Shown here piece after piece: positions 1-64,000 of a stretch of DNA of 64,000 nt; positions within the stretch are counted from its first letter, which is position 1, and each line of letters starts with the position of its first letter. This DNA is from Armatimonadota bacterium. Lineage in GTDB: Bacteria; Armatimonadota; Chthonomonadetes; Chthonomonadales; Chthonomonadaceae. Below the pieces are notes generated by a model that made no database searches, was not told the origin of the DNA, and saw nothing but the letters and a program-made list of their open reading frames with translations. The position numbers were made by a program, and so were the translations under genes. The DNA lies in assembly GCA_028871815.1 (NCBI GenBank), contig JAGWMJ010000013.1, positions 1 through 64,000 of the forward strand, given 5' to 3'.

Positions 1-414
1 CGCCGTGCGGGCACTTCAAGTATCTTCTACGCCTTCGATCCGCAGGGCAACCCGGCCGAAGAGGTCAACTCCAGCGATTCCGTTCTCGCCTCGTTCGACT
101 TCGACGCCTTCGGCAGCCGCTCCATCTCCGGTACGGCAACCGATCCGTACTCCGGCCTCGGTTCGCAATATGGGTACTATAGCGACACAGAAACCGGCCT
201 GCAACTGCTCGGCGACCGGTACTACGATCCGGCAGAGGCCCGGTTTGTAAACCGTGACCCCATCGGCATGGCAGGCGGGGTGAATGTGTATGGGTACGTG
301 GGGAATGATGCGGGGAATGCCTTCGACGGCACCGGCCTCCAGAGTAAGGACAGCCGTGGGAAGGGTAGCGGGCGTAAGGAGGGCAGGCAACCCGGAAGGG
401 GCAACGACCCGTAG
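1..414 (+). CDS. RHS-repeat protein, C-terminal core (5' end outside window)
   Basis: Frame 1 is open from base 1 to TAG at 412-414 (137 residues visible). It carries the RHS-associated core C terminus: a GLQLLGDRYYDPAEARFVNRDPIG stretch (residues about 66-90), then a YGYVGND segment. In RHS families this core ends the conserved shell, and what follows is the variable tip, often a toxin. Here the tip is only about 28 residues, basic and low complexity (KGSGRKEGRQPGRG), so it is probably truncated or degenerate. A decayed copy of the same core lies at 1634-1845, just after the HEAT-repeat gene. This core type (type 1) differs in sequence from the cores at 26.7-33.6 kb. RHS assignment is secure; toxin function is not shown. 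Confidence 0.85.
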   Translation, partial: RRAGTSSIFYAFDPQGNPAEEVNSSDSVLASFDFDAFGSRSISGTATDPYSGLGSQYGYYSDTETGLQLLGDRYYDPAEARFVNRDPIGMAGGVNVYGYVGNDAGNAFDGTGLQSKDSRGKGSGRKEGRQPGRGNDP

Positions 415-801
415 ATGAAACCGAACCCCGATTGCGCAGCATTGAAGGCGTTTATAGAGACATTGCCAGAGGGACGGCGTAAAGAGGCGCTCAAGGCCTT
501 CTACAAGGTCAAGTGCCAGATCCCGGGCGGCCAGGGCCCGGGGAAACGTGCGCGTGTCCGCGTACCGGAGCCGGTGAAGCATCCGCCCATGGACAAGGCC
601 CCGTATGACCCGCCGCTGGTTGACGAGACGCCCGAGGTCATCGGCGGCCCTATATTCATCATAGGGCTTCCCGATCTTTGGCCTGCAGTTTGCGCCGCAA
701 TCGGTAAGCTCATCGGACGCGGAGGTTCGCCGGACGTGCCGCCCATACGATGGACACTACCGGCCGGCGAGTCTCCGTGCGTGCCGGCGCCGGTGCCGTG
801 A
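415..801 (+). CDS. Hypothetical protein downstream of RHS core
   Basis: A 128-residue ORF starts with ATG directly after the RHS stop codon (TAG then ATG, no gap). A purine-rich GGAAGGGG lies about 14 bases upstream, a little far for a Shine-Dalgarno site. The N terminus (about 40 residues) is predicted helical and charged; the rest is rich in Pro, Gly and Asp, with one hydrophobic patch near residues 80-100. No family was recognised. Its position between an RHS core and a HEAT-repeat gene fits either a detached C-terminal effector piece or a small immunity protein. Direct abutment to the RHS stop also allows that a single nonsense mutation split one longer gene; the frame is the same as the RHS frame. 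Confidence 0.5.
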   Translation: MKPNPDCAALKAFIETLPEGRRKEALKAFYKVKCQIPGGQGPGKRARVRVPEPVKHPPMDKAPYDPPLVDETPEVIGGPIFIIGLPDLWPAVCAAIGKLIGRGGSPDVPPIRWTLPAGESPCVPAPVP

Positions 802-829
802 CCGGGTAGCGGGGTCCGAGGTAGTCTCC

Positions 830-1630
830 ATGGCTAAACCCAGTAGGTACTCGATCTGGCCGCGAGAGGTATGGAAGGCCGCGACCCAGGCAGAACGCGT
901 GGCGATGGTGGACGAGTATGCCCTCGGATCGCTGGATGATCCGGAACGGTTCCTGGTGCTCCTGGAGCATCCACATGACTTTGTCCGGGCTCGGTCGGTG
1001 TGCGCGCTGGCACGGCAAGACACGCCCGCGATCCGCGCGTTTATGCGCGCAGCCATGACGGACTCGGTCGACTCTGTCAGAGAGGCCGCCGCAGACGCAA
1101 TCGGATTATATCGCGACCGTCGCGATATAATCCGATTAACCATCGCACTCGCCGGCGACCCGTCATGGTTCGTGCGGTCGTCGGCCGCGGACGCGTTGGG
1201 CACTATCGGGCACAGGTCCGCGTCGGCGGCCTTGAAGGCAGCGCTGCGGTACGACAGCGCGCCGATCGTCCGCCGCAACGCTGCCGCGGCGCTGGTCGCC
1301 GTACGCGCGAAGCACACGCACCGCGCGCTGGTGGAGGCACTCGCTCGCGAACGCAACGCGTTTTCCCGGATCGGCATCAGTATTGGGCTCTACACGTTCG
1401 GTGACCGCGCAGCGCGACGCCGGCTGCATCACGCTATGCGCAGCGGTAACATGTTGATACTGTCAAACATCTTCAACGTTGACCTTGCGGACTACGTCCG
1501 CCAGGAGGATTACGACGGATTTCGCCGGCGTGCGTCGCGCATTATGGAAACGCACGACCTGGAGGTTGTTCGGGAGGAGGCGGCTGCCTTCATCGCGCGG
1601 CTCGACGCCCGCCTGGGCCCAGCTGCCTGA
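830..1630 (+). CDS. HEAT-repeat protein
   Basis: This 266-residue protein consists of alpha-helical repeats. Units of about 31 residues recur between residues 30 and 170, for example FVRARSVCALARQ, VREAAADAIGLYRD, FVRSSAADALGTIG and IVRRNAAAALVAV. This is the standard HEAT/PBS-lyase-like pattern used for protein binding. No signal peptide or membrane segment is visible, so it is probably cytoplasmic. It lies 28 bases after the previous ORF, and a broken RHS core begins right after its stop. Small HEAT or ankyrin proteins in this position often serve as immunity proteins for RHS/CDI effectors, so that role is inferred. The coding region contains a perfect 19-bp inverted repeat at 1099-1137. 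Confidence 0.8.
   Translation: MAKPSRYSIWPREVWKAATQAERVAMVDEYALGSLDDPERFLVLLEHPHDFVRARSVCALARQDTPAIRAFMRAAMTDSVDSVREAAADAIGLYRDRRDIIRLTIALAGDPSWFVRSSAADALGTIGHRSASAALKAALRYDSAPIVRRNAAAALVAVRAKHTHRALVEALARERNAFSRIGISIGLYTFGDRAARRRLHHAMRSGNMLILSNIFNVDLADYVRQEDYDGFRRRASRIMETHDLEVVREEAAAFIARLDARLGPAA
1099..1137. repeat. Perfect 19-bp inverted repeat inside the HEAT-repeat gene
   Basis: The arm AATCGGATTATATCGCGAC (1099-1117) and its exact reverse complement (1119-1137) are separated by one base (C1118). The repeat is read in frame as part of the second to third HEAT unit (GLYRDRRDII). Coding selection alone would not keep such symmetry, so it may be a protein-binding operator, a recombination hot spot or a recent foldback duplication. 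Confidence 0.95.
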
Positions 1631-1633
1631 CGC

Positions 1634-1845
1634 GGCGCCCGCTCCATCTCGGGCACAGCAACCGATCCTTACTCCGGCTTCGGCTCGCAAAATGGGACCT
1701 ATAGCGAAAGCGAAACCGGCCTGCAGCTGCTCGGCTACCGGTACTACGATCCGGCAGAGTGAAGGTTTGTAAGCCGGGACCCCATCGGCATGGCCGGGTT
1801 TATGCTTATGTGGGCAATGACGCGGGGAATGGGGCCGACTCTTAA
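1634..1845 (+). pseudogene. Decayed RHS core fragment (type 1)
   Basis: Starting within a few bases of the HEAT gene stop, the DNA repeats the window's first RHS core. In frame it reads ARSISGTATDPYSG, then TGLQLLGYRYYDPAE, a TGA nonsense codon, RFVSRDPIGMA, then after a small deletion and frame change VYAYVGNDAGNGADS and TAA at 1843-1845. It matches 118-330 closely, so it is a secondary copy. With the intact core upstream it brackets the 415-1630 genes, the arrangement seen when RHS C-terminal cassettes are displaced by a new one. It has no coding potential now. Confidence 0.8.
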
Positions 1846-2064
1846 CGGCTCGTTGCCGCTGTCGAGCACGGGCCACCTATGCCCCGCGTCGGCGTTATGA
1901 GGGTCCGCGTAGGTGTAAAGCGGCACTGCCTGCTGCTGACCCGTGCGCTCAACATTCCGCGACGCATCTGTCGGTAGCGCACGGCCGTCGTTTGCTGCGC
2001 GGAACCGCCCAGTCCTGTCCTGGGCCCTTGGTCAGGTTGTTCCATCCGGCAGCGATTCTACTCC

Positions 2065-2078
2065 GGTCAGGTTTTAGG
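2065..2078 (+). promoter_or_regulatory. 14-bp element upstream of the ilv promoter
   Basis: CGGTCAGGTTTTAG sits 17 bases upstream of the TTGACA box of the ilv operon. The identical 14-mer lies 18 bases upstream of the TTGACA of the tRNA-23S operon (42989-43002). The shared sequence and near-identical spacing suggest an activator site or an UP-like element used at highly expressed promoters. The function is inferred. Confidence 0.5.
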
Positions 2079-2095
2079 TGGGAAAGGCGAGCCCT

Positions 2096-2125
2096 TGACA
2101 TAACCCCGAACCTCGATGCATAATC
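2096..2125 (+). promoter_or_regulatory. Sigma-70-type promoter of the ilv operon
   Basis: TTGACA (2096-2101), an 18-base spacer, then CATAAT (2120-2125). Transcription would begin near 2132, just ahead of the T-box leader. Confidence 0.75.
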
Positions 2126-2131
2126 GTTCCA

Positions 2132-2406
2132 GCAAACCTTATACTACTGCGTAGACGAGGCTAGTAACCGCAAACGCTCTTCCAGAGAGCCGCCGGGTGG
2201 TGCGAGGCGGCAGGCGGATGCGGTGAAGCTCACCTCCGAGCAGAGTGCTGAACGGCGTGGCTTGCGTCCTCAGGCACTCCGGGTGCGCCCGATATCGCGC
2301 GCTCAAGTGGCCGGCAAATGGTTCCCAGGTGAACCGGTGACGGCTACAAGGGTGGTACCACGTGCGGCTCGAAGCCTCTCGTCCCTTGGGGATGGAGAGG
2401 CTTTTT
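2132..2406 (+). promoter_or_regulatory. T-box leader with terminator, candidate Leu specifier
   Basis: T-box leaders sense uncharged tRNA. Stem I hallmarks are present: the AGAGAGCCGCCGGGTGGTGCGAGG region (about 2184-2211) and the GTGAA-n-CTC-A-CCTCCGAG specifier segment. CTC at 2229-2231 is the best codon candidate (Leu). The T-box sequence AGGGTGGTACCACG is at 2349-2362, with bulge TGGT pairing an acceptor ending ACCA. AAGGG (2348-2352) can pair CCCTT (2383-2387) to form the antiterminator. The competing terminator is GCCTCTC (2374-2380) with GAGAGGC (2395-2401), followed by T5. Low charged tRNA-Leu should therefore allow readthrough into ilvB-leuA. The overall class is secure; the exact specifier register is less so. 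Confidence 0.93.
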
Positions 2407-2440
2407 GATTCCGTACTCGGAAAGGCTGGTAGCTCCGCGA

Positions 2441-4246
2441 ATGTTGATGTCTGGTGCGCAGATACTGCTGGCATGCCTCAAGCGCGAAGGCGTCACGCAT
2501 GTGTTTGGCTACCCGGGGGGCGCAGTGCTCCCGATTTATGACGCGATTTTTGATTGCGAAGAGATCGCCCACATTCTCGTGCGCCACGAACAGGGCGCAG
2601 CGCACATGGCCGATGGCTTCGCCCGCGCTTCCGGTAAGGTTGGCGTCTGCCTGGCAACCAGCGGACCTGGCGCCACCAATCTGGTAACCGGCATCGCCAA
2701 TGCCTATATGGATTCTATACCGATTGTGGCGATTACCGGCCAGGTGCGCACGACGGCGATCGGGAAGGACGCGTTTCAGGAAGCCGATATCACCGGCATC
2801 ACCATGCCCATCACCAAACATAACCAGCTGGTGAAGGAGGTGCAACATCTGCCTGTCGCCATGGCGCTGGCCTTTCATATTGCGCGCACCGGGCGACCGG
2901 GACCAACTCTGGTCGATATTCCGATGGACGTCAGCAAGGCCACGATGGAGTTCGATCCCGAAACGGAGTACCCTGGCGATCTGGATATACCGTCGTACCG
3001 GCCAAGTGGACCGGCTGCGCGCGTTCCCGAATTACAGATCCGCAAAGCCGCGCAGCTCATCGCCAATGCCAGGCGCCCGGTTCTTTACGTGGGGGGCGGC
3101 GCAATTATGTCGGGCGCGCATGAAGAAGTGACCGCTCTCGCAGAGCGGACCAACATGCTGACCACCACGACCTTGATGGGGAAGGGCGCGATCGACGAAA
3201 GTCATCCGCTTTCCATCGGCATGCTGGGCATGCATGGAACCGCCTACGCCAACCACGCCGTCAACGGCTCCGACCTTCTGATTGCCGTGGGGGCGCGGTT
3301 TGATGATCGAGTAACGGGCAATGTGCAGAAGTTCGCGACCGGTGCGGCGATCATCCATATCGACATCGATCCGGCCGAGATTGGCAAGGTTGTGCGGCCG
3401 GATGTGCCGATTGTGGGAGATGTGAAGGCCGTGCTGAAGGAGCTGCTTCGCGTTGTGGCGCCGCGCCCTGCCGACGAGTGGAACGACCAGATCATGGCAT
3501 GGAAGCGAGCGTTTCCTCTGTCCGTTCCTCGAGACGGAAAGCTCTATCCGGAAACGATTATTGAGCAGATTAACAGCTCCTTCCCGGACGGATGCATCAT
3601 GTCGACCGACGTTGGGCAGCACCAGATGTGGGCGGCGCAGTACTTCAAGTGCGCCAGGCCACGCAGGTGGATCACGTCCGGGGGTCTCGGCACCATGGGC
3701 TACGGGCTGCCGGCCGCAATTGGCGCGCGATTCGCCAGGCCGGATTGGCCCGTAGTCTGTATCTCGGGTGACGGCTCTTTTCAAATGTGCACGCAGGAAC
3801 TGATGACCGCTGCCGTATATGGGCTTCCGATCATCGTATTCATCATTAACAATCGGTCCCTCGGCATGGTCCGCCAGTGGCAGGAGATGTTCTACCAGGA
3901 GCGCTACAGTGCCGTGGACTTGCAAGCATCGCCGGATTTTGTTACACTGACAGAGGCGTATGGCGGCGTGGGTATCCGCGTGGCAACGCCGGAGGATCTG
4001 CCGGCGGCAATTGCACAGGCGATGGCCGTAACCGACCGTCCCGTGGTGATCGATTGCGCCGTGCCGACGGAAGAGAATGTCTACCCGATGATTCCTTCCG
4101 GCACCAGCGTCGACGAGATGCTGGTCCGCCAGGATCTGGAACAGGTAAAGGCTTCCGTGGATGCAGACAGTGAAACCTGGTCATTCAGTGATCAGGAGCG
4201 TCTGCTTGCGCGCATTGCCGATGCGGCACAGGCGCCACCGGAATGA
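2441..4246 (+). CDS. ilvB: Acetolactate synthase large subunit
   Basis: Catalyses the thiamine-diphosphate step making 2-acetolactate or 2-aceto-2-hydroxybutyrate, the first common step to Val, Leu and Ile, in the cytoplasm. The N-terminal domain has FGYPGGAVLPIYD and the catalytic-Glu segment VRHEQGAAHMADG (about residues 40-60). The ThDP/Mg motif GDGSFQM...NNRSLGMV lies near residues 444-475. At 601 residues it has normal length. The frame is open from TTG 2405, but that codon lies in the T-box terminator. ATG 2441 or ATG 2447 (MSGAQILLACLKREG) matches family N termini, with GGAAAGG at 2419-2425. It is first in the operon, and its partner ilvN follows after one unknown gene. Confidence 0.96.
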   Translation: MLMSGAQILLACLKREGVTHVFGYPGGAVLPIYDAIFDCEEIAHILVRHEQGAAHMADGFARASGKVGVCLATSGPGATNLVTGIANAYMDSIPIVAITGQVRTTAIGKDAFQEADITGITMPITKHNQLVKEVQHLPVAMALAFHIARTGRPGPTLVDIPMDVSKATMEFDPETEYPGDLDIPSYRPSGPAARVPELQIRKAAQLIANARRPVLYVGGGAIMSGAHEEVTALAERTNMLTTTTLMGKGAIDESHPLSIGMLGMHGTAYANHAVNGSDLLIAVGARFDDRVTGNVQKFATGAAIIHIDIDPAEIGKVVRPDVPIVGDVKAVLKELLRVVAPRPADEWNDQIMAWKRAFPLSVPRDGKLYPETIIEQINSSFPDGCIMSTDVGQHQMWAAQYFKCARPRRWITSGGLGTMGYGLPAAIGARFARPDWPVVCISGDGSFQMCTQELMTAAVYGLPIIVFIINNRSLGMVRQWQEMFYQERYSAVDLQASPDFVTLTEAYGGVGIRVATPEDLPAAIAQAMAVTDRPVVIDCAVPTEENVYPMIPSGTSVDEMLVRQDLEQVKASVDADSETWSFSDQERLLARIADAAQAPPE

Positions 4247-4304
4247 ATGCCCGTCGAAGACAACGCGAGCAGCCCGCGGAAGCCGGGCCGCCGGTTAAGG
4301 AGAT

Positions 4305-4784
4305 ATGGCAAACCAGCAGACCGACTTGCACGCGCTTTGGCAATACTACCAGCGCGGATATCGAACCTTGGTGCGCAACGGCATTTACTTCCGTAAACTC
4401 GTTCGCCCTGCGCTCTCGCATGTCTATTTCCAGCGCGCCGTGCCTGTGCTGGCCGATTACGCTCGCGCCAAGGATGGGCAGGAGTCGCTCCCGCCGGAGT
4501 TTGGAGACCGGATGCAGGAGTGCAGCCTTACCGCGCGCGATTTGCTGCACCTGGACTACGCCATTTGCCTTGGCTACGCCGAGTCTCAGGGCCAGGATCC
4601 GAGCGTGCTTGCTGCCCTACCGGTTCTGGAGTGGCCGGGCCCTCCCGGCAGCGGGCTCTTCACCATCGGCAGTGACGTTGCCTCCGACATTTCCGAAGCC
4701 GAGTACCTGGACGAGTACGACTCGGATGATGACAGCGACGATTCCGAGGACCCGCACGAGCCGACGCCACCCTACGACTCGTAG
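4305..4784 (+). CDS. Hypothetical acidic-tailed protein between ilvB and ilvN
   Basis: A 159-residue ORF with a clear AAGGAGAT ribosome site directly before its ATG. The first 100 residues look helical and soluble (LHALWQYYQRGYRTLVRNG); the last 35 are very acidic (YLDEYDSDDDSDDSEDP). No family was recognised. A longer ORF in another frame (4243-4887) overlaps it but lacks a ribosome site and has shadow-like composition. Sitting between the two acetolactate synthase subunits, it must be co-transcribed from the T-box promoter. That suggests a role linked to this enzyme or simply an insertion into the operon. Confidence 0.7.
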   Translation: MANQQTDLHALWQYYQRGYRTLVRNGIYFRKLVRPALSHVYFQRAVPVLADYARAKDGQESLPPEFGDRMQECSLTARDLLHLDYAICLGYAESQGQDPSVLAALPVLEWPGPPGSGLFTIGSDVASDISEAEYLDEYDSDDDSDDSEDPHEPTPPYDS

Positions 4785-4844
4785 CAACCGCCTGGCGACC
4801 CGCACTGTAGCCTACATTTCCACGGGCGAAGGTCGGGAACCACA

Positions 4845-5411
4845 TTGGCTTATTACATCATGCCGTCTTCCATCAGTAACGCAATAATGGCGCAGCTTGA
4901 GCAACATACCATTACGGTACTCGTGGAGAACCATCCGGGTGTGCTGGCGCGCGTCGCCGGCCTCTTCGCGCGGCGTGGTTACAACATCGAGTCGCTCTCC
5001 GTGAGTGTTACCGACCGGGCCGAGATTTCGCGCATGACGCTGCTGGTGGGCGGGGATCTCGGTGTGTTGGAGCAGATTACCAAGCAGCTGAACAAGCTGG
5101 TGGAAGTAATCAAGGTTGTGGATTACACCGAGACGAAGGCGATCAGTCGGGAGCTGGGCCTGATCAAAGTAAATGCCGAGCCGATGTCGCGGGCTGAAAT
5201 CCTTCAGGTGGTCGATATCTTTCGCGCGCGGGTTATCGATATGAGCGAACGGACCTTCATTGTGGAGGTTACCGGCAGCAGCGACAAGCTGGACAAGATG
5301 GTAGACATGTTGGCGCCTTACGGGATCCGTGAGCTCGTTCGAACCGGCATTATCGCAATGGCGCGCGGACCACGCACAGCCGCGCGTGCTGCCCGTGACG
5401 CGAGCGAGTAG
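4845..5411 (+). CDS. ilvN: Acetolactate synthase small (regulatory) subunit
   Basis: Regulatory partner of IlvB, responsible for feedback inhibition by valine in studied members. An ACT domain begins at HTITVLVENHPGVLARVAGL and continues through RRGYNIESLSV, followed by the ALS small-subunit C-terminal domain (EILQVVDIFRARVIDMS). The start is uncertain. TTG 4845 has GAAGG about 12 bases upstream; ATG 4860 and ATG 4887 lack a clear ribosome site, though the last gives the N terminus most like the family. The stop lies 5 bases before the next ORF. Confidence 0.95.
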   Translation: MAYYIMPSSISNAIMAQLEQHTITVLVENHPGVLARVAGLFARRGYNIESLSVSVTDRAEISRMTLLVGGDLGVLEQITKQLNKLVEVIKVVDYTETKAISRELGLIKVNAEPMSRAEILQVVDIFRARVIDMSERTFIVEVTGSSDKLDKMVDMLAPYGIRELVRTGIIAMARGPRTAARAARDASE

Positions 5412-5416
5412 GCGCC

Positions 5417-5737
5417 GTGCATGAAATCGTTCGAACCGCCACGGTTCAACACACGTTCGTTATTCTGGCCATAGTCGGCCCCATTGCAGGCGTCTGCTTT
5501 GGCGCCGCGGCCGGAATCCGCGCCCGACGTGTACGCCGCACTGCACTGACCGGCCTTGCTATCGGCTGCCTGGGCACGGCGAACTACCTTCTCTGGATTC
5601 TCTACAACGGCGTCGTGAACCATTTCGGGCTCGATACGGTGGCGGCCGCCGCCGTGAGCCTGGCAATGTTTGCGTTGGTGGGAGGCGTCGCCGGAGCGGT
5701 GGCCGGCAAGCGCCTGCGCTCAAAAGCGCCGCACTGA
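5417..5737 (+). CDS. Small integral membrane protein, unknown
   Basis: A 106-residue protein with GTG start just after the ilvN stop. It has about three hydrophobic segments: residues 13-33, 43-63 and 73-95, the last rich in Ala, Val and Gly. Basic Arg/Lys clusters lie at the cytoplasmic ends ([17 protein letters not shown]). No family was recognised. It is embedded in the ilv operon between ilvN and ilvC and may be a transporter-like or membrane accessory protein. Its stop overlaps the purine-rich region before ilvC. Confidence 0.7.
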
Positions 5738-5756
5738 AGGAGCAATGGAGATCGAT

Positions 5757-6824
<1,068 letters not shown>

Positions 6825-6851
6825 GTTCGGCCTGGCGAGAGGTTGCAGCCC

Positions 6852-8396
6852 ATGGATCGGGTCTATGTTTTTGATACCACGCTGAGAGACGGCGAGCAGT
6901 CGCCGGGCGCCTCGCTGAACGGCGAGCAGAAACTGGAGATCGCACGGCAGCTGGAAGCGCTGGGTGTTGATGTTATCGAGGCCGGCTTTCCCGTATCCTC
7001 GCCGGGCGACTTCGCCGCCGTGAAAAGCATATCTGCGGCCATCAAGTCGTGCACCATCTGCGGTCTGACCCGGGCCGTGGAGAAAGACATCGAAGTGGCA
7101 GCCGATGCGCTGAAGGGCGCAAAGCGAGCGAGGATCCACACGGGCCTCGGCGTTTCAGACAATCACCTGCAGCATAAGCTGCGGCTCTCCCGCGAGCAGG
7201 CGATGGAGCGCGGCGTGGCAGCCGTTCGCCAGGCGCGGACCCATGTCGAGGACGTGGAGTACTTCTTGGAGGATGCCGGCCGCGCCGATGCCGACTACCT
7301 CTGCCGGGTTGTGGAAGCCGTCATCGCCGCCGGCGCTACGGTGGTCAACATACCGGATACTACCGGATACACGACGCCGGATGAGTACGGCGCGCTGATT
7401 GCCGGCGTGATGAATCGGGTGCCGAATATCGGATCTGCCGTCGTAAGCGTGCACTGCCACAACGACCTGGGCCTGGCCGTAGCCAACTCGCTGGCGGGTA
7501 TCCGCGCCGGTGCGAGACAGGTGGAGTGCACAATCAACGGCATCGGTGAGCGCGCGGGTAACACGGCGCTCGAAGAAGTGGTTATGGCACTCAAGGTTCG
7601 CGCCGATGCATTACCCGGAGCGACCGAAATCAAGACCCGCGAGCTGTACAAAACCTCCCGGTTGGTGAGCGCGGCTACCGGCATTCTGGTTCAGCCCAAC
7701 AAGGCCATCGTGGGCGCCAATGCGTTCGCGCACTCCAGCGGCATCCATCAGGATGGCGTACTCAAGAACCGCTCAACCTACGAAATCATCGACCCTCAGG
7801 ATGTTGGAATACCGGCCAACCATATCGTCCTGTCGGCACGCTCAGGGCGCCATGCGCTCAGCCATCGGTTGGAGCAGCTCGGCTACAACATCACCGACGT
7901 ACCGCTGACCAAGGTGTACCATCGCTTCCTGGAAGTGGCCGATCGGAAGAAAGAGGTCCACGACGAGGACCTTGAAGCGATTGTCGCTGACGTGACGAGT
8001 TCGGTGCGCCAAACCTGGAAGCTGGTGAGCATCCAGGTTACGGCGGGCGACACCGCAATACCCACGGCAACTGTCGCCCTTGCGCACTCATCGGGCCGGC
8101 ACGTGGTGGAGAGCTGCCATGGCGCCGGCGCAGTCGACAGCATCTATCGCGCCATCAACCGGATTGTGGACGCCGATAACGAGCTTATCGAGTTCAGTAT
8201 CCAGGCGATTACCGGCGGCACCGATGCGCTCGCGGATGTTACGATCCGTGTACGTCGGGCCGATCGCATCTTCACAGGGCGGGCATCCCATAACGACACG
8301 CTTGTAGCCACTGCCAGGGCCTATGTGAACGCCCTTAACAGGATGCTGGATCCCTCCGCGGCCGGAGCGCAGCCGAAATCGGTCCATGCGGTCTGA
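6852..8396 (+). CDS. leuA: 2-isopropylmalate synthase
   Basis: Condenses acetyl-CoA with 2-oxoisovalerate, the committed step to leucine. The HMGL-like TIM barrel begins with [15 protein letters not shown] (residues 6-20). The metal ligands HCHNDLGLA are near residue 200, and the glycine-rich [15 protein letters not shown] follows. The C-terminal LeuA regulatory domain (about 390-500) contains [13 protein letters not shown] and [15 protein letters not shown], the usual site of leucine feedback. Length 514 is normal. ATG 6852 with GAGAGG about 10 bases upstream is preferred over TTG 6843. It is the last gene of the T-box controlled operon, consistent with a Leu specifier. Confidence 0.97.
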
Positions 8397-8433
8397 TCCT
8401 GCGGTTGCGAGATGAGAGTGATGCGCGGCTCGG

Positions 8434-9870
8434 CTATACGGGCGCCGGCAGCGCGACCATGCCGCTTACCCCAAGCTGGCTGAACCGGCAGCCAAACCGG
8501 CGGTCGGCGAGCAGGGGAATGTCCGCGGCAGCCAGTTCACCGTCGATGAAGACGTCGAAGCTCATCGACCGGAAATCGCACTCACATCGAAAGTGTGTCC
8601 AGCGCAGAAGTTGACACGCGCCCAGATCATGGTGGTTCGCGACCACGCGGCCGCGGCACAAACCAACAGCGACCAGACTCGTCTGCATGTCGAAGCCGCT
8701 TTCGACCCATGGATGCCCAAGGTGCAGTATAGCGCCATAGGTGGCGCTGGTAACCATCAACGATGCCTCAAACGTAAGGTTTCGATCGTGCGGTACGTCT
8801 TCGCTGGAGATGGCAAATGAGTCTCCACGAGAGCTGTCGGCATAGCCCAACATCGCCCACGAACCTGGCGGCGAGCCTGGAGCATGCGCCGCGTGAGTGA
8901 TGTATGCGCTGGCTCCGGGGAAGTAAGGGCGCAGCTGGCGGAGCTCGGACGTGCCTTCCGAGTAGGCGTCGAACGGCTCGTCCAACAGCACCGTGTCGCC
9001 AACTGTCAGCCGCAGGTCGTCAACGAAATCGAGCGATCCGCCCTTCTGCAAACACAACTGCAGAATGTGGTTATCACAGGCATTGGCAGCGTTCAACTTG
9101 AGCCACTCGAACGGTGCACGCGCGATGGATGACGCGTACTGTGCATCAATGAACGGGCTGAGCCTATCGTAGGCGCGCCACGTCTGGAGCGATGCGAGGC
9201 TGCAAGCCTCATTGGCCGAGGGCCGAGAGGCAATGTTTGCCACCGACTTACCCGGCTGCAGCCATGCAAGCCCGCCACACGAGACATGGCCGCTGTCCTG
9301 CAGCGAGACGGCAGCCGTGCCCGTTTCAGATGCTGGGATTTCGGCCCACGCCAAACCACCATGGCGCATGACGCGAAGGCGCCGATGGTAGTGCCGGTCA
9401 GTTCCGGCCACGACACCCGCCAGGTCCACTGCGTTAGCAGCCAGCACGCGTTTCGCATCCTCGTGGTCGAAGGCGAGCTCGAGTTTGGTGAAGGCCGGCT
9501 CCGTGACCGCGATGTGAACCTCCGGTTCAGCAACCTGCTGGTGCGGTTCACTCTCTATCGCCGCGAGCCGCCGCTGGCAGGCTGCGCATACCGTAACATG
9601 CTCCTGGAGGATTGCGGTAGCGAGGTCGTCGGGTGATTTGCCGATGGCAAACTGGCTGATCTCGGCATCGGTAAGACACGCATCCGGCACCGCGACAAAG
9701 AGATTGCGGAGCACCTCCTGAACATGGACGGGTGCGCGAGCGCTCTCGCGCACCTTCCCGAGGCAGTCCGCGCACTCCTCCAGATGTGCGGCATAAGCGT
9801 GCAAATTGGCGACGGAGCCCTGGCGCGTCAACCAGAGTTCCAATTCGTGATCGGTTAAGTGGTCGCTCAT
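8434..9870 (-). CDS. Anti-sigma-like protein with two zinc-finger HxxxCxxC motifs
   Basis: A 478-residue protein. The N terminus carries two HxxxCxxC motifs, HLEECADC (about 29-36) and HVTVCAAC (about 90-97), the signature of ZAS/putative zinc-finger anti-sigma factors. The middle (120-300) is unassigned. The last 150 residues have a laminin-G/concanavalin-like look: ILHLGHPW, then SFDVFIDGELAAADIPL. No membrane segment is visible, unlike many anti-sigma factors. It starts 29 bases after the stop of a gene with a sigma-region-4-like end, so the two form a transcription unit. Anti-sigma activity is inferred from motif and context. Confidence 0.7.
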   Translation of the reverse strand: MSDHLTDHELELWLTRQGSVANLHAYAAHLEECADCLGKVRESARAPVHVQEVLRNLFVAVPDACLTDAEISQFAIGKSPDDLATAILQEHVTVCAACQRRLAAIESEPHQQVAEPEVHIAVTEPAFTKLELAFDHEDAKRVLAANAVDLAGVVAGTDRHYHRRLRVMRHGGLAWAEIPASETGTAAVSLQDSGHVSCGGLAWLQPGKSVANIASRPSANEACSLASLQTWRAYDRLSPFIDAQYASSIARAPFEWLKLNAANACDNHILQLCLQKGGSLDFVDDLRLTVGDTVLLDEPFDAYSEGTSELRQLRPYFPGASAYITHAAHAPGSPPGSWAMLGYADSSRGDSFAISSEDVPHDRNLTFEASLMVTSATYGAILHLGHPWVESGFDMQTSLVAVGLCRGRVVANHHDLGACQLLRWTHFRCECDFRSMSFDVFIDGELAAADIPLLADRRFGCRFSQLGVSGMVALPAPV

Positions 9871-9899
9871 CTAGTTTATAAGACTGCTGCCAGCCAAAG

Positions 9900-10904
9900 T
9901 TATCGCTCCCATCCGCGGAGTATCAGCCCATTTCGAATTGCCTGGAGCGCTCTTGCCCGCGCAACAACCAGCTGCTTCTCTGATACGTTGAAGTACTCGG
10001 CAAGTTCGTCATCAACGGCCCTGGATCGCGAAATCGTCTTAACACGCGATTCCGGCATGCGGCACAACTCTGAGAGCTCGCGCCATTCCATCACGCCCGT
10101 TTCCACCACAAGCAGCCAGCACAGTGGGCTGTGTCCGCCGAGTGCGGCCGCGGCCGCTAGCACCGGTGGCAGGTGGCGGAGTTCCATCGCAGTGGCATCT
10201 GCCAGTACCGTGCCAAGCGTTGCGGACGGCGGATCCGGCCCAGGCCATGGCACGGCATCGAGCTGGTCGGTCTGGATGCCGTCCGGGCGCCGCGCATTTG
10301 TGTAGAGCCTGACAAGGTCGTTGACAAGTACCGGGCCGACGGCAGTCACAAGCCACGGCACAGAAGCGTTCAAGTCGGTAATGCCGTAATCGTGTCGTGC
10401 GAAATACGCTACGGGGTCGCGGAGCGCATCGGACAGGCTGGCTGAGATCGGCGGCTGACAGGCTGCATCACCCGGTGGCGGCGCCAGGCCCGCAGCGCCA
10501 CATACCCCGTGGCCGGCGACGTCCAGCCAGGTGGCAAGGCACGGGTTGCTGCGGATTGCGTCCAGAATCTGGGCTTTGCACGCTGTCCAACGCGGGTCGG
10601 CAAATGTGAGACCATCAATCGCAGCATTGACCCCGCATCTGCGCGCAAACTGTACAATCGATGCGATGCGCCGCGCGGGCGCGTGGTGGTTGAGTGCCAG
10701 CAGGCACCGGCAAATGCGGAGGCGCGCATGCGACGTTGCATCGTCCAGTAACCGACTGCTGGTTCCAAGCATCGAGACAGCGCCGGCTTGGACCGCGGCG
10801 TCGATGTGTGTGGCGAAGAGGCGCTCTACGGCTCGCTGCCTGCACGCGAAGTCGCTCGCGCTAAGAAGCTGGGCAAGTAAAGGGTCCCACTCGCGATGTG
10901 GCAT
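9900..10904 (-). CDS. Protein with sigma-region-4-like C terminus
   Basis: The protein is about 334 residues from ATG 10904; the frame also has GTG at 10946. The N-terminal 130 residues are helical and repeat-like. The C terminus ends with a helix-turn-helix pattern, ELAEYFNVSEKQL then VARARALQAIRNGL. This parallels the IAELLGVSEGTV...RARKALR layout of sigma-70 region 4. No region 2 was recognised, so it is not a standard ECF sigma factor. The next gene encodes a zinc-finger anti-sigma-like protein, which supports a regulatory pair. An alternative is an unrelated helical protein with chance similarity. Confidence 0.6.
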   Translation of the reverse strand: MPHREWDPLLAQLLSASDFACRQRAVERLFATHIDAAVQAGAVSMLGTSSRLLDDATSHARLRICRCLLALNHHAPARRIASIVQFARRCGVNAAIDGLTFADPRWTACKAQILDAIRSNPCLATWLDVAGHGVCGAAGLAPPPGDAACQPPISASLSDALRDPVAYFARHDYGITDLNASVPWLVTAVGPVLVNDLVRLYTNARRPDGIQTDQLDAVPWPGPDPPSATLGTVLADATAMELRHLPPVLAAAAALGGHSPLCWLLVVETGVMEWRELSELCRMPESRVKTISRSRAVDDELAEYFNVSEKQLVVARARALQAIRNGLILRGWER

Positions 10905-11255
10905 GGATATTGCAGCGATGCCTCCGCGCCCAACGGCAGCACGCACGCGGTGGCGGCTCTTTGCAATTCTAGCACATTAGTTCGGTTGATGGCTTAAGTG
11001 GCGTGCCCTTCCGTTGAGATGCGAGGCATGAGTGCGGAGATCGTAGAGGTGCTAGCGACACAACAGGCGGCACCGCGCACCGCGCGGGGCGGCCGGAACG
11101 CATCGGCGCATTCGCTTCACTTCGGATTGCATTGGCCTGCTGATGCCGCTCTTGAGCCTCCTTACGTTCGAAAAACCACCCGAACTCACCGACGGCTCCA
11201 GAGGGTCAAAAATGGCCCGTTTGCCGGTGGGCGGACCGAAGCCTTACCGAGCTCG
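10905..11255. other. Intergenic region, no gene seen
   Basis: About 350 bases between two minus-strand genes. The overlapping plus-strand ORF (10998-11822) is antisense to the next gene and looks like a shadow. A CTAGAATT stretch on the minus strand near 10965-10975 could be part of a promoter for the gene ending at 9900. Confidence 0.4.
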
Positions 11256-11930
11256 CTACGGGTGCCCGGGAACCGAGATAAACAGCCGGGGCGGAGAGAT
11301 CGTCTTGAGGCCCTCCTGGCTCAGCATACTAACCTCCATCAGCGGAGCGCCGACCACTCGCAAACCGTCGTACGAGAACGGTATCCCACTGCCGCCAGTG
11401 AAGTGGTACGGTGCACTTTGCAAGCCGGTCAGCTCGAGCGCCTGCTGCAGCGTAAGCTGCCGGCGGAATATCACCGCCATATCCCACATAGGGTAACCTC
11501 GCCGGACCTTCGGCTCGTAGAAGCTCGCGATCACTTCAACCACGGCGTTGTGGCCCTTGAACACATAGTATTGTTGCGGCAGCGTCTTTATCGGCTTGCC
11601 AAGGTACCGCTCGACCGTGCTCCGGTTCTGGCCAACAACGCGCAGCAGCGAAAACGGTTTGTCGGCAGGCTTATGGCCGACAACACGCACCCGCGAAAAC
11701 GGCTTGTGGGCAGGCTCATGGCCGGCTGGGCCGGGCCGTGGGACTGCCCCGAGGCTAGCGTTGTTGCAGCCGATCGACAAGACGGCGGAAGCGCATGCCA
11801 GCGCCATCGTGAACTGACGTAGAGGCGCGCGTGACCCGGCGACTAGCTTCCGATCGACGGCGGTCGCGGCGATCCGAACCGGTGCGTCTCTTCGAGATAA
11901 TCTGTTCGGGCCGTTTGTGTAGGATCTCAT
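11256..11930 (-). CDS. Exported protein, tandem paralog A
   Basis: A 224-residue protein. The N terminus is basic with a hydrophobic stretch ending in Cys (MALACASAVLSIGC, residues about 42-55). It is probably a lipoprotein whose true start lies inside the longer frame. Two tandem 15-residue units follow (KPFSRVRVVGHKPAD, KPFSLLRVVG...). Next is a domain with STVERYLGKPIKTLPQQYYVFK and VEVIASF, shared almost unchanged with the gene at 12129-12743. The ERYLGKP...YYV pattern recalls small periplasmic SmpA/BamE-like folds, but that is speculative. It is the downstream copy of a tandem duplication. Confidence 0.7.
   Translation of the reverse strand: MRSYTNGPNRLSRRDAPVRIAATAVDRKLVAGSRAPLRQFTMALACASAVLSIGCNNASLGAVPRPGPAGHEPAHKPFSRVRVVGHKPADKPFSLLRVVGQNRSTVERYLGKPIKTLPQQYYVFKGHNAVVEVIASFYEPKVRRGYPMWDMAVIFRRQLTLQQALELTGLQSAPYHFTGGSGIPFSYDGLRVVGAPLMEVSMLSQEGLKTISPPRLFISVPGHP
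11648..11737 (-). repeat. 45-bp tandem duplication inside paralog A
   Basis: Copies at 11648-11692 and 11693-11737 begin with GCGAAAACGG and encode two consecutive 15-residue KPFSxxRVVG units. The paralog at 12129-12743 has one copy only, so the duplication arose after the genes split. Confidence 0.8.
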
Positions 11931-11988
11931 CGTTCTGGCCTTTCCGTGCTTGAGCCCACCGAAAGACGATCGTCGTCTCCTAATCCTA

Positions 11989-12029
11989 ACGCTGGACCCC
12001 GGCTGCAGATCACAACATTTTCGACTTTA
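11989..12029. repeat. Duplicated upstream segment, copy 1
   Basis: AACGCTGGACCCCGGC through CACAACATTTTCGACTT recurs at 12779-12820 with a few substitutions. Each copy lies upstream of one paralog, so promoter DNA was duplicated along with the gene. Confidence 0.8.
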
Positions 12030-12128
12030 CCGCCGCAGACAAGCCCGTCGGTCAGCCGCTAGCCGCCTCTCAAGGATGAGCGGACAGACCGGTCCGAAGC
12101 GACATGGGCGTCGTCCTTACCGAGCTCG

Positions 12129-12743
12129 CTACGGGTGCCCGGGAACCGAGATAAACAGCCGGGGCGGAGAGATCGTCTTGAGGCCCTCTTGGCTCAGCAT
12201 ACTAACCTGCATCAGCGGAGCGCCGACCACTCGCAAACCGTCGTACGAGTACGATATCCCATTGCCGCCACTGAAGTGGCACCGTGCACTTCGCAAGCCG
12301 GTCAACTTGAGCGCCTGTTGCAGCGTAAGCTGGCGGCGGAATACCACGGCCATATCCCACATACGGTAGCCTGGCCGGACCTTCGGATCGTCGAAGCTCG
12401 CGATCACTTCAACCACGGCGCCGCGGCCCTTGAACACATAGTATTGTTGCGGCAGCGTCTTAATCGGCTTGCCAAGGTACCGCTCGACTGTGCTCAGGTT
12501 CTGGCCGACAACGCGCTGCAGCGAAAACGGTCTGTTGGCAGGCTTATGGCGGGCTGCGTGCGACTTAACGTGCCGGACCTGCCCGTGCGCGTGGCGCGCC
12601 CGGTGGTGCTGCTGCGAGGTCGGCTGTGCGGCGATTGCGGCGGCAAAGAGCAGGAGCATCGCGAGCACGAGTGCGAGTGCGCCGAGAACCCGGGGCAGTG
12701 ATGCCGGGTCCGTGCTGAACGCCACCCTCCGATTGAATTTCAT
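12129..12743 (-). CDS. Exported protein, tandem paralog B
   Basis: A 204-residue protein with a clear N-terminal signal: basic start, then VLGALALVLAMLLLFAAAIAAQ (about 19-40). A His/Arg-rich linker follows (HHRARHAHGQVRH). The C-terminal 130 residues are nearly the same as in the gene at 11256-11930 (TVERYLGKPIKTLPQQYYVF, DMAVVFRRQLTLQQAL, SQEGLKTISPPRLFISVPGHP). No family was recognised with confidence. The shared DNA includes an upstream segment, indicating a recent local duplication. Confidence 0.8.
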   Translation of the reverse strand: MKFNRRVAFSTDPASLPRVLGALALVLAMLLLFAAAIAAQPTSQQHHRARHAHGQVRHVKSHAARHKPANRPFSLQRVVGQNLSTVERYLGKPIKTLPQQYYVFKGRGAVVEVIASFDDPKVRPGYRMWDMAVVFRRQLTLQQALKLTGLRSARCHFSGGNGISYSYDGLRVVGAPLMQVSMLSQEGLKTISPPRLFISVPGHP

Positions 12744-12778
12744 TTCGGGTACCTCGTTGAACTGTCGGACAGTGTATT

Positions 12779-12820
12779 AACGCTGGACCCCGGCCGCGGA
12801 TCACAACATTTTCGACTTTA
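12779..12820. repeat. Duplicated upstream segment, copy 2
   Basis: Second copy of the element at 11989-12029, located just upstream of paralog B on the minus strand. Confidence 0.8.
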
Positions 12821-12988
12821 TCGCACCATACAAGGCCATGAGTCGGCCGCGAGCCGGCGCCAACGCGAAGAATGCGATTTACAAATCGATTTGCTGTGGC
12901 GGACCACTATCCCGTATCCCGGCTGTTCGCCATATTCACCGGTCGCTCGTGCCGGTGTATCGCATTGCGACGATCGACCGGCCGATTT

Positions 12989-13567
12989 TCAACCGGGATG
13001 GCTCTCGGTAGCGTCGGACCCATCGCACGGATACGTGATAGTCGTGCCGTCTACGTGCGCAAACGAACGCAGCACGTGAAGTTGCGGTTTCAATGGACCG
13101 ATAATGTGCTCCACGGTGATGCCTCGCACTGTCAGAGCATCGGCGATCAGCGATCTGTGGCAGCGCCAGGGCACCGCTTCGGAGCACACGAGCGCGGAGC
13201 GCCGGCTTCCCACCTGCTCAAGCATCGCCCGCAGGCTAGCGTCAAATCCGGGAGTCATCATGGCGTCCGCGTATCCACGAAACGACACGTTTCGCCAGCC
13301 CATGTTCGGTGAATCAGGCGCCGGACGGCGCCACCCACCGAGGTCCGGTGCTGCCAGGTAGCCAATAGCCGCGGCCCGGAGCGACTCGGAAAGTGCGTCG
13401 GCGTTGAACTGTGGGTTGTGCCGCGACCGCGGTACGGTGCGTACATCCACCAACAACTCTACGGCGTGATCCTGCAGCAGTGACAGAAACGCTTCGATTG
13501 TCCGGTCTGAGTGACCAATCGTAAAGACGTGTGTTGGCGTCGGCACGCCTACCGCCCTTTCTGGCAA
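12989..13567 (-). CDS. DUF488 family protein
   Basis: A 192-residue protein with DUF488 hallmarks: FTIGHSDRTIEAFL at the N terminus, LVDVRTVPRSRHNPQF, GGWRRPAPDSPN, GYADAMMTPGF and ALVCSEAVPWRCHRSLIADAL. Members are widespread cytoplasmic proteins of unknown biochemical role with conserved Cys, Arg and His residues that may form an active site. It lies upstream of the exported paralogs and downstream of pgi on the same strand, with about 70 bases to pgi. Confidence 0.88.
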   Translation of the reverse strand: MPERAVGVPTPTHVFTIGHSDRTIEAFLSLLQDHAVELLVDVRTVPRSRHNPQFNADALSESLRAAAIGYLAAPDLGGWRRPAPDSPNMGWRNVSFRGYADAMMTPGFDASLRAMLEQVGSRRSALVCSEAVPWRCHRSLIADALTVRGITVEHIIGPLKPQLHVLRSFAHVDGTTITYPCDGSDATESHPG

Positions 13568-13637
13568 GCTGCTGCGCAGAGCAGTTTGGCGAATGGTTGA
13601 GCAACGGTGACGTTCACTTCCGTTCCCACCGCGCCGG

Positions 13638-15284
13638 TCACCCCTCTCGCGCGTGCCGTTGCTTGCGGTATCGCCGGATCAGCGCGTTGGTTGAACTGTC
13701 GTGCACCGGCTCCGGCTCTCCCGCTCCCTCAAGCTCTGGAATGATCCGCTGCGCCAGTACCTTTCCAAGCTCCACTCCCCATTGGTCAAACGAGTCGATG
13801 CCCCAGATTGCGCCCTGAGTGAAAACACTATGCTCGTAGAGCGCCACCAGCTTGCCCAGCGCCTCCGGCGTAAGCCGATCGAGAAGCAGAGTGTTCGTCG
13901 GTCGGTTGCCCTCACAGGTTCGATGCGGCGCCAGCCAGGCGGGCGTGCCCTCGCCTTCCACCTGCTCAGTCGTCTTGCCGAAAGCAAGCGCCTCGGCTTG
14001 AGCGAACACGTTCGCCACAAGTATGTCGTGGTGCCGACCGAGCTGGATGAGCGGCTGGCTGAATGCGATGAAATCGCACGGTATCAGCCGCGTTCCCTGG
14101 TGGATCAGTTGGTAGAACGAGTGCTGGCCGTTGGTGCCCGGTTCGCCCCAGTAGATCGGCGATGTATTGGTCGTAACGGCCGAACCGTTCATCGTCACGT
14201 GCTTGCCGTTGCTCTCCATGGTGAGCTGCTGGAGGTAGGCGGGAAATCGCTTCAGATACTGCTCATACGGCAAAACGGCTGCGGTCTCGGCGCCAAAGAA
14301 GTCGTTGTACCAAATCGCCAGCAGTCCCATCAGCACCGGCAGATTTCGCTCGAACGGCGCCGTGCGGAAATGCTCATCCATCAGGTGAAAGCCGTGCAGC
14401 ATGGCACGGAAATGCACGTCACCCACGGCGATCATGGTGGAGAGACCAATTGCCGAGTCCATGGAGTATCTGCCGCCAACCCAATCCCAGAAACCAAACA
14501 TATTGGCGGTGTCGATGCCGAACTTCGCCACCTCATCCGCGTTGGTCGATACGGCGACAAAATGGCGCGCAACAGCCGCATCCTGCTTGAGAGAGGCCAG
14601 GCACCAGTCGCGCGCGGTGTGCGCGTTCGTCATCGTCTCCAGCGTTGTGAATGTCTTGGATGAAATGATGAAGAGTGTCTCCTCGGCGTCGAGATCGTGC
14701 GTGGCTTCGGCGAAATCCGTGCCGTCAACATTGGAGACAAAGCGGAAGGTCAATTCCCGCTGGCTGTAATGCCTCAGCGCCTCGTAAGCCATTACAGGAC
14801 CAAGATCCGAGCCGCCGATCCCAACATTCACGACATTCCGGACTGGCCGTCCTGTATGGCCCTTCCACTGACCGGAACGGATGCGGTCCGCGAAGTTCGC
14901 CATCTTTTCCAGCACGGCATGAACCTGCGGCACAACATCCACGCCATCCAGGTGAATCTGCTCGCCGGCCGGCGCGCGCAGCGCCACATGCAGCACCGCT
15001 CGGCCCTCCGTAACGTTGATCTTGTCGCCGCGAAACATCGCCTCGATGTGAGAACGCAGACCGCGCTCGCCGGCGAGCTGAAGCAGCAGTCTGATCGTGT
15101 TATCGGTGACGCGATTCTTGGAATAGTCGAGGTAGATGCCCAGGTCGTTGAGCATCATGCGCTCACCGCGAGTCAGGTCGTCAGCGAAGAGGTCGCGCAG
15201 GTGCACGTTCTGCAGCCTGGCAAATTCGCCTTCCAGCGCGCGCCACGCCGCGCAGTCTGTGAGCGTCGTATCTCCGGTGGTCAC
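13638..15284 (-). CDS. pgi: Glucose-6-phosphate isomerase
   Basis: Interconverts glucose-6-phosphate and fructose-6-phosphate. Both family signatures are visible: [16 protein letters not shown] (about 268-283) and [15 protein letters not shown] (about 503-517). Other conserved parts are [22 protein letters not shown] and the catalytic-His region [18 protein letters not shown]. Length 548 matches the long bacterial form. It follows the 6-phosphogluconate dehydrogenase gene on the same strand, linking glycolysis and the pentose phosphate pathway. Confidence 0.97.
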
Positions 15285-15359
15285 GTCGATTCCTCCTGCT
15301 CTCGCAATCCAAAATGACTCGTCGAGGCAGTGCGCGACGTAGCAGGCTTGCGAGAAGTC

Positions 15360-16391
15360 CTACGAGTGCGCCTTCGGATCGGCCGGCTTCTCTTCGTGCC
15401 CGCCAAACTCGAATCGCAGTGCGGAGAGCACTTTGTCGCCGAAGTCGGCCTCTCCGCGCGAACTGAATCGCTCAAACAGGGCGGTGGTGAGTACCGGCGC
15501 CGGAACCGATTCGTCGATCGCTGCCAGGATCGTCCAGCGCCCCTCACCAGAGTCCGAGACGCGTCCGGCGAAACCCGACAAATCGTGGCTCTTCTGCAGG
15601 GTGATGGCCGTGAGGTCCAACAGCCAGGATCCAATGACACTGCCGCGGCGCCATACCTCTGTGATATCCGGCAAGTTCAGGTCATACGCGTACAACTCGG
15701 GGTTGCGCAGCGGCGTGGTTTCGGCATCGGCGGTCTGTTGATTCTTGCCGACGTTGGCGTGGCGAAGGATGTTGAGCCCTTCCGCATAAGCCGCCATGAT
15801 GCCGTATTCGATGCCGTTGTGAACCATTTTGACGAAGTGGCCGGCTCCAGTCGGACCGCAGTGAAGATAACCGCGGTCTGCTGTTCCGTCGTTACTCGTC
15901 CGCCCCGGCGTTGGTGGGGCTGAGTCGATGCCAGGCGCCAGGCTGGCGAAGATCGGGTCAAGTGCCTTCACGGTGGCGGCATCTCCACCAATCATAAGGC
16001 AATACCCGCGCTCGGCTCCCCAAATGCCCCCGCTGGTGCCCACATCCACATAGTGGATGCCGCTCTTCGCCAGCGCCTCAGCCCGCCGGATGTCGTCGTG
16101 GTAGTACGAGTTGCCTCCGTCGATCACGATATCACCGACCTCAAGCAGGGGAGTCAGCGCCTGGAGGGTCTCATCTACCACAGCGGCCGGCACCATCATC
16201 CAGATCGCCCGCGGCTTGCTCAGCTTTTGAATGAAATCTGGAAGTGAGGAACTGCCGACTGCCTTCTTCTCCACCAGCGCCTGCACCGCGGCCGGCTGCA
16301 TGTCGTAAACCACGCATCGATGCCCGGCTGCTATCAGTCGCTCCACCATAAAGGAGCCCATCCTGCCGAGCCCAATCATACCAAGTTCCAT
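15360..16391 (-). CDS. gnd: 6-phosphogluconate dehydrogenase, decarboxylating (short form)
   Basis: Oxidises 6-phosphogluconate to ribulose-5-phosphate. The N terminus has the Rossmann motif MIGLGRMGSFMVERL, then DGGNSYYHDD and DVGTSGGIWGAERGYCLMIGG. The catalytic segment GAGHFVKMVHNGIEYG lies near residues 183-198. At 343 residues it belongs to the shorter, often NAD-dependent class rather than the ~470-residue form. Eleven extra residues (SNDGTADRGYL) sit just before the catalytic segment. It is upstream of pgi on the same strand. Confidence 0.94.
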   Translation of the reverse strand: MELGMIGLGRMGSFMVERLIAAGHRCVVYDMQPAAVQALVEKKAVGSSSLPDFIQKLSKPRAIWMMVPAAVVDETLQALTPLLEVGDIVIDGGNSYYHDDIRRAEALAKSGIHYVDVGTSGGIWGAERGYCLMIGGDAATVKALDPIFASLAPGIDSAPPTPGRTSNDGTADRGYLHCGPTGAGHFVKMVHNGIEYGIMAAYAEGLNILRHANVGKNQQTADAETTPLRNPELYAYDLNLPDITEVWRRGSVIGSWLLDLTAITLQKSHDLSGFAGRVSDSGEGRWTILAAIDESVPAPVLTTALFERFSSRGEADFGDKVLSALRFEFGGHEEKPADPKAHS

Positions 16392-16712
16392 AGTTAGTTC
16401 TCGCTATCACAACCGATGTGCCCGCCGGTTCCTCCGCCAGGCCGTCGGGCCACCGCCGGCCCTCGAGCATCAGACGGCAATCGACGGGTAATAGTATAAT
16501 CCCTCATCCGCTCCCACTGCCGCCCCACGGCCGGATGCATCTGCCTGACGCGGCGTGCGGTTAAGGTACTTTGCCTTACTCTTATGCCCGCGGCGCAGTA
16601 CCAAAACCCCAGATCGGACGATTTGGTCCTGCCCAACAATACCCGCGGGCAGCCGAGCGCAAACGACTAACGCCGGGCGCCGTACGAGCGCTACCCAGAC
16701 TAACCGCGCGGG
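16392..16712. other. Intergenic region, no gene seen
   Basis: About 320 bases between the HAD gene end and the gnd start. A minus-strand TATACT around 16491-16496 could be the -10 box of the gnd-pgi transcript, but no convincing -35 box is visible. Confidence 0.35.
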
Positions 16713-17411
16713 TTATCGTGCCGGGTCAACCGTAAGCAGCAGCGTCTGAAGTTCCGCTGGCGTCGTGCATATCGATGTTGCGCCGGCAGCTTTGAGTTCC
16801 GGCGCGCGTCCGGCGCCCCATGTTACGCCGATGGCATGGACGCCGGCCGCGTGTGCCGCCTGCATGTCGTACACGGTGTCTCCGACGTACGCTGTGCCCG
16901 TGGCCGAGCAACTCAGCCGCGACATCGCCAGAAGGATTCCATCGGGCGCCGGCTTCGGATGCTGGATGTCGTCGGCGGTTATCGTAACGTCCACGGCGTC
17001 GCCAAGTTTGAGGCACGGCAGGGTCATCGCCGCCTCCACATGGTTCTTCGAAGTCACCAGGCCGAGATTCGCGCCGGCGCTGCGGGTCTCACGCAGTATG
17101 GCGATTACCGAAACAATGGGGCGCTCGCGCTGGCGGCCCGCGGTGTAGTATCGCAGAAACTCCGCCTCCACCTCCGCTGCTGTCGTACCGAACGCTTCCG
17201 GATCGCCGTATTCGCCGACTTGCCGGCGCAGTGGCAGGCCGATCAACGCTTTAAGCTCCTCATCCGACGGGTGTCGGTTGAAAAACCTGGCGTACATGTG
17301 CCGCAGCGAATCGACCAGCAGCGCCGTGGTATCGAGCAGCGTTCCATCTACATCCCAGAGAACTGTTTCAAATGAGCAGCGGATTTCGTGGGGTCGCGCA
17401 GGTTTATACAA
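16713..17411 (-). CDS. HAD-family phosphatase (phosphoglycolate phosphatase-like)
   Basis: Haloacid-dehalogenase fold hydrolase with all four motifs: DVDGTLLD (nucleophile Asp), VTSKN, KPAPDG and GDTVYDMQAA. The four-helix cap between motifs I and II marks subclass I, typical of phosphoglycolate phosphatase and pyrophosphatase-like enzymes. The substrate is unknown. The frame is open to 17525 inside purM, but TTG at 17411 overlaps the purM stop by 8 bases and gives a normal 232-residue protein, so this start is preferred. It appears to be the last gene of the purine operon. Confidence 0.88.
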   Translation of the reverse strand: MYKPARPHEIRCSFETVLWDVDGTLLDTTALLVDSLRHMYARFFNRHPSDEELKALIGLPLRRQVGEYGDPEAFGTTAAEVEAEFLRYYTAGRQRERPIVSVIAILRETRSAGANLGLVTSKNHVEAAMTLPCLKLGDAVDVTITADDIQHPKPAPDGILLAMSRLSCSATGTAYVGDTVYDMQAAHAAGVHAIGVTWGAGRAPELKAAGATSICTTPAELQTLLLTVDPAR

Positions 17412-18450
17412 TGTCGACTTCGTGCACGCCACGATGAACAGCGCCGATGATGTAGGCCGACTCACCCACGCTGTTGAGGCGATGTGCGAGTGCGGGCGCC
17501 TGGTCGGCAGGCAATACGAGAGCAAACCCTATACCCATGTTGAACGTTCGAAACATCTCGGCGTCGGGTACATTGCCTCGCTGCTGGATGAGCCCGAAAA
17601 TCGGTGGTATCGGCCAGCTCCGCCGTTCCACCGTCACGCTGCAGTCAATTGGCAAAACGCGCGGAATGTTCTCGTAAAAGCCGCCACCGGTGATATGCGC
17701 CATGGCCTTGATATCAAACTCCGCCAGCAGGGGCAGTACGGCGCCGGCATAACATCGGTGCGGCATCAACAGCTCGTCCGCAAGCGTCTGGCCCAAAGCG
17801 GCCACATGATCATTTGGCGCCATCGGATCCGTATCGCACTCCAGTAGCACGCGACGCGCTAGCGAAAAGCCGTTGGTGTGCAGTCCGCTGCTGGCAATGC
17901 CAACCACCGTGTCTCCAGGTTCAACGCGGCGTCCATCCACGATCCGGCTCCGCTCGACAATGCCTACGATACAGCCGGCCACGTCGTACTCGGCCTCCGT
18001 GTACATTCCCGGCATCTCGGCAGTTTCGCCACCCAACAGCGCGCAGCCGGCTTCCCGGCACGCGGCGCTGAGGCCCGTCACTACGTCGATAACGATGGCC
18101 GGGCTGAGGTGCGAGGTGGCAAAGTAGTCCAGAAAGAACAGCGGGCGCGCGCCCTGCACCAGAACGTCGTTCACGCAATGATTCACCAGGTCTCGCCCGA
18201 TGACTTCGTTCCGGTTAAGCGCCGCCGCAATCTTTACCTTGGTACCCACACCGTCAATGCTGGAGACCAGTACGGGCTCCTGCATCCCCATGAGTCCGGC
18301 CATGGAGTACATGCCGCCGAAACTGCCCACATCGGTAAGCACCTGCGGCGTATAGGTGCTGCGGACGGAGTCGCGCATGCGCAAAACGGCCTGATTGGCC
18401 GCATCGATGTTTACGCCGGAGTCCTGATAGGTTGTGTAACTGTCTGGCAT
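17404..18450 (-). CDS. purM: Phosphoribosylformylglycinamidine cyclo-ligase (AIR synthase)
   Basis: Fifth step of purine synthesis: ATP-dependent closure of FGAM to AIR. Recognisable blocks are YQDSGVNIDAANQAV, SIDGVGTKVKIA, GRDLVNHCVNDVLVQGARPLFFLDYFA and GCALLGGETAEMPGMY, with a C-terminal HITGGGFYENIPRVLP. ATG 18450 (MPDSYTTYQDSGV) matches family N termini and leaves a 13-base gap after purF; the frame is open to 18495. It lies directly after purF in the operon. Confidence 0.97.
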   Translation of the reverse strand: MPDSYTTYQDSGVNIDAANQAVLRMRDSVRSTYTPQVLTDVGSFGGMYSMAGLMGMQEPVLVSSIDGVGTKVKIAAALNRNEVIGRDLVNHCVNDVLVQGARPLFFLDYFATSHLSPAIVIDVVTGLSAACREAGCALLGGETAEMPGMYTEAEYDVAGCIVGIVERSRIVDGRRVEPGDTVVGIASSGLHTNGFSLARRVLLECDTDPMAPNDHVAALGQTLADELLMPHRCYAGAVLPLLAEFDIKAMAHITGGGFYENIPRVLPIDCSVTVERRSWPIPPIFGLIQQRGNVPDAEMFRTFNMGIGFALVLPADQAPALAHRLNSVGESAYIIGAVHRGVHEVDIV

Positions 18451-18463
18451 GGGAGCTTGCTGG

Positions 18464-19951
18464 TCAGACCGCGGCATGAGCCGGGGTTTCCGCATCCTCG
18501 TCCACGTCCTCGTCCGAAGCAGGCGGCGGAGTCAACATCATTTTCGACAGCTTGATGTCCTGGGGAATGGCCAGTGGGTACTTGCCATCGAAGCAGGCTC
18601 GGCAAAACTTATCCCGGTTCAAGCCCACGGCGTCCACAGCGCCTTGTAGTGAGAGGTAGCCCAGGCTTGTGGCACCTATGGCTTGCCGGATCTCTTCCAC
18701 GGTGTTGCGCGCTGCGATCAACTCATCCTGGTTCGCCATGTCGATGCCGTAGTAGCAGGGAAACCGTACGGGTGGGGCCGTAATGCGAACGTGAACTTCC
18801 TTGGCGCCGGTCTCAAATAGCAGTTTTACCAATTTTCCGGTCGTGGTACCACGCACAATCGAGTCGTCCACCATCACGATCGATTTGCCTTCGATCACCT
18901 CGGGTATGGGCGTGTACTTCATCATCGCGCCCTGGTCGCGCATATAGGGGCTGGGCTGGATGAAAGTGCGCTGGATGTACCGGTTCTTGATAATGCCTTC
19001 GCTGTAGGGTATTCCGCTGCTCTCGGCATAGCCCAGCGCAGCCGGTATGCTGGTATCCGGCACCGGAATCACGATGGCGTTCTCGCGAGGCGCCGGATGC
19101 TGCTGTGCCAGGGCGCTCCCCATCCGTTTGCGCACGAGCTGGAGCCGCTTGTCGTAGATTTTGGAGTCGGGACGCGCAAAGTAGATGAACTCAAAGAGGC
19201 AGGTTGCGTGGTGCGCCGGGTCGGGCGGCAGGGTATTTGAAGCCTCGCCTGGACCGATGACGTAGATCTCACCGGGCTGTACCTCGCGCATGTATGTGGC
19301 GCCGGTGGGCTTTAGCGCGCACGTCTCGGATGCGATAACGCAGGGAACGCCGCTGATCTGCCCCAGGCACAGAGGTCGCACACCGTACGGGTCCCGTACG
19401 CCGACCAGAGTGTCGCCGGCAAGTACGGTGAGCGAGTATGCGCCCTGCAGCCTGGGCATGGCCTCTCGAACGGTCTCGGCGATGTCGCCCTTGTGAAGAC
19501 ATGCCAGCAACTGGGCAATCACCTCGCTGTCGTTCGTGCTGGTGAATTGGACGCCGGCAGTTGTCAACTGCGATTTGAGTTCGGCCGAATTGATCAGGTT
19601 GCCATTGTGCGCCAGCGCGATATCGCCGTAATCGGTGTGGCACACCACGGGCTGTGCGTTGCACAGATCGCTGGAGCCTGTGGTGGAGTAACGCGTATGC
19701 CCAATAGCGGCATCACCCTTGAGGCTTCCAATCGTTCGTTCATCGAAGACCTGCGTGACGAGGCCCATCGCTTTGTGTACAGCAATGGTGCGGCCGGCGG
19801 ACACGGCGATACCGGCGCTTTCCTGGCCGCGATGCTGAAGCGCGAAGATACCGAAAAAGGCGATTCGTGCGACGTCTTCGCCGGGCGCCCGGATCCCAAA
19901 GACGCCGCATTCCTCATGTGGCCTGTCAGACACTAGCGTGCCCCCACACAT
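18464..19951 (-). CDS. purF: Amidophosphoribosyltransferase
   Basis: First committed purine step: PRPP plus glutamine to phosphoribosylamine. The N-terminal nucleophile Cys is in ECGVFGI, a short propeptide after the chosen start [14 protein letters not shown]. The glutaminase domain shows LQHRGQESAGI and HNGNLIN. The PRTase motif is IVMVDDSIVRGTT. C-terminal FCRACFDGKYP fits the Fe-S containing class (Bacillus-like). The frame extends to 20038, but the extra residues are unlike the family. The start at 19951 overlaps the purL end by 19 bases. Confidence 0.97.
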   Translation of the reverse strand: MCGGTLVSDRPHEECGVFGIRAPGEDVARIAFFGIFALQHRGQESAGIAVSAGRTIAVHKAMGLVTQVFDERTIGSLKGDAAIGHTRYSTTGSSDLCNAQPVVCHTDYGDIALAHNGNLINSAELKSQLTTAGVQFTSTNDSEVIAQLLACLHKGDIAETVREAMPRLQGAYSLTVLAGDTLVGVRDPYGVRPLCLGQISGVPCVIASETCALKPTGATYMREVQPGEIYVIGPGEASNTLPPDPAHHATCLFEFIYFARPDSKIYDKRLQLVRKRMGSALAQQHPAPRENAIVIPVPDTSIPAALGYAESSGIPYSEGIIKNRYIQRTFIQPSPYMRDQGAMMKYTPIPEVIEGKSIVMVDDSIVRGTTTGKLVKLLFETGAKEVHVRITAPPVRFPCYYGIDMANQDELIAARNTVEEIRQAIGATSLGYLSLQGAVDAVGLNRDKFCRACFDGKYPLAIPQDIKLSKMMLTPPPASDEDVDEDAETPAHAAV

Positions 19952-22233
19952 TCCGACGCCGACGTCGGCGCCTGCGCACGTATCATCATCGCCGGAATCG
20001 CCCGGCGCCATACTGCCTGCATCTGCGATACGGCGCAATCGAAAGCCGTCTGTGCTCCGATTGCTACCCGCAGGACTTCACCGCCAACCGTACCGATCCA
20101 CTCTACGACTATGCTGTGCGCTTCGCCAAGTTGCTGCAATCGCGCAAGTCCTGCTTCGTTCTTCAAGCTTACGATGACCCGGCCGGAATTCTCGCCGAAC
20201 AGCCGTGCGGCTACCGAAGTCTGAGCCGGCTCCGGCCTCAGCACAACCGCTGCTCCAACCCTGCCCAGCATGCAGCACTCTGCCAGGGCAACTGCCAGAC
20301 CCCCACTGGAGCAGTCGTGGCACGAGGCGAACAGGGCCTCGGCGTGCCCCGCCACCAACAGTTCGAATAGCCGGCGTTCCGCCTCCAGATCGATCAAAGG
20401 GAGCGGACCGCCCTCGTCGCCGCAGATCACGCTGCGATACTCGCCGCACGACACCGGGCCGGCGCCGGCTGGGAAAGCGCTCACCAGCGCCAGCTGGCCA
20501 CCATTGTCACCGCGCTGGAATGCCGCGCCGACCGCTCGGTCCGGGTTCGCCAGGATTCCCACCATGCCGATCACCGGCGTCGGCCAGATAGGCTCACCGG
20601 CGGTCTCGTTGTAGAAAGATACGTTGCCCGACACTACAGGTATGCCAAATGCCTCGGCAGCTGTGGCGATTCCATCCACGGCGCTGCGAAATTCCCAGAA
20701 TCGGGCCGGTTCCTCAGGGCTAGCGAAGTTGAGGCAGTTGGTAAGGCCAGCGGGCCGGGCGCCGGCACAGGCCACGTTCCGGGCCGCCTCGGCTACCACC
20801 AGTTGCGCGCCGATGAACGGATCGGTGCGACACCAGCGCGAGTTACCGTCGATGCTCAGCGCAATCCCTTTTTCGGACCCGCGAAGCGCCAGCACCGCGG
20901 CATCGCTGCCCGGAAGCTCAACCGTTTGCGTTTGAACCGACCGATCGTACTGGGTATGTACCCACTCCTTGGAGGCTCCATTTGCCGATCCGAGGAGCTG
21001 CAGCAGGGCCGATCCGCAGGTGAGCGCACCGGAAGCGTCATTCTCTCCAGCCGCGCAGAGTGGCTCCGGGACTGGTCGCGGCGCCGACTCGATCGGTGGG
21101 CGCTCACGCACCTCCAGGTGGTACACCGGGCAGTTGTCGGTGAGGGCTTTGGCCGGAACCTCGGCAGCGATCGCCCCGGCGTCGAGGATGCGCACAACTC
21201 CATCAGTCGTGACGTGGCCGATCACCGCCGCGTGCAGGCCCCATCGCTCGAACACGCTGAGCACTTCGCGCTCTCGCCCGCGCTGCGCTACGCAAAGCAT
21301 GCGCTCCTGCGATTCCGACAGCATGATTTCGTAGGTCGACATCGATGGGTCCCGTAACGGAACCAGCCGCACGTCGATCTCTATTCCAACATCGGCCCTG
21401 GCAGCCATTTCGCTGGTGGAGCAGGTGAGTCCGGCAGCGCCCATATCCTGGATTCCGGTAATGGCTCCTGTTGCCAGGGCTTCGAGCGTCGCCTCGATCA
21501 GCAACTTCTCAAGAAACGGGTCGCCCATCTGCACATTCGGCCGTCGCGACTCGCTGCCCTCATTCAGCTCGGTGCTGGCAAACGTAGCCCCGTGGATACC
21601 GTCACGGCCCGTGGCGCTGCCCACGTAGATCACGGGGTTGCCGGTGCCGGTAGCGGCAGCTTTCGCCAGGTTCCGCAGCGGCACGACGCCAACCGCCATA
21701 GCGTTTACCAACGGATTGCTGCGGTAACACGGGTGAAAGTGCGTCTCACCGGCCACGGTCGGTACACCAACACAGTTGCCGTAGTGACCAATGCCTGCTA
21801 CCACGTTCTCGAACAGATAACGGCTTCGTGCGTCGTCCAGATCACCGAACCACAGCGAGTTGAGGATCGCTACCGGCCGAGCGCCCATCGTGAAGATGTC
21901 TCGCAAGATGCCACCGACGCCGGTTGCCGCGCCCTGGAACGGCTCGACCGCGGAGGGGTGGTTGTGCGACTCCACCTTGAAAACGATCCCCAGATCCTTA
22001 TCCAGTGCGATGTGCCCGGCGTTTTCCAGCGCGCCGGCCGCCTGTGCCTCGCGGTACTGGCGGAAGCGTGAAAGAATCGGCCGCGAATACTTGTATCCGC
22101 AGTGCTCCGACCACATCACGGCAAACATACCGAGTTCCGTTTGGGTAGGCTCGCGGCCAAGCGTTTGCAGAATTGACGCGTACTCGCCGTCGTTCAGGCC
22201 CATTTCGCGCCAAACCGTGTCGGCGGTGATCAA
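19933..22233 (-). CDS. purL: FGAM synthase subunit PurL (small form)
   Basis: Synthetase subunit of phosphoribosylformylglycinamidine synthase. At 766 residues it is the small type that works with separate PurS and PurQ, both encoded just upstream. Visible motifs are [43 protein letters not shown]-like [16 protein letters not shown] and [16 protein letters not shown]. Its ATG overlaps the purQ stop by 4 bases (ATGA), so translation is likely coupled. Confidence 0.97.
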
Positions 22234-22988
22234 TGGCCCGGTTCCGTTGGCGCTCCGCAGAACGCCGAGGCAAGCGCCTGAAAGATCAGCCTGCCATCAG
22301 CGGAGCCGAGAAAGATGTCGGTGGCGCGCTCGGGATGAGGCATCATGCCGAGTACATTGCCGCCCTCATTCACGATCCCTGCGATGCAGTCCAACGAGCC
22401 GTTAGGATTTGCAGGAGCGTATTCGTCGGTCTCCGCCGCGTAACGGAAGATAATCTGATGGTGGCGCTGCAGCCGCTCCAGCGTGGCCGCGTCGCAATAG
22501 TAACGGCCCTCGCCGTGGGCAATCGGTATGCTGAGCGTCTGCCCTTCGCGATAAGTGTGGGTAAACGGCGTGTTCGCGTTCTCCACGCGGAGCGTTACCG
22601 GGCGGCAGAGAAACTTGCAGCCGATATTCGCCACCAGCGCGCCAGGCAGGAGGCCGGCTTCGCACAGCACCTGAAAACCGTTGCAGATGCCCAGTACATA
22701 CCGCCCGCGCTCCGCGTGCTGCCGCACCGCATCCATAACGTTCGCAAATCGCGCAATCGATCCAGGGCGCAGGTAGTCGCCATACGAGAAGCCGCCCGGC
22801 AAGATCACCACGTCAAATCCGTCCAGATCGGCAGTGGCGTGCCACACGTAGGTCGCTTCGCACTGCGTGGTCCGTTTGACGGCGTAGACGGCGTCCTGGT
22901 CGCAGTTAGAGCCCGGAAACCGTATCACGGCGAAGCGCGGGCGCCTGCCAACGCCAACGTGAACGTCCCTGGTGGCGGCCAGGGTCAT
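22230..22988 (-). CDS. purQ: FGAM synthase glutaminase subunit PurQ
   Basis: Class I glutamine amidotransferase supplying ammonia to PurL. The nucleophile Cys is in GICNGFQVL; the His-Glu pair is in MMPHPERAT. The N-terminal [11 protein letters not shown] and [12 protein letters not shown] are diagnostic. Length 252 is slightly long because of about 17 residues before the usual start. Overlaps of 4 bases on both sides (purS before, purL after) support a coupled PurSQL unit. Confidence 0.97.
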
Positions 22989-23224
22989 CGCACTACCTCG
23001 ATCGAGTACTCCTCAGTCACCGGGTTCGCAAGCAGCTTGCCGCACATCTCCGCGACCACCGGTTCAATCGCGCCATCTTCCTCCAGGTGCAGCACAATGA
23101 CTTTGCCGATGCGAGCCTCCTGAACACCTAAAAAGCCCAGTGCCTGCAGCGCGTCGCGCGTTGCGCGGCCCTGGGCGTCCAGTAGGGCGGGCTTTAGAGT
23201 GACAGTGATGCGGACCTCAATCAT
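22985..23224 (-). CDS. purS: FGAM synthase subunit PurS
   Basis: Small 79-residue subunit that bridges PurQ and PurL. Typical sequence: [28 protein letters not shown], split by the usual [10 protein letters not shown] core and the C-terminal [14 protein letters not shown]. The stop overlaps the purQ ATG. It lies 9 bases after the DUF167 gene. Confidence 0.96.
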
Positions 23225-23233
23225 AGGGCAGCT

Positions 23234-23572
23234 TCAGTCCTTCGCCTTGTCACACCGTCTGGTGGCGCTGCCTGGCCGCGTCGCCACCATTTCGAGTCGA
23301 TCGATAACCGCCTGGGCGGGGGCGCCCGTTATCTGCACCAGTTTGCGGCGTGAAGTCCGGCCGCTGACTATGCGTGCCGCGGAGGCCGCCACGCCTGCCG
23401 CCTTTGCCAGGACCCGAATGAGAGCTTCATTGGCGGCGCCGTCGGATGGGGCGGCGCGCACGCGGACCTGTACTTCGCCGTCGATAATGCCGCTTACCGC
23501 GTCCCGGTCCGCTTTCGGAGTCAATCGTACCCGTATCACAGCCGTTTCGTCTATCGGGCCGCGACCCTCCAC
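23234..23572 (-). CDS. DUF167 (YggU) family protein
   Basis: A small domain protein (112 residues) with the DUF167 pattern IRVRLTPKADRDAV, VRVRAAPSDGAANEALI and SGRTSRRKLVQI. The function is unknown; structures show a compact alpha/beta fold. The open frame extends to 23770 inside the neighbouring CPBP gene. GTG 23572, just 5 bases after that gene's stop and preceded by GAGG, gives the normal family length. It is often found beside yggT, which is also nearby here. Confidence 0.88.
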   Translation of the reverse strand: MEGRGPIDETAVIRVRLTPKADRDAVSGIIDGEVQVRVRAAPSDGAANEALIRVLAKAAGVAASAARIVSGRTSRRKLVQITGAPAQAVIDRLEMVATRPGSATRRCDKAKD

Positions 23573-23577
23573 GGGCC

Positions 23578-24276
23578 TCAAATCCGTGCGACCATCAGCG
23601 CCAGAGCCATCGCGTTGTACAAACCGTGCGTACACATGCTCGCCCACGTGCTGCCCGTTCTCTCGCGGCACCAGCAGAACATCGCGCCAATCGCCGCCAT
23701 GGGCAGCAGGCTGTATGGAATGTTGGGGTGAACCAGGGCGAACGCCAGCGACGTGATCACGGTGGACCACCCGGCAGATGCGCGGCGGCGTAAGTGACCG
23801 TAGATGAGTCCGCGAAAAAAAAGCTCTTCAATCACCGGCGCAGCTACGCAGATCACCAGCACCGCAAGCGCCAGCGATGCCCCATGCGATGCGCGCACCA
23901 TCCGGATGGCCGCAGTGCGCTGCTGTGGCATGCCGGCGGCATGCTCCGCCGCATACAGCGCTCCGGCCGCGACAAAGGCTCCAACCGCGGCCGCCGGCAC
24001 CGTGAACAGGCTCCGACCATCTAGTGGCCGCAAGCCGAAAAGGCGAGACCCCGGCCTCAGACGACCCGCTGGAGCGCTCATCAGGATTGCAGCTGCGGAG
24101 CCTGCGACAGCCGCCTGCGCAACCACCAACCGCACCCACATGCCGGCGCGTATCACACCAGGCACTGCCTGCGCAGTGCCGGCCAGCAGTTGTGGCGCAA
24201 CCAGATACCATGCCACGGCTGCCAGCACAAGCGATGTGGGCATTCCGCCGTCGGACCGCCCAGCTTCAAGGTTCAT
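23578..24276 (-). CDS. CPBP (CAAX protease/bacteriocin-processing) family membrane protease
   Basis: A 232-residue polytopic protein with several hydrophobic segments and the Abi/CPBP motifs: EELFFRG (about 157-163), then FALVHPN, and HGLYNA near the C terminus. These supply the Glu and His residues of the intramembrane protease family. The substrate is unknown. It is within the minus-strand run from TPR to purM and ends 5 bases before the DUF167 start. Confidence 0.9.
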   Translation of the reverse strand: MNLEAGRSDGGMPTSLVLAAVAWYLVAPQLLAGTAQAVPGVIRAGMWVRLVVAQAAVAGSAAAILMSAPAGRLRPGSRLFGLRPLDGRSLFTVPAAAVGAFVAAGALYAAEHAAGMPQQRTAAIRMVRASHGASLALAVLVICVAAPVIEELFFRGLIYGHLRRRASAGWSTVITSLAFALVHPNIPYSLLPMAAIGAMFCWCRERTGSTWASMCTHGLYNAMALALMVARI

Positions 24277-24287
24277 CAGGTTCGCGG

Positions 24288-24548
24288 CTAACGCAGCAGA
24301 CTTGCCACGTACTGAAGCAGTAAAACCACAAGCAGAGGCGAGATATCGAAACCGCCCAAAAGGGATGGCGGAATGAGGGATCGGATCGGATCGAGAATCG
24401 GATTGCAGATCGTGCGCAGCGTACGCACGACGGGATTGTACGAGGAAATACGGGCGCCGAAGCAGATGAGCGTCTCAAGCACACAGTACACAATCATCAG
24501 CAGCACGAACAGCTGAATGACTTCGGCAACTAGGTATCCTGGCGACAT
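24288..24548 (-). CDS. YggT family membrane protein
   Basis: An 86-residue protein with two hydrophobic segments around the conserved NPVVRTLRTICNPILDPIR stretch and GGFDISPLLVVLLLQ. This is the YggT family, linked in other bacteria to cell-envelope or osmotic functions. It is encoded 4 bases after the TPR gene and 11 before CPBP, so all three are co-transcribed. Confidence 0.92.
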   Translation of the reverse strand: MSPGYLVAEVIQLFVLLMIVYCVLETLICFGARISSYNPVVRTLRTICNPILDPIRSLIPPSLLGGFDISPLLVVLLLQYVASLLR

Positions 24549-24552
24549 TACG

Positions 24553-25245
24553 TTACCGTGCCGATCCGGAGTTTATGTGCGCTTCGGCCTTCCGCAGCAG
24601 CACCGGCGCTACCTTGTCATCCGGATAGGTCTTGGCCGCGTGCGCATAACACACGGCAGCCTGTTTCCAGTTTCCGAGCCGCTCATACGCATGCGCCAGC
24701 ATGTGCCACGTAGCCCACGGACACTTGAACTTTACGGCGTGCTGGTAGTACGGCAGCGCCAACCTGGGATTGTGGTTGTTGATCAGATAGTGCTCGCCCA
24801 GTGCGTCGTACATTCCGTAGTCGTTGGGGTTGGCCTTCAGGCCGCGTTTCAGTGCCGCGATGGCCGCTGCGTTCCGGTCGGTGCTCCACAGGTAGTACGA
24901 TTCGTCGGAGTAGATGCCTTCCATGTGGGGTTCGGCCTGATTGATCACGTAGCTGAGGTTGATCAGATGGCTGTACTCGCCCGCATGAAAGTGCCGATCA
25001 CGAAACAGATAGATGTCATCGATGGCGCGTGCGAGAACCGCGTTAGAGACCTGCTGCTGCGTCAGTGGCTTTGTAGAGGGCTTCGGAGGTGGTGGCGCTT
25101 TCGGCGCCGGCTTGCCGCTGAAGATGGGTAACTGCGGCCTCGGGCGAGCCTGAGCATAGCCACGAACGGCAGACAGGCTGAATATCGTGCACATCGCAGC
25201 GGCCGCGACGATACCGAGATTCCGCTGGCAGTATGTAAGGTTCAT
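24553..25245 (-). CDS. Exported TPR-repeat protein
   Basis: A 230-residue protein. ATG 25245 follows GGAGGG/GGGAAG and starts a signal peptide (NLGIVAAAAMCTIFSLSAVRGYAQA). A Pro/Lys-rich linker (PAPKAPPPPKPSTKP) is next, then TPR-like helices: NAAAIAALKRGLKANPNDYGMYDALGEHYL and NWKQAAVCYAHAAKTYPDD units (about 130-215). It probably acts as an extracytoplasmic scaffold. The frame extends upstream to 25419, but without a signal-type start. It is the first gene of the minus-strand purine-cluster transcript. Confidence 0.82.
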   Translation of the reverse strand: MNLTYCQRNLGIVAAAAMCTIFSLSAVRGYAQARPRPQLPIFSGKPAPKAPPPPKPSTKPLTQQQVSNAVLARAIDDIYLFRDRHFHAGEYSHLINLSYVINQAEPHMEGIYSDESYYLWSTDRNAAAIAALKRGLKANPNDYGMYDALGEHYLINNHNPRLALPYYQHAVKFKCPWATWHMLAHAYERLGNWKQAAVCYAHAAKTYPDDKVAPVLLRKAEAHINSGSAR

Positions 25246-25697
25246 GCGAGCTTCCCGCCCTCCAAACCGATCCGGACGCGTTTTCGATATATACATTACC
25301 TGCCGTAGCGCGTTGTTTGCGCCCGGCAGGGCGTCGGCGCTGCGCAAACGGCCCCTTGCCGCACAGGCATCTAACGCCACGCCCGTGTCACTCTGAACAC
25401 ACAGCGAGTCTGCGAGCATCGTGGAAGAGCCTCAATGCTTCTGCCTGCGGCTCCCGCAGCGTCGTCCTCCAGTGTGCCGAGGCCGAGGCGCCCGGGGCAA
25501 TGGGTCTCGCTGGTTCCGGTTCCGGTTCACGATGACAGCCGCCTCCGAACCAGCCACGGCCTCGTCGCCGCGCCAGGCAGCCGGTCAAAAACGCGACGAA
25601 ACCGATGCAGGAATCCGGCGTGGCGCCGGGAAATTGCCTTGCATCGCTCGCGCATCGTGTTCGATGGACTGGGGCAACAGGCACTGAGGTCGCAATC
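25246..25697. other. Intergenic region, no clear gene
   Basis: About 450 bases between divergent genes. The minus-strand TATATATCG near 25286-25296 may be the -10 region for the TPR-purine transcript. Short ORFs here have no recognised similarity and overlap in several frames. It may hold the degraded C terminus of an older RHS cassette, since the next gene is a cassette partner type, but no RHS core is visible. Confidence 0.35.
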
Positions 25698-26720
25698 GTG
25701 GCATGCGAAGCCAAGGGAGCGCCCGGCGGTAGGGGACCGTTCACCCGATCACCTGGCTGGTGCACCGCATTCACTTCGATAGGTGTGATGTTGTGCTGTT
25801 CCGCAGGCTGCCGGGCCCCGCAGGGCCCTCGCGCGGTCGCGACTCTCGTCTTCCCGGATGACCAACCTCTGAACGCCGTGGCGCTCGCGTTTTCGCCCGA
25901 CGGGAGCCGCCTTGCCGCGATGGGCAAGCGGGGTCTGTACGTCTGGAATACAGATTCTTGGGCCGCACCGGATAACTTCTCCGTACCGCGCGCGGCCCGG
26001 ACGATCGGGTACCTGCTCAACTGCGTAACCTTTCGGGGGGACCAACGCGTCTTGACTTTCGGCTCTGCGGGAGCAATAATAGACCTGAATGACGGGGCGG
26101 CCGACGTTGCGCCATCGAGCCCTCCGAGCGGCGTAGAATTGGAATCTCTGTCGCCCGACGGTAGGCTGGCCTTTTGTCGCGTGCAAGCCGGCCACTGCGC
26201 GGTTTACACGGTGCTCGGCTGGCGCCGGCTGGCCGATTTAATGAGCACGTCCGGCCGGACCGCCAGGTGCTTCGGTGTCTTCTCGCCCGATTCCCGGACT
26301 CTGGCTGTCGGTTGCCTTCACGGACCCACCGCTGTATACCGGGTCGCGCCGTGGCGCCGGATCGAGATGAATCGTCGCGCCTCGTTGACTCCGTTATCGG
26401 TGTCGCCTGACAGCCGCCTAATTGCTGGGATCGACCATCAACGCATCGTGGTCTATGACGTTGCCACCGGCAAGCGCGCCGCCGGCTCCGCCCGGCTGCC
26501 CGTGCTATACAACTGGCTCGTCACGCCCGGATTCGCCCGTGGCAGCCGGTATTTGATCGTCCCCGGACGCGATCACGGCATCCAATTCTGGTCAACCCGG
26601 ACTTGGCGCGTGCGGTTCACGGTTGAAACGACCCATCCCATTGAGTATGTCGCGTATTCTCCTGCGACCAACACATTCGCCGCGATCTGTGACGGCGGTG
26701 TCCGCGTGTGGGCTCTCTGA
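25698..26720 (+). CDS. WD40-like beta-propeller lipoprotein (cassette partner)
   Basis: A 340-residue protein. GTG 25698 has GAGGT 8 bases upstream and gives a lipoprotein-like signal ending in a SAGC lipobox (GVMLCCSAGC). Repeats follow with the blade pattern ALAFSPDGSRLAAMGKRGLYVWN, SLSPDGRLAFCR, VFSPDSRTLAVGC, SVSPDSRLIAGID and YSPATNTFAAICDGGVRVW. This is a WD40/YVTN-type propeller, likely anchored outside the cytoplasmic membrane. Immediately downstream an RHS core copy begins. By analogy with the three later cassettes it is the partner of an RHS C terminus that has been lost upstream. Confidence 0.8.
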   Translation: MACEAKGAPGGRGPFTRSPGWCTAFTSIGVMLCCSAGCRAPQGPRAVATLVFPDDQPLNAVALAFSPDGSRLAAMGKRGLYVWNTDSWAAPDNFSVPRAARTIGYLLNCVTFRGDQRVLTFGSAGAIIDLNDGAADVAPSSPPSGVELESLSPDGRLAFCRVQAGHCAVYTVLGWRRLADLMSTSGRTARCFGVFSPDSRTLAVGCLHGPTAVYRVAPWRRIEMNRRASLTPLSVSPDSRLIAGIDHQRIVVYDVATGKRAAGSARLPVLYNWLVTPGFARGSRYLIVPGRDHGIQFWSTRTWRVRFTVETTHPIEYVAYSPATNTFAAICDGGVRVWAL

Positions 26721-26749
26721 CGTGAGCTCGCCCCGGCACAGACTTCCGC

Positions 26750-26929
26750 CTCGCCGGAACTACAACCGATACCTGCAGCTACAAGGCGTTTGGCGTCGAG
26801 CTGCAAGGCGGCTCCGGAACCGTGAACCCGTACCGGTATGAGGGGCTTTTCGGCTACTACCGCGATGCGGCAGACTGGATGTATGTGAGGGCACGGTGGC
26901 TGGATGGGATGAATGGGAGGTGAGCGGGT
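26750..26929 (+). pseudogene. RHS core copy (type 2) with nonsense codon
   Basis: In frame it reads TDTCSYKAFGVELQGGSGTV, NPYRYEGLFGYYRDAADWMY, VRARWLDGMNGR and then TGA (26921-26923), where the copy at 28686-30269 has TGG. It starts 30 bases after the stop of the propeller gene. The same frame continues into the metzincin-type domain at 26930-27529. The core therefore now serves as a relic 5' flank of that domain. Confidence 0.85.
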
Positions 26930-27529
26930 GTGGATCCGATGTGGCAGGATGAGGCAAGGTATGTGTATGTCCGTTGCGGCCCCGCACTGCTCGCCGACGC
27001 TAGCGGCGAGCAGTGCCCGGGCCGCGTCGTGGATTGCCCATCTGATTGTTCCGTGCAAAACGCGCTGAAATCGGCCTGCCACTGCACGCACAAGCTCAGC
27101 CGTTCCGATGTCGCTTACATTAATAGTTGTTTATGGAACGGAGGGCCGCACCATCAATGGCCAGGTCAATGTCCGGCGATCACGCCCGCACAATTAGCAT
27201 GTATGAAAGCGGCATGCGATTGCGTGACCATAGTCTGTTGCGGCGCGTGCAATGTAGACGGGCCTCCGGATCCGGCATGCGCCAATTGCGCCACGGATCC
27301 TAACTTTATCCATTGCGCCTTTACCCTCGGTAATTCCGGCCAATGCGGGCGTATCTACCGGTGCTACCCGGACATAGCGGCGAATCCCACTCGGTGCCGG
27401 AATCTTCCTATCCCGGGAATCGGCGGCGTGATTCTCCACGAGCTCGGCCACCACTGCGGATACAACCACGACGATGGCTGCAATAACCTGCTGGCACAAT
27501 GCTTGGGGCGTGCATGCCGTGGGAGGTGA
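26930..27529 (+). CDS. RHS C-terminal domain, Cys-rich, metzincin-like zinc protease signature
   Basis: A 199-residue ORF beginning (GTG) just after a nonsense codon in the RHS core. Residues 1-14 are still RHS core (DPMWQDEARYVYV). The rest is a Cys-rich domain with many CxC and CC pairs, ending with HELGHHCGYNHD (about 175-186). This fits HExxHxxGxxHD, the extended zinc-binding signature of metzincin proteases. The cysteines suggest an oxidising, extracytoplasmic setting. In RHS systems such tips are toxins. The following gene, whose ribosome site overlaps this stop, is a candidate immunity or processing partner. Activity is inferred from the motif only; without its RHS core the piece is an orphan. 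Confidence 0.72.
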   Translation: MDPMWQDEARYVYVRCGPALLADASGEQCPGRVVDCPSDCSVQNALKSACHCTHKLSRSDVAYINSCLWNGGPHHQWPGQCPAITPAQLACMKAACDCVTIVCCGACNVDGPPDPACANCATDPNFIHCAFTLGNSGQCGRIYRCYPDIAANPTRCRNLPIPGIGGVILHELGHHCGYNHDDGCNNLLAQCLGRACRGR

Positions 27530-27536
27530 TCGTGCG

Positions 27537-28640
27537 GTGTCGACGCTTCGCGTATCCCGGGCTGTGTGTGCGGCGACAGTCGCGCTGTGTCTCGCATGCG
27601 GCCGTGGCCCGACAAGGACTTTCAGAGCGGGCGCCCTCGCACCCGCCCGTCAACTCCGGAGCGTTTTCCGCTTCCGAGCCTCTGACACCGGCCCAGACCT
27701 CACCTGGCTTTCGTCCGATCAATTTATCTACGACACCTACGGGTCCGGACTGATGCTCGTGGATTCGCTCAACGGGCACTCCCGCGTCTTTCTCGGCGAA
27801 CGGGGCCTTGGAGCCCGCGACGTGGAGGCGACTCACTTCGGCGCGTACCCGCTTGAGCTTACCGGTGCGGCGCACGGGGCCAGGACCGCTATTCTCTGCG
27901 TGGTCGCCTCGCCGAACAGTCCAAGAGAGACCGTTCTGGTCATCTCAGCTTCCGGTCGCGTTTTAGGTCGCCGTTCGCGTCAAGGCGGTATGTTCGCCTA
28001 CCCGGCCGGTTCGCGCTGGCTTGGATTCGAGGCTGACCCGCCTACCGACTCGGTCACACACCGCCGTGCCTACATCGCGGACAGTCGTTGTCGTGTAACA
28101 CCTATTCGCAGCAGTTTGTCCGTACGGGGTGAATGGGCGCTGCAGCCCGAACCAAACGCTCCGCCGAAAGGTGTCCGCCTTGCCGAGATTACAGCGGGTT
28201 GGCGCTTCCGGACCGCCACGGTATCGCCGCTGATGCTGGCCGACGGTGTCCTGCTTCGTCGCGGAGCCAGCTGGTCCGCCCATCTGCCGACGGGATACGG
28301 CGGGCTTTTAGACGCCATTAGCCCCGACGGGCGCACGCTTGCAATCCTCGCGCAGCGGAAGTTCCCGAGGGCGGCGGGCAGCACGCCACGGCCCGAGGAG
28401 GGCCCGCCTACTGAGTTGACTCTGTGGCTGGCGCAGGCCGCTTCGCCTGCAGCGGTCATGGTCGGCGGACTCCGCTGTGCTGTGGGTTACGCTGGTTTCC
28501 CGCGGCCGTTCTTTAACCCGGGCAACTTGGAGTGGCTGCCGGATGGCTCTGCCGTGACGTTCACTGCACAGCGACAACTGTGGGAGTACCGGCTCGGCGT
28601 GAACGACGCCCCGCACCGGGCCGATGTCAGCCCGAAATGA
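27537..28640 (+). CDS. Exported beta-propeller-like protein (cassette partner)
   Basis: A 367-residue protein. GTG 27537 is preferred because GGGAGGTGA, which includes the previous stop, lies 7 bases upstream. The N terminus is a signal peptide (VSRAVCAATVALCLACG) with a Cys that could be lipidated, though the lipobox is imperfect. The body has propeller-type segments such as TWLSSDQFIYDTYGSGLMLVD, LDAISPDGRTLAILAQ and LEWLPDGSAVTFTAQRQLWEY, spaced like TolB/WD40 blades. Overlap of its ribosome site with the metzincin ORF stop indicates translational coupling. It may be an immunity protein acting at the envelope. Confidence 0.75.
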   Translation: MSTLRVSRAVCAATVALCLACGRGPTRTFRAGALAPARQLRSVFRFRASDTGPDLTWLSSDQFIYDTYGSGLMLVDSLNGHSRVFLGERGLGARDVEATHFGAYPLELTGAAHGARTAILCVVASPNSPRETVLVISASGRVLGRRSRQGGMFAYPAGSRWLGFEADPPTDSVTHRRAYIADSRCRVTPIRSSLSVRGEWALQPEPNAPPKGVRLAEITAGWRFRTATVSPLMLADGVLLRRGASWSAHLPTGYGGLLDAISPDGRTLAILAQRKFPRAAGSTPRPEEGPPTELTLWLAQAASPAAVMVGGLRCAVGYAGFPRPFFNPGNLEWLPDGSAVTFTAQRQLWEYRLGVNDAPHRADVSPK

Positions 28641-28685
28641 CGCTTAAACCTGGCATCCGGCCGGGGAGAGATCCGCGGTCACGCG

Positions 28686-30269
28686 GTGCCGAGCCGTGTG
28701 GGCAAGCGCACCGCCCGCGTCCCAGCAAACCTGTTTGTCATTGCCGCCCCCTCCCGCCAATCGCGGGGCGGACCCTTACACGCCATGACGATTAACCACA
28801 CCTGGGACACCGACGGCCGCGAGACGGTTCTTAAAAACCTGAACAGTTCCGGCATGGCGCTGGCGGTCTGCAGCCGCACCCACAATCACGTGGGCAACCC
28901 GCTCTCCGTGCTCGAGCTGGATGGCGCTCGTCACGCCGGCGGCGGTCCGCTACGGCAACGCCTCAGCAATCATCCCACAAAGGCAAAGAGCCCTGAAGGC
29001 GGCATACCTGGCGCATCCCGCGCGCTTCGTCAAACGGCCGCCGCAGCATACCGTTCTCCCGGAAGCCGTCTGGATCAATCCACCGGAGCCCAATACGCAG
29101 AAGGTACTCGACATCACTTCATGACCGCAAACCTACAACAATGTGTCTCAAACATGTTGACAAGCCCCGGCAACCGCCTCGTTGAAAACGACTCCGGCGC
29201 GCTTACGTCGGCGTCCTACGACGTCTCGGACCAGCAAATCCTCGTCATATCCCCAACCGGAACCACCACGAACACCTGGGATGCCAACGGCAACCTTTTG
29301 GTCGCCAACGTGGCAGGCGCGTTGACCACCAACACGTGGGACGGCGAAAACCGGCTTGTGGTGCGGCAGAACCCCACCGGACCGCCAACAACAAACCTCT
29401 ACTCCGCGGACGGTTTACGGCAGATTACGCAAACCGGCAGCGGGTACACACGCTTCCTCTGGGACGACCAGAATGTGCTCATCGGGCAGGACGCCGGCGG
29501 TGTGATGCAGGCGCAGTACACCAACAACCCGGGTATCTGGGGCGGTCTCGCTTCGCGGCGGCGCAGCGGCGTGTCCAGCTTCTTCGGCCCGGACCAGCAG
29601 GGCTCCGCGCGCATCCTGGTATCGCAGGCAGGCATGATAACCGATAGCTACAGCTACAAGGCATTCGGAGTAGAACTCGAATCCGGTTCGGGCACGGTGA
29701 ACCCGTACCGGTATGAAGGCCTGTTTGGCTACTACCGCGATGCGGCAGACTGGATGTATGTGCGGGCACGGTGGCTGGATGCTGCGAGCGGGAGGTGGGT
29801 GGGCGTGGATCCAATGTGGCCGGATGAAGCGCGGTATGTGTATGTCGGGAATTCGCCAGGCGCCCACTCGGATCCAAGCGGTGAGTTCGTTCAGCTTTGT
29901 TACCGCCCGGTTTCCGACATTATCCCAGGCAATTGCCGCGGCGGATGTTATTCACACCGGTTTCTGGTAACCTCGTGCAGCACGTTCGGCTGGGGCACAA
30001 AGGGCATCATGTGGGGGCTCCCTGCAAACCTGGGTGGCTACCCACTCGGCGAGATGGTCTGCTGTCCGGTCTCGGTGACGGCTAGGCAGGAGCGATGTAT
30101 GTGTCAGAACGCCAATAGCGCCGATAAGGGTTACAAGATGTGCGGCCGGACATGGGGGGCGGCGGTTACGGGCCGTTTGCCACTAACTGCCAGACCTTCG
30201 TCAGCTGCATTCTATAGGAAGTGCACCGGCCGACAGAATGGCAACACATGTGGTACGCAGATTCAGTAG
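28686..30269 (+). CDS. Truncated RHS protein with Cys-rich NlpC/P60- or LRAT-like C terminus
   Basis: A 527-residue frame. Residues 38-60 (HTWDTDGRETVLKNL) and 165-330 are RHS/YD repeats (GTTTNTWDANGNLLVAN, WDGENRLVVRQNP). The core follows (FFGPDQQGSARIL, YRYEGLFGYYRDAADWMYVR, VGVDPMWPDEARYVYVGN). About 100 residues in between (60-160) look frame-shifted and non-homologous. The variable tip from residue ~390 is Cys-rich with GCYSHRFLV. In another frame after a G6 run (30154-30159) it reads ATNCQTFVSCIL and stops at 30217, the Cys motif of NlpC/P60 or LRAT-like peptidases. One extra G would restore it. The start codon is uncertain and the 5' end is probably lost. Confidence 0.75.
   Translation: MPSRVGKRTARVPANLFVIAAPSRQSRGGPLHAMTINHTWDTDGRETVLKNLNSSGMALAVCSRTHNHVGNPLSVLELDGARHAGGGPLRQRLSNHPTKAKSPEGGIPGASRALRQTAAAAYRSPGSRLDQSTGAQYAEGTRHHFMTANLQQCVSNMLTSPGNRLVENDSGALTSASYDVSDQQILVISPTGTTTNTWDANGNLLVANVAGALTTNTWDGENRLVVRQNPTGPPTTNLYSADGLRQITQTGSGYTRFLWDDQNVLIGQDAGGVMQAQYTNNPGIWGGLASRRRSGVSSFFGPDQQGSARILVSQAGMITDSYSYKAFGVELESGSGTVNPYRYEGLFGYYRDAADWMYVRARWLDAASGRWVGVDPMWPDEARYVYVGNSPGAHSDPSGEFVQLCYRPVSDIIPGNCRGGCYSHRFLVTSCSTFGWGTKGIMWGLPANLGGYPLGEMVCCPVSVTARQERCMCQNANSADKGYKMCGRTWGAAVTGRLPLTARPSSAAFYRKCTGRQNGNTCGTQIQ
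30154..30159 (+). repeat. G6 homopolymer at a frameshift in the RHS tip
   Basis: Six G bases inside the variable domain. Adding one G joins the upstream frame (KGYKMCGRTW) to GGYGPFATNCQTFV and a stop at 30215-30217, three bases before a GTG of the next ORF. It could be a phase-variable tract, a decay mutation or a sequencing error. Confidence 0.6.
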
Positions 30270-31384
30270 CATCGGCGGTGGTTAAGGCTGCCCTGCGGCG
30301 CGGTTGGTTGGCCGTGCTCATGGGCCTGAGCGTCTGGGCGAGCCGATGCGCGTCTTCTCAGTACCAGCACACTCGCCGCGCGGCGCGAGCGACGGCGCCT
30401 GGTGCCCCTTCCCAAATGCGATTCGCGCTAACAGCGCGGGTGCCCGCCCCGCTTAGCGAACTGTGGGCCTTTGGCCGTCATGGCCGGCTGGCCTTGGTGG
30501 AGGCCTACAAGAAGGGCGGCGGCCGCGTGCCGCACACGTACACGGTGCGGATCCTGCAACCCGCAGACGCGCGCACGTTGAGGATCGTAGCGGCCGGGCC
30601 CGTGACGGGAGTGCTTTATAAGCTCTTCTGGTCGGACGACGGCCGCCGTTTCCTCCTATCGACGGACCACCAGACGTTCGAATGCGATGCGACGAGCGGG
30701 AGGGTTGTGGCGCGCCATCCGTGGACTATGATCGCGGAGGATCCCCGTGCACGGGTTTGCATAACCGGGGTAGCCGCGACTTACAACAGCACGGTCACAC
30801 TCCGCCGCCTTGCGCCGCCGTGGACTGCTATAGCGACGGTCCGCGTCCCCCGCCATTGCGAGGCGCAGGTCGGGATGCCGCTGGAGTGCGCGTTTGCGCC
30901 CCGGGGCGAGCGGTTGGCGGTTGCTGGAGCCGGCGCCTGCGAGCTTATCCTGCTTGTGAACTGGCGCGTCGCACAGCGCCGGTTGCTGGGTGCTCGCGAT
31001 ACCGAGGTGGTCGACACGCCGTGCGAATTCGCCCCTTCGGGTCGCGTCCTCGTGATATACGACCTGACTGGCGCCAAATTCTGTGCGTACGATTGTGCTA
31101 CTGGCAAGTTGCTGGTACGCGTGCCGTCGCGCCGCAACTCGGTGGTGTCCGGATGCTTCACGCGCGACGGGCGCTTCTTCATTGGCATGTCGGACAACGA
31201 CAACTCTATTACTGCTTGGCGGGTCGCCACGTGGCGCGTCTGCGCGGTGATGCGCCTTAAGCAGGTTATGCCTACATTGGTCGGCGCCTACGGCGTGGGG
31301 ACTGGACTCGTGATTGGCACATTCGCGCGGGACACGCTTCTTGCCGAACTCCAAAGCAGCTCTCCCGCGGCTCCGGCACGGTGA
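30248..31384 (+). CDS. Exported WD40-like beta-propeller protein (cassette partner)
   Basis: About 378 residues. Possible starts are GTG 30221, ATG 30248 and GTG 30278; the last gives the neatest signal peptide (KAALRRGWLAVLMGLSVWASRCAS). The body has repeated propeller blades: LWAFGRHGRLALVEAY, FWSDDGRRFLLSTDHQTFECD, CAFAPRGERLAVAGAG, EFAPSGRVLVIYDLTGAKFCAYD and CFTRDGRFFIGMSDNDNSITAW. The 3' end coincides with the next RHS core: its stop TGA is read from the GTGAACCC of the core. It is predicted to be extracytoplasmic and paired with the NlpC-like tip upstream. Confidence 0.76.
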   Translation: MWYADSVASAVVKAALRRGWLAVLMGLSVWASRCASSQYQHTRRAARATAPGAPSQMRFALTARVPAPLSELWAFGRHGRLALVEAYKKGGGRVPHTYTVRILQPADARTLRIVAAGPVTGVLYKLFWSDDGRRFLLSTDHQTFECDATSGRVVARHPWTMIAEDPRARVCITGVAATYNSTVTLRRLAPPWTAIATVRVPRHCEAQVGMPLECAFAPRGERLAVAGAGACELILLVNWRVAQRRLLGARDTEVVDTPCEFAPSGRVLVIYDLTGAKFCAYDCATGKLLVRVPSRRNSVVSGCFTRDGRFFIGMSDNDNSITAWRVATWRVCAVMRLKQVMPTLVGAYGVGTGLVIGTFARDTLLAELQSSSPAAPAR

Positions 31385-32040
31385 ACCCCTACGGCTATGA
31401 AGGCCTGTTCGGGTATTACCGCGATGCGGCAGACTGGATGTACGTGAGGGCACGGTGGCTGGATGCGGTGAGCGGGATGTGGGTGGGGGTGGGTCCGATG
31501 TGGCCGGATGAGGCAAGGTACGTCTATGTGGGGAACGGACCGGCACGTGCGACGGATCCGAGTGGGCGGCAGGCGGACCCATTCATTCCGGTCATGCCGT
31601 TGCAAACCTGTTATCCGCCCAAGCCGAACTGCAACAAGTACCACTGGCGACCGGGGCCATATCCGCACTACCCGCGCGACAAAGTGCATTGCAGCGCGTA
31701 TTTACCACCGTGCGAACGCCGGACATACTACGCGTGCAACGCATACCGGGCTTGTATGAGCGCCGGCTGGCCGAATGACCGTCCCGGTTCTGAGTGCGTT
31801 CGCGGCTGTCTACGGGTGTGCCTGCCGCCAAAGAACATACCGAACGCCGATTGCAGCCAGGTGTGGTGCGTCCACCAACACTGTTTTGCTGCCTGCCACT
31901 GGTACCCGGATTGGTCGGTCACATGGCCCATATTCGACGAGATTTGCTGCGGGCCCGTAGTTAACGATCCGCCTGCCGGCAAGGGGTACCCGACCGGCTC
32001 GTGTCCGCACCCGTGTTGCCAGCGGCCCAAGGAAGCCTGA
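31381..32040 (+). CDS. RHS core copy with Cys-rich C-terminal domain, unknown
   Basis: A 219-residue ORF. Residues 1-60 are RHS core (NPYGYEGLFGYYRDAADWMY, VRARWLDAVSGMWVGVGPMW, PDEARYVYVGN). The homology begins about 15 bases before the GTG, inside the end of the previous gene. From residue 65 the sequence is a unique domain with about 20 cysteines, for example CERRTYYACNAYRACMSAGW and CSQVWCVHQHCFAACHW, plus Pro/Tyr-rich stretches. No catalytic motif was recognised. Cys richness suggests a disulfide-bonded secreted domain. The stop overlaps the ATG of the PQQ-propeller gene (TGATG). Confidence 0.72.
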   Translation: MNPYGYEGLFGYYRDAADWMYVRARWLDAVSGMWVGVGPMWPDEARYVYVGNGPARATDPSGRQADPFIPVMPLQTCYPPKPNCNKYHWRPGPYPHYPRDKVHCSAYLPPCERRTYYACNAYRACMSAGWPNDRPGSECVRGCLRVCLPPKNIPNADCSQVWCVHQHCFAACHWYPDWSVTWPIFDEICCGPVVNDPPAGKGYPTGSCPHPCCQRPKEA

Positions 32041-33245
32041 TGCTGATCGTACGCCGCCGAGCTGGGCTGACGAGGATGCTTGGCTTGTTGGCGCTGGCGC
32101 CGCCGGCTGCTGTCTACCTTATGATACCGTCCAGCAGGATCAATAGCCACAACAGCCATACTAATCAGCGTAGGAGTGACGCCGCCTGGCCTATGTTTCG
32201 CGGCAATGCACAACGCAGCGGCTTATCGAATTGCCCACGCCTCGCCGGGAAAGTAGCGTGGCGGGCAAAGCTAGACGCGCCGGTAACCGGTTCGCCCGCG
32301 GTTACGACGTCCGGCATAGTGCTCTGCACCACCTCAGAAGGCGGCTTGGTTGCCATATCGGCGCGCGATGGGACGCGGCTCTGGGTGCGGCACATCGGCG
32401 GCGATGGCTACTCATCGCCAGCCGCGGTGGGCGGCCGCGTCTACGTGGGTGGCGGCGCGCAGCTTTGGTGCCTGTCCGCGGCGTCTGGCCGCGTGCGCTG
32501 GAGGTTTCGGTCCAATGGCTCGATAGAGACCTCGCCGGCGCTCGTTCCCGGCAAGGTGGTGTTCTTTGGTTCGGACGGCGGGTATGTGTATGCGGTCGGC
32601 GCGATTACCGGGCGCATGATCTGGAAACGGCGTCTCCGTGGCCGGCTGTCGAGCTCCCCGGCACTGGACACCGACGGCCAGGTGTTCATCGGCCGCGCAG
32701 ATGGCAGCCTGGTCATCCTTACTGCCGACGATGGCGCTATAGTCGCCTCTTTGCCGCTGATGCCCACTTTCTGGGCGTCCGAGGGCATCTTTTCGACGCC
32801 CGCCGTGTGCGGGAGGAACGTTGTGGTCGGAACGTTCGGCGGCGATGTCATCGCGGTTTCTCGAATCCGGCACGCCGTCGCTTGGCGCACTCACCTTGAT
32901 GCACGCCTCGATCGCTCACCGATTGCGGCCTCATGCGCCGTAGACGGCCATGGGCACGTACTGGTCGGGTCCGCCGACCACCGGATATATAGTCTCAATT
33001 CGAACACAGGGGCCGTGATATGGCGCTTCGACGCGGGCAGCGCAATCGCATCCTCGGCGGCCGTGAGCCGGCGTGGTTACCTGGCCGTTGGGACCGACGG
33101 CGGCAATGTATTGTGCCTGGCCACCGAGAACGGCGGATCGCTCTGGTCCCTGCGCACTGGGGGCAGGGTATACTCGTCACCGGCGCTATCCGGCGGCGAG
33201 GCGTTTGTTGGCTCCGAGGACGGGTACCTTTATTGCTTGAAGTAA
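32040..33245 (+). CDS. Membrane-anchored PQQ-like beta-propeller protein (cassette partner)
   Basis: A 401-residue protein. ATG 32040 shares its A with the preceding TGA stop (TGATG) and has AAGGA 7 bases upstream. The N terminus is a signal anchor (RRAGLTRMLGLLALAPPAAVYLM). Blades of the PQQ_2/outer-membrane BamB-like type follow: WPMFRGNAQRSGL, SGRVRWRFRSNGSIETSPAL, VYAVGAITGRMIWKRRL, SSPALDTDGQVFIGRADGSL, IYSLNSNTGAVIWRFDAGS and GGEAFVGSEDGYLYCLK. It has seven to eight repeats and is predicted extracytoplasmic. It differs in family from the WD40-like partners although it sits in the same cassette slot. Confidence 0.85.
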   Translation: MLIVRRRAGLTRMLGLLALAPPAAVYLMIPSSRINSHNSHTNQRRSDAAWPMFRGNAQRSGLSNCPRLAGKVAWRAKLDAPVTGSPAVTTSGIVLCTTSEGGLVAISARDGTRLWVRHIGGDGYSSPAAVGGRVYVGGGAQLWCLSAASGRVRWRFRSNGSIETSPALVPGKVVFFGSDGGYVYAVGAITGRMIWKRRLRGRLSSSPALDTDGQVFIGRADGSLVILTADDGAIVASLPLMPTFWASEGIFSTPAVCGRNVVVGTFGGDVIAVSRIRHAVAWRTHLDARLDRSPIAASCAVDGHGHVLVGSADHRIYSLNSNTGAVIWRFDAGSAIASSAAVSRRGYLAVGTDGGNVLCLATENGGSLWSLRTGGRVYSSPALSGGEAFVGSEDGYLYCLK

Positions 33246-33367
33246 CAGTCCACGGCTCGCTGCCGCACCTCCTCTGCCGGTCCGGCGTCCGCCGAACGTG
33301 GCGAGCGGCTATATCGCGTGGCTGTCTCACCGTACAAACGGTCCTCTTCGGCGGCTGCGCAGCACTC

Positions 33368-33475
33368 CGGCGCAGCGGCGTCTCCTGCTTCTTCGGCCCG
33401 GACCAGCAGGGCTCTGCGCGCATCCTGGCCTCCAGCGCCGGGTCGGTAACCGATATTTACAGCTACAAGGCGTTG
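33368..33475 (+). pseudogene. RHS core fragment, frame-shifted from downstream core
   Basis: Reads RRSGVSCFFGPDQQGSARIL and ASSAGSVTDIYSYKAL in the frame ending at 33502. Compared with the copy at 29555-29680, seven bases are missing around 33470-33476, so this part is out of frame with the RYEGLFGYYRD part that follows. It shows decay of the core while the tip stays open. Confidence 0.75.
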
Positions 33476-33498
33476 AGCTGCAAGGCGGAGGCGGAACC

Positions 33499-34149
33499 GT
33501 GAACCCTTACCGGTATGAAGGCCTGTTCGGCTACTACCGCGATGCCACGGACTGGATGTACGTGCGGGCAAGGTGGCTGGATGCGATGAATGGGAGGTGG
33601 GTGGAGCGCGGAAGGCCCGCTGGAAACTGGATTGACGCCGTCGGTAACTACGGCGCGGCCGTCGCTGGCAGGATGGCCGAACCGAGCAGTGCTCGCAGAT
33701 CGACGGCCTGCCATGGCGTGTTGGGTTGTGATGCGACAGGCCCCACCTGCAAGAAGCGGCGAATGGCGAATCCGACAGCGTGTGAGCGCGCCGCGTGCGC
33801 ATGCTGGAATAGGTTCAACAACGAACTCGCCAATAGTGCATCTGAGGCGTGCGGCGGTACCTCGGCCGGCTTAGGCGCTATCCGGCAGTGCCATACGACG
33901 CAATCGTGTCTTGGAAACAGCGGACACGACTGCATGATAAATCCGCCGCCGTCGAGCGCGTGCCACCGAGGCGATACCGGCGGCCTGGCTCCGCGCCGGT
34001 GCCGGGTCCGCCGTGAACAGTGTGTCTGTATGTATTACGAGCAACCGGGTAAGGCGCGTACCGCCAGGTGGCTTGCGCACACAATGTACAACGGCGCACA
34101 CAATGTGCCCGCCCCGCCGGGCCCGGGAGCTGGCCACCCATGTCCTTAG
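33499..34149 (+). CDS. RHS core copy with Cys-rich C-terminal domain, unknown
   Basis: A 216-residue ORF from GTG 33499, with GGAGG at 33487-33491, 7 bases upstream; the raw frame is open to 33298. It starts with core (NPYRYEGLFGYYRDATDWMY, VRARWLDAMNGRWV). Then it leaves the shared sequence earlier than the other copies, at ERGRPAGNWIDAVGNYG. The tip holds about 16 cysteines (TACHGVLGCDATGPTCKK, CERAACACWNRFNNELA, CLGNSGHDCM, EQCVCMYYEQPG). No motif for a known toxin was recognised. It ends inside the start of the next gene, so the pair is translationally overlapped. Confidence 0.7.
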   Translation: MNPYRYEGLFGYYRDATDWMYVRARWLDAMNGRWVERGRPAGNWIDAVGNYGAAVAGRMAEPSSARRSTACHGVLGCDATGPTCKKRRMANPTACERAACACWNRFNNELANSASEACGGTSAGLGAIRQCHTTQSCLGNSGHDCMINPPPSSACHRGDTGGLAPRRCRVRREQCVCMYYEQPGKARTARWLAHTMYNGAHNVPAPPGPGAGHPCP

Positions 34150-34778
34150 GCTTACCGCCGGAGTCCGGCAACAGGGCCGCCGGCCCGGTAGCTGCCAGCC
34201 GGCAGCGCCCAACGGGTCGAACGGGCGGAGCCGGCCTCACGGGAGCCACACGCTGGACCAGCATTGCAGGCGGGGCTGCGGTCTGGTCCGTGGCAGTCGT
34301 CCTCCTCTGCCTCACCGGCTCCGTCGTGTTGCGCCAGGCGCGTGAGAAAGCAGACTCAATCGCCTGCGCGGGTAACCTGCGCGCGTTAGGGGCCGCACTC
34401 GCGCTCTACTCGCAGGATTGGGACGACCGCCTGCCGCCAAGTACTTCGTGGGCGTCCGTCATCGACGACGGCAAATACCTGCCCGGAAGGCAGCGTCGAA
34501 GGCGGTTTCACTGCCCGGCCGCTAAATCGAGTTTCGGCTACGCGATGAACATCGGTGTCAGCGGTGCAGACTCCTACCAGATTCCGGTACCAAACGTGAT
34601 GGTGCAGCTTTTTGAGACGGACTCCGCCGCGTGGAACGCATCGGGTGTGGCATCGCAGGTTGCGCGCTCGCGGCACTCGAACCTGAACGTGCTCTACTGC
34701 GATGGCTCCGTGCATGCTGTGAACCTCTACACCCGAAGACGCTGGCGGTGGTTCCTCTCCAAAGCTGGATCGCGTTGA
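34140..34778 (+). CDS. Pseudopilin/DUF1559-like membrane protein (cassette partner)
   Basis: A 212-residue protein whose ATG 34140 overlaps the previous stop by 10 bases; GGGAG lies upstream. It has a single membrane segment near residues 45-65 (AAVWSVAVVLLCLTGSVVL). Next come REKADSIACAGNLRALGAAL and ALYSQDWDDRLPPS, the region after the helix in DUF1559/type II pseudopilins. The C terminus RHSNLNVLYCDGSVHAV matches the H-x-DG signature of that group. No prepilin peptidase site is evident. A related protein is at 60128-60928. It occupies the partner slot after a Cys-rich RHS tip. Confidence 0.78.
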   Translation: MSLGLPPESGNRAAGPVAASRQRPTGRTGGAGLTGATRWTSIAGGAAVWSVAVVLLCLTGSVVLRQAREKADSIACAGNLRALGAALALYSQDWDDRLPPSTSWASVIDDGKYLPGRQRRRRFHCPAAKSSFGYAMNIGVSGADSYQIPVPNVMVQLFETDSAAWNASGVASQVARSRHSNLNVLYCDGSVHAVNLYTRRRWRWFLSKAGSR

Positions 34779-34982
34779 CGAGCGGAGTCGGGAATCCCGT
34801 GGCCAGGCGGTTACAGGCACGCCGTGGACGCCCTGGGCCGCGAATCGCAGCGCCACGCGCGTCCGTGCCGCTGCATTCAGACCGCTCAGGTTTCCGGGGC
34901 GCCGTGGCGCGGGTCGCTCACGCTAACCAGCCGCAGCCTCGAATGCCGCATTAGTCGACGTTCCGCCCACCACCGTGCGGGA

Positions 34983-36581
34983 CTACGGCGTAACGGTGAG
35001 TGCATGCGTGATGGTGCCACCACCAAATAGGGCGCTGATGGCCGCGTGCCTGGTGGCCTTCACGGTACTCGTGGTGATGGTGAATGTGGCCGACCGGGTG
35101 TGCGCCGTAACGGTTACCGAGCCTGGAGTTTGGGCAAACGATGGTCCATTACTCGCCAGTGCAACCGTTACATCAAACGGCAGCGAGCGCGAGAGCGTTA
35201 CCGTACCCGTGCTGGTGCTGCCTCCTGGAACTGTGTTCGGCGCCAGTTTCAGGGAGAGTAGGGCGACGTTGGTGACCGGTATCACCGTGCTGAAGGCGAT
35301 ACCGTTTGCCGAAGCCGTGACGGCGACCAGCTTGGTGGTAGTTATTGCGGTGGTGGTTGCCGTGAATTTCACGCTCTTGGCGCCGGCAGGGACGGAAACC
35401 GATGCCGGTACCTGCAGAATCGCCGGCTTGTGGCTCGCTAGCGTCACCGTCAAGCCGCCGGTGGGAGCGGCTGCGCTGATGTAGACCGTTCCCTCCACGT
35501 TATGCCCGCCGGTTATGGGATGCGGGCTCATGGTCAAGGCATCGGGCACCATCGCGCTCGCGGGTACAGCGATAAACCCATCGAGTTCACCCGCGTAGTC
35601 GCCCGAGCCGACGATCCAGCCGTTGTCATTCATGCCGGCTACGGTCATCTGGCTCCAGCCACCCGAGCCATTTACAATCAGCGAGGTCAGGTAGGTCATG
35701 GCGCCATTGGCATAGACGAATGGCCCAATCGTGGCAGTGTATTGATTGGTGATATTACCAACTATCAACCCGGATTTGTTGATCGCTACCGGTATTGCGT
35801 AGTAGCTGCCTATCGTTCCCAGGTCTTGCATCACATTGTTGGTATAGAGAAATGCATGAAGTAAGCCGTCGGACGCGGTGGAGTACCCGGTGATTTCGCC
35901 GGAGGCATTTATGGCAAGAGCTTCGGTGTTGGTGGTCGGATCGCCGGTGAGCGAGCCCAGATCCGTGAACGTACCGCCTGCATAGAGGAAACCGTGCAGT
36001 GAACTGTGGCCGTATCCGTTGTGCACCCAGTAGTATCCGGAGCTTCCCGCGATCTCTCGTGAATCATTGATCGCATTCGCCTTTATCGCGCCGATCGAAC
36101 TGAGATCGTAGAACGTCCCGTGAAGGTAGGCGAAGCCGACGCGGTTGCCGTCACCATTGATCGCAGAGCCGACGACGTCGCCGAGGTTGTTCATACCGGA
36201 CGCGTAGGTGTAGCCGCCATCCACGCTTCCAAGGTTGGTTGCCGTGCCCTTGGAGTAGAGAAACGCCGCGGTGCCGGGATCCTCGCCATCGGCTGCGACC
36301 TGATCGGAATTGTTGATCCCAATCCCAACGCTGGCATAGTAACCGAAGAAGCCCAGCGGCTTGTAGTGGCCGTTCTGGCAGACCATGGCCTCGATCGTGT
36401 TCGTCGCGGGATCGATTCCTGCGCCGGTGACCACGCCCAGATTGTTGATACCATTCGCGATGGTAGATGCCCATGGGCTTCCGGGAGTGAGGTTGATGAT
36501 CACGTAGTTCTGCTGAGCGCCGGCACTGCACGCAAGGATGGCGGTAAGGAGCGCTGCCATCGTCAGGATTGAGCTCTTCAT
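34983..36581 (-). CDS. Exported HAF-repeat protein with Ig-like C terminus
   Basis: A 532-residue protein; ATG 36581 with GGAG 7 bases upstream opens a signal peptide (ILTMAALLTAILACSAGAQQ). Residues 20-350 contain about seven HAF-type repeats with the pattern INNSDQVAADG, FLYSKGTATNLGSVDGG, INASGEITGYS, HAFLYTNNVMQDLGTIG and INKSGLIVG. Residues 370-530 form two or three beta-sandwich domains (LTMSPHPITGGHNVEGTVYI, LAPNTVPGGSTSTGTVTLS). It is likely a cell-surface or secreted protein, with function unknown. It lies downstream of gatB on the same strand after a 211-base gap. Confidence 0.85.
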   Translation of the reverse strand: MKSSILTMAALLTAILACSAGAQQNYVIINLTPGSPWASTIANGINNLGVVTGAGIDPATNTIEAMVCQNGHYKPLGFFGYYASVGIGINNSDQVAADGEDPGTAAFLYSKGTATNLGSVDGGYTYASGMNNLGDVVGSAINGDGNRVGFAYLHGTFYDLSSIGAIKANAINDSREIAGSSGYYWVHNGYGHSSLHGFLYAGGTFTDLGSLTGDPTTNTEALAINASGEITGYSTASDGLLHAFLYTNNVMQDLGTIGSYYAIPVAINKSGLIVGNITNQYTATIGPFVYANGAMTYLTSLIVNGSGGWSQMTVAGMNDNGWIVGSGDYAGELDGFIAVPASAMVPDALTMSPHPITGGHNVEGTVYISAAAPTGGLTVTLASHKPAILQVPASVSVPAGAKSVKFTATTTAITTTKLVAVTASANGIAFSTVIPVTNVALLSLKLAPNTVPGGSTSTGTVTLSRSLPFDVTVALASNGPSFAQTPGSVTVTAHTRSATFTITTSTVKATRHAAISALFGGGTITHALTVTP

Positions 36582-36792
36582 TTGGGTCTCCGCCTGGAAA
36601 CGCCGACGCAGGTGTCTGGCGTGGTACCGGCTCCAACTCAACGTCCGCCCCAGTGGCTGCTGGGCCGCGGCGGAAGAAGTGCCGGGCGCATCCCAGCACG
36701 TTACGATGTCAATTCATCGCGCCGTACAACCACTCCTGCGCTGTTTTGACGCCGGTGCCGGACGACGCGTACCGGTACGAGTTGCAGGCGAG

Positions 36793-38280
36793 TTATGCTC
36801 CGGTCGCCCGAGCAAGCAGCTCATCCAGCAGCCGGTTCACCTCGCCCGGATCGGCTTTACCACCGGATGCCTTCATCACCTGTCCGATCAGGAAGCCGCG
36901 CTTCTGGGTCAGGCCCCGCAATGTGATATCGGCCACAATCTCCGGGTTTGCGTTGCATGCCTGTTCAACCAGCCCGCGGATCGCAGCGGGATCACGCTCG
37001 GTGCGCCAGCCGCGAGCCTCCACAATCGCTGCCGGCGGTTCGCCGGTAGCGTACATCTCATCGAGCACCGCCTTGGCGATTTTGCCCGTGATGGCGCCGG
37101 AACTCACCAGGGTAACCAGTTCCCCCAGGCGCTGTGGCGTTACCGGACATTGATCCAGCGACGCACCGGCCGCGTTGACCAGTCGCGCCAGGTCACCCAT
37201 CATCCAGTTGACAACCAGCTTTGCATCGCCGCCAACCGCTGCCGCCGCTTCAAACCACTGCGCCGTAGCGCGTGACTCGCTGATAAGGCGCGCGTCGTAC
37301 GCAGAAAGGCCATACTCGGTCAGGCAGCGGTTGCGAAGGCTGGAGGGCAACTCCGGCATCGTTGCCCGAATTCTCTCAAGCCATGGCTCATCCAACCGCA
37401 GCGGAGGCAGATCCGGCTCGGGAAAATACCGGTACTCCTGCTCAACCTCCTTCGATCTCTGTGAGAACGTTGCTGCGCGGCCCTCGTCCCAGCCGCGAGT
37501 CTCTTGCCGCACTACGCCGCCGGTTTCCAGCAGGGTCGCCTGACGTCCGGCCTCGAATGCAATACCCCGCTCCACCGCCCGAAACGAGTTGAGGTTCTTG
37601 ATTTCGGTCTTGGCTCCGTAGGTTTCAGCGTTGCGCAGCCGCACCGAAACGTTGGGCTCGCACCGCAGTGAGCCTTCCTCCATTTTGCCGTCGCAAACGC
37701 CAAGGAATGTCAGCACCGCCCGCAACTCCGTGAGGTAGGCGCGCGCCTCATCCGCAGAATGGAGGTCCGGAGGAAACTCGGTGACGATCTCCATGAGCGG
37801 CACGCCGCTCCGGTTGAAATCTACAAAACTGCGCTGCGAATCGCCGGCAAAGTGTATCAGCTTGCCGGTGTCCTCTTCCAGATGCACGCGACGAATGTGG
37901 ACCCGCTTGGGCTTGCCCTCCACCTCAAAATCGAGCCAGCCGCCGGAACCGATAGGCTTTCCGTACTGGCTGATCTGGTACCCCTTCGGCAGATCGGGAT
38001 AGTAGTAGTTCTTACGGTCGAAATGAGCCTCAGACTCGATCGAGCAGTTCAATGCGATGGCCGTGCGAATCACGTGCTCCACAGCCATGCGGTTTACGGC
38101 GGGCAGCGCACCGGGCAGCCCAAGGCAGACCGGACAGCAGCGGGTGTTCGGCTCGCCGCCGAACCGGTTCTCACAACTGCAGAACATCTTGCTGGCAGTC
38201 AGCAACTCGGCGTGACACTCCATGCCGATGACGGGCTCGTACGCCGACTCCCCCCGACTGATGCCGGATTCGGTGGTCAT
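36793..38280 (-). CDS. gatB: Asp-tRNA(Asn)/Glu-tRNA(Gln) amidotransferase subunit B
   Basis: tRNA-binding/kinase subunit of GatCAB, which converts misacylated Glu-tRNA(Gln) or Asp-tRNA(Asn) into the amide form. Markers are [57 protein letters not shown] and [16 protein letters not shown] YqeY/GatB-type helical tail ends at residue ~495. ATG 38280 overlaps the gatA stop by 4 bases (ATGA); a GTG at 38292 is also in frame. Confidence 0.97.
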
Positions 38281-39770
38281 GCTGCCATCCACTCTGCCGA
38301 GGCGCCCACCCGCGGAGGCTGAAGCGCGCCGCGGACCTGCTCGTACGCAGATCCCACGCGAAACAGCATCTCCTCATCAAACGCACGAGCCATCAACTGC
38401 ACGCCGGCCGGCAGCCCGTCAACCAGACCGGCTGGAATCGAGATCGCACAGATTCCGGCCAGGTTTGCCGGCAGCGTGCATACATCACCCAACTTCATCT
38501 GAAGCGGGTCTGCGCAGTCGCCAAATCGGAATGCTGTGGTTGGAGTTGTAGGCGACAGGAGCACGTCGAATCGCTCGAACGCCACGTCGAAGTCACCACG
38601 GATCAATGTACGCACCTGTTGGGCGCGCCGGTAGTATTGGTCATAGTAACCGGAAGAGAGGCACCAGGTTCCCGCCATGATCCGCTGCTGCACTTCAGCC
38701 CCAAACCCCGTGCCGCGCGTCGCCTCCATCAGGCCGATGTGGCCGCTGCCGGACACTCGCAGGCCATACCGGATACCGTCGAACCGCGCGAGGTTACTGC
38801 TTGCCTCCGCCGGCGCAATCACGTAGTACGCCGAGAGCCCCCAGGCGGTTGCGGGCAGCGAGCACTCCTCCACGCGGGCGCCCATCGATTGCAGCGCTGC
38901 GGCCGCCTCCCGAGCAGCCGCGGCGCACGTGGGCGAAATGCCATCGCCGAAGAACTCCACAGGCAGACCGATGCGCAAGCCCGCGACGCTGGTCCCGCAG
39001 CTCTCTGCGTACTCCGGCACCGGCATGGTGGAACTGGTGCTGTCCAGCGGGTCGTGGCCGGCTATTGTCTGCAGCAGCTCGGCGCAGTCGCGGACGTCAT
39101 GGCCAAATGGGCCGATCTGATCCAGCGAGGATGCGAAGGCGATCAATCCGCTGCGGCTCACGCGACCGTACGTTGGTTTGAGGCCCACCACGCCGCAGAA
39201 CGCCGCAGGCTGCCGGATCGACCCACCGGTATCGGAGCCAAGCGCGCCGCTGCACATGGCCGCGGCACAGGCAGCGGCCGAGCCCCCAGACGAGCCGCCC
39301 GGAACACGCTCGAGGTCCCAGGGATTCCTGGTCGGACCGAATGCTGAGTGCTCGGTGGACGAACCCATTGCAAATTCGTCCAGATTGGTTTTGCCGATGA
39401 CGATTGCACCCGCCGACTGAAGTCGCGTCACAACCGTGGCCGTGTACGGCGGGATGTAGCGCTCAAGGATGCGGGAACCTGCCGTGGTAACCACGCCTTC
39501 AACGCACAGGTTGTCTTTGAGCGCGATGACGGCTCCTGTCAGAGGCCCCAGCGGCTCGCCGGACGCGATCCGGCGGTCTGCGTCAGCGGCAGATGCCAGC
39601 GCCCGGTCTTCCGTGACTGCAAGAAACGCCCGGACTTCGGCGTCCGATGTTTGAATGCGGCCGAGGTAGCCCTGGACAAGCGCGGTCACCGTCAGTTCGC
39701 CACTCACAACGCGCGAGCGTAGGTCGGAGATCGGAACATTCAGGAAGTCGTCGCGATGGTTCTGCAGCAT
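38277..39770 (-). CDS. gatA: Asp-tRNA(Asn)/Glu-tRNA(Gln) amidotransferase subunit A
   Basis: Amidase subunit releasing ammonia from glutamine. The amidase-signature triad is visible: Lys in VIALKDNLC, cis-Ser in [15 protein letters not shown] and nucleophile Ser in [17 protein letters not shown]. Length 497 is normal. ATG 39770 shares a base with the gatC stop (TGATG). The gatC-gatA-gatB order and overlaps indicate stoichiometric synthesis. Presence of GatCAB implies that direct GlnRS and/or AsnRS is missing or partial. Confidence 0.97.
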
Positions 39771-40069
39771 CACTCGGCGTCCGGATCCAGTATTGCCGGT
39801 ACCGCAAAGTATCCACCAGCGGCCTCCGGAGCAGCGGCAAGCACGGCCTCAAGCTGCAGCGAAGGCCCGAAGAGGTCGGCACGGAGTTCGCCGGCCTGCT
39901 CGCCGCCCTGCGCAGTCGGTTCAACCAGGGTGAGGTCGATTTCCCGGAGCTCATCAAGCCGGGCGAAGAGGCCGTTCAGGTGCACGCACTGCTGCGCGAG
40001 CTCCTCCTGAGATAGCGCCAGGCGAGCAAGCCGCGCGATGTGTTCCACTTCGTCAATCGTGAGGGGCAT
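39770..40069 (-). CDS. gatC: Asp-tRNA(Asn)/Glu-tRNA(Gln) amidotransferase subunit C
   Basis: A small 99-residue subunit stabilising GatA on GatB. Typical sequence is LTIDEVEHIARLARLALSQEE, split here for length, followed by LNGLFARLDELREIDL and the C-terminal PAILDPDAE. ATG 40069 (MPLTIDEV) has GGATGG about 8 bases upstream; ATG 40081 adds four residues. It is the first gene of gatCAB. Confidence 0.94.
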   Translation of the reverse strand: MPLTIDEVEHIARLARLALSQEELAQQCVHLNGLFARLDELREIDLTLVEPTAQGGEQAGELRADLFGPSLQLEAVLAAAPEAAGGYFAVPAILDPDAE

Positions 40070-40233
40070 GGTTCGGGCCATCCGCGTGTGGCATTGAGCC
40101 TCGATTATAGCACCCGCAGAATCGTGCTGCCCACCTCGCGCGCGCGCCCGGCTTGCAGTAAACCGGGGCGCCGGAATGCAGTATCATCTCCACTCCAGCA
40201 TCTCGCGCAGACCTTCGACAAGGGGAGGCAACG

Positions 40234-40719
40234 TTGGTAATTTCCACCAGGGCGCTGCTTCAAGCCCGACTCACGCATACGCGTGCAGCACTTCTCGAGG
40301 CATTCGCGCGGGTGCCGGAAGAGATGCTGGGTTGGGCGCCCGTTCCAGGCATGCGCACGACCGGCGGCCAGATTGCTGAGATCGTTGGAACCGAGCTGCA
40401 GGCGCTTGCCAGACTGGAGTGCAGACCGGACGTTTCGTGGGACGAGGCCAACCGGCGCATCGGCGATACGACGTCGCACAACAGTTTGAGTGTGGCGCTC
40501 GCGACCGGGCGGGCGGAAACGCTTGCCTATCTCGAATCGCTCTCCGAGGCGGACCTTGCTGAACCCGTTTCCAACTTTGCCGGATGGCACGAATCGGTTG
40601 GTCTGGCTGAAGTACCGCGCTCCGAAATCTTTCGCAGCATCGCGCAGCACGAGGCCTACCACACCGGGCAGCTCATCTCGTACCTCTGGGCGCGCGCCGA
40701 TGATCCATATACGTGGTGA
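40234..40719 (+). CDS. DinB superfamily protein
   Basis: A 161-residue four-helix-bundle protein. The start is TTG 40234, chosen because AGGGGAGG (about 40221-40228) lies directly upstream and no ATG is available. The C-terminal motif HEAYHTGQLISYLWAR carries two of the three His metal ligands; GGQIAEIVGTELQAL at residues 45-59 is the other conserved helix but lacks the usual His, having a Gln/Glu at that point. Family members act in thiol transfer or damage response; the specific role here is unknown. Divergent from gatC. Confidence 0.88.
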   Translation: MVISTRALLQARLTHTRAALLEAFARVPEEMLGWAPVPGMRTTGGQIAEIVGTELQALARLECRPDVSWDEANRRIGDTTSHNSLSVALATGRAETLAYLESLSEADLAEPVSNFAGWHESVGLAEVPRSEIFRSIAQHEAYHTGQLISYLWARADDPYTW

Positions 40720-41087
40720 GCGGTACTTCCAGCTGGTGGCGCTGCGCTTGCACAGGGCGAATCCACTTAACCGCCCGCTCACGCTGCCACGGCTCAACCG
40801 CTGCCCGGCGGCCGGCGGCACTTCCGGAACTGTTGGCAAGCGTTGGCGCTGCCGGTTGAACTGACGTGGCGCAAGCCGGTGGTCTATCGTTCCTGCCTCG
40901 CTGTCAGCATACCGGCGACATGCGCGAGGCGATCGCAGTCAGGCGCCTGCCGCGAAACGTTCCATCTTGCGCGCGGTTATGGCGGCTTGTGCGACGAGGG
41001 ACGTGAAGTGCGTTCGCTCAAATAACTGATCCCGTCGACTTGGGTTGGAGATTTGGCCGAGGGGCAGGGCAGCAACATCGCGGGTGA
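40720..41087. other. Intergenic region, nothing convincing
   Basis: About 370 bases after dinB-like. Short overlapping ORFs in several frames show no similarity and no ribosome site. Confidence 0.4.
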
Positions 41088-41369
41088 GTGGAATGCCGGC
41101 TTGCGCTGCTGGTCGCGTGCGCATCCTGCTCCCATGCTCAGGATAGCGTTTTGAACGCTCTGATACGCGCCGGTGTTAAACCGGCGTGCCGCACAACGTG
41201 CGAGGCATTAGAGCGCTTGCATACGGATCGTAACGGACGGGCCGCCAGGGCTGTGCGCGGTATTCTGAACGATGTGGCCGCGTACGAACGCGGGCTTTGG
41301 AGTTACCGTCAGGGCGGTCGCGCCGCCACCGGCCATTCTACGCCGGTGGTGGTACTCTGCCAGTCGTGA
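41088..41369 (+). CDS. Possible small exported protein
   Basis: A 93-residue ORF with GTG start. The first 20 residues (RLALLVACASCSHAQ) look like a signal peptide with cleavage after HAQ, followed by a polar region (LNALIRAGVKPACRTTCEAL). The ribosome site is weak. It ends 31 bases before the serine hydrolase and could be co-transcribed, but it may be a chance ORF. Confidence 0.3.
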   Translation: MECRLALLVACASCSHAQDSVLNALIRAGVKPACRTTCEALERLHTDRNGRAARAVRGILNDVAAYERGLWSYRQGGRAATGHSTPVVVLCQS

Positions 41370-41399
41370 TCCCGAAAGAACAGCGATGGAGACCCCCGG

Positions 41400-42617
41400 T
41401 TGACGTTGTCGCCAGGCAAACACCCAGCATTTGATTGGCGCGGTCGCATCCCAACAAGTGGCGAACGTGAGCCGCGGTTCCTGAACCTGGATCGTACAAT
41501 TCGGGCGTGTATGCGGCGCCACGGGACCACCGGGTGCGCCGTGGCGTTGATGGCCGGGGAGGATTGTCTCTACCGCCGTGCATTTGGCTGGTCCGAGGTC
41601 GGCGCGCGCCCGTTCCTTGCCACCACGCCGTGTCGTGTGGCCAGCATCTCCAAGTCGCTCACAGGCGCAGCTGCGTTGCGCCTTGTCGACGAGGGCCGTC
41701 TCGATCTGGATGCGCTGGCGCTCCCGCTGCTGATGGAATCGGGCATCGCACCCGCCTCGCTCCCTGGGCGAATGCCGGATCCGCGCCTCGGCGCCATCCG
41801 CATCCGTGATCTTCTCGACCACGCTACGGGTTTTCCACGCAGCGCGCCATACACCACGACGCTGGAAATGGCGGCGGCGCTGCGCAGCGGTCTGCCGCTG
41901 CTCCCCGCCGACGTCGTGCGTTACTCCTGGGGCGCAACCGACCTCGCAGCGGCGCCGGGCCGTGCGTTTGAGTATGCCAATATCAACTTCGTGACGGTGG
42001 GGCGCATCCTAGAAATCATCACGGGCGAACCGTACCCGGCGCTGGTGCGCCGGCTCGTGCTGGATCCGGCCGGGATTGGCCCGGGCGAGGCATTCGTTTC
42101 CACCAACATGGCTGGGCCCGGCGATCCGCGAGAAGCAGGTTACTACCAGTTCACGCCTAACGACTTTCCGTCGCTGCTGCCGGGTGAAGATGGTCGGATC
42201 GGCTCCGAGCCTTACGGCGGCTTCGATCCGAACAGCATGGATGCGTCTGGCGGGTGGGCGCTGTCGCTGGATGCCCTCTACCGGTTTGCTGCTGCCGTTG
42301 AAGGCGACCGTCTGTTCGGCGCACGGGCCATTCAAGCCCTTACCACGCCGCCCGATTACCTCGCCGGCGAAGCTGGCGGCTACACGTTGGACCGTTTCTA
42401 TTCGAAGGGATTTGTGCTCTATCGGCCACCGGCAGGCGTCCGGCATCTGGAGCACGCCGGAATGCTGCAGCACGCTTCCGCATATTACGGCCCAGCCGGC
42501 GGGCTGCAGCTGGTCTTTGTGGCAAATTGCAACCGCCGCGAGGAGCCGTGGTTGGACCGGGTGCTTCGGGAAGCGATCATGAACTGGCTTCCGGAGGCGA
42601 ATGCAGGCGCGCTCTAG
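41400..42617 (+). CDS. Serine hydrolase, beta-lactamase (class C/PBP4*) family
   Basis: A 405-residue protein with the penicillin-binding fold. The active-site SxxK is ASISKSLTG (near residue 85); the YxN motif is YANINF (near 188); the third element appears as HAGMLQ near residue 350 instead of KTG, as in many esterase-like members. IRDLLDHATGFPRS is the typical helix after SxxK. No signal peptide is visible. TTG 41400 with GGAGA upstream is the only good start. It may act as an esterase, peptidase or beta-lactamase-like enzyme; the substrate is unknown. Confidence 0.9.
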   Translation: MTLSPGKHPAFDWRGRIPTSGEREPRFLNLDRTIRACMRRHGTTGCAVALMAGEDCLYRRAFGWSEVGARPFLATTPCRVASISKSLTGAAALRLVDEGRLDLDALALPLLMESGIAPASLPGRMPDPRLGAIRIRDLLDHATGFPRSAPYTTTLEMAAALRSGLPLLPADVVRYSWGATDLAAAPGRAFEYANINFVTVGRILEIITGEPYPALVRRLVLDPAGIGPGEAFVSTNMAGPGDPREAGYYQFTPNDFPSLLPGEDGRIGSEPYGGFDPNSMDASGGWALSLDALYRFAAAVEGDRLFGARAIQALTTPPDYLAGEAGGYTLDRFYSKGFVLYRPPAGVRHLEHAGMLQHASAYYGPAGGLQLVFVANCNRREEPWLDRVLREAIMNWLPEANAGAL

Positions 42618-42667
42618 CAGCAACGAACGCAGTTGCCTCACATAAGAATCTGACTTTCGGGTATGCG

Positions 42668-42696
42668 TTGCCGAGTGGCTTCATTTGTGGTAGAAT
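42668..42696 (+). promoter_or_regulatory. Candidate upstream promoter of the tRNA-23S operon
   Basis: TTGCCG (42668-42673), 17-base spacer, TAGAAT (42691-42696). It would add a leader of about 370 bases before tRNA-Ile. Weaker than the TTGACA promoter at 43021. Confidence 0.4.
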
Positions 42697-42988
42697 GCAA
42701 TCGAACGGCCGAAACGGGGCCCCACAAGGTGCCGCGCCGATGAACGGGAACACTTCAGGCAGCAGCGCCGCCCGTCCGACCTGGCGTTCTACACAGTTCG
42801 CTTCGCACCCCCTGTGCGCGCTGCTGTCCGGAATCCCGCATTTTTGCTCGGCGCAACGTTCCGGCGTCGTCATTGTGGCCGGAATGCCTGTACGGCGTTG
42901 CCCGGGACCACACCGGTTCGCGCCTCGAGCGGTTCCTCATCGAACGCCTCATGATCCCTACGGAAAGCTTGCTAACCGCTTGAGCCCT
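42697..42988. other. Region upstream of the tRNA-23S operon; no 16S rRNA
   Basis: The whole 460 bases between the serine hydrolase stop (42617) and tRNA-Ile contain no 16S 3' end: no GGATCACCTCCTT tail and no conserved helix 44/45 sequence. An ORF from ATG 42740 to 43024 has no similarity. Confidence 0.7.
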
Positions 42989-43002
42989 CGGTCAGGTTTT
43001 AG
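42989..43002 (+). promoter_or_regulatory. 14-bp element upstream of the tRNA-23S promoter
   Basis: CGGTCAGGTTTTAG, identical to 2065-2078 upstream of the ilv promoter; here 18 bases precede TTGACA. Likely a shared regulatory or UP-like site, function inferred. Confidence 0.5.
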
Positions 43003-43020
43003 CTGCAGCGGAGCGGAGCG

Positions 43021-43050
43021 TTGACACCGAGCGGGGTTGCCGAGTACAAT
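43021..43050 (+). promoter_or_regulatory. Main promoter of the tRNA-23S-5S operon
   Basis: TTGACA (43021-43026), 18-base spacer, TACAAT (43045-43050), 27 bases before tRNA-Ile. The close match to consensus fits a stable RNA promoter. Confidence 0.8.
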
Positions 43051-43077
43051 CCGGCGCGGCCGGCCGTGCGAACTCGT

Positions 43078-43151
<74 letters not shown>

Positions 43152-43177
43152 TCGAAAATACGGTCTGGACGGTTCGT

Positions 43178-43250
43178 GGGGGCTTAGCTCAGCTGGGAGA
43201 GCGCCTGCTTTGCAAGTAGGATGTCATCGGTTCGAGTCCGTTAGCCTCCA
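43178..43250 (+). tRNA. tRNA-Ala (TGC)
   Basis: 73 nt. Acceptor GGGGGCT pairs AGCCTCC with one G-T; discriminator A. The anticodon loop TTTGCAA holds TGC; the T arm is CGGTTCGAGTCCG. CCA is not encoded. It follows tRNA-Ile by 26 bases. Confidence 0.97.
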
Positions 43251-43628
43251 CTCACCTGTTTTGGTCGTCAATCTGGAAATCGCTTGAAAATCGGTCGGCA
43301 GGGTATTGACTCGGCTCTGCAGGCTGGTGTACACTCTACTCCTGTGCCGAAAGTTCGGAACGGTTCGAACGGTCGGTAAACGCATTGTCCGGGTCCACCG
43401 TCATAGCGCGGGACCTGGTCATGGGCTGAGCGGTTCATCCGCTTTGCCCGGCACTTTGAGAACCGAATATTGCAGTGAATAATGGGTAATATGGGCATCA
43501 AACGCATGTCTAGCAATAGACGTGTGTGTGAGTGGAACCGTATTCTACGTGGCTCTGCTGCAACGTCTCGACCTTGCTGAACGCGGGTGTCGGGGTGGAG
43601 CGGCGGTGCACGCGTGGAGTAGAAGTTC
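43251..43628. other. Spacer between tRNA-Ala and 23S with boxA-like sequence
   Basis: About 380 bases. It contains a second promoter (43306-43335) and CACTTTGAGAACCGAATA (about 43452-43469), which resembles the boxA-type antitermination segment usually found before 23S. No ORF is credible here. Confidence 0.55.
43306..43335 (+). promoter_or_regulatory. Second promoter, between tRNA-Ala and 23S
   Basis: TTGACT (43306-43311), 18-base spacer, TACACT (43330-43335). It lies about 290 bases before 23S and would let 23S-5S be made without the tRNAs. Confidence 0.6.
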
Positions 43629-46465
<2,837 letters not shown>

Positions 46466-46607
46466 ATCTACTCTACACGTGCGCTGCCGCTCCACCCGGG
46501 CAACCGGGAGAAGCAAAGCAGCAACGTTCACAAGGGTGCCCATCAGCATCCATTTCGACACTACACTGCAATTTCGGTCTCAAAGGCCAAACACATGATT
46601 TTAAGGT

Positions 46608-46725
46608 TTCTGGTGGCCATGGCTGCGGTGACCCACCCGTTCCCATACCGAACACGGAAGTGAAACCCGCATGCGCCGACGATACTCGATGGGAAACCGT
46701 CCGGGAAAATAGGTCGCCGCCAGGA
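46608..46725 (+). rRNA. 5S ribosomal RNA
   Basis: About 118 nt, 143 bases after 23S. Terminal helix CTGGTGGC pairs GCCGCCAG. The conserved loop CCCGTTCCCATACCGAACACGG, read in two parts, and GAAGTGAAAC identify it. Confidence 0.95.
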
Positions 46726-46732
46726 TTAATGC

Positions 46733-46770
46733 AAACCGGGGCTCACCATGTGGTGGGCCCCGGTTTTCTT
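46733..46770 (+). terminator. Rho-independent terminator of the 23S-5S operon
   Basis: ACCGGGGC (46735-46742) pairs GCCCCGGT (46757-46764), with inner CACCA/TGGTG, followed by TTTCTTT. Confidence 0.9.
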
Positions 46771-47274
46771 TGCCCTGGTTTTCCGTGGTCCGCCGGCGGC
46801 TTATGCCTGGTGTGGCGCTGCGGATTCTTGCGCCCGAAAACATCGCCTTCAACGAGCCGTAACGGTTCAAACGATGCGATTACACCGGAAGCGCATCGCG
46901 CAAGGCCCCTGCGGTTGTGCACGACAAAACGAAAGCGACAGCCGCGTCGGCGCGGATACACCACCGCAGCCTGGACCATCGGGCCTTCCGGCCGGTATCT
47001 CCGCTGTGCCTTTATGGCGCGCCGGACCGCCGCCCTGCATGGAGGCCAGCAATCTCAGAAGTGGTGACAGGTCGGTTATCTCCCGCTACGTTCGATGCCA
47101 TCCCGGCGACCGATTTGCAGGCTGCCGCGGGCGTTCCGCTCACGCGTTGGTTGAACCGTTTGAACCGGCGTTCCGACCCAGCTCGCGTCCATTTCTGACC
47201 AGTCGCGGTGCAATCCGACGTTTGGCGCCGGCTCGTGGCAGGAAATCGGCTTGCGCGCCGCGAATCACGGCCCG
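46771..47274. other. Intergenic region, nothing convincing
   Basis: About 500 bases between the rRNA terminator and the M14 peptidase. ORFs in several frames overlap one another and have no ribosome site or recognised similarity. Confidence 0.4.
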
Positions 47275-48873
47275 ATGTTCCGCACACCTTACTTGCTTTT
47301 CTGCCTTGTTCTGGCTTGCGCATCGCCGGCCCTTGCGCAGACTTCGCCGCTAACGCGCGCCGAAAGCAGCGGATACACGCGCACATCCTCGTGGGCCGAC
47401 GTCAACGCGTTCCTGAAAGCGCTGCAGCTCCAGCACGCGCCGATAACCGTGCAGACGATTGGCAAGAGCGCCAAGGGTAAGGCGATCCCACTTGTCGTGG
47501 TGTCGCAGCCACCAGTTCGGAATGTTGAGCAGGCTCGCGCTTCCGGCCGACTTGTGGTCTATATAGAAGCGAATATACACGCTGGGGAGGTTGAGGGCAA
47601 GGAAGCCGTACAGATTCTGATGAGGCAGCTTGCGCATGGCAAGCATCCGAACCTGCTCCGCAAGTTGGTGCTGGTCATCACGCCGATCTATAACATAGAT
47701 GGTAACGATGCTTTCGGACCTGAGAGTGTCAACCGTTCGGAGCAAGACGGTCCCGAGATCGTCGGACAGCGTGCAAATGGCCAGGGACTCGATCTCAATC
47801 GCGATTGCATCAAAGCCGAGTCGCCTGAGATGCGCGCCGCGCTAAAGTACATCTACACACGCTGGAATCCCGATGCCGTGCTCGACCTGCACACTACCGA
47901 CGGCACTCGCCACGGATTTACGTTGACCTATGCGCCGGCCGTGGATCCGAATACCGACCCGCGTGTGATGCACTACATGCGCGGCATCTTGCTGCCGGAA
48001 GTACGTCGCGAACTGGCGCGCAGAAAGATGCTGCTCTTCGATTATGGCGATGCCGTGAACCGCAACGGCACTCTGCGATGGGAGACTTTTGAGCCGGGTC
48101 CACGTTATGTGACGAACTATGCCGGCGCGATCGACCGTATCTCCGTGCTCTCTGAGGCCGTCTGCTTTCTACCGTTCAAAGAGCGAGTTCGTACCACCCT
48201 GGTCTTCATCACACAGGTACTTGATCACCTGGCAGCCGACGCCACCCATATCCGGACCATGCTGGATGCTGCCGATGCGCGCGCCCGAAGGTTGGGGCAA
48301 ACCGGTACCAATCAGCTCGGTGTGCGATTTGCCATGGCGAGCCGCGGTATCGAGCCGGTACCGTTGGAAGCCTTGCCGCCTGGGGTTGCACCGATTCGAA
48401 ACCGCCCTGTAACGCGTGTTCGGCAGGTCGCAATGCCAATCTATGATCGCTTCCGCGTCACACAGTCGGAGACCGTGCCCGAATTCTACGTGCTGCCGCG
48501 GGCCGAAAGCGCCGTAGCGCAACTGCTTCGACTCCACGGCGTCCGCGTCGTGCGCCTGAAATCAGCCTGGACCGGAACGATTCAGCAGTTTTGGCCCACC
48601 GCCGTTACCGAGGCCGATCGCCCGTACCAGGGCCACCGCATGCTCCAGGTGGATGGCGGGTGGCGCAGCGCCGAGAAACAGGTTGACGCAGGCTCGTGGC
48701 TCATTCCGATGAACCAGCGACTGGCTCGCCTCATTTTCGAGATGCTGGAGCCGGAAAACGCAGACAGTGTGGTGGGGTGGAACCTGCTTCACTCAGCTCC
48801 CGAGGTGGGCGCTCCGTGCTCCATCGAGCGAATTATGGCCGGCAGCGGCGTGCTGCCGCCCATTTCAGATTAA
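47275..48873 (+). CDS. Secreted M14-family zinc carboxypeptidase
   Basis: A 532-residue protein. ATG 47275 opens a signal peptide (RTPYLLFCLVLACASPALAQ). The M14 zinc ligands are in IHAGEVEGKEA (about 98-108: H and E) and the third His in DLHTTDGTRHG (about 204). The LNRDCIKAESPE segment supplies substrate-binding Asn-Arg. A likely catalytic Glu is in SVLSEAVCF (about 293). The C-terminal 200 residues form a separate domain. It probably trims C termini of peptides outside the cell. It is followed after 28 bases by an S9 peptidase, suggesting a peptide-use operon. Confidence 0.9.
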   Translation: MFRTPYLLFCLVLACASPALAQTSPLTRAESSGYTRTSSWADVNAFLKALQLQHAPITVQTIGKSAKGKAIPLVVVSQPPVRNVEQARASGRLVVYIEANIHAGEVEGKEAVQILMRQLAHGKHPNLLRKLVLVITPIYNIDGNDAFGPESVNRSEQDGPEIVGQRANGQGLDLNRDCIKAESPEMRAALKYIYTRWNPDAVLDLHTTDGTRHGFTLTYAPAVDPNTDPRVMHYMRGILLPEVRRELARRKMLLFDYGDAVNRNGTLRWETFEPGPRYVTNYAGAIDRISVLSEAVCFLPFKERVRTTLVFITQVLDHLAADATHIRTMLDAADARARRLGQTGTNQLGVRFAMASRGIEPVPLEALPPGVAPIRNRPVTRVRQVAMPIYDRFRVTQSETVPEFYVLPRAESAVAQLLRLHGVRVVRLKSAWTGTIQQFWPTAVTEADRPYQGHRMLQVDGGWRSAEKQVDAGSWLIPMNQRLARLIFEMLEPENADSVVGWNLLHSAPEVGAPCSIERIMAGSGVLPPISD

Positions 48874-48901
48874 GCCAACCCCTCGCAGTAAGGAACCCAA
48901 C

Positions 48902-51007
48902 ATGAGTCGCCCGTCCGTCAGCCCCATAGGCATCGCTGCGCTTTCTCTGTTTGCTCTTGCCGGCGCCGGCCCGGGTCACCAGCGATTTCGAATGCCTACC
49001 GCCGGGCTACCGCCGGCAATGGTGCAGTACTTTGCGCATTCGGCCGGCATTTTCGGCGGCCTGGCTCAGGGCCGCGTGAACAGCACATGGGAGGAGGGCG
49101 GCAAGGTACTGCAGTACGATGCGGATGGCCAAACCGTCCGGCTGGATGTTACGACGATGCAGCCGGCGGCGCCAGCCCCCGCCCAGCCAGCTGCCGGCGG
49201 CCCGCCTCAACGTGGAGCGCGTCGCGGCAGGCAAGTTACGGAAACGGCATCGCCGGACGGTGTTTGGAAAGCCACGTACCGCGCCGGAAACGTCTACATC
49301 GCCAAAGCGGATGGAACCGGTGAGCGTCCGGTTACCACCGACGGCAGCCCGGAACGGCGCGTTTTATATGGAACCGCCTGTTGGGTCTACGGCGAGGAGT
49401 TGGAACAGACCTCCGCGATGTGGTGGTCGCCGGACAGCAGCATGTTGGCTTACTACAAGTTTGATGAGCGCAAACAACTTGACTACTACACGGTGCGTGA
49501 TCAACTGCGGCGGCAGGACTCGCTCAACGTGGAACCGTACCCCTTGCCCGGCGCCCCGAACCCGGAGCCCACACTGTACGTGTTCAGCCTGGCCACCGGC
49601 AAGTCTGTAAAGCTGGATGTGCGAAGCGGCCAGCCTTTTACCGATGCCGTGATGGGCCATTACGTTTACAGCATAACCTGGCGGGCCAACAGTAAGGAGT
49701 TGCTGTTCTTACGCACGAACCGACTGCAGAACCACCTGCAGTTGATGGCAGCAAGCCCTGCCACCGGCACCTGCCGTGTTGTGGTGGATGAGCAGTGGCC
49801 GAAGAGCTGGGTCGAAAACTGGCCCCAGATGGTGATGCTGAGGGATGGTCACCACTTCCTGTGGGTCTCGTCGCGGAGCGGCTTCAGCAACATCTACGAG
49901 TACGACCTCGACGCGCCGGGCTTTACGCAGGTAACGCACAATGGCTTCGACCTCGACAAGATCCTGCTTGCCGACGAGGCGCACGGCGTTATCTGGTACA
50001 CCGCTTTTGATGGCGCCATACCGCTCAACCGGCAGCTGCACCGGGTGGAGTTCAACGGCACCGGCGATCGTCGCGTTACCGATGCAATGCTGAACCACCA
50101 CGTCACGGTGGCGCCGGACGGCGAGCACTTTGTGGATCAGGCCGAATCGATTACGGCTGCCCCGTTCACAGAGCTGTGCTCCGCTGCCGGTGCGCCGCTG
50201 AAGCGCCTCGGCTCCGCACAAACCGCCGCGATGAAGAGCGCCGGGGTACTGCCCGCGAAACTCTTCTCGTTCATCGGGCCTACCGGCTCGACAACGCTCT
50301 ACGGCACTCTCGAGTTTCCACCGGGCTTCAATCCCGCCCGGAAGTATCCGCTGCTCGTTAGCGTCTACGGAGGACCGCTGCCCAGCAATTGGGGCCGCAG
50401 TGGACCGCGGAGCGTCTACACGGCGCCAACGCCGATGACTGCTTTGGGCTACATCGTGGCGACCATCGAAACACACAGTGAAAACTGGCGCGGTAAAGCC
50501 TTCAGCGATGCCATCTACCAGCACATGGGCGTGACCGAGATAGACGACCAGGCGGCCGGAGTGCGGTATCTGGATACGCTTCCGTATATCGACGCAACCC
50601 GCGTTGGCATCTTTGGCACATCGTACGGCGGATATGCTTCCGTCATGTGCATCCTGCGTTATCCCAACCTCTTCCAGGCCGCGTCGGCATCGTCGCCACC
50701 CACAGACTGGCACTTATACGATTCCACATACACGGAGCGGTACATGGGCATTCCGCCGGCGGCCAATTCCGCATACGATGCAGGCTCCGCCATGACCTAC
50801 GCCGGCAACCTCAAAGGGCATTTGCAAATCTATTTCGGCACAGCAGATAACAACGTGCATCCGGCGAACTCCCTACGGCTTATCGCCAAACTGCGCTCGC
50901 TGAACAAACCGTTCGAGATGATGCTCGGTCCGGACGAGGGGCACTCATTTATCGGAATGCCGGCAATGGTCTCCTTCTTTGACAGATGGCTCAAGCCGAC
51001 CGGTTAA
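48902..51007 (+). CDS. DPP-IV-like prolyl oligopeptidase family (S9) peptidase
   Basis: A 701-residue exported protein; ATG 48902 with AAGGA 7 bases upstream and signal peptide (GIAALSLFALAGAG). The N-terminal propeller includes WVYGEELEQTSAMWWSPDSS, matching the Glu-Glu motif that binds the substrate N terminus in dipeptidyl peptidase IV. The C-terminal hydrolase has the triad Ser in GTSYGGYA (about 577), Asp in GTADNNVHP (about 645) and His in DEGHSF (about 680). A low-complexity Ala/Pro stretch lies at residues 82-100. It likely removes N-terminal dipeptides; the activity is inferred from the family. Confidence 0.93.
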   Translation: MSRPSVSPIGIAALSLFALAGAGPGHQRFRMPTAGLPPAMVQYFAHSAGIFGGLAQGRVNSTWEEGGKVLQYDADGQTVRLDVTTMQPAAPAPAQPAAGGPPQRGARRGRQVTETASPDGVWKATYRAGNVYIAKADGTGERPVTTDGSPERRVLYGTACWVYGEELEQTSAMWWSPDSSMLAYYKFDERKQLDYYTVRDQLRRQDSLNVEPYPLPGAPNPEPTLYVFSLATGKSVKLDVRSGQPFTDAVMGHYVYSITWRANSKELLFLRTNRLQNHLQLMAASPATGTCRVVVDEQWPKSWVENWPQMVMLRDGHHFLWVSSRSGFSNIYEYDLDAPGFTQVTHNGFDLDKILLADEAHGVIWYTAFDGAIPLNRQLHRVEFNGTGDRRVTDAMLNHHVTVAPDGEHFVDQAESITAAPFTELCSAAGAPLKRLGSAQTAAMKSAGVLPAKLFSFIGPTGSTTLYGTLEFPPGFNPARKYPLLVSVYGGPLPSNWGRSGPRSVYTAPTPMTALGYIVATIETHSENWRGKAFSDAIYQHMGVTEIDDQAAGVRYLDTLPYIDATRVGIFGTSYGGYASVMCILRYPNLFQAASASSPPTDWHLYDSTYTERYMGIPPAANSAYDAGSAMTYAGNLKGHLQIYFGTADNNVHPANSLRLIAKLRSLNKPFEMMLGPDEGHSFIGMPAMVSFFDRWLKPTG

Positions 51008-51102
51008 CAGTGGGTGACGCCCGGTTGATCAGCTGGCGGTAACGCTTCGGCCATCGGGCAGGGCCAGGCGGCGCGACCCGGCATATCCGCGCAGGTATAC
51101 TT

Positions 51103-51900
51103 GTGCCTCATGGCGGCGAATCGCGAAACGCTGTATTGAACACCCTGATCGTTATTCCTACCTATAATGAGGCGCTGAACCTGTCGGAGTTGATGGAGCG
51201 TATCGTACGGGCAAATGCCGGCGGTGACGTGCTGATTGTGGATGATAACAGCCCGGACGGAACGGCCAGGCTGGCAAACTCCATCTTCGAGGAGTCAGGT
51301 GCGCTCCAGGCCTCGCATGTACTCGTGCGCAACGGTCGTCGCGGACTCGGTAAGGCGTATCTCGATGGATTCCGCTTCGCGCTCGACCGCGGCTACGACT
51401 GTGTGGTTCAGATGGACGCCGATCTCTCGCACGATCCCGCGGCACTGCCGACGCTGATCCTCGCGGCGCAGACCAGTGACGTCGTGATTGGCTCGCGATA
51501 CTGTGCCGGAGGCAGCCTGACGGAATGGCCGGTGCACCGCAGACTGCTGTCACGCTTTGCGGAGGCATATGTGCGCCTCATCACCGGCGTTCGCATCGCG
51601 GACGCCACCTCCGGCTACCGCTGCTGGACCCGGCGCGCGCTCACAGCCGTTGAGTTGGATACGATGCGTTCGGAGGGCTACAGCTTTCAGGTGGAGCTTA
51701 CCTGGCGCGCCGTACGCGCCGGCCTCGCGGTGGCTGAAACGCCGATCCGGTTTACGGACCGTCGGCGTGGTACGTCGAAACTTACCGGCCGTGTGCTCTT
51801 CGAGTCGGCGCTGATGCCCTGGAGGCTCAGGCTCGGTCACTGGCGACCCGCGAAGCCTTCCGAACCGCACGACAGTGCCTCGCAATCGCGTTGTGTTTGA
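51103..51900 (+). CDS. Polyprenol-phosphate mannosyltransferase-like glycosyltransferase (GT2)
   Basis: A 265-residue GT-A enzyme resembling dolichol-phosphate mannose synthase. LIVIPTYNEALNLSEL opens the domain; VDDNSPDGTA binds nucleotide; QMDADLSHDP carries the DxD metal site; GSRYCAGGSLTEWPVHRRLLS and DATSGYRCWTRRAL follow. C-terminal membrane helices are absent, as in the soluble DPM class. It likely transfers mannose to a lipid carrier for glycan assembly; the sugar is inferred. GTG 51103 has AGGT upstream; TTG 51136 is an alternative. Confidence 0.9.
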   Translation: MPHGGESRNAVLNTLIVIPTYNEALNLSELMERIVRANAGGDVLIVDDNSPDGTARLANSIFEESGALQASHVLVRNGRRGLGKAYLDGFRFALDRGYDCVVQMDADLSHDPAALPTLILAAQTSDVVIGSRYCAGGSLTEWPVHRRLLSRFAEAYVRLITGVRIADATSGYRCWTRRALTAVELDTMRSEGYSFQVELTWRAVRAGLAVAETPIRFTDRRRGTSKLTGRVLFESALMPWRLRLGHWRPAKPSEPHDSASQSRCV

Positions 51901-51917
51901 TGAAAGGCAGTATAACA

Positions 51918-53003
51918 ATGAAGCGCATCTACAACTTCAGCGCCGGGCCTGCCGTGCTCCCGGAGTCGGTTTTAGCCGAGGCGGCTGCGGCCGTTCGCGA
52001 AATCGGTGACTCGGGCATGTCGATCCTTGAAGTAAGTCACCGCGGCAAGGTCTACGATCCGATCCACGAGGAGGCCTCGGCCGCGATCCTGCGGGTTCTC
52101 GGGCTGGACGAAACCGAATATCAGCCGCTGTTTCTGGGCGGCGGCGCAAGCCTGCAGTTTGCGATGGTGCCAATGAACTTTTTGGCGGACGGGCAGACAG
52201 CCGACTATGTCGATACCGGCACCTGGGCCATAAAAGCTATAGATGACGCCAAGCTCTACGGTCAAGTGAACATTGCCGCCTCATCCTCCAATAAGCGCTA
52301 CAGCTACGTGCCCCGGAATCTGAAGCTGACGCCAAATGCGCGGTACCTGCACATTACGACGAACAACACGATAGAAGGAACGGAATGGCCTGCGCCGCCG
52401 AAGGCGGTCTCCGTTCCGCTCGTGGCCGATATGTCATCCGACATCTTCGCGCGCGATCTCAACTACTCGGCCTACGACCTCATCTACGCCGGAGCGCAGA
52501 AAAACGCTGGGCCGGCAGGCGTAACCCTCGTCGTTATCCGCAAATCGTTCCTAGCGCAGGCAAACTCCGGCCTGCCCGCAATGCTCTCTTATGCGACGCA
52601 TGCAAAGGGAAAGTCGCTGTACAACACACCGCCGGTATTTGGCGTTTATGTTGTCGGGCTGGTGCTCAAGTGGATTGAGGAGCAGGGGGGGATTGCTGCG
52701 ATCGAGGCGCGCAACCGCGAAAAGGCCGATATCATCTATGCCGCCCTCGACGAGTTTCCGCACATGTATGAGCCTGCCGTTACTCAGAAATCCGACCGGT
52801 CGCTCATGAATATCACCTTCCGGATGCGAAACCCCGATCTCGAACCCCTGTTTCTCGACGGCGCCCGGGAGCGCAGGATGGAGGGCTTGAAGGGGCACCG
52901 TTCCGTGGGAGGAATCCGTGCATCTGTCTACAACGCCTTCCCGCTGGAGGGATGCTACGCGCTGGCTGAGTATCTGGGCGTATTCGCGGCGCGCCACGCA
53001 TAG
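51918..53003 (+). CDS. serC: Phosphoserine aminotransferase
   Basis: PLP enzyme of serine (and vitamin B6) synthesis. MKRIYNFSAGPAVLPESVL is the standard N terminus. GGGASLQFAMVPMN binds the cofactor phosphate; the PLP Lys is in YAGAQKNAGPAG (near residue 198). HRSVGGIRASVYNAFPLEGC closes the protein. Length 361 is typical. ATG 51918 with AAAGGC upstream is preferred over ATG 51900, which overlaps the previous stop. It follows the glycosyltransferase gene. Confidence 0.97.
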   Translation: MKRIYNFSAGPAVLPESVLAEAAAAVREIGDSGMSILEVSHRGKVYDPIHEEASAAILRVLGLDETEYQPLFLGGGASLQFAMVPMNFLADGQTADYVDTGTWAIKAIDDAKLYGQVNIAASSSNKRYSYVPRNLKLTPNARYLHITTNNTIEGTEWPAPPKAVSVPLVADMSSDIFARDLNYSAYDLIYAGAQKNAGPAGVTLVVIRKSFLAQANSGLPAMLSYATHAKGKSLYNTPPVFGVYVVGLVLKWIEEQGGIAAIEARNREKADIIYAALDEFPHMYEPAVTQKSDRSLMNITFRMRNPDLEPLFLDGARERRMEGLKGHRSVGGIRASVYNAFPLEGCYALAEYLGVFAARHA

Positions 53004-53230
53004 GTGGTTGTGCCGTGCCGCCCGCGGAATCGGCCCGGGAGCGGTGTCTAACGCGTCATTGGCGCCGGCGCCGATGGGTTCGTCACAGTGATCGTGGCGG
53101 TATGTTGCGCATTTCATACGGGTATGTTATGATGAAGCGCGCTGTTCCGGCACCCATTGCACCAGGCCGGCGCCGATAACCGGTGCGTGACCAAACAGTG
53201 GGTCACAATCTCACCAAAGGGCTATTCTGT

Positions 53231-56200
53231 ATGCCTCGCTGCTCTACGTGGCGCACTGTGCGCGCCACGCGCTGCAATTCGGCCGTCTTCGGCGCAATGC
53301 TCGCCGTCACGGGCTTGTTACTGTCGCGCCACGCATGTGCGGATGTGGCGGCGCCGCTGCAGAAGGCGTATCGAACATTCTATGGTTTCGTACAGCCTTC
53401 CAGGCTCCGGAGCGCGGTCGATACGCTCACCTCGTTTGGTTCACGCGTGGCAGGGTACCCGGGCGACCAACTTGCGGGCGACTGGGTCCTCGGCCAATTC
53501 AAGCAGTTAGGCCTTCAGAAGGTAACCACCGATCGCTTCACCGTTACGGTGCCTTGGGATACCAGCGTGGAAGGCGGAAACCATGGCGCCTGGGCCGAGG
53601 TGGCTGGAGGCGGGTTGCCCGGTCTCAAATCGGGGCAGCACCTCGCTATACACCCGCTCTGGCCCAACCTTGTGCGCACCTCTACGCTGCCGGCCGGCGG
53701 CCTTACGGGCCCGCTGATCTATGCGGGCAACGGCACGCTCTCCAACTTTAACGGGCAGTCGGTCGTCGGCGCTATCGTTCTTGTCGACTTTAACTGCCAG
53801 TCGCAGTGGCTCAACGCGCCGCGCTTAGGCGCCAAAGCGGTCATCTTTGTCGCGCCGCCAACAACCATGCGCGGGCAGGCCGAGGCGAAGTTTATCTCCA
53901 TACCGATCGCGATTCCGCGGTTCTGGATCAGCCCAGGGGAGGCCGCTCCACTTCTGGCTGCTGCGGCAAGCGGCCGGCCACCTACGGTAACCCTGCACTG
54001 CAACATGCCATGGGTGCAGCGCACGTGCCGCAACTTTACGGGTGTTATCCCGGGCACAAATCCGGCGATGCGCAACCAGGTCATCGTTGTCCAGGCCTAC
54101 TACGATTCCACCTCGATTGTGCCTGCCGAAGCGCCCGGCGCCGAATCCAGCTGCGGCATGGCGGCGATGCTGGAGATCATCCGCGCGTTCAAGGCGCATC
54201 CGCCGGCGCGTACCATGATGTTTGTTGCCACAAGCGCCCACTTTCAGGCGCTGCAGGGCATCCGCGAGTACGTCAACCAGCACATGGACCAGTGGGTCCC
54301 GCCAGGATGGCTTTACGCCACCTGGCGCCGGTTGACCGGGCATCCCGTTAAACGCAAGGCCACCAACATCTACCTCTGGTGCGGGCTCGATCTCACCAGC
54401 CACAGCCAGTCTTTTGGCATCTTCTACAAGGGCTGGTTCTACGATTACCGCAACGACATTCAGGGCCGGTTCAGCGACATTGCCCGCGTCTGCCGTGAAA
54501 ACGCGGACCTGGTTGGTCAGACTATCGGCTTCGACTCCACCCAGTATTTCGACGACGGCGTCAACTCGGTCAACGGCAAAAACTGGCGCAACTACATACC
54601 GGGCAAGCCGGCGTTCGACTCAGAGGCGGTAACGGTCGCGGGTGGTAACGGCGTTACGTTTGCCACAACCAACGACAGTCGCCCGCTCGTTGATACGCCG
54701 TTCGACACGGCCGACCGCGTTAACGTGGCGAACCTCGCGCGCCAGGTAAAACTGCTGACGTGCCTGCTCTGGCACATCGTCACGGATACCAATGCCCCGG
54801 GAGACATCAACGCGCAACGTATGCCGATCACCGATCCGTCCAGCTGGTCGCGGCTGGCGCTGGAAGGCGGTTTCGCCACGGTTCAGGGCCGCGTGGAGCT
54901 GTTCAATCCAAACCGGTCGTTCATTGCGTCACCAGACCCGAACCTGGCCGGCAGTCTGGTCGTGATCCACAACCGCACCAAGTCGTTTATGGGCGTTCGA
55001 GGCAGCATGGTGCAAATGGTGGTGCATCATGATAACTTCTTTGCGTTTCACGGTGTGGCGCCGCTTACTGCATACGGCTACAACAAGCCGGTCTCCCTGT
55101 CGGCATACCATCTGAATGCCGATGGCGACATCGATTATGCTCCAGATCTGGGGCCCAGCGGCGCGCAAACCGTACCGCTGGATGTTCTGGTTACGACCTC
55201 CGTGGAAGAGAGCCCGATCATTCTGTTCCGTTGCGTGCCGACCGCCATTTACGATCTGGTCGACCAGCAATCCCTTAAGGCCCTCATTGGCGTAAATGTG
55301 TACGATGGCGAAACGGATGGGTCGCCGCGGATGTACGGGTTTGCTATCGATCCTCAGGATGCCAACCTCGTGGGCAGTTATGTGGAAGACGTTGCGGTCC
55401 TCTTCTCACAGCCTGGTACGCGGCTCAAGATCGCCATGGATAGCGGCCCGGGAGCAACGCGGCTTCTGCTCATTAACGCCATCTACGACCCGAAGCACCC
55501 CAATCGCGGTTTTCCCGAAGGAATCGGCTACCTGACCGCCGGCACGGCTACCGTGGATATGGGCAACGGAAAGGAGCTCGCCCGGCCCGTCGGATTCGAT
55601 CCGTCGGTGGAGATAGCGCGTGGTGGCGCAATCTACAACACGGCTCTGCACGTGGCCGAAGACATGTGGAAGCTGGATGACTGGCGGATGCGCCGCCTCG
55701 CCAAGTACCGGATTCTCAATATGAGCAGCCCGGAAGGCATAACCGGGCTGCACCAACAGGCTGCTCAGGCTATCGCTGAGGCCAAACAGGCCTACAAGGT
55801 CAAGGACTGGGAGACCTTCGACGCCCGGTCTCGCAATGCATGGGCGTACGAAAGCCGGGCCTATCCCGAGGTGCAGCAGATCGCTTCCGACGTGGTTCAG
55901 GGTGTGCTGTTCTACCTGGCCCTGCTCATGCCGTTCTCATACTTTCTGGAACGGCTGATGTTTGGTTACTACGACCTGAAGCGTCGAATAACGGCCTCCG
56001 CTGTTATTTTTCTTGCTATCTTCGCAATTTTCCGGTACATCCATCCGGCTTTCGACATCACGATGAATCCGATGATCGTTCTGCTCGCGTTTATCATGCT
56101 CGCACTATCGTGCATCGTGATGGCGTTGGTCGTCGGTAAATTTGAGGAAGAGCTGAAGAAGATGAACCGCAGCGTAACCGGCATTCACCGCGCCGATATC

Positions 56201-58024
56201 GCTCGCTTCTCGGTGGCCATGGCCGCCTTCAGTCTAGGCGTCTCCAATATGCGTCGGCGCAAGGCGCGTACCTTCCTTACCTGCACCACGCTCGTTCTGT
56301 TGACGTTCATCATGCTCTCGTTCACGTCGGTGGTCCAGACGATGCGCTTCAACAAGGTGCCGGCGCCCTCGGACTACGGACCACGCTATAACGGCATCAT
56401 GATCCGGACCGCAATGTGGGATCCGCTGGAAGACCCGGCATACCGTTTGCTGAACGACGAATACGGCTCCAAACACGCGGTGGCGCCGCGCGCATGGTTC
56501 TACGGAACGCAGGCGGGCGAGCAGTCGTTCCTTACGCTTCAGCGTGCCGACCGGTCGTATGATGCCCGCGCGCTCGTGGGCATGACACCCGCAGAGGCAA
56601 GCATTACGCGCCCGCAGGATGCGCTTGAAACGGACGCTAGCGGCAAGGTGATGGGCCGGTGGTTTGAGCCGGGCGACACGTATACGATGATCCTGCCGGA
56701 TTCGATTGCTGAAGCCCTGCGCATCGATCCACGCGATGTCGGAAAGGCGCGAGTGACGTACAGCGGCGTGCAGTATACCGTGATTGGAATCCTGGACTCC
56801 CAAAAGCTAAAACGCTACAGAGACCTCGACAATGAGACGCTGACGCCGGTCGACTTCATTACGATGAACAAGACCTCCTCATCGAGCAGTGGCGGGGCCG
56901 CAGGACAAGGCTTCAAGGAGTATACGCACCTCGATCCCGGCAGCGTGTTCTTCATCCCATACCATACGGCGCTGGATCTCGGCGCCGAAATCCGATCCAT
57001 CGCCATCGACTTCGGTAATCCGAAAGAGGTCGCGGCCAAGCTTGATCCACTGATGCGGCGCATCGGCCTGAACATCTATGCCGGGCGGATTACGCGTCCG
57101 AATGCACCAATCCCGCGTGACCGTGGCGTTATCGAGCGGTACAGTTCACTGGAGACAACATCCTCACGCGGCCTGGAACTCGTATTCTTTCCGATCTGCA
57201 TCGCGGCGCTTATTGTGCTGAACACGATGTTGAACTCGGTATTCGAGCGGATCAAGGAGATCCACATTTTCTCCTCCATCGGCCTCGCTCCATCGCACAT
57301 CGGGATGCTCTTCATAGCAGAAGCTCTGGTGTACGCGGTACTCGGATCTGTGGCGGGCTACCTGTTGGGGCAGCTCACCAGCAAGCTGCTGGTATGGACG
57401 GGCTGGCTGCCGGATCTCTATCTGAACTTCTCGAGTATGAGCGCGGTTATGACAACCGTCGTCGTGGTTGCGGTTGTGCTTCTCTCAACGCTCTATCCGG
57501 CCCGCCGTGCTGCCGACGTGGCCACGCCTGCCATCGAGCGCACATGGCGCGTGCCGGAGCCGCAGGGCGATGACTGGGTGATTCCCATGCCGTTCGCCGT
57601 TACCGGTGCGCAGGCGGCCGGGCTCAACTCATTCCTTTCTGAGTGGTTCAGCGCCTATGAGGAGTACAGCATCGGCGATTTCGTAACCCAGGGCGTTGAA
57701 GAAGAGGAGTTTGACAGCGAGCACGGCAACGCCTGGCGCATCAAGTGCATGACCTGGCTGGCGCCGTTTGACCTCGGTGTATCGCAGAGGGTTGCCATCG
57801 AGACCGCACCGTCCGACACGGCGGACGTGTACGCAATACGCCTGCTGATCCACCGTGAGTCGGGCGATATCAGTAACTGGAAGCGCGTGAACCGCCGATT
57901 CCTGAATACCCTGCGGAAGCAGTTCCTGATCTGGCGCACTCTCAAGCATGCTGAGCGCGACAAGTATCTGCAGGAAGCTGCGGCCCCAGCCGCGATCGAT
58001 CCGAACCCGGCGCCGGCAGTATAG
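53231..58024 (+). CDS. Giant fusion: signal peptide, degenerate M28 peptidase domain, FtsX-type permease
   Basis: A 1597-residue protein. ATG 53231 (AAAGGG upstream) gives a signal peptide ending HACA; GTG 53183 is upstream. Residues 30-520 match the M28 aminopeptidase layout with a PA-like insert, but metal ligands are replaced. The HYDS site is YYDS (about 289), the GADDN site is GAESS (about 303), the EE site is SAHF (about 333) and the HTPxDT site is VDTPFDT (about 486). Membrane segments occur near 890-970. FtsX-like parts include SMRRRKART-type NMRRRKARTFLTCTTLVLL (about 1010), a periplasmic domain (1040-1300) and C-terminal helices (1313-1426). Downstream genes add an FtsX permease and a LolD-type ATPase. 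Confidence 0.85.
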   Translation: MPRCSTWRTVRATRCNSAVFGAMLAVTGLLLSRHACADVAAPLQKAYRTFYGFVQPSRLRSAVDTLTSFGSRVAGYPGDQLAGDWVLGQFKQLGLQKVTTDRFTVTVPWDTSVEGGNHGAWAEVAGGGLPGLKSGQHLAIHPLWPNLVRTSTLPAGGLTGPLIYAGNGTLSNFNGQSVVGAIVLVDFNCQSQWLNAPRLGAKAVIFVAPPTTMRGQAEAKFISIPIAIPRFWISPGEAAPLLAAAASGRPPTVTLHCNMPWVQRTCRNFTGVIPGTNPAMRNQVIVVQAYYDSTSIVPAEAPGAESSCGMAAMLEIIRAFKAHPPARTMMFVATSAHFQALQGIREYVNQHMDQWVPPGWLYATWRRLTGHPVKRKATNIYLWCGLDLTSHSQSFGIFYKGWFYDYRNDIQGRFSDIARVCRENADLVGQTIGFDSTQYFDDGVNSVNGKNWRNYIPGKPAFDSEAVTVAGGNGVTFATTNDSRPLVDTPFDTADRVNVANLARQVKLLTCLLWHIVTDTNAPGDINAQRMPITDPSSWSRLALEGGFATVQGRVELFNPNRSFIASPDPNLAGSLVVIHNRTKSFMGVRGSMVQMVVHHDNFFAFHGVAPLTAYGYNKPVSLSAYHLNADGDIDYAPDLGPSGAQTVPLDVLVTTSVEESPIILFRCVPTAIYDLVDQQSLKALIGVNVYDGETDGSPRMYGFAIDPQDANLVGSYVEDVAVLFSQPGTRLKIAMDSGPGATRLLLINAIYDPKHPNRGFPEGIGYLTAGTATVDMGNGKELARPVGFDPSVEIARGGAIYNTALHVAEDMWKLDDWRMRRLAKYRILNMSSPEGITGLHQQAAQAIAEAKQAYKVKDWETFDARSRNAWAYESRAYPEVQQIASDVVQGVLFYLALLMPFSYFLERLMFGYYDLKRRITASAVIFLAIFAIFRYIHPAFDITMNPMIVLLAFIMLALSCIVMALVVGKFEEELKKMNRSVTGIHRADIARFSVAMAAFSLGVSNMRRRKARTFLTCTTLVLLTFIMLSFTSVVQTMRFNKVPAPSDYGPRYNGIMIRTAMWDPLEDPAYRLLNDEYGSKHAVAPRAWFYGTQAGEQSFLTLQRADRSYDARALVGMTPAEASITRPQDALETDASGKVMGRWFEPGDTYTMILPDSIAEALRIDPRDVGKARVTYSGVQYTVIGILDSQKLKRYRDLDNETLTPVDFITMNKTSSSSSGGAAGQGFKEYTHLDPGSVFFIPYHTALDLGAEIRSIAIDFGNPKEVAAKLDPLMRRIGLNIYAGRITRPNAPIPRDRGVIERYSSLETTSSRGLELVFFPICIAALIVLNTMLNSVFERIKEIHIFSSIGLAPSHIGMLFIAEALVYAVLGSVAGYLLGQLTSKLLVWTGWLPDLYLNFSSMSAVMTTVVVVAVVLLSTLYPARRAADVATPAIERTWRVPEPQGDDWVIPMPFAVTGAQAAGLNSFLSEWFSAYEEYSIGDFVTQGVEEEEFDSEHGNAWRIKCMTWLAPFDLGVSQRVAIETAPSDTADVYAIRLLIHRESGDISNWKRVNRRFLNTLRKQFLIWRTLKHAERDKYLQEAAAPAAIDPNPAPAV

Positions 58025-58072
58025 CCGCCGCATAGCCTTACGCCAGTCGTTTGGAAAGGAGCCGCATCCAGC

Positions 58073-60118
58073 GTGGCCGATTCCGAAATCAGTCAGGTTC
58101 GGGAACAGACCGAAGCCCAATCGGCCGAGGAGGGGCATCTACCCACCGAGGTCACGTTTGAGGAAGGCTTCAGCGCCAAAACCGTTGTTGGCGCGCTGTT
58201 CGTCGGCTTTATCATGCTGCCCGGCGCGCTCTACCTGGGGCTCATTGCCGGAACGTCGCTTGGTTCTGCGGCAGAGTGGGTCACCATCGTCCTCTTCGCG
58301 GAGATCATGCGCCGGTCGTTCCTGCCGATGAAGCGGCAGGAGATTTACATCCTCTTTTACATCGCGGCTTCACTCACCGGGCTCGATACCAGCAAGGGGC
58401 TTTCGGGTGGGCAATTCGCCGGCCTCATCTGGAACCAGTACTTCGTTCAGTCGCCAAACGCCGCCATGGTATCGCGGCAGATTCCACACTGGGTCGTTCC
58501 GCCGGCCGGTTCGCCGGCCCTGCTGCACCGTACGTTCTTTGACCATGCCTGGCTGATTCCCATCGCGCTTATGCTGCTCGTCGACCTGCTGGGTCGGGTG
58601 AACAGCCTGTGCGCCGGGTACTTCCTGTTTCGCGTTACCTCCGACATCGAACGCCTGCCGTTTCCCATGGCGCCTATTGCGGCATCCGGAGCCACCGCGC
58701 TGGCGGAGGCAGCGAGCAAGGAGGAGAGCTGGCGATGGCGCGTGTTCAGCGTTGGTACGGTCATCGGGCTCGTATTCAGCGTGTTTTATATCGCCATCCC
58801 GGTATTCACCGGCGTGGCGTTCGGGAAGGCGTGGACGCTGCTGCCGATCCCATTCCTCGACCTCACCCGCAACACCGAGTCGCTGCTGCCGGGCGCCGTA
58901 AGCGGCCTTTCCTGCGATCTCGGCGGCGTCCTCGTAGGCTTCGTCATCCCGTACCCCATCGTAGTCGGCACCTTCTGGGGCTGCATGCTCACGCGCGTGG
59001 GCATGGCGCCGGTTCTGTACCACTTTGGCCTGTTTGGCAACTCCGATAACAGTGGTTGGACGCCGGGCATGAACGGTATCTACACGAAGCAGATCACCGA
59101 CATCAAGTTCTGGATGGCTATCGGTATCGGCCTGCAGCTCGCGGTGGCGGCGATCGGAATCTGGATGGTAATACGTACACTGTCCAGCATGCGGAACACC
59201 GTGCGCAACCGAGGCATGCGTCGGCCGCTACCGGCCGGTCGCGGCGACTTGCCGCTCTGGATTCCCGTGCTGATCTGGTTCACCATCACGGTGACATTTC
59301 TGTGTATCTGCGACTACTTGCTGCACGTCGATTCCACGCCGACAGAGAATCACGCTATCTTCCCGGTTTGGCTGCTGGTGTTTTACGGGCTCGTCTGGTC
59401 GCCCGTGCAGTCCTACATCTCGGCGAGAATGATTGGCATCACGGGCAGCGGCGTGTCGTTTCCATATATGCAGCAGGTCTCCATTATGAAGTCCGGATAC
59501 CCCTACGTGGATATCTGGTATATGCCCACGTCTCTCAATGACTATGGCGGCATGGCGCAAAAGTTCCGGGAGATTGAACTCACAGGCACCAAATTCAAGA
59601 GCGTCGTCAAGGCTGAGGTGCTAGCGTGGCCCGTACTGGCGATTGGAAGCTTCATCTTCTGGGCGTTCTTCTGGCACACTACGCAAATCCCAAGCGCTCA
59701 GACGCCATTTGCGGCAACAATGTGGCCCATTGCCGCCACATTCCAGGCCCTGTTCAATACGATCAACCGCAAGGTTGGCGCGCTCGCGTGGGTTAAGGAG
59801 GCGATCAACTATCCACGCATCGGTATCGGCTTCGCCGCGGGGCTGGCACTCTACGCCGGGTTCGCCTTCTTTCATCTACCCGAGCTGATGTTCTACGGCT
59901 TCATCGGTGGCACGGGCACAACTCCACCGTACGTGATTCCAACGATGTTTGGCGCCTGGTTGGGTAAGCGTTACTTTGAAACACGGTTTGGCGTGACCAG
60001 TTGGCGAATGTACGCGCCGGTGCTGATGGCGGGATTTGCCTGCGGCACAGGGCTTGTCGCCATGGCAGCCATCGGTTTGGCGCTGATCGCCAAGTCCGTG
60101 AACTATCTGCCCTTCTAG
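58073..60118 (+). CDS. OPT-family (oligopeptide transporter-like) membrane protein
   Basis: A 681-residue polytopic protein with about 14 hydrophobic segments. EGFSAKTVVGALFVGFIMLP at the N terminus and LPFPMAPIAASGATALAEA near residue 200 fit the OPT/YSL superfamily, whose members move peptides or metal chelates. GTG 58073 follows AAAGGAG by 11 bases. It lies 48 bases after the giant FtsX fusion and 9 before the next gene, so it belongs to that operon. It could import products of the extracellular peptidases encoded at 47-51 kb; that link is inferred. Confidence 0.82.
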   Translation: MADSEISQVREQTEAQSAEEGHLPTEVTFEEGFSAKTVVGALFVGFIMLPGALYLGLIAGTSLGSAAEWVTIVLFAEIMRRSFLPMKRQEIYILFYIAASLTGLDTSKGLSGGQFAGLIWNQYFVQSPNAAMVSRQIPHWVVPPAGSPALLHRTFFDHAWLIPIALMLLVDLLGRVNSLCAGYFLFRVTSDIERLPFPMAPIAASGATALAEAASKEESWRWRVFSVGTVIGLVFSVFYIAIPVFTGVAFGKAWTLLPIPFLDLTRNTESLLPGAVSGLSCDLGGVLVGFVIPYPIVVGTFWGCMLTRVGMAPVLYHFGLFGNSDNSGWTPGMNGIYTKQITDIKFWMAIGIGLQLAVAAIGIWMVIRTLSSMRNTVRNRGMRRPLPAGRGDLPLWIPVLIWFTITVTFLCICDYLLHVDSTPTENHAIFPVWLLVFYGLVWSPVQSYISARMIGITGSGVSFPYMQQVSIMKSGYPYVDIWYMPTSLNDYGGMAQKFREIELTGTKFKSVVKAEVLAWPVLAIGSFIFWAFFWHTTQIPSAQTPFAATMWPIAATFQALFNTINRKVGALAWVKEAINYPRIGIGFAAGLALYAGFAFFHLPELMFYGFIGGTGTTPPYVIPTMFGAWLGKRYFETRFGVTSWRMYAPVLMAGFACGTGLVAMAAIGLALIAKSVNYLPF

Positions 60119-60127
60119 TCAGCCGGA

Positions 60128-60928
60128 ATGTCGATAGCACAAATAGCAAAAATCGTTCAGCTCGGCGTGCTCACGCTGCAAGCCATTGCCCTGATGCTTG
60201 GCCTGCTGGCGTCGCGCCGCCTTCGTGCTCCGCGCCGCGCGGCCGGGGTCACGGCGCTAACACTCCTGGTAGTGCTCGCCGCAGCGTCCTGGCCGCTGCG
60301 CGCTCGCGTCGGACCGGTTGCTTCCTGGGAAGCATCGCTGATCGCCGGCGCCGTTGGCGCGTTCTTCGCTGCCGGCATCGCGCTGCCACGGCGCAAAGCG
60401 CCGGCCGCGGCTGCACTGATACTGGGCGTCGCTTGCCTTGGTGGTACGGCCGTCCTGAATGGAAAAATTGTATCGTTGGCCAACCGGATCGGCATCGCCG
60501 GCGGCGCGGTATCGTACAAGCCTGAAGTGAACAAATCGTGCATACAAAACCTGCACAGCCTATACCTGGCGTTCTCGATGTACGCACAGGATTACGACGC
60601 GCTGCCGCCGGCCGCCGGATGGCTTCAGAACCCGGACCTCGTCTCCAAGGTCCGGGAGAACACATGGCTGCATTGCCCTGCCGTCTCAAATCGGCATGAC
60701 GACAAATATGGCTATGCCATGAATGATGCCGTCTCCGGAATGCCGATGCATGGACGCGATCTGAAGCAGACTCCGCACGCGGCCGAAACCGCGCTGGTCT
60801 ATGACTCCAGTAATCTCGCCATAAGCGCGCACGACCGATTCAGTTCGCTGCCCTCACCGGGCAGGCATGCCGGCAAAGATAACGTACTGTACATGGATGG
60901 CCATGTCGCTGCCGTGGCGCCACACTGA
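60128..60928 (+). CDS. DUF1559/pseudopilin-like membrane protein
   Basis: A 266-residue protein. The first 110 residues hold about four hydrophobic segments (LQAIALMLGLLASR, VTALTLLVVLAAASWPL, SLIAGAVGAFFAAGIAL, ALILGVACLGGTAVL). The C-terminal half is the pseudopilin-like soluble domain: NLHSLYLAFSMYAQDYDALPP, then GYAMNDAVSGM and GKDNVLYMDGHVAAV. The last matches the DG signature shared with the protein at 34140-34778. The usual N-terminal prepilin helix is replaced by a multi-pass domain, which is odd. The stop abuts the next ATG. Confidence 0.75.
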   Translation: MSIAQIAKIVQLGVLTLQAIALMLGLLASRRLRAPRRAAGVTALTLLVVLAAASWPLRARVGPVASWEASLIAGAVGAFFAAGIALPRRKAPAAAALILGVACLGGTAVLNGKIVSLANRIGIAGGAVSYKPEVNKSCIQNLHSLYLAFSMYAQDYDALPPAAGWLQNPDLVSKVRENTWLHCPAVSNRHDDKYGYAMNDAVSGMPMHGRDLKQTPHAAETALVYDSSNLAISAHDRFSSLPSPGRHAGKDNVLYMDGHVAAVAPH

Positions 60929-61993
60929 ATGACAGCAACCGCACCCAACGTCACCGGGGAACCGCTCCCGAGCGCCATTGATCCGCGCCGCACGCGGGTG
61001 GGATGGCAGGGCGTCACATTGGATCTGCCGCCGGACTGGACTGTGAGTGGCTTTTCGCTCGATAAAATGGATGGCTACGTTAGGGTGGATTCGCCCGGTA
61101 ACGGCGGAATGACCGTGCAGGTACGCTGGCTCAACGCTACGCGACCGCGATCCGGCTCGCAGAGCCTCTACTCGCTCACCACGCAGTGGATGCGCCGTAC
61201 GCCGCGCGTTGTCGTCGGCGCAGGAACAACGCCGGACTTGCGCGATAACCTTGACCGGATGATGAAGGACGCGGAGAAGCAGGCAAAGAAAGCGCGCCGG
61301 GCGTTCGAAAGCAGCGCCAAGCCGGAGCACACGGAGGGTGAGGACGGCGAACGCCAGGCGGTCAATTTCAAGTGGCAGGGCGATGGCCGCGCGCAGGGCA
61401 AGATCTGGTACTGCTCTCAGTGTCAGCGGGTTGTCATTGCGCAGGTGGTGGGACTGCAGAAGGATGCGGCAGCAATCTCCACGATCGGCGCACTCCTGTT
61501 TCAGAGTATCCGGTGCCATAGTCGGACGGATTGTGATCTCTGGGCGATCTTCGGCCTGGAGCTGGAAGTTCCAACCGATTTCCTCCTAAAGGCACACAGC
61601 CTCACCTCAGGCCACATGCACCTGGAGTTCCGCCGTAGGGCAGAGCGACTGCTGGTAGATCGCTGGGGGTTGGCCAATGTGACACTGAAGAGGTTTTCGC
61701 TTGCAGACTGGGTGGCCAACAACGCCGTGGCACGCGTCTCACGATTGGCGGCGCAGCCCGAACTTGAGCGCGCTCCGCACGGCGCGGTAATCCGTAGCGG
61801 CGGCAGTCCGTTGATGCTGCGCCTCCGAATGTTGCCGGAAATCATCACAGCGCCCAGAACCTTCCCGGCCCTCCTCGACGTGGCGGCATGGGAGTGTAAG
61901 GAAGCCAATCGAATTATGCTGCTGCAGGCCCTGCGCAACCGCAGAAGCGCCGGGCTTATACCGGCGGTACTCCAATCATGCCGCTGCCACTGA
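60929..61993 (+). CDS. Hypothetical protein in the permease operon
   Basis: A 354-residue soluble protein; its ATG directly follows the previous TGA. The N-terminal part (15-190) looks like a PsbP/Mog1-type beta fold (VGWQGVTLDLPPDWTVSGFS; LFQSIRCHSRTDCDLWAIFG). A highly charged helix (KDAEKQAKKARRAFESSAK) lies near residues 112-130. The second half repeats the theme (GLELEVPTDFLLKAHSLTSG HMHLEFRR region). No enzyme motif is seen, and YCSQCQR is the only Cys cluster. It overlaps the PqqD-like gene by 16 bases, implying joint function. Confidence 0.7.
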   Translation: MTATAPNVTGEPLPSAIDPRRTRVGWQGVTLDLPPDWTVSGFSLDKMDGYVRVDSPGNGGMTVQVRWLNATRPRSGSQSLYSLTTQWMRRTPRVVVGAGTTPDLRDNLDRMMKDAEKQAKKARRAFESSAKPEHTEGEDGERQAVNFKWQGDGRAQGKIWYCSQCQRVVIAQVVGLQKDAAAISTIGALLFQSIRCHSRTDCDLWAIFGLELEVPTDFLLKAHSLTSGHMHLEFRRRAERLLVDRWGLANVTLKRFSLADWVANNAVARVSRLAAQPELERAPHGAVIRSGGSPLMLRLRMLPEIITAPRTFPALLDVAAWECKEANRIMLLQALRNRRSAGLIPAVLQSCRCH

Positions 61994-62421
61994 GACAACG
62001 TGTATATGGAATGGCAGCGCGACATCTGCCATTCCTCAAGCTCCGACCGCCAATAGCTGATCGCGCGGCGGCGCTGTCACTCAGGCCGGGCCGAAATTCG
62101 CGCATCGAGTGGGAGCAGTTGGATACCGGTGAAGTCGTTCTTCGGATACCGGTCAAGGAGGCCGGAACGCGGCGGACCCGCTTCGTTCGGAGCCTGTTTC
62201 ACCTCCCGGGCGAAAAGAGGGTGGAACTGGATGAGGTGGGAGCCTTTGTGTGGCAGCTTTGCGATGGTGCGAACACTGTGGAACAGATCGTCCAGCAAAC
62301 CGGGCGCCAGTACAAGATGAACCGCCGCGAGGCCGAGGTTTCGGTGCCCACATTTTTGCAGATGCTGCACGAGCGCAACTTTATCGCCTTTTACAAGAAG
62401 ACGGGTAAGGTCAGGAGATGA
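61978..62421 (+). CDS. PqqD-like (RRE-fold) protein
   Basis: A 147-residue protein. Residues 60-140 match the PqqD pattern: FHLPGEKRVELDEVGAFVWQ, LCDGANTVEQIVQQ and AEVSVPTFLQMLHERNFIAFY. PqqD domains bind leader peptides of modified peptides (RRE fold), but stand-alone copies also occur in permease operons. No radical SAM enzyme or precursor peptide is visible in the window. The ATG overlaps the previous gene by 16 bases and the stop is 13 bases before the FtsX permease. Confidence 0.83.
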   Translation: MPLPLRQRVYGMAARHLPFLKLRPPIADRAAALSLRPGRNSRIEWEQLDTGEVVLRIPVKEAGTRRTRFVRSLFHLPGEKRVELDEVGAFVWQLCDGANTVEQIVQQTGRQYKMNRREAEVSVPTFLQMLHERNFIAFYKKTGKVRR

Positions 62422-62434
62422 GAGTGAGCCCAGC

Positions 62435-63067
62435 ATGAGTGCGCCATCGCAAGGAACCGTGGCTCTGCGCAGCGAGGTCCAGCGCCAGATCCAGCTGCCG
62501 CTCTACAAGGCGTGGCAGATCAGCCTGAAGAGTATCCGAATGCGTTTTGCACGATCGGTGATTACCGCAATGGGCATTCTGCTGGGCATCGCCTTCTACA
62601 GCTCCGTCCGCACATCGGGCCTCTTCCCAAACCACGGAACCAGCGCCGAAGCGTTGGCTGCAGCGCACCGGCAGGAGTGGCTCGCGGTGATGGCGCTCCT
62701 GGTCTGTTTCGTCGGCATTATCAACTCGATGCTCATGTCGGTTACGGAGCGGTTCAAGGAGATCGGCACGATGAAATGCCTGGGAGCGCTCGACAGCTTC
62801 ATTGTGCGCCTCGTGATTATCGAAGCCGCACTTATGGGCTTCATCGCCTCCGTCTTGGGCTGGTTTGCGGGTTGGGCCATTATCATTCTGGTACATCTAA
62901 TTGGTACCGGCTTCTCCATTTTCACCGTAGCGCTGCTCCGCAACTCGTTGCGCGAGGCCTTGATAACAACTGCGCTCGGCTCTATCATTACGCTGGTGGC
63001 CGCTGTGCCGCCCGCGATGCGCGCAGCGCAGATGCCGCCGGCGGCTGCGCTTCGAACAGAAGTTTGA
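62435..63067 (+). CDS. Compact FtsX-type ABC permease
   Basis: A 210-residue membrane protein with four hydrophobic segments (residues about 32-50, 70-92, 112-142, 178-196). The FtsX core features are SIRMRFARSVITAMGILLGI and TERFKEIGTMKCLGALDSFI. The large periplasmic domain usual in MacB/LolC is missing: only about 20 residues separate helices 1 and 2. It is followed by its likely ATPase and preceded, five genes upstream, by a giant protein with another FtsX module. The two may form one heteromeric transporter. Confidence 0.87.
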   Translation: MSAPSQGTVALRSEVQRQIQLPLYKAWQISLKSIRMRFARSVITAMGILLGIAFYSSVRTSGLFPNHGTSAEALAAAHRQEWLAVMALLVCFVGIINSMLMSVTERFKEIGTMKCLGALDSFIVRLVIIEAALMGFIASVLGWFAGWAIIILVHLIGTGFSIFTVALLRNSLREALITTALGSIITLVAAVPPAMRAAQMPPAAALRTEV

Positions 63068-63092
63068 ACGCCGTCTCTAGAACAGGTGACCT

Positions 63093-63842
63093 ATGACATC
63101 TCACGAATACGTAGTTCGTACCAAAGGGCTGGTGAAGGAGTTCACCATGGGCGATCAAACGCTTCGAGCCCTTAATGGCGTCGATCTTGATATCTACCGT
63201 GGCGAGTACATCTCCATCATGGGTCCTTCCGGCAGCGGAAAGTCGACGCTCTTCAACGCGATCGGCGGCCTCGATAAGCCCAGCGAAGGCTCTGTGTTTA
63301 TCAACGACGTGGATATGGCCCAACTCGATGCCCGCGAACTCGCTTATCTGCGCTGCCACACCATTGGATACATCTTCCAGACGTTCAACCTGATCACCGT
63401 TATGACGGCCCTCGAGAATGTAACGCTGCCAACCGTCTTTGCCGGCATGTCTACCGATGACGGTGTGGAGCGCGGGATCGAACTGCTGAACATTGTCGGC
63501 CTGGGCCACAGGCTGCACCATCGACCAAGCGAGCTTTCGGGCGGCCAGCAGCAGCGGGTTGCGATAGCGAGGGCATTAGCAAACCGCCCGTCGATTGTGT
63601 TGGCGGATGAACCCACTGGGAACCTGGATCTCAAGACCGGAAAGGAGATCATCGAGCTTCTCCGGCAGTTGAACCGCGAACAGGGTGTCACCATCATATC
63701 CGCCACTCACGACTTGAAGATGGTGGATGTAAGCGACCGTATCGTGTGGATTCGGGACGGCAGGATCGACCGGATCGAAGAGCGGGCCGACGTGGACCTG
63801 GACAAGATGCATGAGATGGAGGGCGAGGTAGCGCACGCCTGA
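63093..63842 (+). CDS. ABC transporter ATP-binding protein (LolD/MacB type)
   Basis: A 249-residue ATPase. Walker A is GPSGSGKST (about 44-52), the Q-loop lies in FQTFNLITVMTALENV, the signature is LSGGQQQRVAIARAL, Walker B is IVLADEPTGNLDL and the switch His is in SATHDLKM. The extension after residue 225 is acidic. This subgroup powers FtsX-like permeases that release lipoproteins or export peptides. It should pair with the permease at 62435-63067 and perhaps the giant fusion. Confidence 0.95.
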   Translation: MTSHEYVVRTKGLVKEFTMGDQTLRALNGVDLDIYRGEYISIMGPSGSGKSTLFNAIGGLDKPSEGSVFINDVDMAQLDARELAYLRCHTIGYIFQTFNLITVMTALENVTLPTVFAGMSTDDGVERGIELLNIVGLGHRLHHRPSELSGGQQQRVAIARALANRPSIVLADEPTGNLDLKTGKEIIELLRQLNREQGVTIISATHDLKMVDVSDRIVWIRDGRIDRIEERADVDLDKMHEMEGEVAHA

Positions 63843-63864
63843 GCGGCGCTGTTCTCATCCGCTG

Positions 63865-64000
63865 ATGAAGGATCGAGATTACGCTGCCGCGCGTTATCAG
63901 GATTGGCGCCGCCTTGCCGGCATCGTTGAGCGCGCCGGCGCCAACCGGCGCGTGCTGCCTGAGGATCGGTTGGCGCTGCCCAAACTCGTCCGGCACGCCG
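63865..64000 (+). CDS. SpoIIM-like membrane protein, N-terminal fragment (runs off window)
   Basis: Open from ATG 63865 to the window end (45 residues). The sequence YQDWRRLAGIVERAGANRR then LPEDRLALPKLVRHA matches the opening helix of stage II sporulation protein M family proteins (W..L..LLER...L...EL..L..LYR). Such genes often sit beside ABC or RDD/MoxR operons in non-sporulating bacteria. The rest lies beyond the window, so the call is tentative. Confidence 0.6.
   Translation, partial: MKDRDYAAARYQDWRRLAGIVERAGANRRVLPEDRLALPKLVRHA

Follow-up and report, generated by a model that had tools for sequence, protein, structure and literature searches.

The closest described counterparts of the locus presented here are the Rhs arrays of Enterobacteriaceae that result from C-terminal displacement, in which direct repeats of the core lead into dissimilar tips (Jackson et al. 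2009, PMC2935791). Among the immunity proteins of polymorphic toxin systems, one family, Imm65, was noted to carry a signal peptide and a lipobox (Zhang et al. 2012, PMC3482391), while full beta-propellers were not found among immunity proteins in the cited passages of a standard survey. Outside the Rhs proteins, Tsi1 is an exported, fragmented propeller nearest to DPP IV (PMC3391265), and X-Tfi of the pair X-Tfe/X-Tfi XAC2609/2610 is exported, propeller-like and equipped with a lipoprotein box (PMC10933484). For bacterial teneurin-like proteins, one tip was described as harmful only with an added secretion signal (PMC13018210). A preliminary description of part of the window, i.e., the whole stretch of 64,000 nucleotides from an Armatimonadota bacterium analysed here, had regarded its array as unlike known Rhs loci; this view was not supported, since displaced-tip arrays are already reported in the cited part of PMC2935791.

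Organization of the array and decay of the RHS cores

Four copies of one RHS core were identified in the window, each leading into an unrelated Cys-rich tip. Directly downstream of each tip lies the gene of an exported or anchored protein (p1 to p4), and a further propeller gene (p0) lies ahead of the array, all as the preliminary description had claimed. The features are as follows:

25698-26720, + strand: p0, exported WD40-type propeller, probable lipoprotein, partner without a tip (Pfam THOC3-type propeller 2.5e-13, WD40 1.6e-6)
26753-27010, + strand: RHS core copy 1, direct-repeat copy with in-frame TGA at 26921-26923
27011-27529, + strand: tip 1, Cys-rich, with zincin-type metallopeptidase motif HELGHHCGYNHD (HExxHxxGxxH in aligned tips)
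27537-28640, + strand: p1, exported probable lipoprotein, PD40-like all-beta (Pfam PD40 0.0026, under cut-off)
28770-29885, + strand: RHS core copy 2 and part of the YD-repeat region, truncated carrier (Rhs_assc_core over cut-off)
29886-30269, + strand: tip 2, Cys-rich (related tips end in H-(N/S)-C-Q-x-F; looks broken here)
30278-31384, + strand: p2, exported WD40-type propeller (Pfam 7e-4, under cut-off; TGA overlaps the GTG of core 3)
31381-31566, + strand: RHS core copy 3, short, from GTG (repeat starts at 31312; Rhs_assc_core under cut-off)
31567-32040, + strand: tip 3, Cys-rich, without convincing relative
32040-33245, + strand: p3, anchored PQQ/BamB-like propeller (Pfam PQQ_2 8.3e-41, over cut-off)
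33335-33603, + strand: RHS core copy 4, frame-shifted upstream, ending short at ...GRWV
33604-34149, + strand: tip 4, Cys-rich, weak family with tips in two other genomes (G025, G020)
34140-34778, + strand: p4, membrane-anchored, pseudopilin-like (DUF1559/H-X9-DG; Pfam 7.6e-4, NCBIfam H-X9-DG 0.0034, both under cut-off)

A repeat search in the window revealed four copies of one 219-nt direct repeat (26753, 29628, 31312 and 33430), of which copies 2, 3 and 4 were 82, 69 and 63% identical to copy 1, and a 130-nt repeat with two copies (29536 and 33345) that belongs to the same RHS core and lies further upstream in it. Chance repeats were considered and rejected. With the NCBIfam model Rhs_assc_core (TIGR03696), unit 2 alone exceeded the cut-off (1.3e-10), units 3 (1.8e-5), 4 (0.056) and 1 remaining below it. 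Core 1 is interrupted by the in-frame TGA, and core 4 is frame-shifted in its upstream part and cut short. Unit 3 has a possible GTG start overlapping the stop codon of p2 (GTGA, 31381-31384), and the start codon of core copy 2, whose ORF is listed from 28686, is uncertain. Taken together, the varying core lengths, the stop in core 1 and the shifted, cut core 4 display the anatomy of Rhs C-terminal displacement, with core fragments of one clade and of differing lengths, dissimilar tips, and degenerating downstream copies. Analysis of nine window proteins with PADLOC resulted in no match, and promoter- and terminator-like sites were no commoner than at shuffled level.

Core classes in this genome and its relatives

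In the entire genome, at least 46 RHS core ends (E<=0.01) were detected, which fell into three core classes and of which none lay on an ORF longer than 542 aa. No intact rhs gene was found at the head of the array or in the genome, where contig ends could hide one, nor was any other long class-a stretch or a full-length YD-repeat carrier with an export route. The shared core length of the 20 class-b units was graded from 251 to 2126 nt, some being cut by contig ends, which is what displacement predicts. The tips differed by class: all four class-a tips were Cys-rich, TM-like segments were present in 12 of 20 class-b tips (and at least one in 19 of their 20 partners), and none of nine class-c tips had such a segment.

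A related core was present in 49 of 121 genomes, its recurrence extending across the phylum. In Chthonomonas-like relatives, tips on the core class of the window had a median of 7.9% Cys (n=126) versus 0.9% in the other-class tips of this genome (n=31), the window tips themselves having about 8.6-13.4%. Thirteen ORFs carried at least 600 aa ahead of the core. Judged by eye, four of them (L156, L158, L186 and L193) had a signal-peptide-like start, among them a carrier of 1284 aa (L158; RHS_repeat 8.8e-65); four others (three in G107, one in G015) had none, and five were cut or internal.

Cysteine-rich tips and their partners

Tip 1 (172 aa, 23 Cys) harbors the zinc motif HExxHxxGxxH as HELGHHCGYNH, a pattern kept in the aligned tips of three genomes (G013, G067 and G006); the G013 relative matched Pfam Matrixin at 0.0097, under the cut-off, and HExxH occurred in 10 of 161 tips. 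An AlphaFold model of tip 1 with one relative reached a mean pLDDT of 52.6, and of its 5 matches among PDB structures none reached E<=0.001, the best being the zinc peptidase AsaP1 (E 2.1); a PDB sequence search with tip 1 found nothing. Judged by resemblance, the end of the tip-2 family, H-(N/S)-C-Q-x-F, may be permuted papain/LRAT/PPPDE-like; one relative (G103) matched Peptidase_C97 (PPPDE) at 0.013, under the cut-off, and a PDB sequence search with a tip-2 relative gave chance-level matches only. In tip 2 itself (127 aa, 11 Cys), the conserved CQxF segment (NCQTF, 30185-30199) lies in a different frame from the rest, so that this tip looks broken. Tip 3 (157 aa, 18 Cys) had three other matches (E 0.001-0.01), one with internal stops and none convincing, and tip 4 (181 aa, 15 Cys) matched two tips by phmmer (L161, 5.8e-7; L102, 4.5e-5).

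Among the relatives' tips, Pfam detected polysaccharide deacetylase domains (4e-15 and 2e-12) and, at weak E-values, SLT, DPBB and Matrixin. Two SLT-motif tips of different genomes (G001 and G004) matched each other at 3.5e-35, the SLT assignment in G001 being by motif only, as Pfam did not find SLT there. A tip family (L083, L088, L193 and L086) read by eye as DPBB lytic transglycosylases received no support from Pfam in the three members scanned, and this assignment was rejected.

The partner genes start with GTG (p1, 27537; p2, 30278) or ATG (p3, 32040; p4, 34140), the start of p3 overlapping the stop of tip 3 (TGATG). All four products have a hydrophobic N-terminal segment, weakest in p2, and p0 carries a lipobox-like SAGC by eye. 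The partner types had been described as three propellers and one pseudopilin-like protein, and these types were recovered, one propeller being strong by Pfam (p3) and two weak (p1 and p2); p0 exceeded the WD40 cut-off. For p1, which has no close relative, two other matches (E 0.003) were found among 161 genomes, and its single-sequence structure model (mean pLDDT 34.9, mainly strands) was uninformative on the fold. By phmmer, p2 matched at 6.1e-6 the WD40 partner found beside a different Cys-rich RHS tip (L097); that partner had a Pfam match at 4.2e-25, with WD40 over its cut-off. The NCBIfam BamB model matched p3 at 3.8e-46, under its equivalog cut-off. In hhalign comparisons, single propeller partners mostly showed no convincing relation, the lowest values being those of L083/L088 (E 1e-4) and p2/L097 (E 1.5e-4). 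Propeller partners recurred in eight other genera at E<0.01, and partners of other kinds were ankyrin, TPR and multi-TM proteins as well as exported proteins without a named family; the expectation that the partners are mainly propellers was thus not borne out.

With respect to pairing, tips from different genomes matching at E<1e-30 had related partners in 6 of 11 pairs, compared with 43 of 10,628 unrelated pairs (Fisher 3e-12), and for more distant tips the proportions were 0/14 (1e-30 to 1e-10) and 1/28 (1e-10 to 1e-3). Of the five close pairs without partner match, one was WD40-type on both sides and one aligned weakly. Both SLT-motif tips had exported WD40-type partners, and two deacetylase tips in one genome (G036) both had PQQ partners. 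For the window itself, relatives were found for tips 1, 2 and 4, none of them preceding a gene related to the corresponding window partner; their partners were ankyrin, multi-TM or other proteins, or none was recognised. The proposal that the same tip keeps the same partner in other genomes therefore applies to the class at close range, and not to these four pairs.

This leads to the question of whether the downstream exported genes are ordinary neighbours, present by chance or carried along, with the true immunity genes lost or the tips not being toxins. Such an explanation would fit the resemblance of p3 and p4 to widespread families (BamB-like and DUF1559), the matches of p2 to WD40-like stretches in 42 of 161 genomes (its own included), many of them in long, unrelated-looking ORFs, and the window pairs not being seen conserved in relatives. 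Against it, 56 of 99 partners of Cys-rich tips had an in-frame start at -8 to +11 nt from the tip stop, and 66 of 99 had an N-terminal signal or anchor, called by a crude hydrophobicity rule, versus 1 of 34 control genes; a partner was taken as the longest downstream ORF, so that some calls are wrong. Ankyrin repeats were found in 10 and PD40 in 8 of the 99, while neither ankyrin nor any propeller family occurred in more than one control gene. Together with the close-range co-inheritance, these results make ordinary neighbours an unlikely explanation.

Proposed function and comparison with known systems

We consider it probable that the array consists of displaced, envelope-acting Rhs toxin cassettes with exported putative immunity proteins, for which propellers are one scaffold. 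Each unit would comprise a fragment of the RHS core, a C-terminal toxin tip and an immunity gene. New modules of this kind would enter by recombination within the core and push older ones downstream, where the cores decay and the ORFs of tip and partner persist. Tips on the core class of the window would be rich in disulfides and have extracytoplasmic targets in the envelope of rival bacteria, tip 1 being metallopeptidase-like and tip 2 papain/LRAT-like, though now broken. The exported partners, which we propose to meet the toxin at its site of action, would neutralise it, WD40, PD40 and PQQ propellers forming one immunity scaffold beside ankyrin, TPR, multi-TM and other exported proteins. As a class, the pairing of extracytoplasmic-looking tips with exported partners was supported by the excess of export-type N-termini, the peptidoglycan- and protein-degrading tip types and the close-range co-occurrence.

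The stop in core 1, the broken core 4 and tip 2, and the lack of any long ORF among the core ends of the genome could also point to a graveyard of functionless pseudogenes. We regard this as improbable, as all five partner ORFs (212-401 codons) and the four tip ORFs (127-181 codons, tip 2 with its inner frame break) are open, and starts overlap at p2/core 3 and tip 3/p3. Surface adhesin or protease diversification, in which a surface structure would be varied by moving silent tip cassettes to an RHS stalk that is expressed, propellers being secreted ligands, would agree with the signal-peptide-like carriers of some relatives, the Cys-rich tips and the degenerate core-sharing copies, but is very unlikely given that the nameable tips are hydrolase-like rather than adhesive, close tip-partner pairs are co-inherited and no long stalk was found in this genome. 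Returning to the displaced toxin cassettes, we found no intact carrier in the genome; the array therefore probably serves to store orphan tips together with immunity genes that are still of use.

These results add a little-studied phylum to those with Rhs toxin arrays, and the form of the arrays there looks adapted to extracytoplasmic action, judging from the Cys-rich tips, the signal-peptide-like carriers in some relatives and the exported partners. The many natural tip-propeller pairs offer material for asking whether full beta-propellers serve as immunity proteins, and the association of core classes with tip compartments is a testable claim on how Rhs proteins choose their target compartment. 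More tentatively, Armatimonadota might possess an Rhs class for extracytoplasmic warfare, with the core class as address label (a for the envelope, b for the membrane, c for the inside), exported WD40/PD40/PQQ propellers re-used as immunity scaffold at a scale not described in the papers cited here, and immunity genes kept as a bank after the loss of every intact carrier.

Compared with the arrays of Jackson et al. (2009, PMC2935791, in the passages cited), the locus shares core repeats that vary in length and lead into dissimilar tips, downstream fragments that are mostly startless and in part degenerating, and a single core clade per array, whereas here an intact rhs gene was found neither at the head nor in the genome, the tips are Cys-rich and the partners exported. 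RHS stalk, variable toxin tip and linked immunity gene, as well as peptidase and peptidoglycan-acting tips, are also known from polymorphic toxin systems (Zhang et al. 2012, PMC3482391). The teneurin-like proteins (PMC13018210) likewise have RHS/YD shells, some of them Sec-exported, whose C-termini are toxic and polymorphic and whose genes are followed by one for immunity, but they show a teneurin-type superfold with an NHL propeller inside the carrier, and displaced-tip arrays are not mentioned in the cited part of that work. Exported propeller-like inhibitors of peptidoglycan hydrolases are known from Tse1/Tsi1 (PMC3391265), X-Tfe/X-Tfi (PMC10933484) and PliI-Ah; exported propeller-like immunity is therefore not new in itself, and the earlier view of known immunity proteins as small and cytoplasmic only was not supported. 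Those proteins are partial propellers and belong with T6SS or T4SS effectors, while the partners here are mostly of WD40, PD40 or PQQ type, about 300-510 aa long and located beside RHS tips. An exported propeller as partner of a peptidoglycan hydrolase is suggested by the sequences of relatives (SLT-motif/WD40 and deacetylase/PQQ), not by the window tips. Altogether, the row of displaced tip and immunity cassettes is of a known kind, and its exported, Cys-rich form with propeller partners looks new.

The RHS core array and its partner genes

A direct-repeat search over 15–45 kb of the window revealed a 219-nt family of four copies (26753, 29628, 31312, and 33430), in which copies 2, 3, and 4 matched copy 1 at 82, 69, and 63% identity. 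A second repeat of 130 nt, present at 29536 and 33345, represented a more upstream portion of the same RHS core. Translation of the copies gave an RHS-associated core end (NPYRYEGLFGYYRDAADWMYVRARWLD...) followed by four unrelated Cys-rich tips, so that repeat search and translation together confirmed the preliminary description of one core in four copies, each leading into its own Cys-rich domain. Using NCBIfam Rhs_assc_core (TIGR03696), unit 2 (1.3e-10) was the sole window unit over the cut-off, with units 1 (3.1e-6), 3 (1.8e-5), and 4 (0.056) under it. Altogether, the array is real, well above chance, and one piece of a large pattern.

The candidate immunity genes p1–p4 (partners) start at the tip ends, and a further gene, p0, precedes the array:

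Partner genes of the window array
p0: ahead of the array; propeller (Pfam 2.5e-13; WD40 over the cut-off)
p1: start GTG 27537; PD40, weak (Pfam 0.0026, under the cut-off)
p2: start GTG 30278; propeller, weak (Pfam 7e-4, under the cut-off)
p3: start ATG 32040; propeller (Pfam 8e-41)
p4: start ATG 34140; DUF1559 pseudopilin-like (Pfam 7.6e-4, under the cut-off)

Thus, of the four propellers and one pseudopilin-like protein noted earlier, the propeller assignment is clear for p0 and p3, while the types of p1, p2, and p4 stayed under the Pfam cut-off. The tip-3 stop and p3 start overlap as TGATG, and the p2 stop and core-3 start as GTGA, as in coupled genes.

Core 1 contains an in-frame TGA (26921–26923), core 3 has a GTG available as start, and core 4 is frame-shifted upstream, its RHS likeness ending after GRWV. 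In tip 2 (29886–30269), the NCQTF segment (30185–30199) is out of frame with the flanking tip sequence, and the (N/S)CQxF segment is in frame in all five aligned tip-2 relatives; the frame change may be due to decay or a local assembly error. Elsewhere in the genome, the sequence ahead of core 2 was matched only by short or distant stretches, and the genome therefore yielded no intact carrier of this core class (class a), though one might lie hidden at contig ends.

Core classes of the genome

In the genome (3.68 Mb, 22 contigs, the window being from contig 13), TIGR03696 detected 46 core ends at E ≤ 0.01, 40 of them over the cut-off and window unit 4 being too short to be included; the same search gave matches in two of 14 control genomes. 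The largest open frame bearing any of these ends was at most 542 aa. The genome is full of orphan Rhs tips, and no intact carrier was found among the 46 core ends.

These ends fell mainly into three core classes, two tips lying outside any class. In class a, which includes the window array, all four tips were Cys-rich, one with a TM-like stretch; a fifth core end (contig C2, 364180) lacked a tip, and its core was interrupted by a stop. In class b, 12 of 20 scored tips and 19 of 20 partners carried at least one TM-like segment, and in class c none of nine tips did, with five of eight partners also free of any. Judged by sequence, the tips of the three classes would differ by compartment, being Cys-rich, hydrophobic, and soluble, respectively. 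Twenty class-b units share graded core lengths of 251–2126 nt (3 kb upstream searched; some units cut by contig ends). Three class-b stretches (L034, L039, L046) revealed tandem RHS tips, short and often hydrophobic, often with a small membrane protein next, which suggests putative membrane-acting toxins with membrane immunity. By eye, one class-c tip (L042:6736–7419) resembled L,D-transpeptidase-type (Tlde1/DUF2778-like) effectors. Two class-c core remnants also lie at 142–1900 of the window, and the core of the second is interrupted by an in-frame stop. With them is a HEAT-like protein (by eye, 830–1630), a near copy of which is found on contig C16, next to a unit of class c (L045).

Tips and partners among relatives

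Of the 121 genomes in the relatives set, 49 (own genome counted) were matched by the class-a core query (E ≤ 1e-6). Other phyla also had RHS relatives, many of them with Cys-poor tips and some, such as Pirellulaceae L223 and Goldiibacteriota L235, with Cys-rich ones. From 80 relatives' stretches, 16 own-genome stretches, and the window, 196 core units were drawn; 161 had a tip of at least 50 aa with its stop inside the stretch, 153 of these with a candidate partner. Median cysteine content was 7.9% in relatives' tips (n = 126), from stretches picked for likeness to the class-a core, versus 0.9% in 31 other-class tips of the own genome. In 13 ORFs, the core was preceded by 600 aa or more; a signal-peptide-like start was seen by eye in four (L156, L158, L186, L193) and not in another four (three in G107, one in G015), and five were cut or internal. 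The L158 carrier comprised 1284 aa with ten RHS_repeat stretches.

The partner set comprised 99 of the 117 units from relatives and window, namely those with six or more tip cysteines and a partner no shorter than 90 aa; the other 18 had fewer tip cysteines. A crude hydrophobicity rule assigned an N-terminal signal or anchor to 66 of 99 partners versus one of 34 control genes from the window, and any membrane or export sign was present in 78 versus nine. An in-frame start lay within −8 to +11 nt of the tip stop for 56 partners. Among the 25 of 73 Pfam families listed, partners matched ankyrin (10), PD40 (8), THOC3-type propeller (7), WD40 (5), DPPIV_N (4), and TPR (2), several families overlapping in the same proteins. 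No ankyrin or propeller family matched more than one of the 34 control genes, the propeller signal there, among 25 of 59 families listed, being one DPPIV_N match beside a peptidase-S9 match. Individual Pfam scans of 30 long or chosen partners from the relatives' 95, plus L087:3187, revealed a propeller signal (E < 0.01) in 11 partners from eight genera (G001, G004, G006, G017, G020, G033, G036, G056), six of them, in six genera, passing a curated cut-off; for 11 of the 30, Pfam gave no match.

Tips of the 99 units matched DPBB_1 (3), SLT (2), DUF6973 (2), and NAGPA, Matrixin, DUF3238, and HTH (1 each), all weakly except DUF6973. Clear polysaccharide-deacetylase tips (4.3e-15 and 1.9e-12) were seen on two RHS cores of G036 outside the 99 (L096, L176), each next to a PQQ-propeller gene (6.7e-11 and 3.1e-10). 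An HExxH motif occurred in 10 of 161 tips, including window tip 1, whose relatives in G013, G067, and G006 (the last linked weakly, 1.8e-3 to the G013 tip) had an ankyrin, a 179-aa secreted-looking, and an ankyrin partner, respectively, and no propeller; another G006 HExxH tip (L185) had a WD40-type partner (1.3e-11). Tip-2 relatives in G103, G033, G017, and G019 had partners multi-TM by eye, and next to that in G071 the following long ORF looked like an unrelated metabolic gene. Tip 4 had weak relatives, and for tip 3 none was found.

Partners were scored as related at E < 1e-3 and tips binned by phmmer E. Between genomes, partners were related in six of 11 pairs with tip E < 1e-30 (four across genera), 0/14 at 1e-30 to 1e-10, 1/28 at 1e-10 to 1e-3, and 43/10,628 with unrelated tips (close versus unrelated, Fisher 3.2e-12, pairs not being independent); with within-genome pairs added, the bins gave 11/18, 1/18, 2/31, and 48/11,556. 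Of the five close misses between genomes, L085/L087 both had WD40-type partners, the partners of L083/L088 align weakly, and three concerned tip-2 relatives, whose partners were multi-TM in two genomes and absent from the expected place in the third. Pairing of tip and partner is real for close tips and mostly gone for distant ones, as rapid change of the immunity genes would predict. The proposed co-occurrence of the same tip with the same partner was seen for the class among close tips across genomes and not for the window's own pairs, the partner type being kept in none of the three window tips with relatives. That the four window pairs were not themselves seen conserved is the strongest weakness.

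Proposed mechanism and known systems

A Sec-exported RHS shell would bring the tip outside, where its cysteines could form disulfides; once released at or inside a neighbouring cell, the tip might attack envelope polymers or proteins, and the exported partner would shield the producer's own envelope. Recombination in the core would displace tips and leave older cassettes downstream, whose immunity genes may still protect against kin using the old tip.

In the openly licensed literature, a search for Rhs in Armatimonadetes gave only wheat rhizosphere work, one for polymorphic toxins in Armatimonadota only a survey of another superfamily, and one for a WD40 immunity protein with Rhs nothing. According to a 2012 survey, beta-propeller domains were not found among immunity proteins (PMC3482391). 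In the same year, Tsi1 was reported as a fragmented propeller with the DPP IV propellers as its closest structures, and a propeller-like topology is described as common to X-Tfi and PliI-Ah; outside the cytoplasm, each of the three inhibits peptidoglycan hydrolases (PMC3391265, PMC3533786, PMC10933484). Bacterial teneurin-like proteins form another exported RHS toxin group with the immunity gene downstream (PMC13018210). The array anatomy equals that of enterobacterial rhs C-terminal displacement, except that no intact gene was found here (PMC2935791), and tip and immunity gene follow the logic of polymorphic toxins (PMC3482391). The mechanism class is already known; the combination of Cys-rich tips and exported partners, often propellers, is a variant of it worth testing.

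Follow-up and report, generated by a model that had tools for sequence, protein, structure and literature searches.

The region at 26753-28640 of the window, which is the whole stretch of 64,000 nucleotides analysed here and sits in contig C13 of a 3.68-Mb Armatimonadota genome, is best explained as a displaced (orphan) RHS toxin/immunity cassette with a zinc-protease tip, kept as a donor and immunity store, a reading to which we assign a probability of about 0.6. All the features described in the window lie on the forward strand. At the centre of the cassette is an ORF at 26930-27529, a 199-aa frame opening with GTG that consists of the end of an RHS core followed by a 177-aa cysteine-rich, metallopeptidase-like tip. 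A preliminary description of this DNA had reported an ORF with a HExxHxxGxxHD signature near its end and, indeed, the zinc-site motif HExxHxxGxxH(D) is found at the C-terminal end of the frame as HELGHHCGYNHD (27437-27472). This is the sole occurrence of HExxHxxGxxH in the six frames of the window, for which about 0.010 occurrences are expected from composition and 0.015 from a second-order Markov model. Since so few (around 0.01 per window) are expected, and since homologues carry HExxHxCGxxH at the C-ends of stop-free RHS frames, the motif is real and not due to chance. The domain is cysteine-rich, as had been claimed, although the figure of about 30 cysteines was too high: there are 24 in the 199-aa frame and 23 in the 177-aa tip proper.

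The tip is preceded by an RHS core fragment (26753-27016, with a start at about 26753) that shares 75% amino acid identity with the core at 28686-30269 and continues into the tip in the same frame, through an in-frame TGA at 26921-26923. Within the fragment, the TIGR03696 model matches at 26780-27007 with an E value of 3.1e-6 and 29.5 bits, under its cut-off of 32.5 bits. The motif PxxxxDPxG, known as the boundary that precedes the tip (PMC3150448), is present as the near-match PALLADASG at 26981-27007, one residue off, and most intact relatives have a canonical DPSG or DPTG boundary. The tip was rightly called an orphan behind a core with a TGA, and three more such tips lie in the same array. 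A recoding of the stop codon was considered and judged unlikely, since the sister cores have other codons at that position and the neighbouring genes have open frames under table 11. Initiation inside the core at GTG 26930 is possible: a perfect Shine-Dalgarno match, GGAGGTGA, lies at 26916-26923, overlapping the TGA and 6 nt ahead of the GTG. The match may nonetheless have arisen by chance, without selection, since it falls within core coding sequence and the sister cores carry GGGAGGTGG at the same place.

The assignment of the tip to the RHS proteins, which the preliminary description had made, is borne out by homologous tips that end uninterrupted RHS frames. A search of 100 related genomes returned one homologue, which ends a 761-aa stop-free RHS frame, has the motif HEIGHLCGVQHHD at the frame end and also carries HEIGHLCGVQHHDENNRFGCND. 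A second intact relative, with HEVLHCCGLGHG, ends a 1427-aa RHS frame that opens with no obvious N-terminal signal, and among other Armatimonadota further homologous tips are found at the ends of shorter frames with an RHS core. When 291 genomes of the phylum were searched with profiles, matches came from 12 genomes with a 5-row alignment and from 25 with a 10-row alignment, counts that include distant and partial matches and of which only some were inspected; the matches that could be read lay on the C-terminal side of an RHS core. The ten-row alignment shows no variation in the catalytic Glu, the second His, the Cys after HExxH and additional cysteines, the first and the third His are each kept in 9 of the 10 rows, and beyond HExxH conservation is seen at C, G, H, C, N and C. 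No motif residue is missing from the window tip, which also has the cysteines that are conserved among relatives. The motif is of the metzincin type, as first described, and shared within the family. Inactive members exist as well, since two readable relatives are without some motif residues (NELMHCCGFDQ in L085/L091 and HEMISVCG in L050/L082). A degenerate pattern compared with a collection of 84,980 species found four loci, all titled Armatimonadota or Chthonomonas, a result that is no proof of restriction to the phylum because the pattern is narrow. Searches of plasmids and of viral contigs found no relatives in either, and a search of a viral structure library gave no meaningful match to the tip. 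A second subtype of tip (L042:2170, L054, and L078 near 5200) reads HELIHCGG, HELIHTGH or HELAHCST, has a later ACCxCEA-like stretch and mostly adjoins propeller-like genes. In two genomes, RHS genes are closely preceded by a gene for a NifU-like scaffold protein, recognised by eye (L077:5427-5870 and L081:2811-3185).

The predicted structures point to a zincin fold. AlphaFold modelled the window tip with a mean pLDDT of 68.8 and a pTM of 0.68, and the tip of one relative with a pLDDT of 77.3 and a pTM of 0.80; both models have three N-terminal helices, a small sheet, an active-site helix that bears HExxH and then another helix, and the two HExxH histidines lie one turn apart in the predicted helix. 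The model of the tip can be overlaid on the catalytic domains of zincins over 122-130 residues. When the two models were compared with the PDB by Foldseek, the best-ranked rows were zincins, with best E values of 0.14-0.29 and none below 0.1. In VIA-align, the nearest solved folds were compact secreted zincins of the M35 aspzincins, namely AsaP1 (Z 8.1-8.4), deuterolysin (7.4-7.5) and the Grifola peptidyl-Lys peptidase (6.7-7.4); the alignments span 122-137 residues at an rmsd of 3.3-4.6 and 9-18% identity, and the Z values are middling, a Z near 8 possibly reflecting, by the aligner's own caveat, merely a common arrangement. Metzincins scored lower in the fold comparison (karilysin Z 4.2, astacin and MMP about 4.3-4.5). 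The sequence profiles of the tip, compared with PDB sequences, found metzincins instead, 14 of 14 matches with the first profile and 18 of 19 with the second, the remaining one being YbeY; all are weak and rest mainly on the motif region. The fold and profile results would agree if the tip had a zincin fold and a ligand triad of the metzincin type but lacked a Met-turn, a combination that we take to liken it to YbeY, also because YbeY is present in both lists.

Metzincins require a Met-turn. The window copy has no Met after the motif and a helix is predicted there (residues 162-174), so that no Met-turn is evident, and the ten-row alignment has no conserved Met column. The tip was therefore not filed with the metzincins, to which the preliminary description had assigned it, even though its motif is of their type; the structure prediction likewise gave the best solved matches in M35 (Z 6.7-8.4 as against about 4). 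Membership of M35 was rejected in turn. That family is defined by HEXXH and GTXDXXYG, in which the Asp is the third ligand (PMC12924839), whereas the tip has a His at the metzincin position and its sequence contains no GTxD. As for curated families, no model in Pfam or NCBIfam exceeded its cut-off for the tip, PHROGs and PADLOC gave nothing useful, PF14521, scanned with regard to M35, matched neither in the phylum nor in the controls and so offered no local M35 enzyme to compare with, and none of the Tox-MPTase families that have a model in Pfam-A was found at E<=1 for the ten members. With the M35 Asp motif absent, no Met-turn evident and no curated model, we read the tip as a probable new cysteine-rich zincin toxin family, neither metzincin nor M35, and file it within the metallopeptidase tips of polymorphic toxins.

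The gene that follows the tip is its presumed immunity partner (27537-28640), predicted to be PD40/beta-propeller-like with a hydrophobic N-terminus. Its ORF opens at ATG 27474 and its best start is GTG 27537, 7 nt past the tip stop, with a Shine-Dalgarno sequence GGAGGTGA at 27522-27529 that overlaps the tip stop codon. In the relatives, the product of the gene after the tip is in some cases small and beta-rich, in others a propeller or an ankyrin-repeat protein. The immunity role of the window partner can be proposed only from its position, since it is a beta-propeller whereas the partners of close relatives are mostly small beta-rich or ankyrin proteins. A strongly hydrophobic N-terminus was found in 17 of 20 partner genes and in 5 of 27 window genes, a contrast that is indicative only because the partner starts were chosen by hand, partly for hydrophobicity. 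Export- or anchor-like N-termini in the partners are nevertheless the pattern predicted by a toxin that acts outside the cytoplasm, and such segments at the opening of the adjacent presumed immunity genes fit the earlier proposal of extracellular action. Comparison of the small beta-rich partners with each other by BLASTP and phmmer gave nothing convincing, leaving their homology unsupported, and the propellers that accompany different tips show no relation beyond the propeller type. A profile of six small beta-rich partners found AsaP1 alone in the PDB at E<=10 (E 0.85), over residues 38-125, a part of AsaP1 distinct from the catalytic half to which the tip corresponds. Upon addition of a seventh member, other beta-sandwich proteins outranked AsaP1, and single partners used as queries did not find it; immunity by a prodomain acting in trans was thus set aside as a lead only. 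Doubtful, too, is the most far-reaching claim considered, that of a family of protease toxins for an oxidising compartment, found at the level of the phylum, with an H-H-H metzincin-type zinc site on an M35-like scaffold and an immunity protein that is a prodomain in trans.

The cassette is the first of an array of four displaced tip/partner cassettes (26753-34149), and its core shares 84-86% DNA identity with the cores of the other three. All four tips are cysteine-rich and HExxH occurs in the first only. The second cassette has a core remnant of 527 aa (28686-30269), with 11 Cys in its tip, and a beta-propeller partner with a hydrophobic N-terminal segment (30221-31384); the third has a core fragment and tip with 18 Cys (31357-32040) and a partner that by eye is a PQQ-type beta-propeller, again with a hydrophobic N-terminal segment (32040-33245); the fourth has a core fragment and cysteine-rich tip (33298-34149). 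Each of the three further tips in 28686-34149 has its own downstream gene, two of them propellers, and the last encodes a protein with an H-X9-DG pilin-like C-terminus. Upstream of the tip cassette, a member of the array at 25605-26720 encodes a WD40-like beta-propeller (WD40 PF00400, 28.9 bits against a cut-off of 27) with a hydrophobic segment near residues 58-70, and no tip of its own was seen. Across the genome there are 44 RHS core C-ends, nearly all of them in short frames, but only a single long RHS gene (contig C5, 4453-7635 of locus L076, 1061 aa), which starts with the Tat-like (twin-arginine-like) signal RRDFLKAAAITVGATAAGAAGLA and ends in a different cysteine-rich tip. This ratio suggests an unusually large store of displaced tips, with the proviso that assembly gaps may account for some missing long RHS genes, since several arrays lie at contig ends. 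Two further tips of the same genome were noted by eye: one at C12:112762 (L066) has GHSDGCIVL, which resembles the SxGC site of L,D-transpeptidase-like domains, and one at C14:51998 (L074) has HHLLPQ, which resembles known nuclease toxin tips and is followed by a cysteine-pair protein.

For the tip cassette, we infer zinc binding, proteolysis, a target, export, immunity and a donor role along the following lines. The tip, a cysteine-rich domain, would be a zinc metallopeptidase with a compact zincin fold and HExxHxCGxxH as its ligands. In the relatives, it forms the C-terminal end of an RHS toxin, inside whose shell it would be exported. Once outside the cytoplasm it would be oxidised, and would then cut envelope proteins of a competing cell, while the next gene downstream, for which an exported beta-propeller is predicted here, would supply the immunity protein and block the tip outside the cytoplasm. 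In the source genome, the tip is without its carrier and sits within the four-cassette array; most likely, the cassette acts as a donor, from which recombination through the shared core could bring the tip onto an RHS carrier, and as a source of immunity.

Since its core is interrupted, the window copy may instead be a decaying relic, namely what RHS rearrangement left behind as a pseudogene fragment, which would now serve neither as donor nor as protein, with at most the partner in use. The TGA speaks for this, as do the degenerate DASG boundary and the genome itself, which has several broken cores elsewhere and no full-length carrier with the same type of core. The 177-aa tip frame is nonetheless intact with every motif residue and conserved cysteine, and it ends directly ahead of a partner gene with its own Shine-Dalgarno sequence, which makes decay rather unlikely, if the most serious of the alternatives. 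Translation of the tip alone from GTG 26930, to act in the cytoplasm or upon release by lysis, would profit from the well-spaced Shine-Dalgarno match. That match needs no selection, given its place in the core and the sister copies, and the product would have no signal peptide, so that it would stay in the cytoplasm without export or disulfides, where a domain with 23 Cys is unlikely to fold. Orphan C-terminal toxin fragments are, moreover, usually not synthesised (PMC3150448), and a standalone protein is thus the least probable of these explanations.

Hardly more credible is a tip that binds zinc or is structural but does not cleave proteins, for instance a binding domain, or one resembling a zincophore, built on a zincin fold. 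The relatives that are without motif residues would suit it, and Pra1, a zinc-scavenging protein with a zincin fold (PMC12663325), is among the fold matches. The aligned members, on the other hand, keep the catalytic Glu in 10 of 10 cases and both HExxH histidines in 9 of 10, and the toxin/partner layout predicts an enzyme. The displaced cassette with a protease tip therefore remains the preferred reading.

Several known systems resemble such a cassette in part. The premise that RHS tips are not usually proteases, from which the preliminary description had argued, was too strong, as RHS-linked metallopeptidase toxin families, Tox-MPTase1-5 and others, are described in the accessible portion of Zhang et al. 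2012 (PMC3482391). These share with the window tip a HExxH zincin domain in RHS-linked polymorphic toxins; the tip family differs in being cysteine-rich and in having its third His in CGxxH, and the same portion of the text mentions neither cysteine-rich or disulfide tips nor Armatimonadota. The VgrG2b C-terminal domain and PA0261 (Tpe-Tpi) of Pseudomonas aeruginosa provide a tested precedent, in which a HExxH metallopeptidase effector is active in the periplasm and the immunity proteins are periplasmic, lipoproteins or membrane-anchored (PMC6899460). The window tip and its partner are likened to this pair by description, the activity and export of the tip being presumed, and VgrG2b is carried on a T6SS spike whereas the tip lies in an RHS orphan cassette. 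With adamalysins, astacins and MMPs the tip shares HExxHxxGxxH(D), and differs from these metzincins by its weaker fold match and by having no evident Met-turn. CDI and Rhs orphan modules encode working toxin/immunity pairs, as a rule without translation signals of their own, and the orphan CdiA-CT/CdiI modules and Rhs silent cassettes are likewise arrays of detached toxin C-termini, each with a downstream gene of its own (PMC3150448). What differs here is the phylum, the 44 core ends in one genome and the fact that most partners look exported.

Collectively, protease tips of RHS toxins are already known, and what appears to be new is the cysteine-rich family, for which scans of Pfam, NCBIfam, PHROGs and PADLOC found no curated model. 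If active, the family would add a class of toxin made for sites outside the cytoplasm of the target, where disulfides can form, and its exported antidotes would represent several unrelated folds. Armatimonadota, a phylum in which the literature searched contains almost no work on such toxins, would then also gain a testable competition system. The genome described here, with its many RHS core ends beside one long RHS gene, is a good one in which to investigate the upkeep and use of silent tip cassettes.
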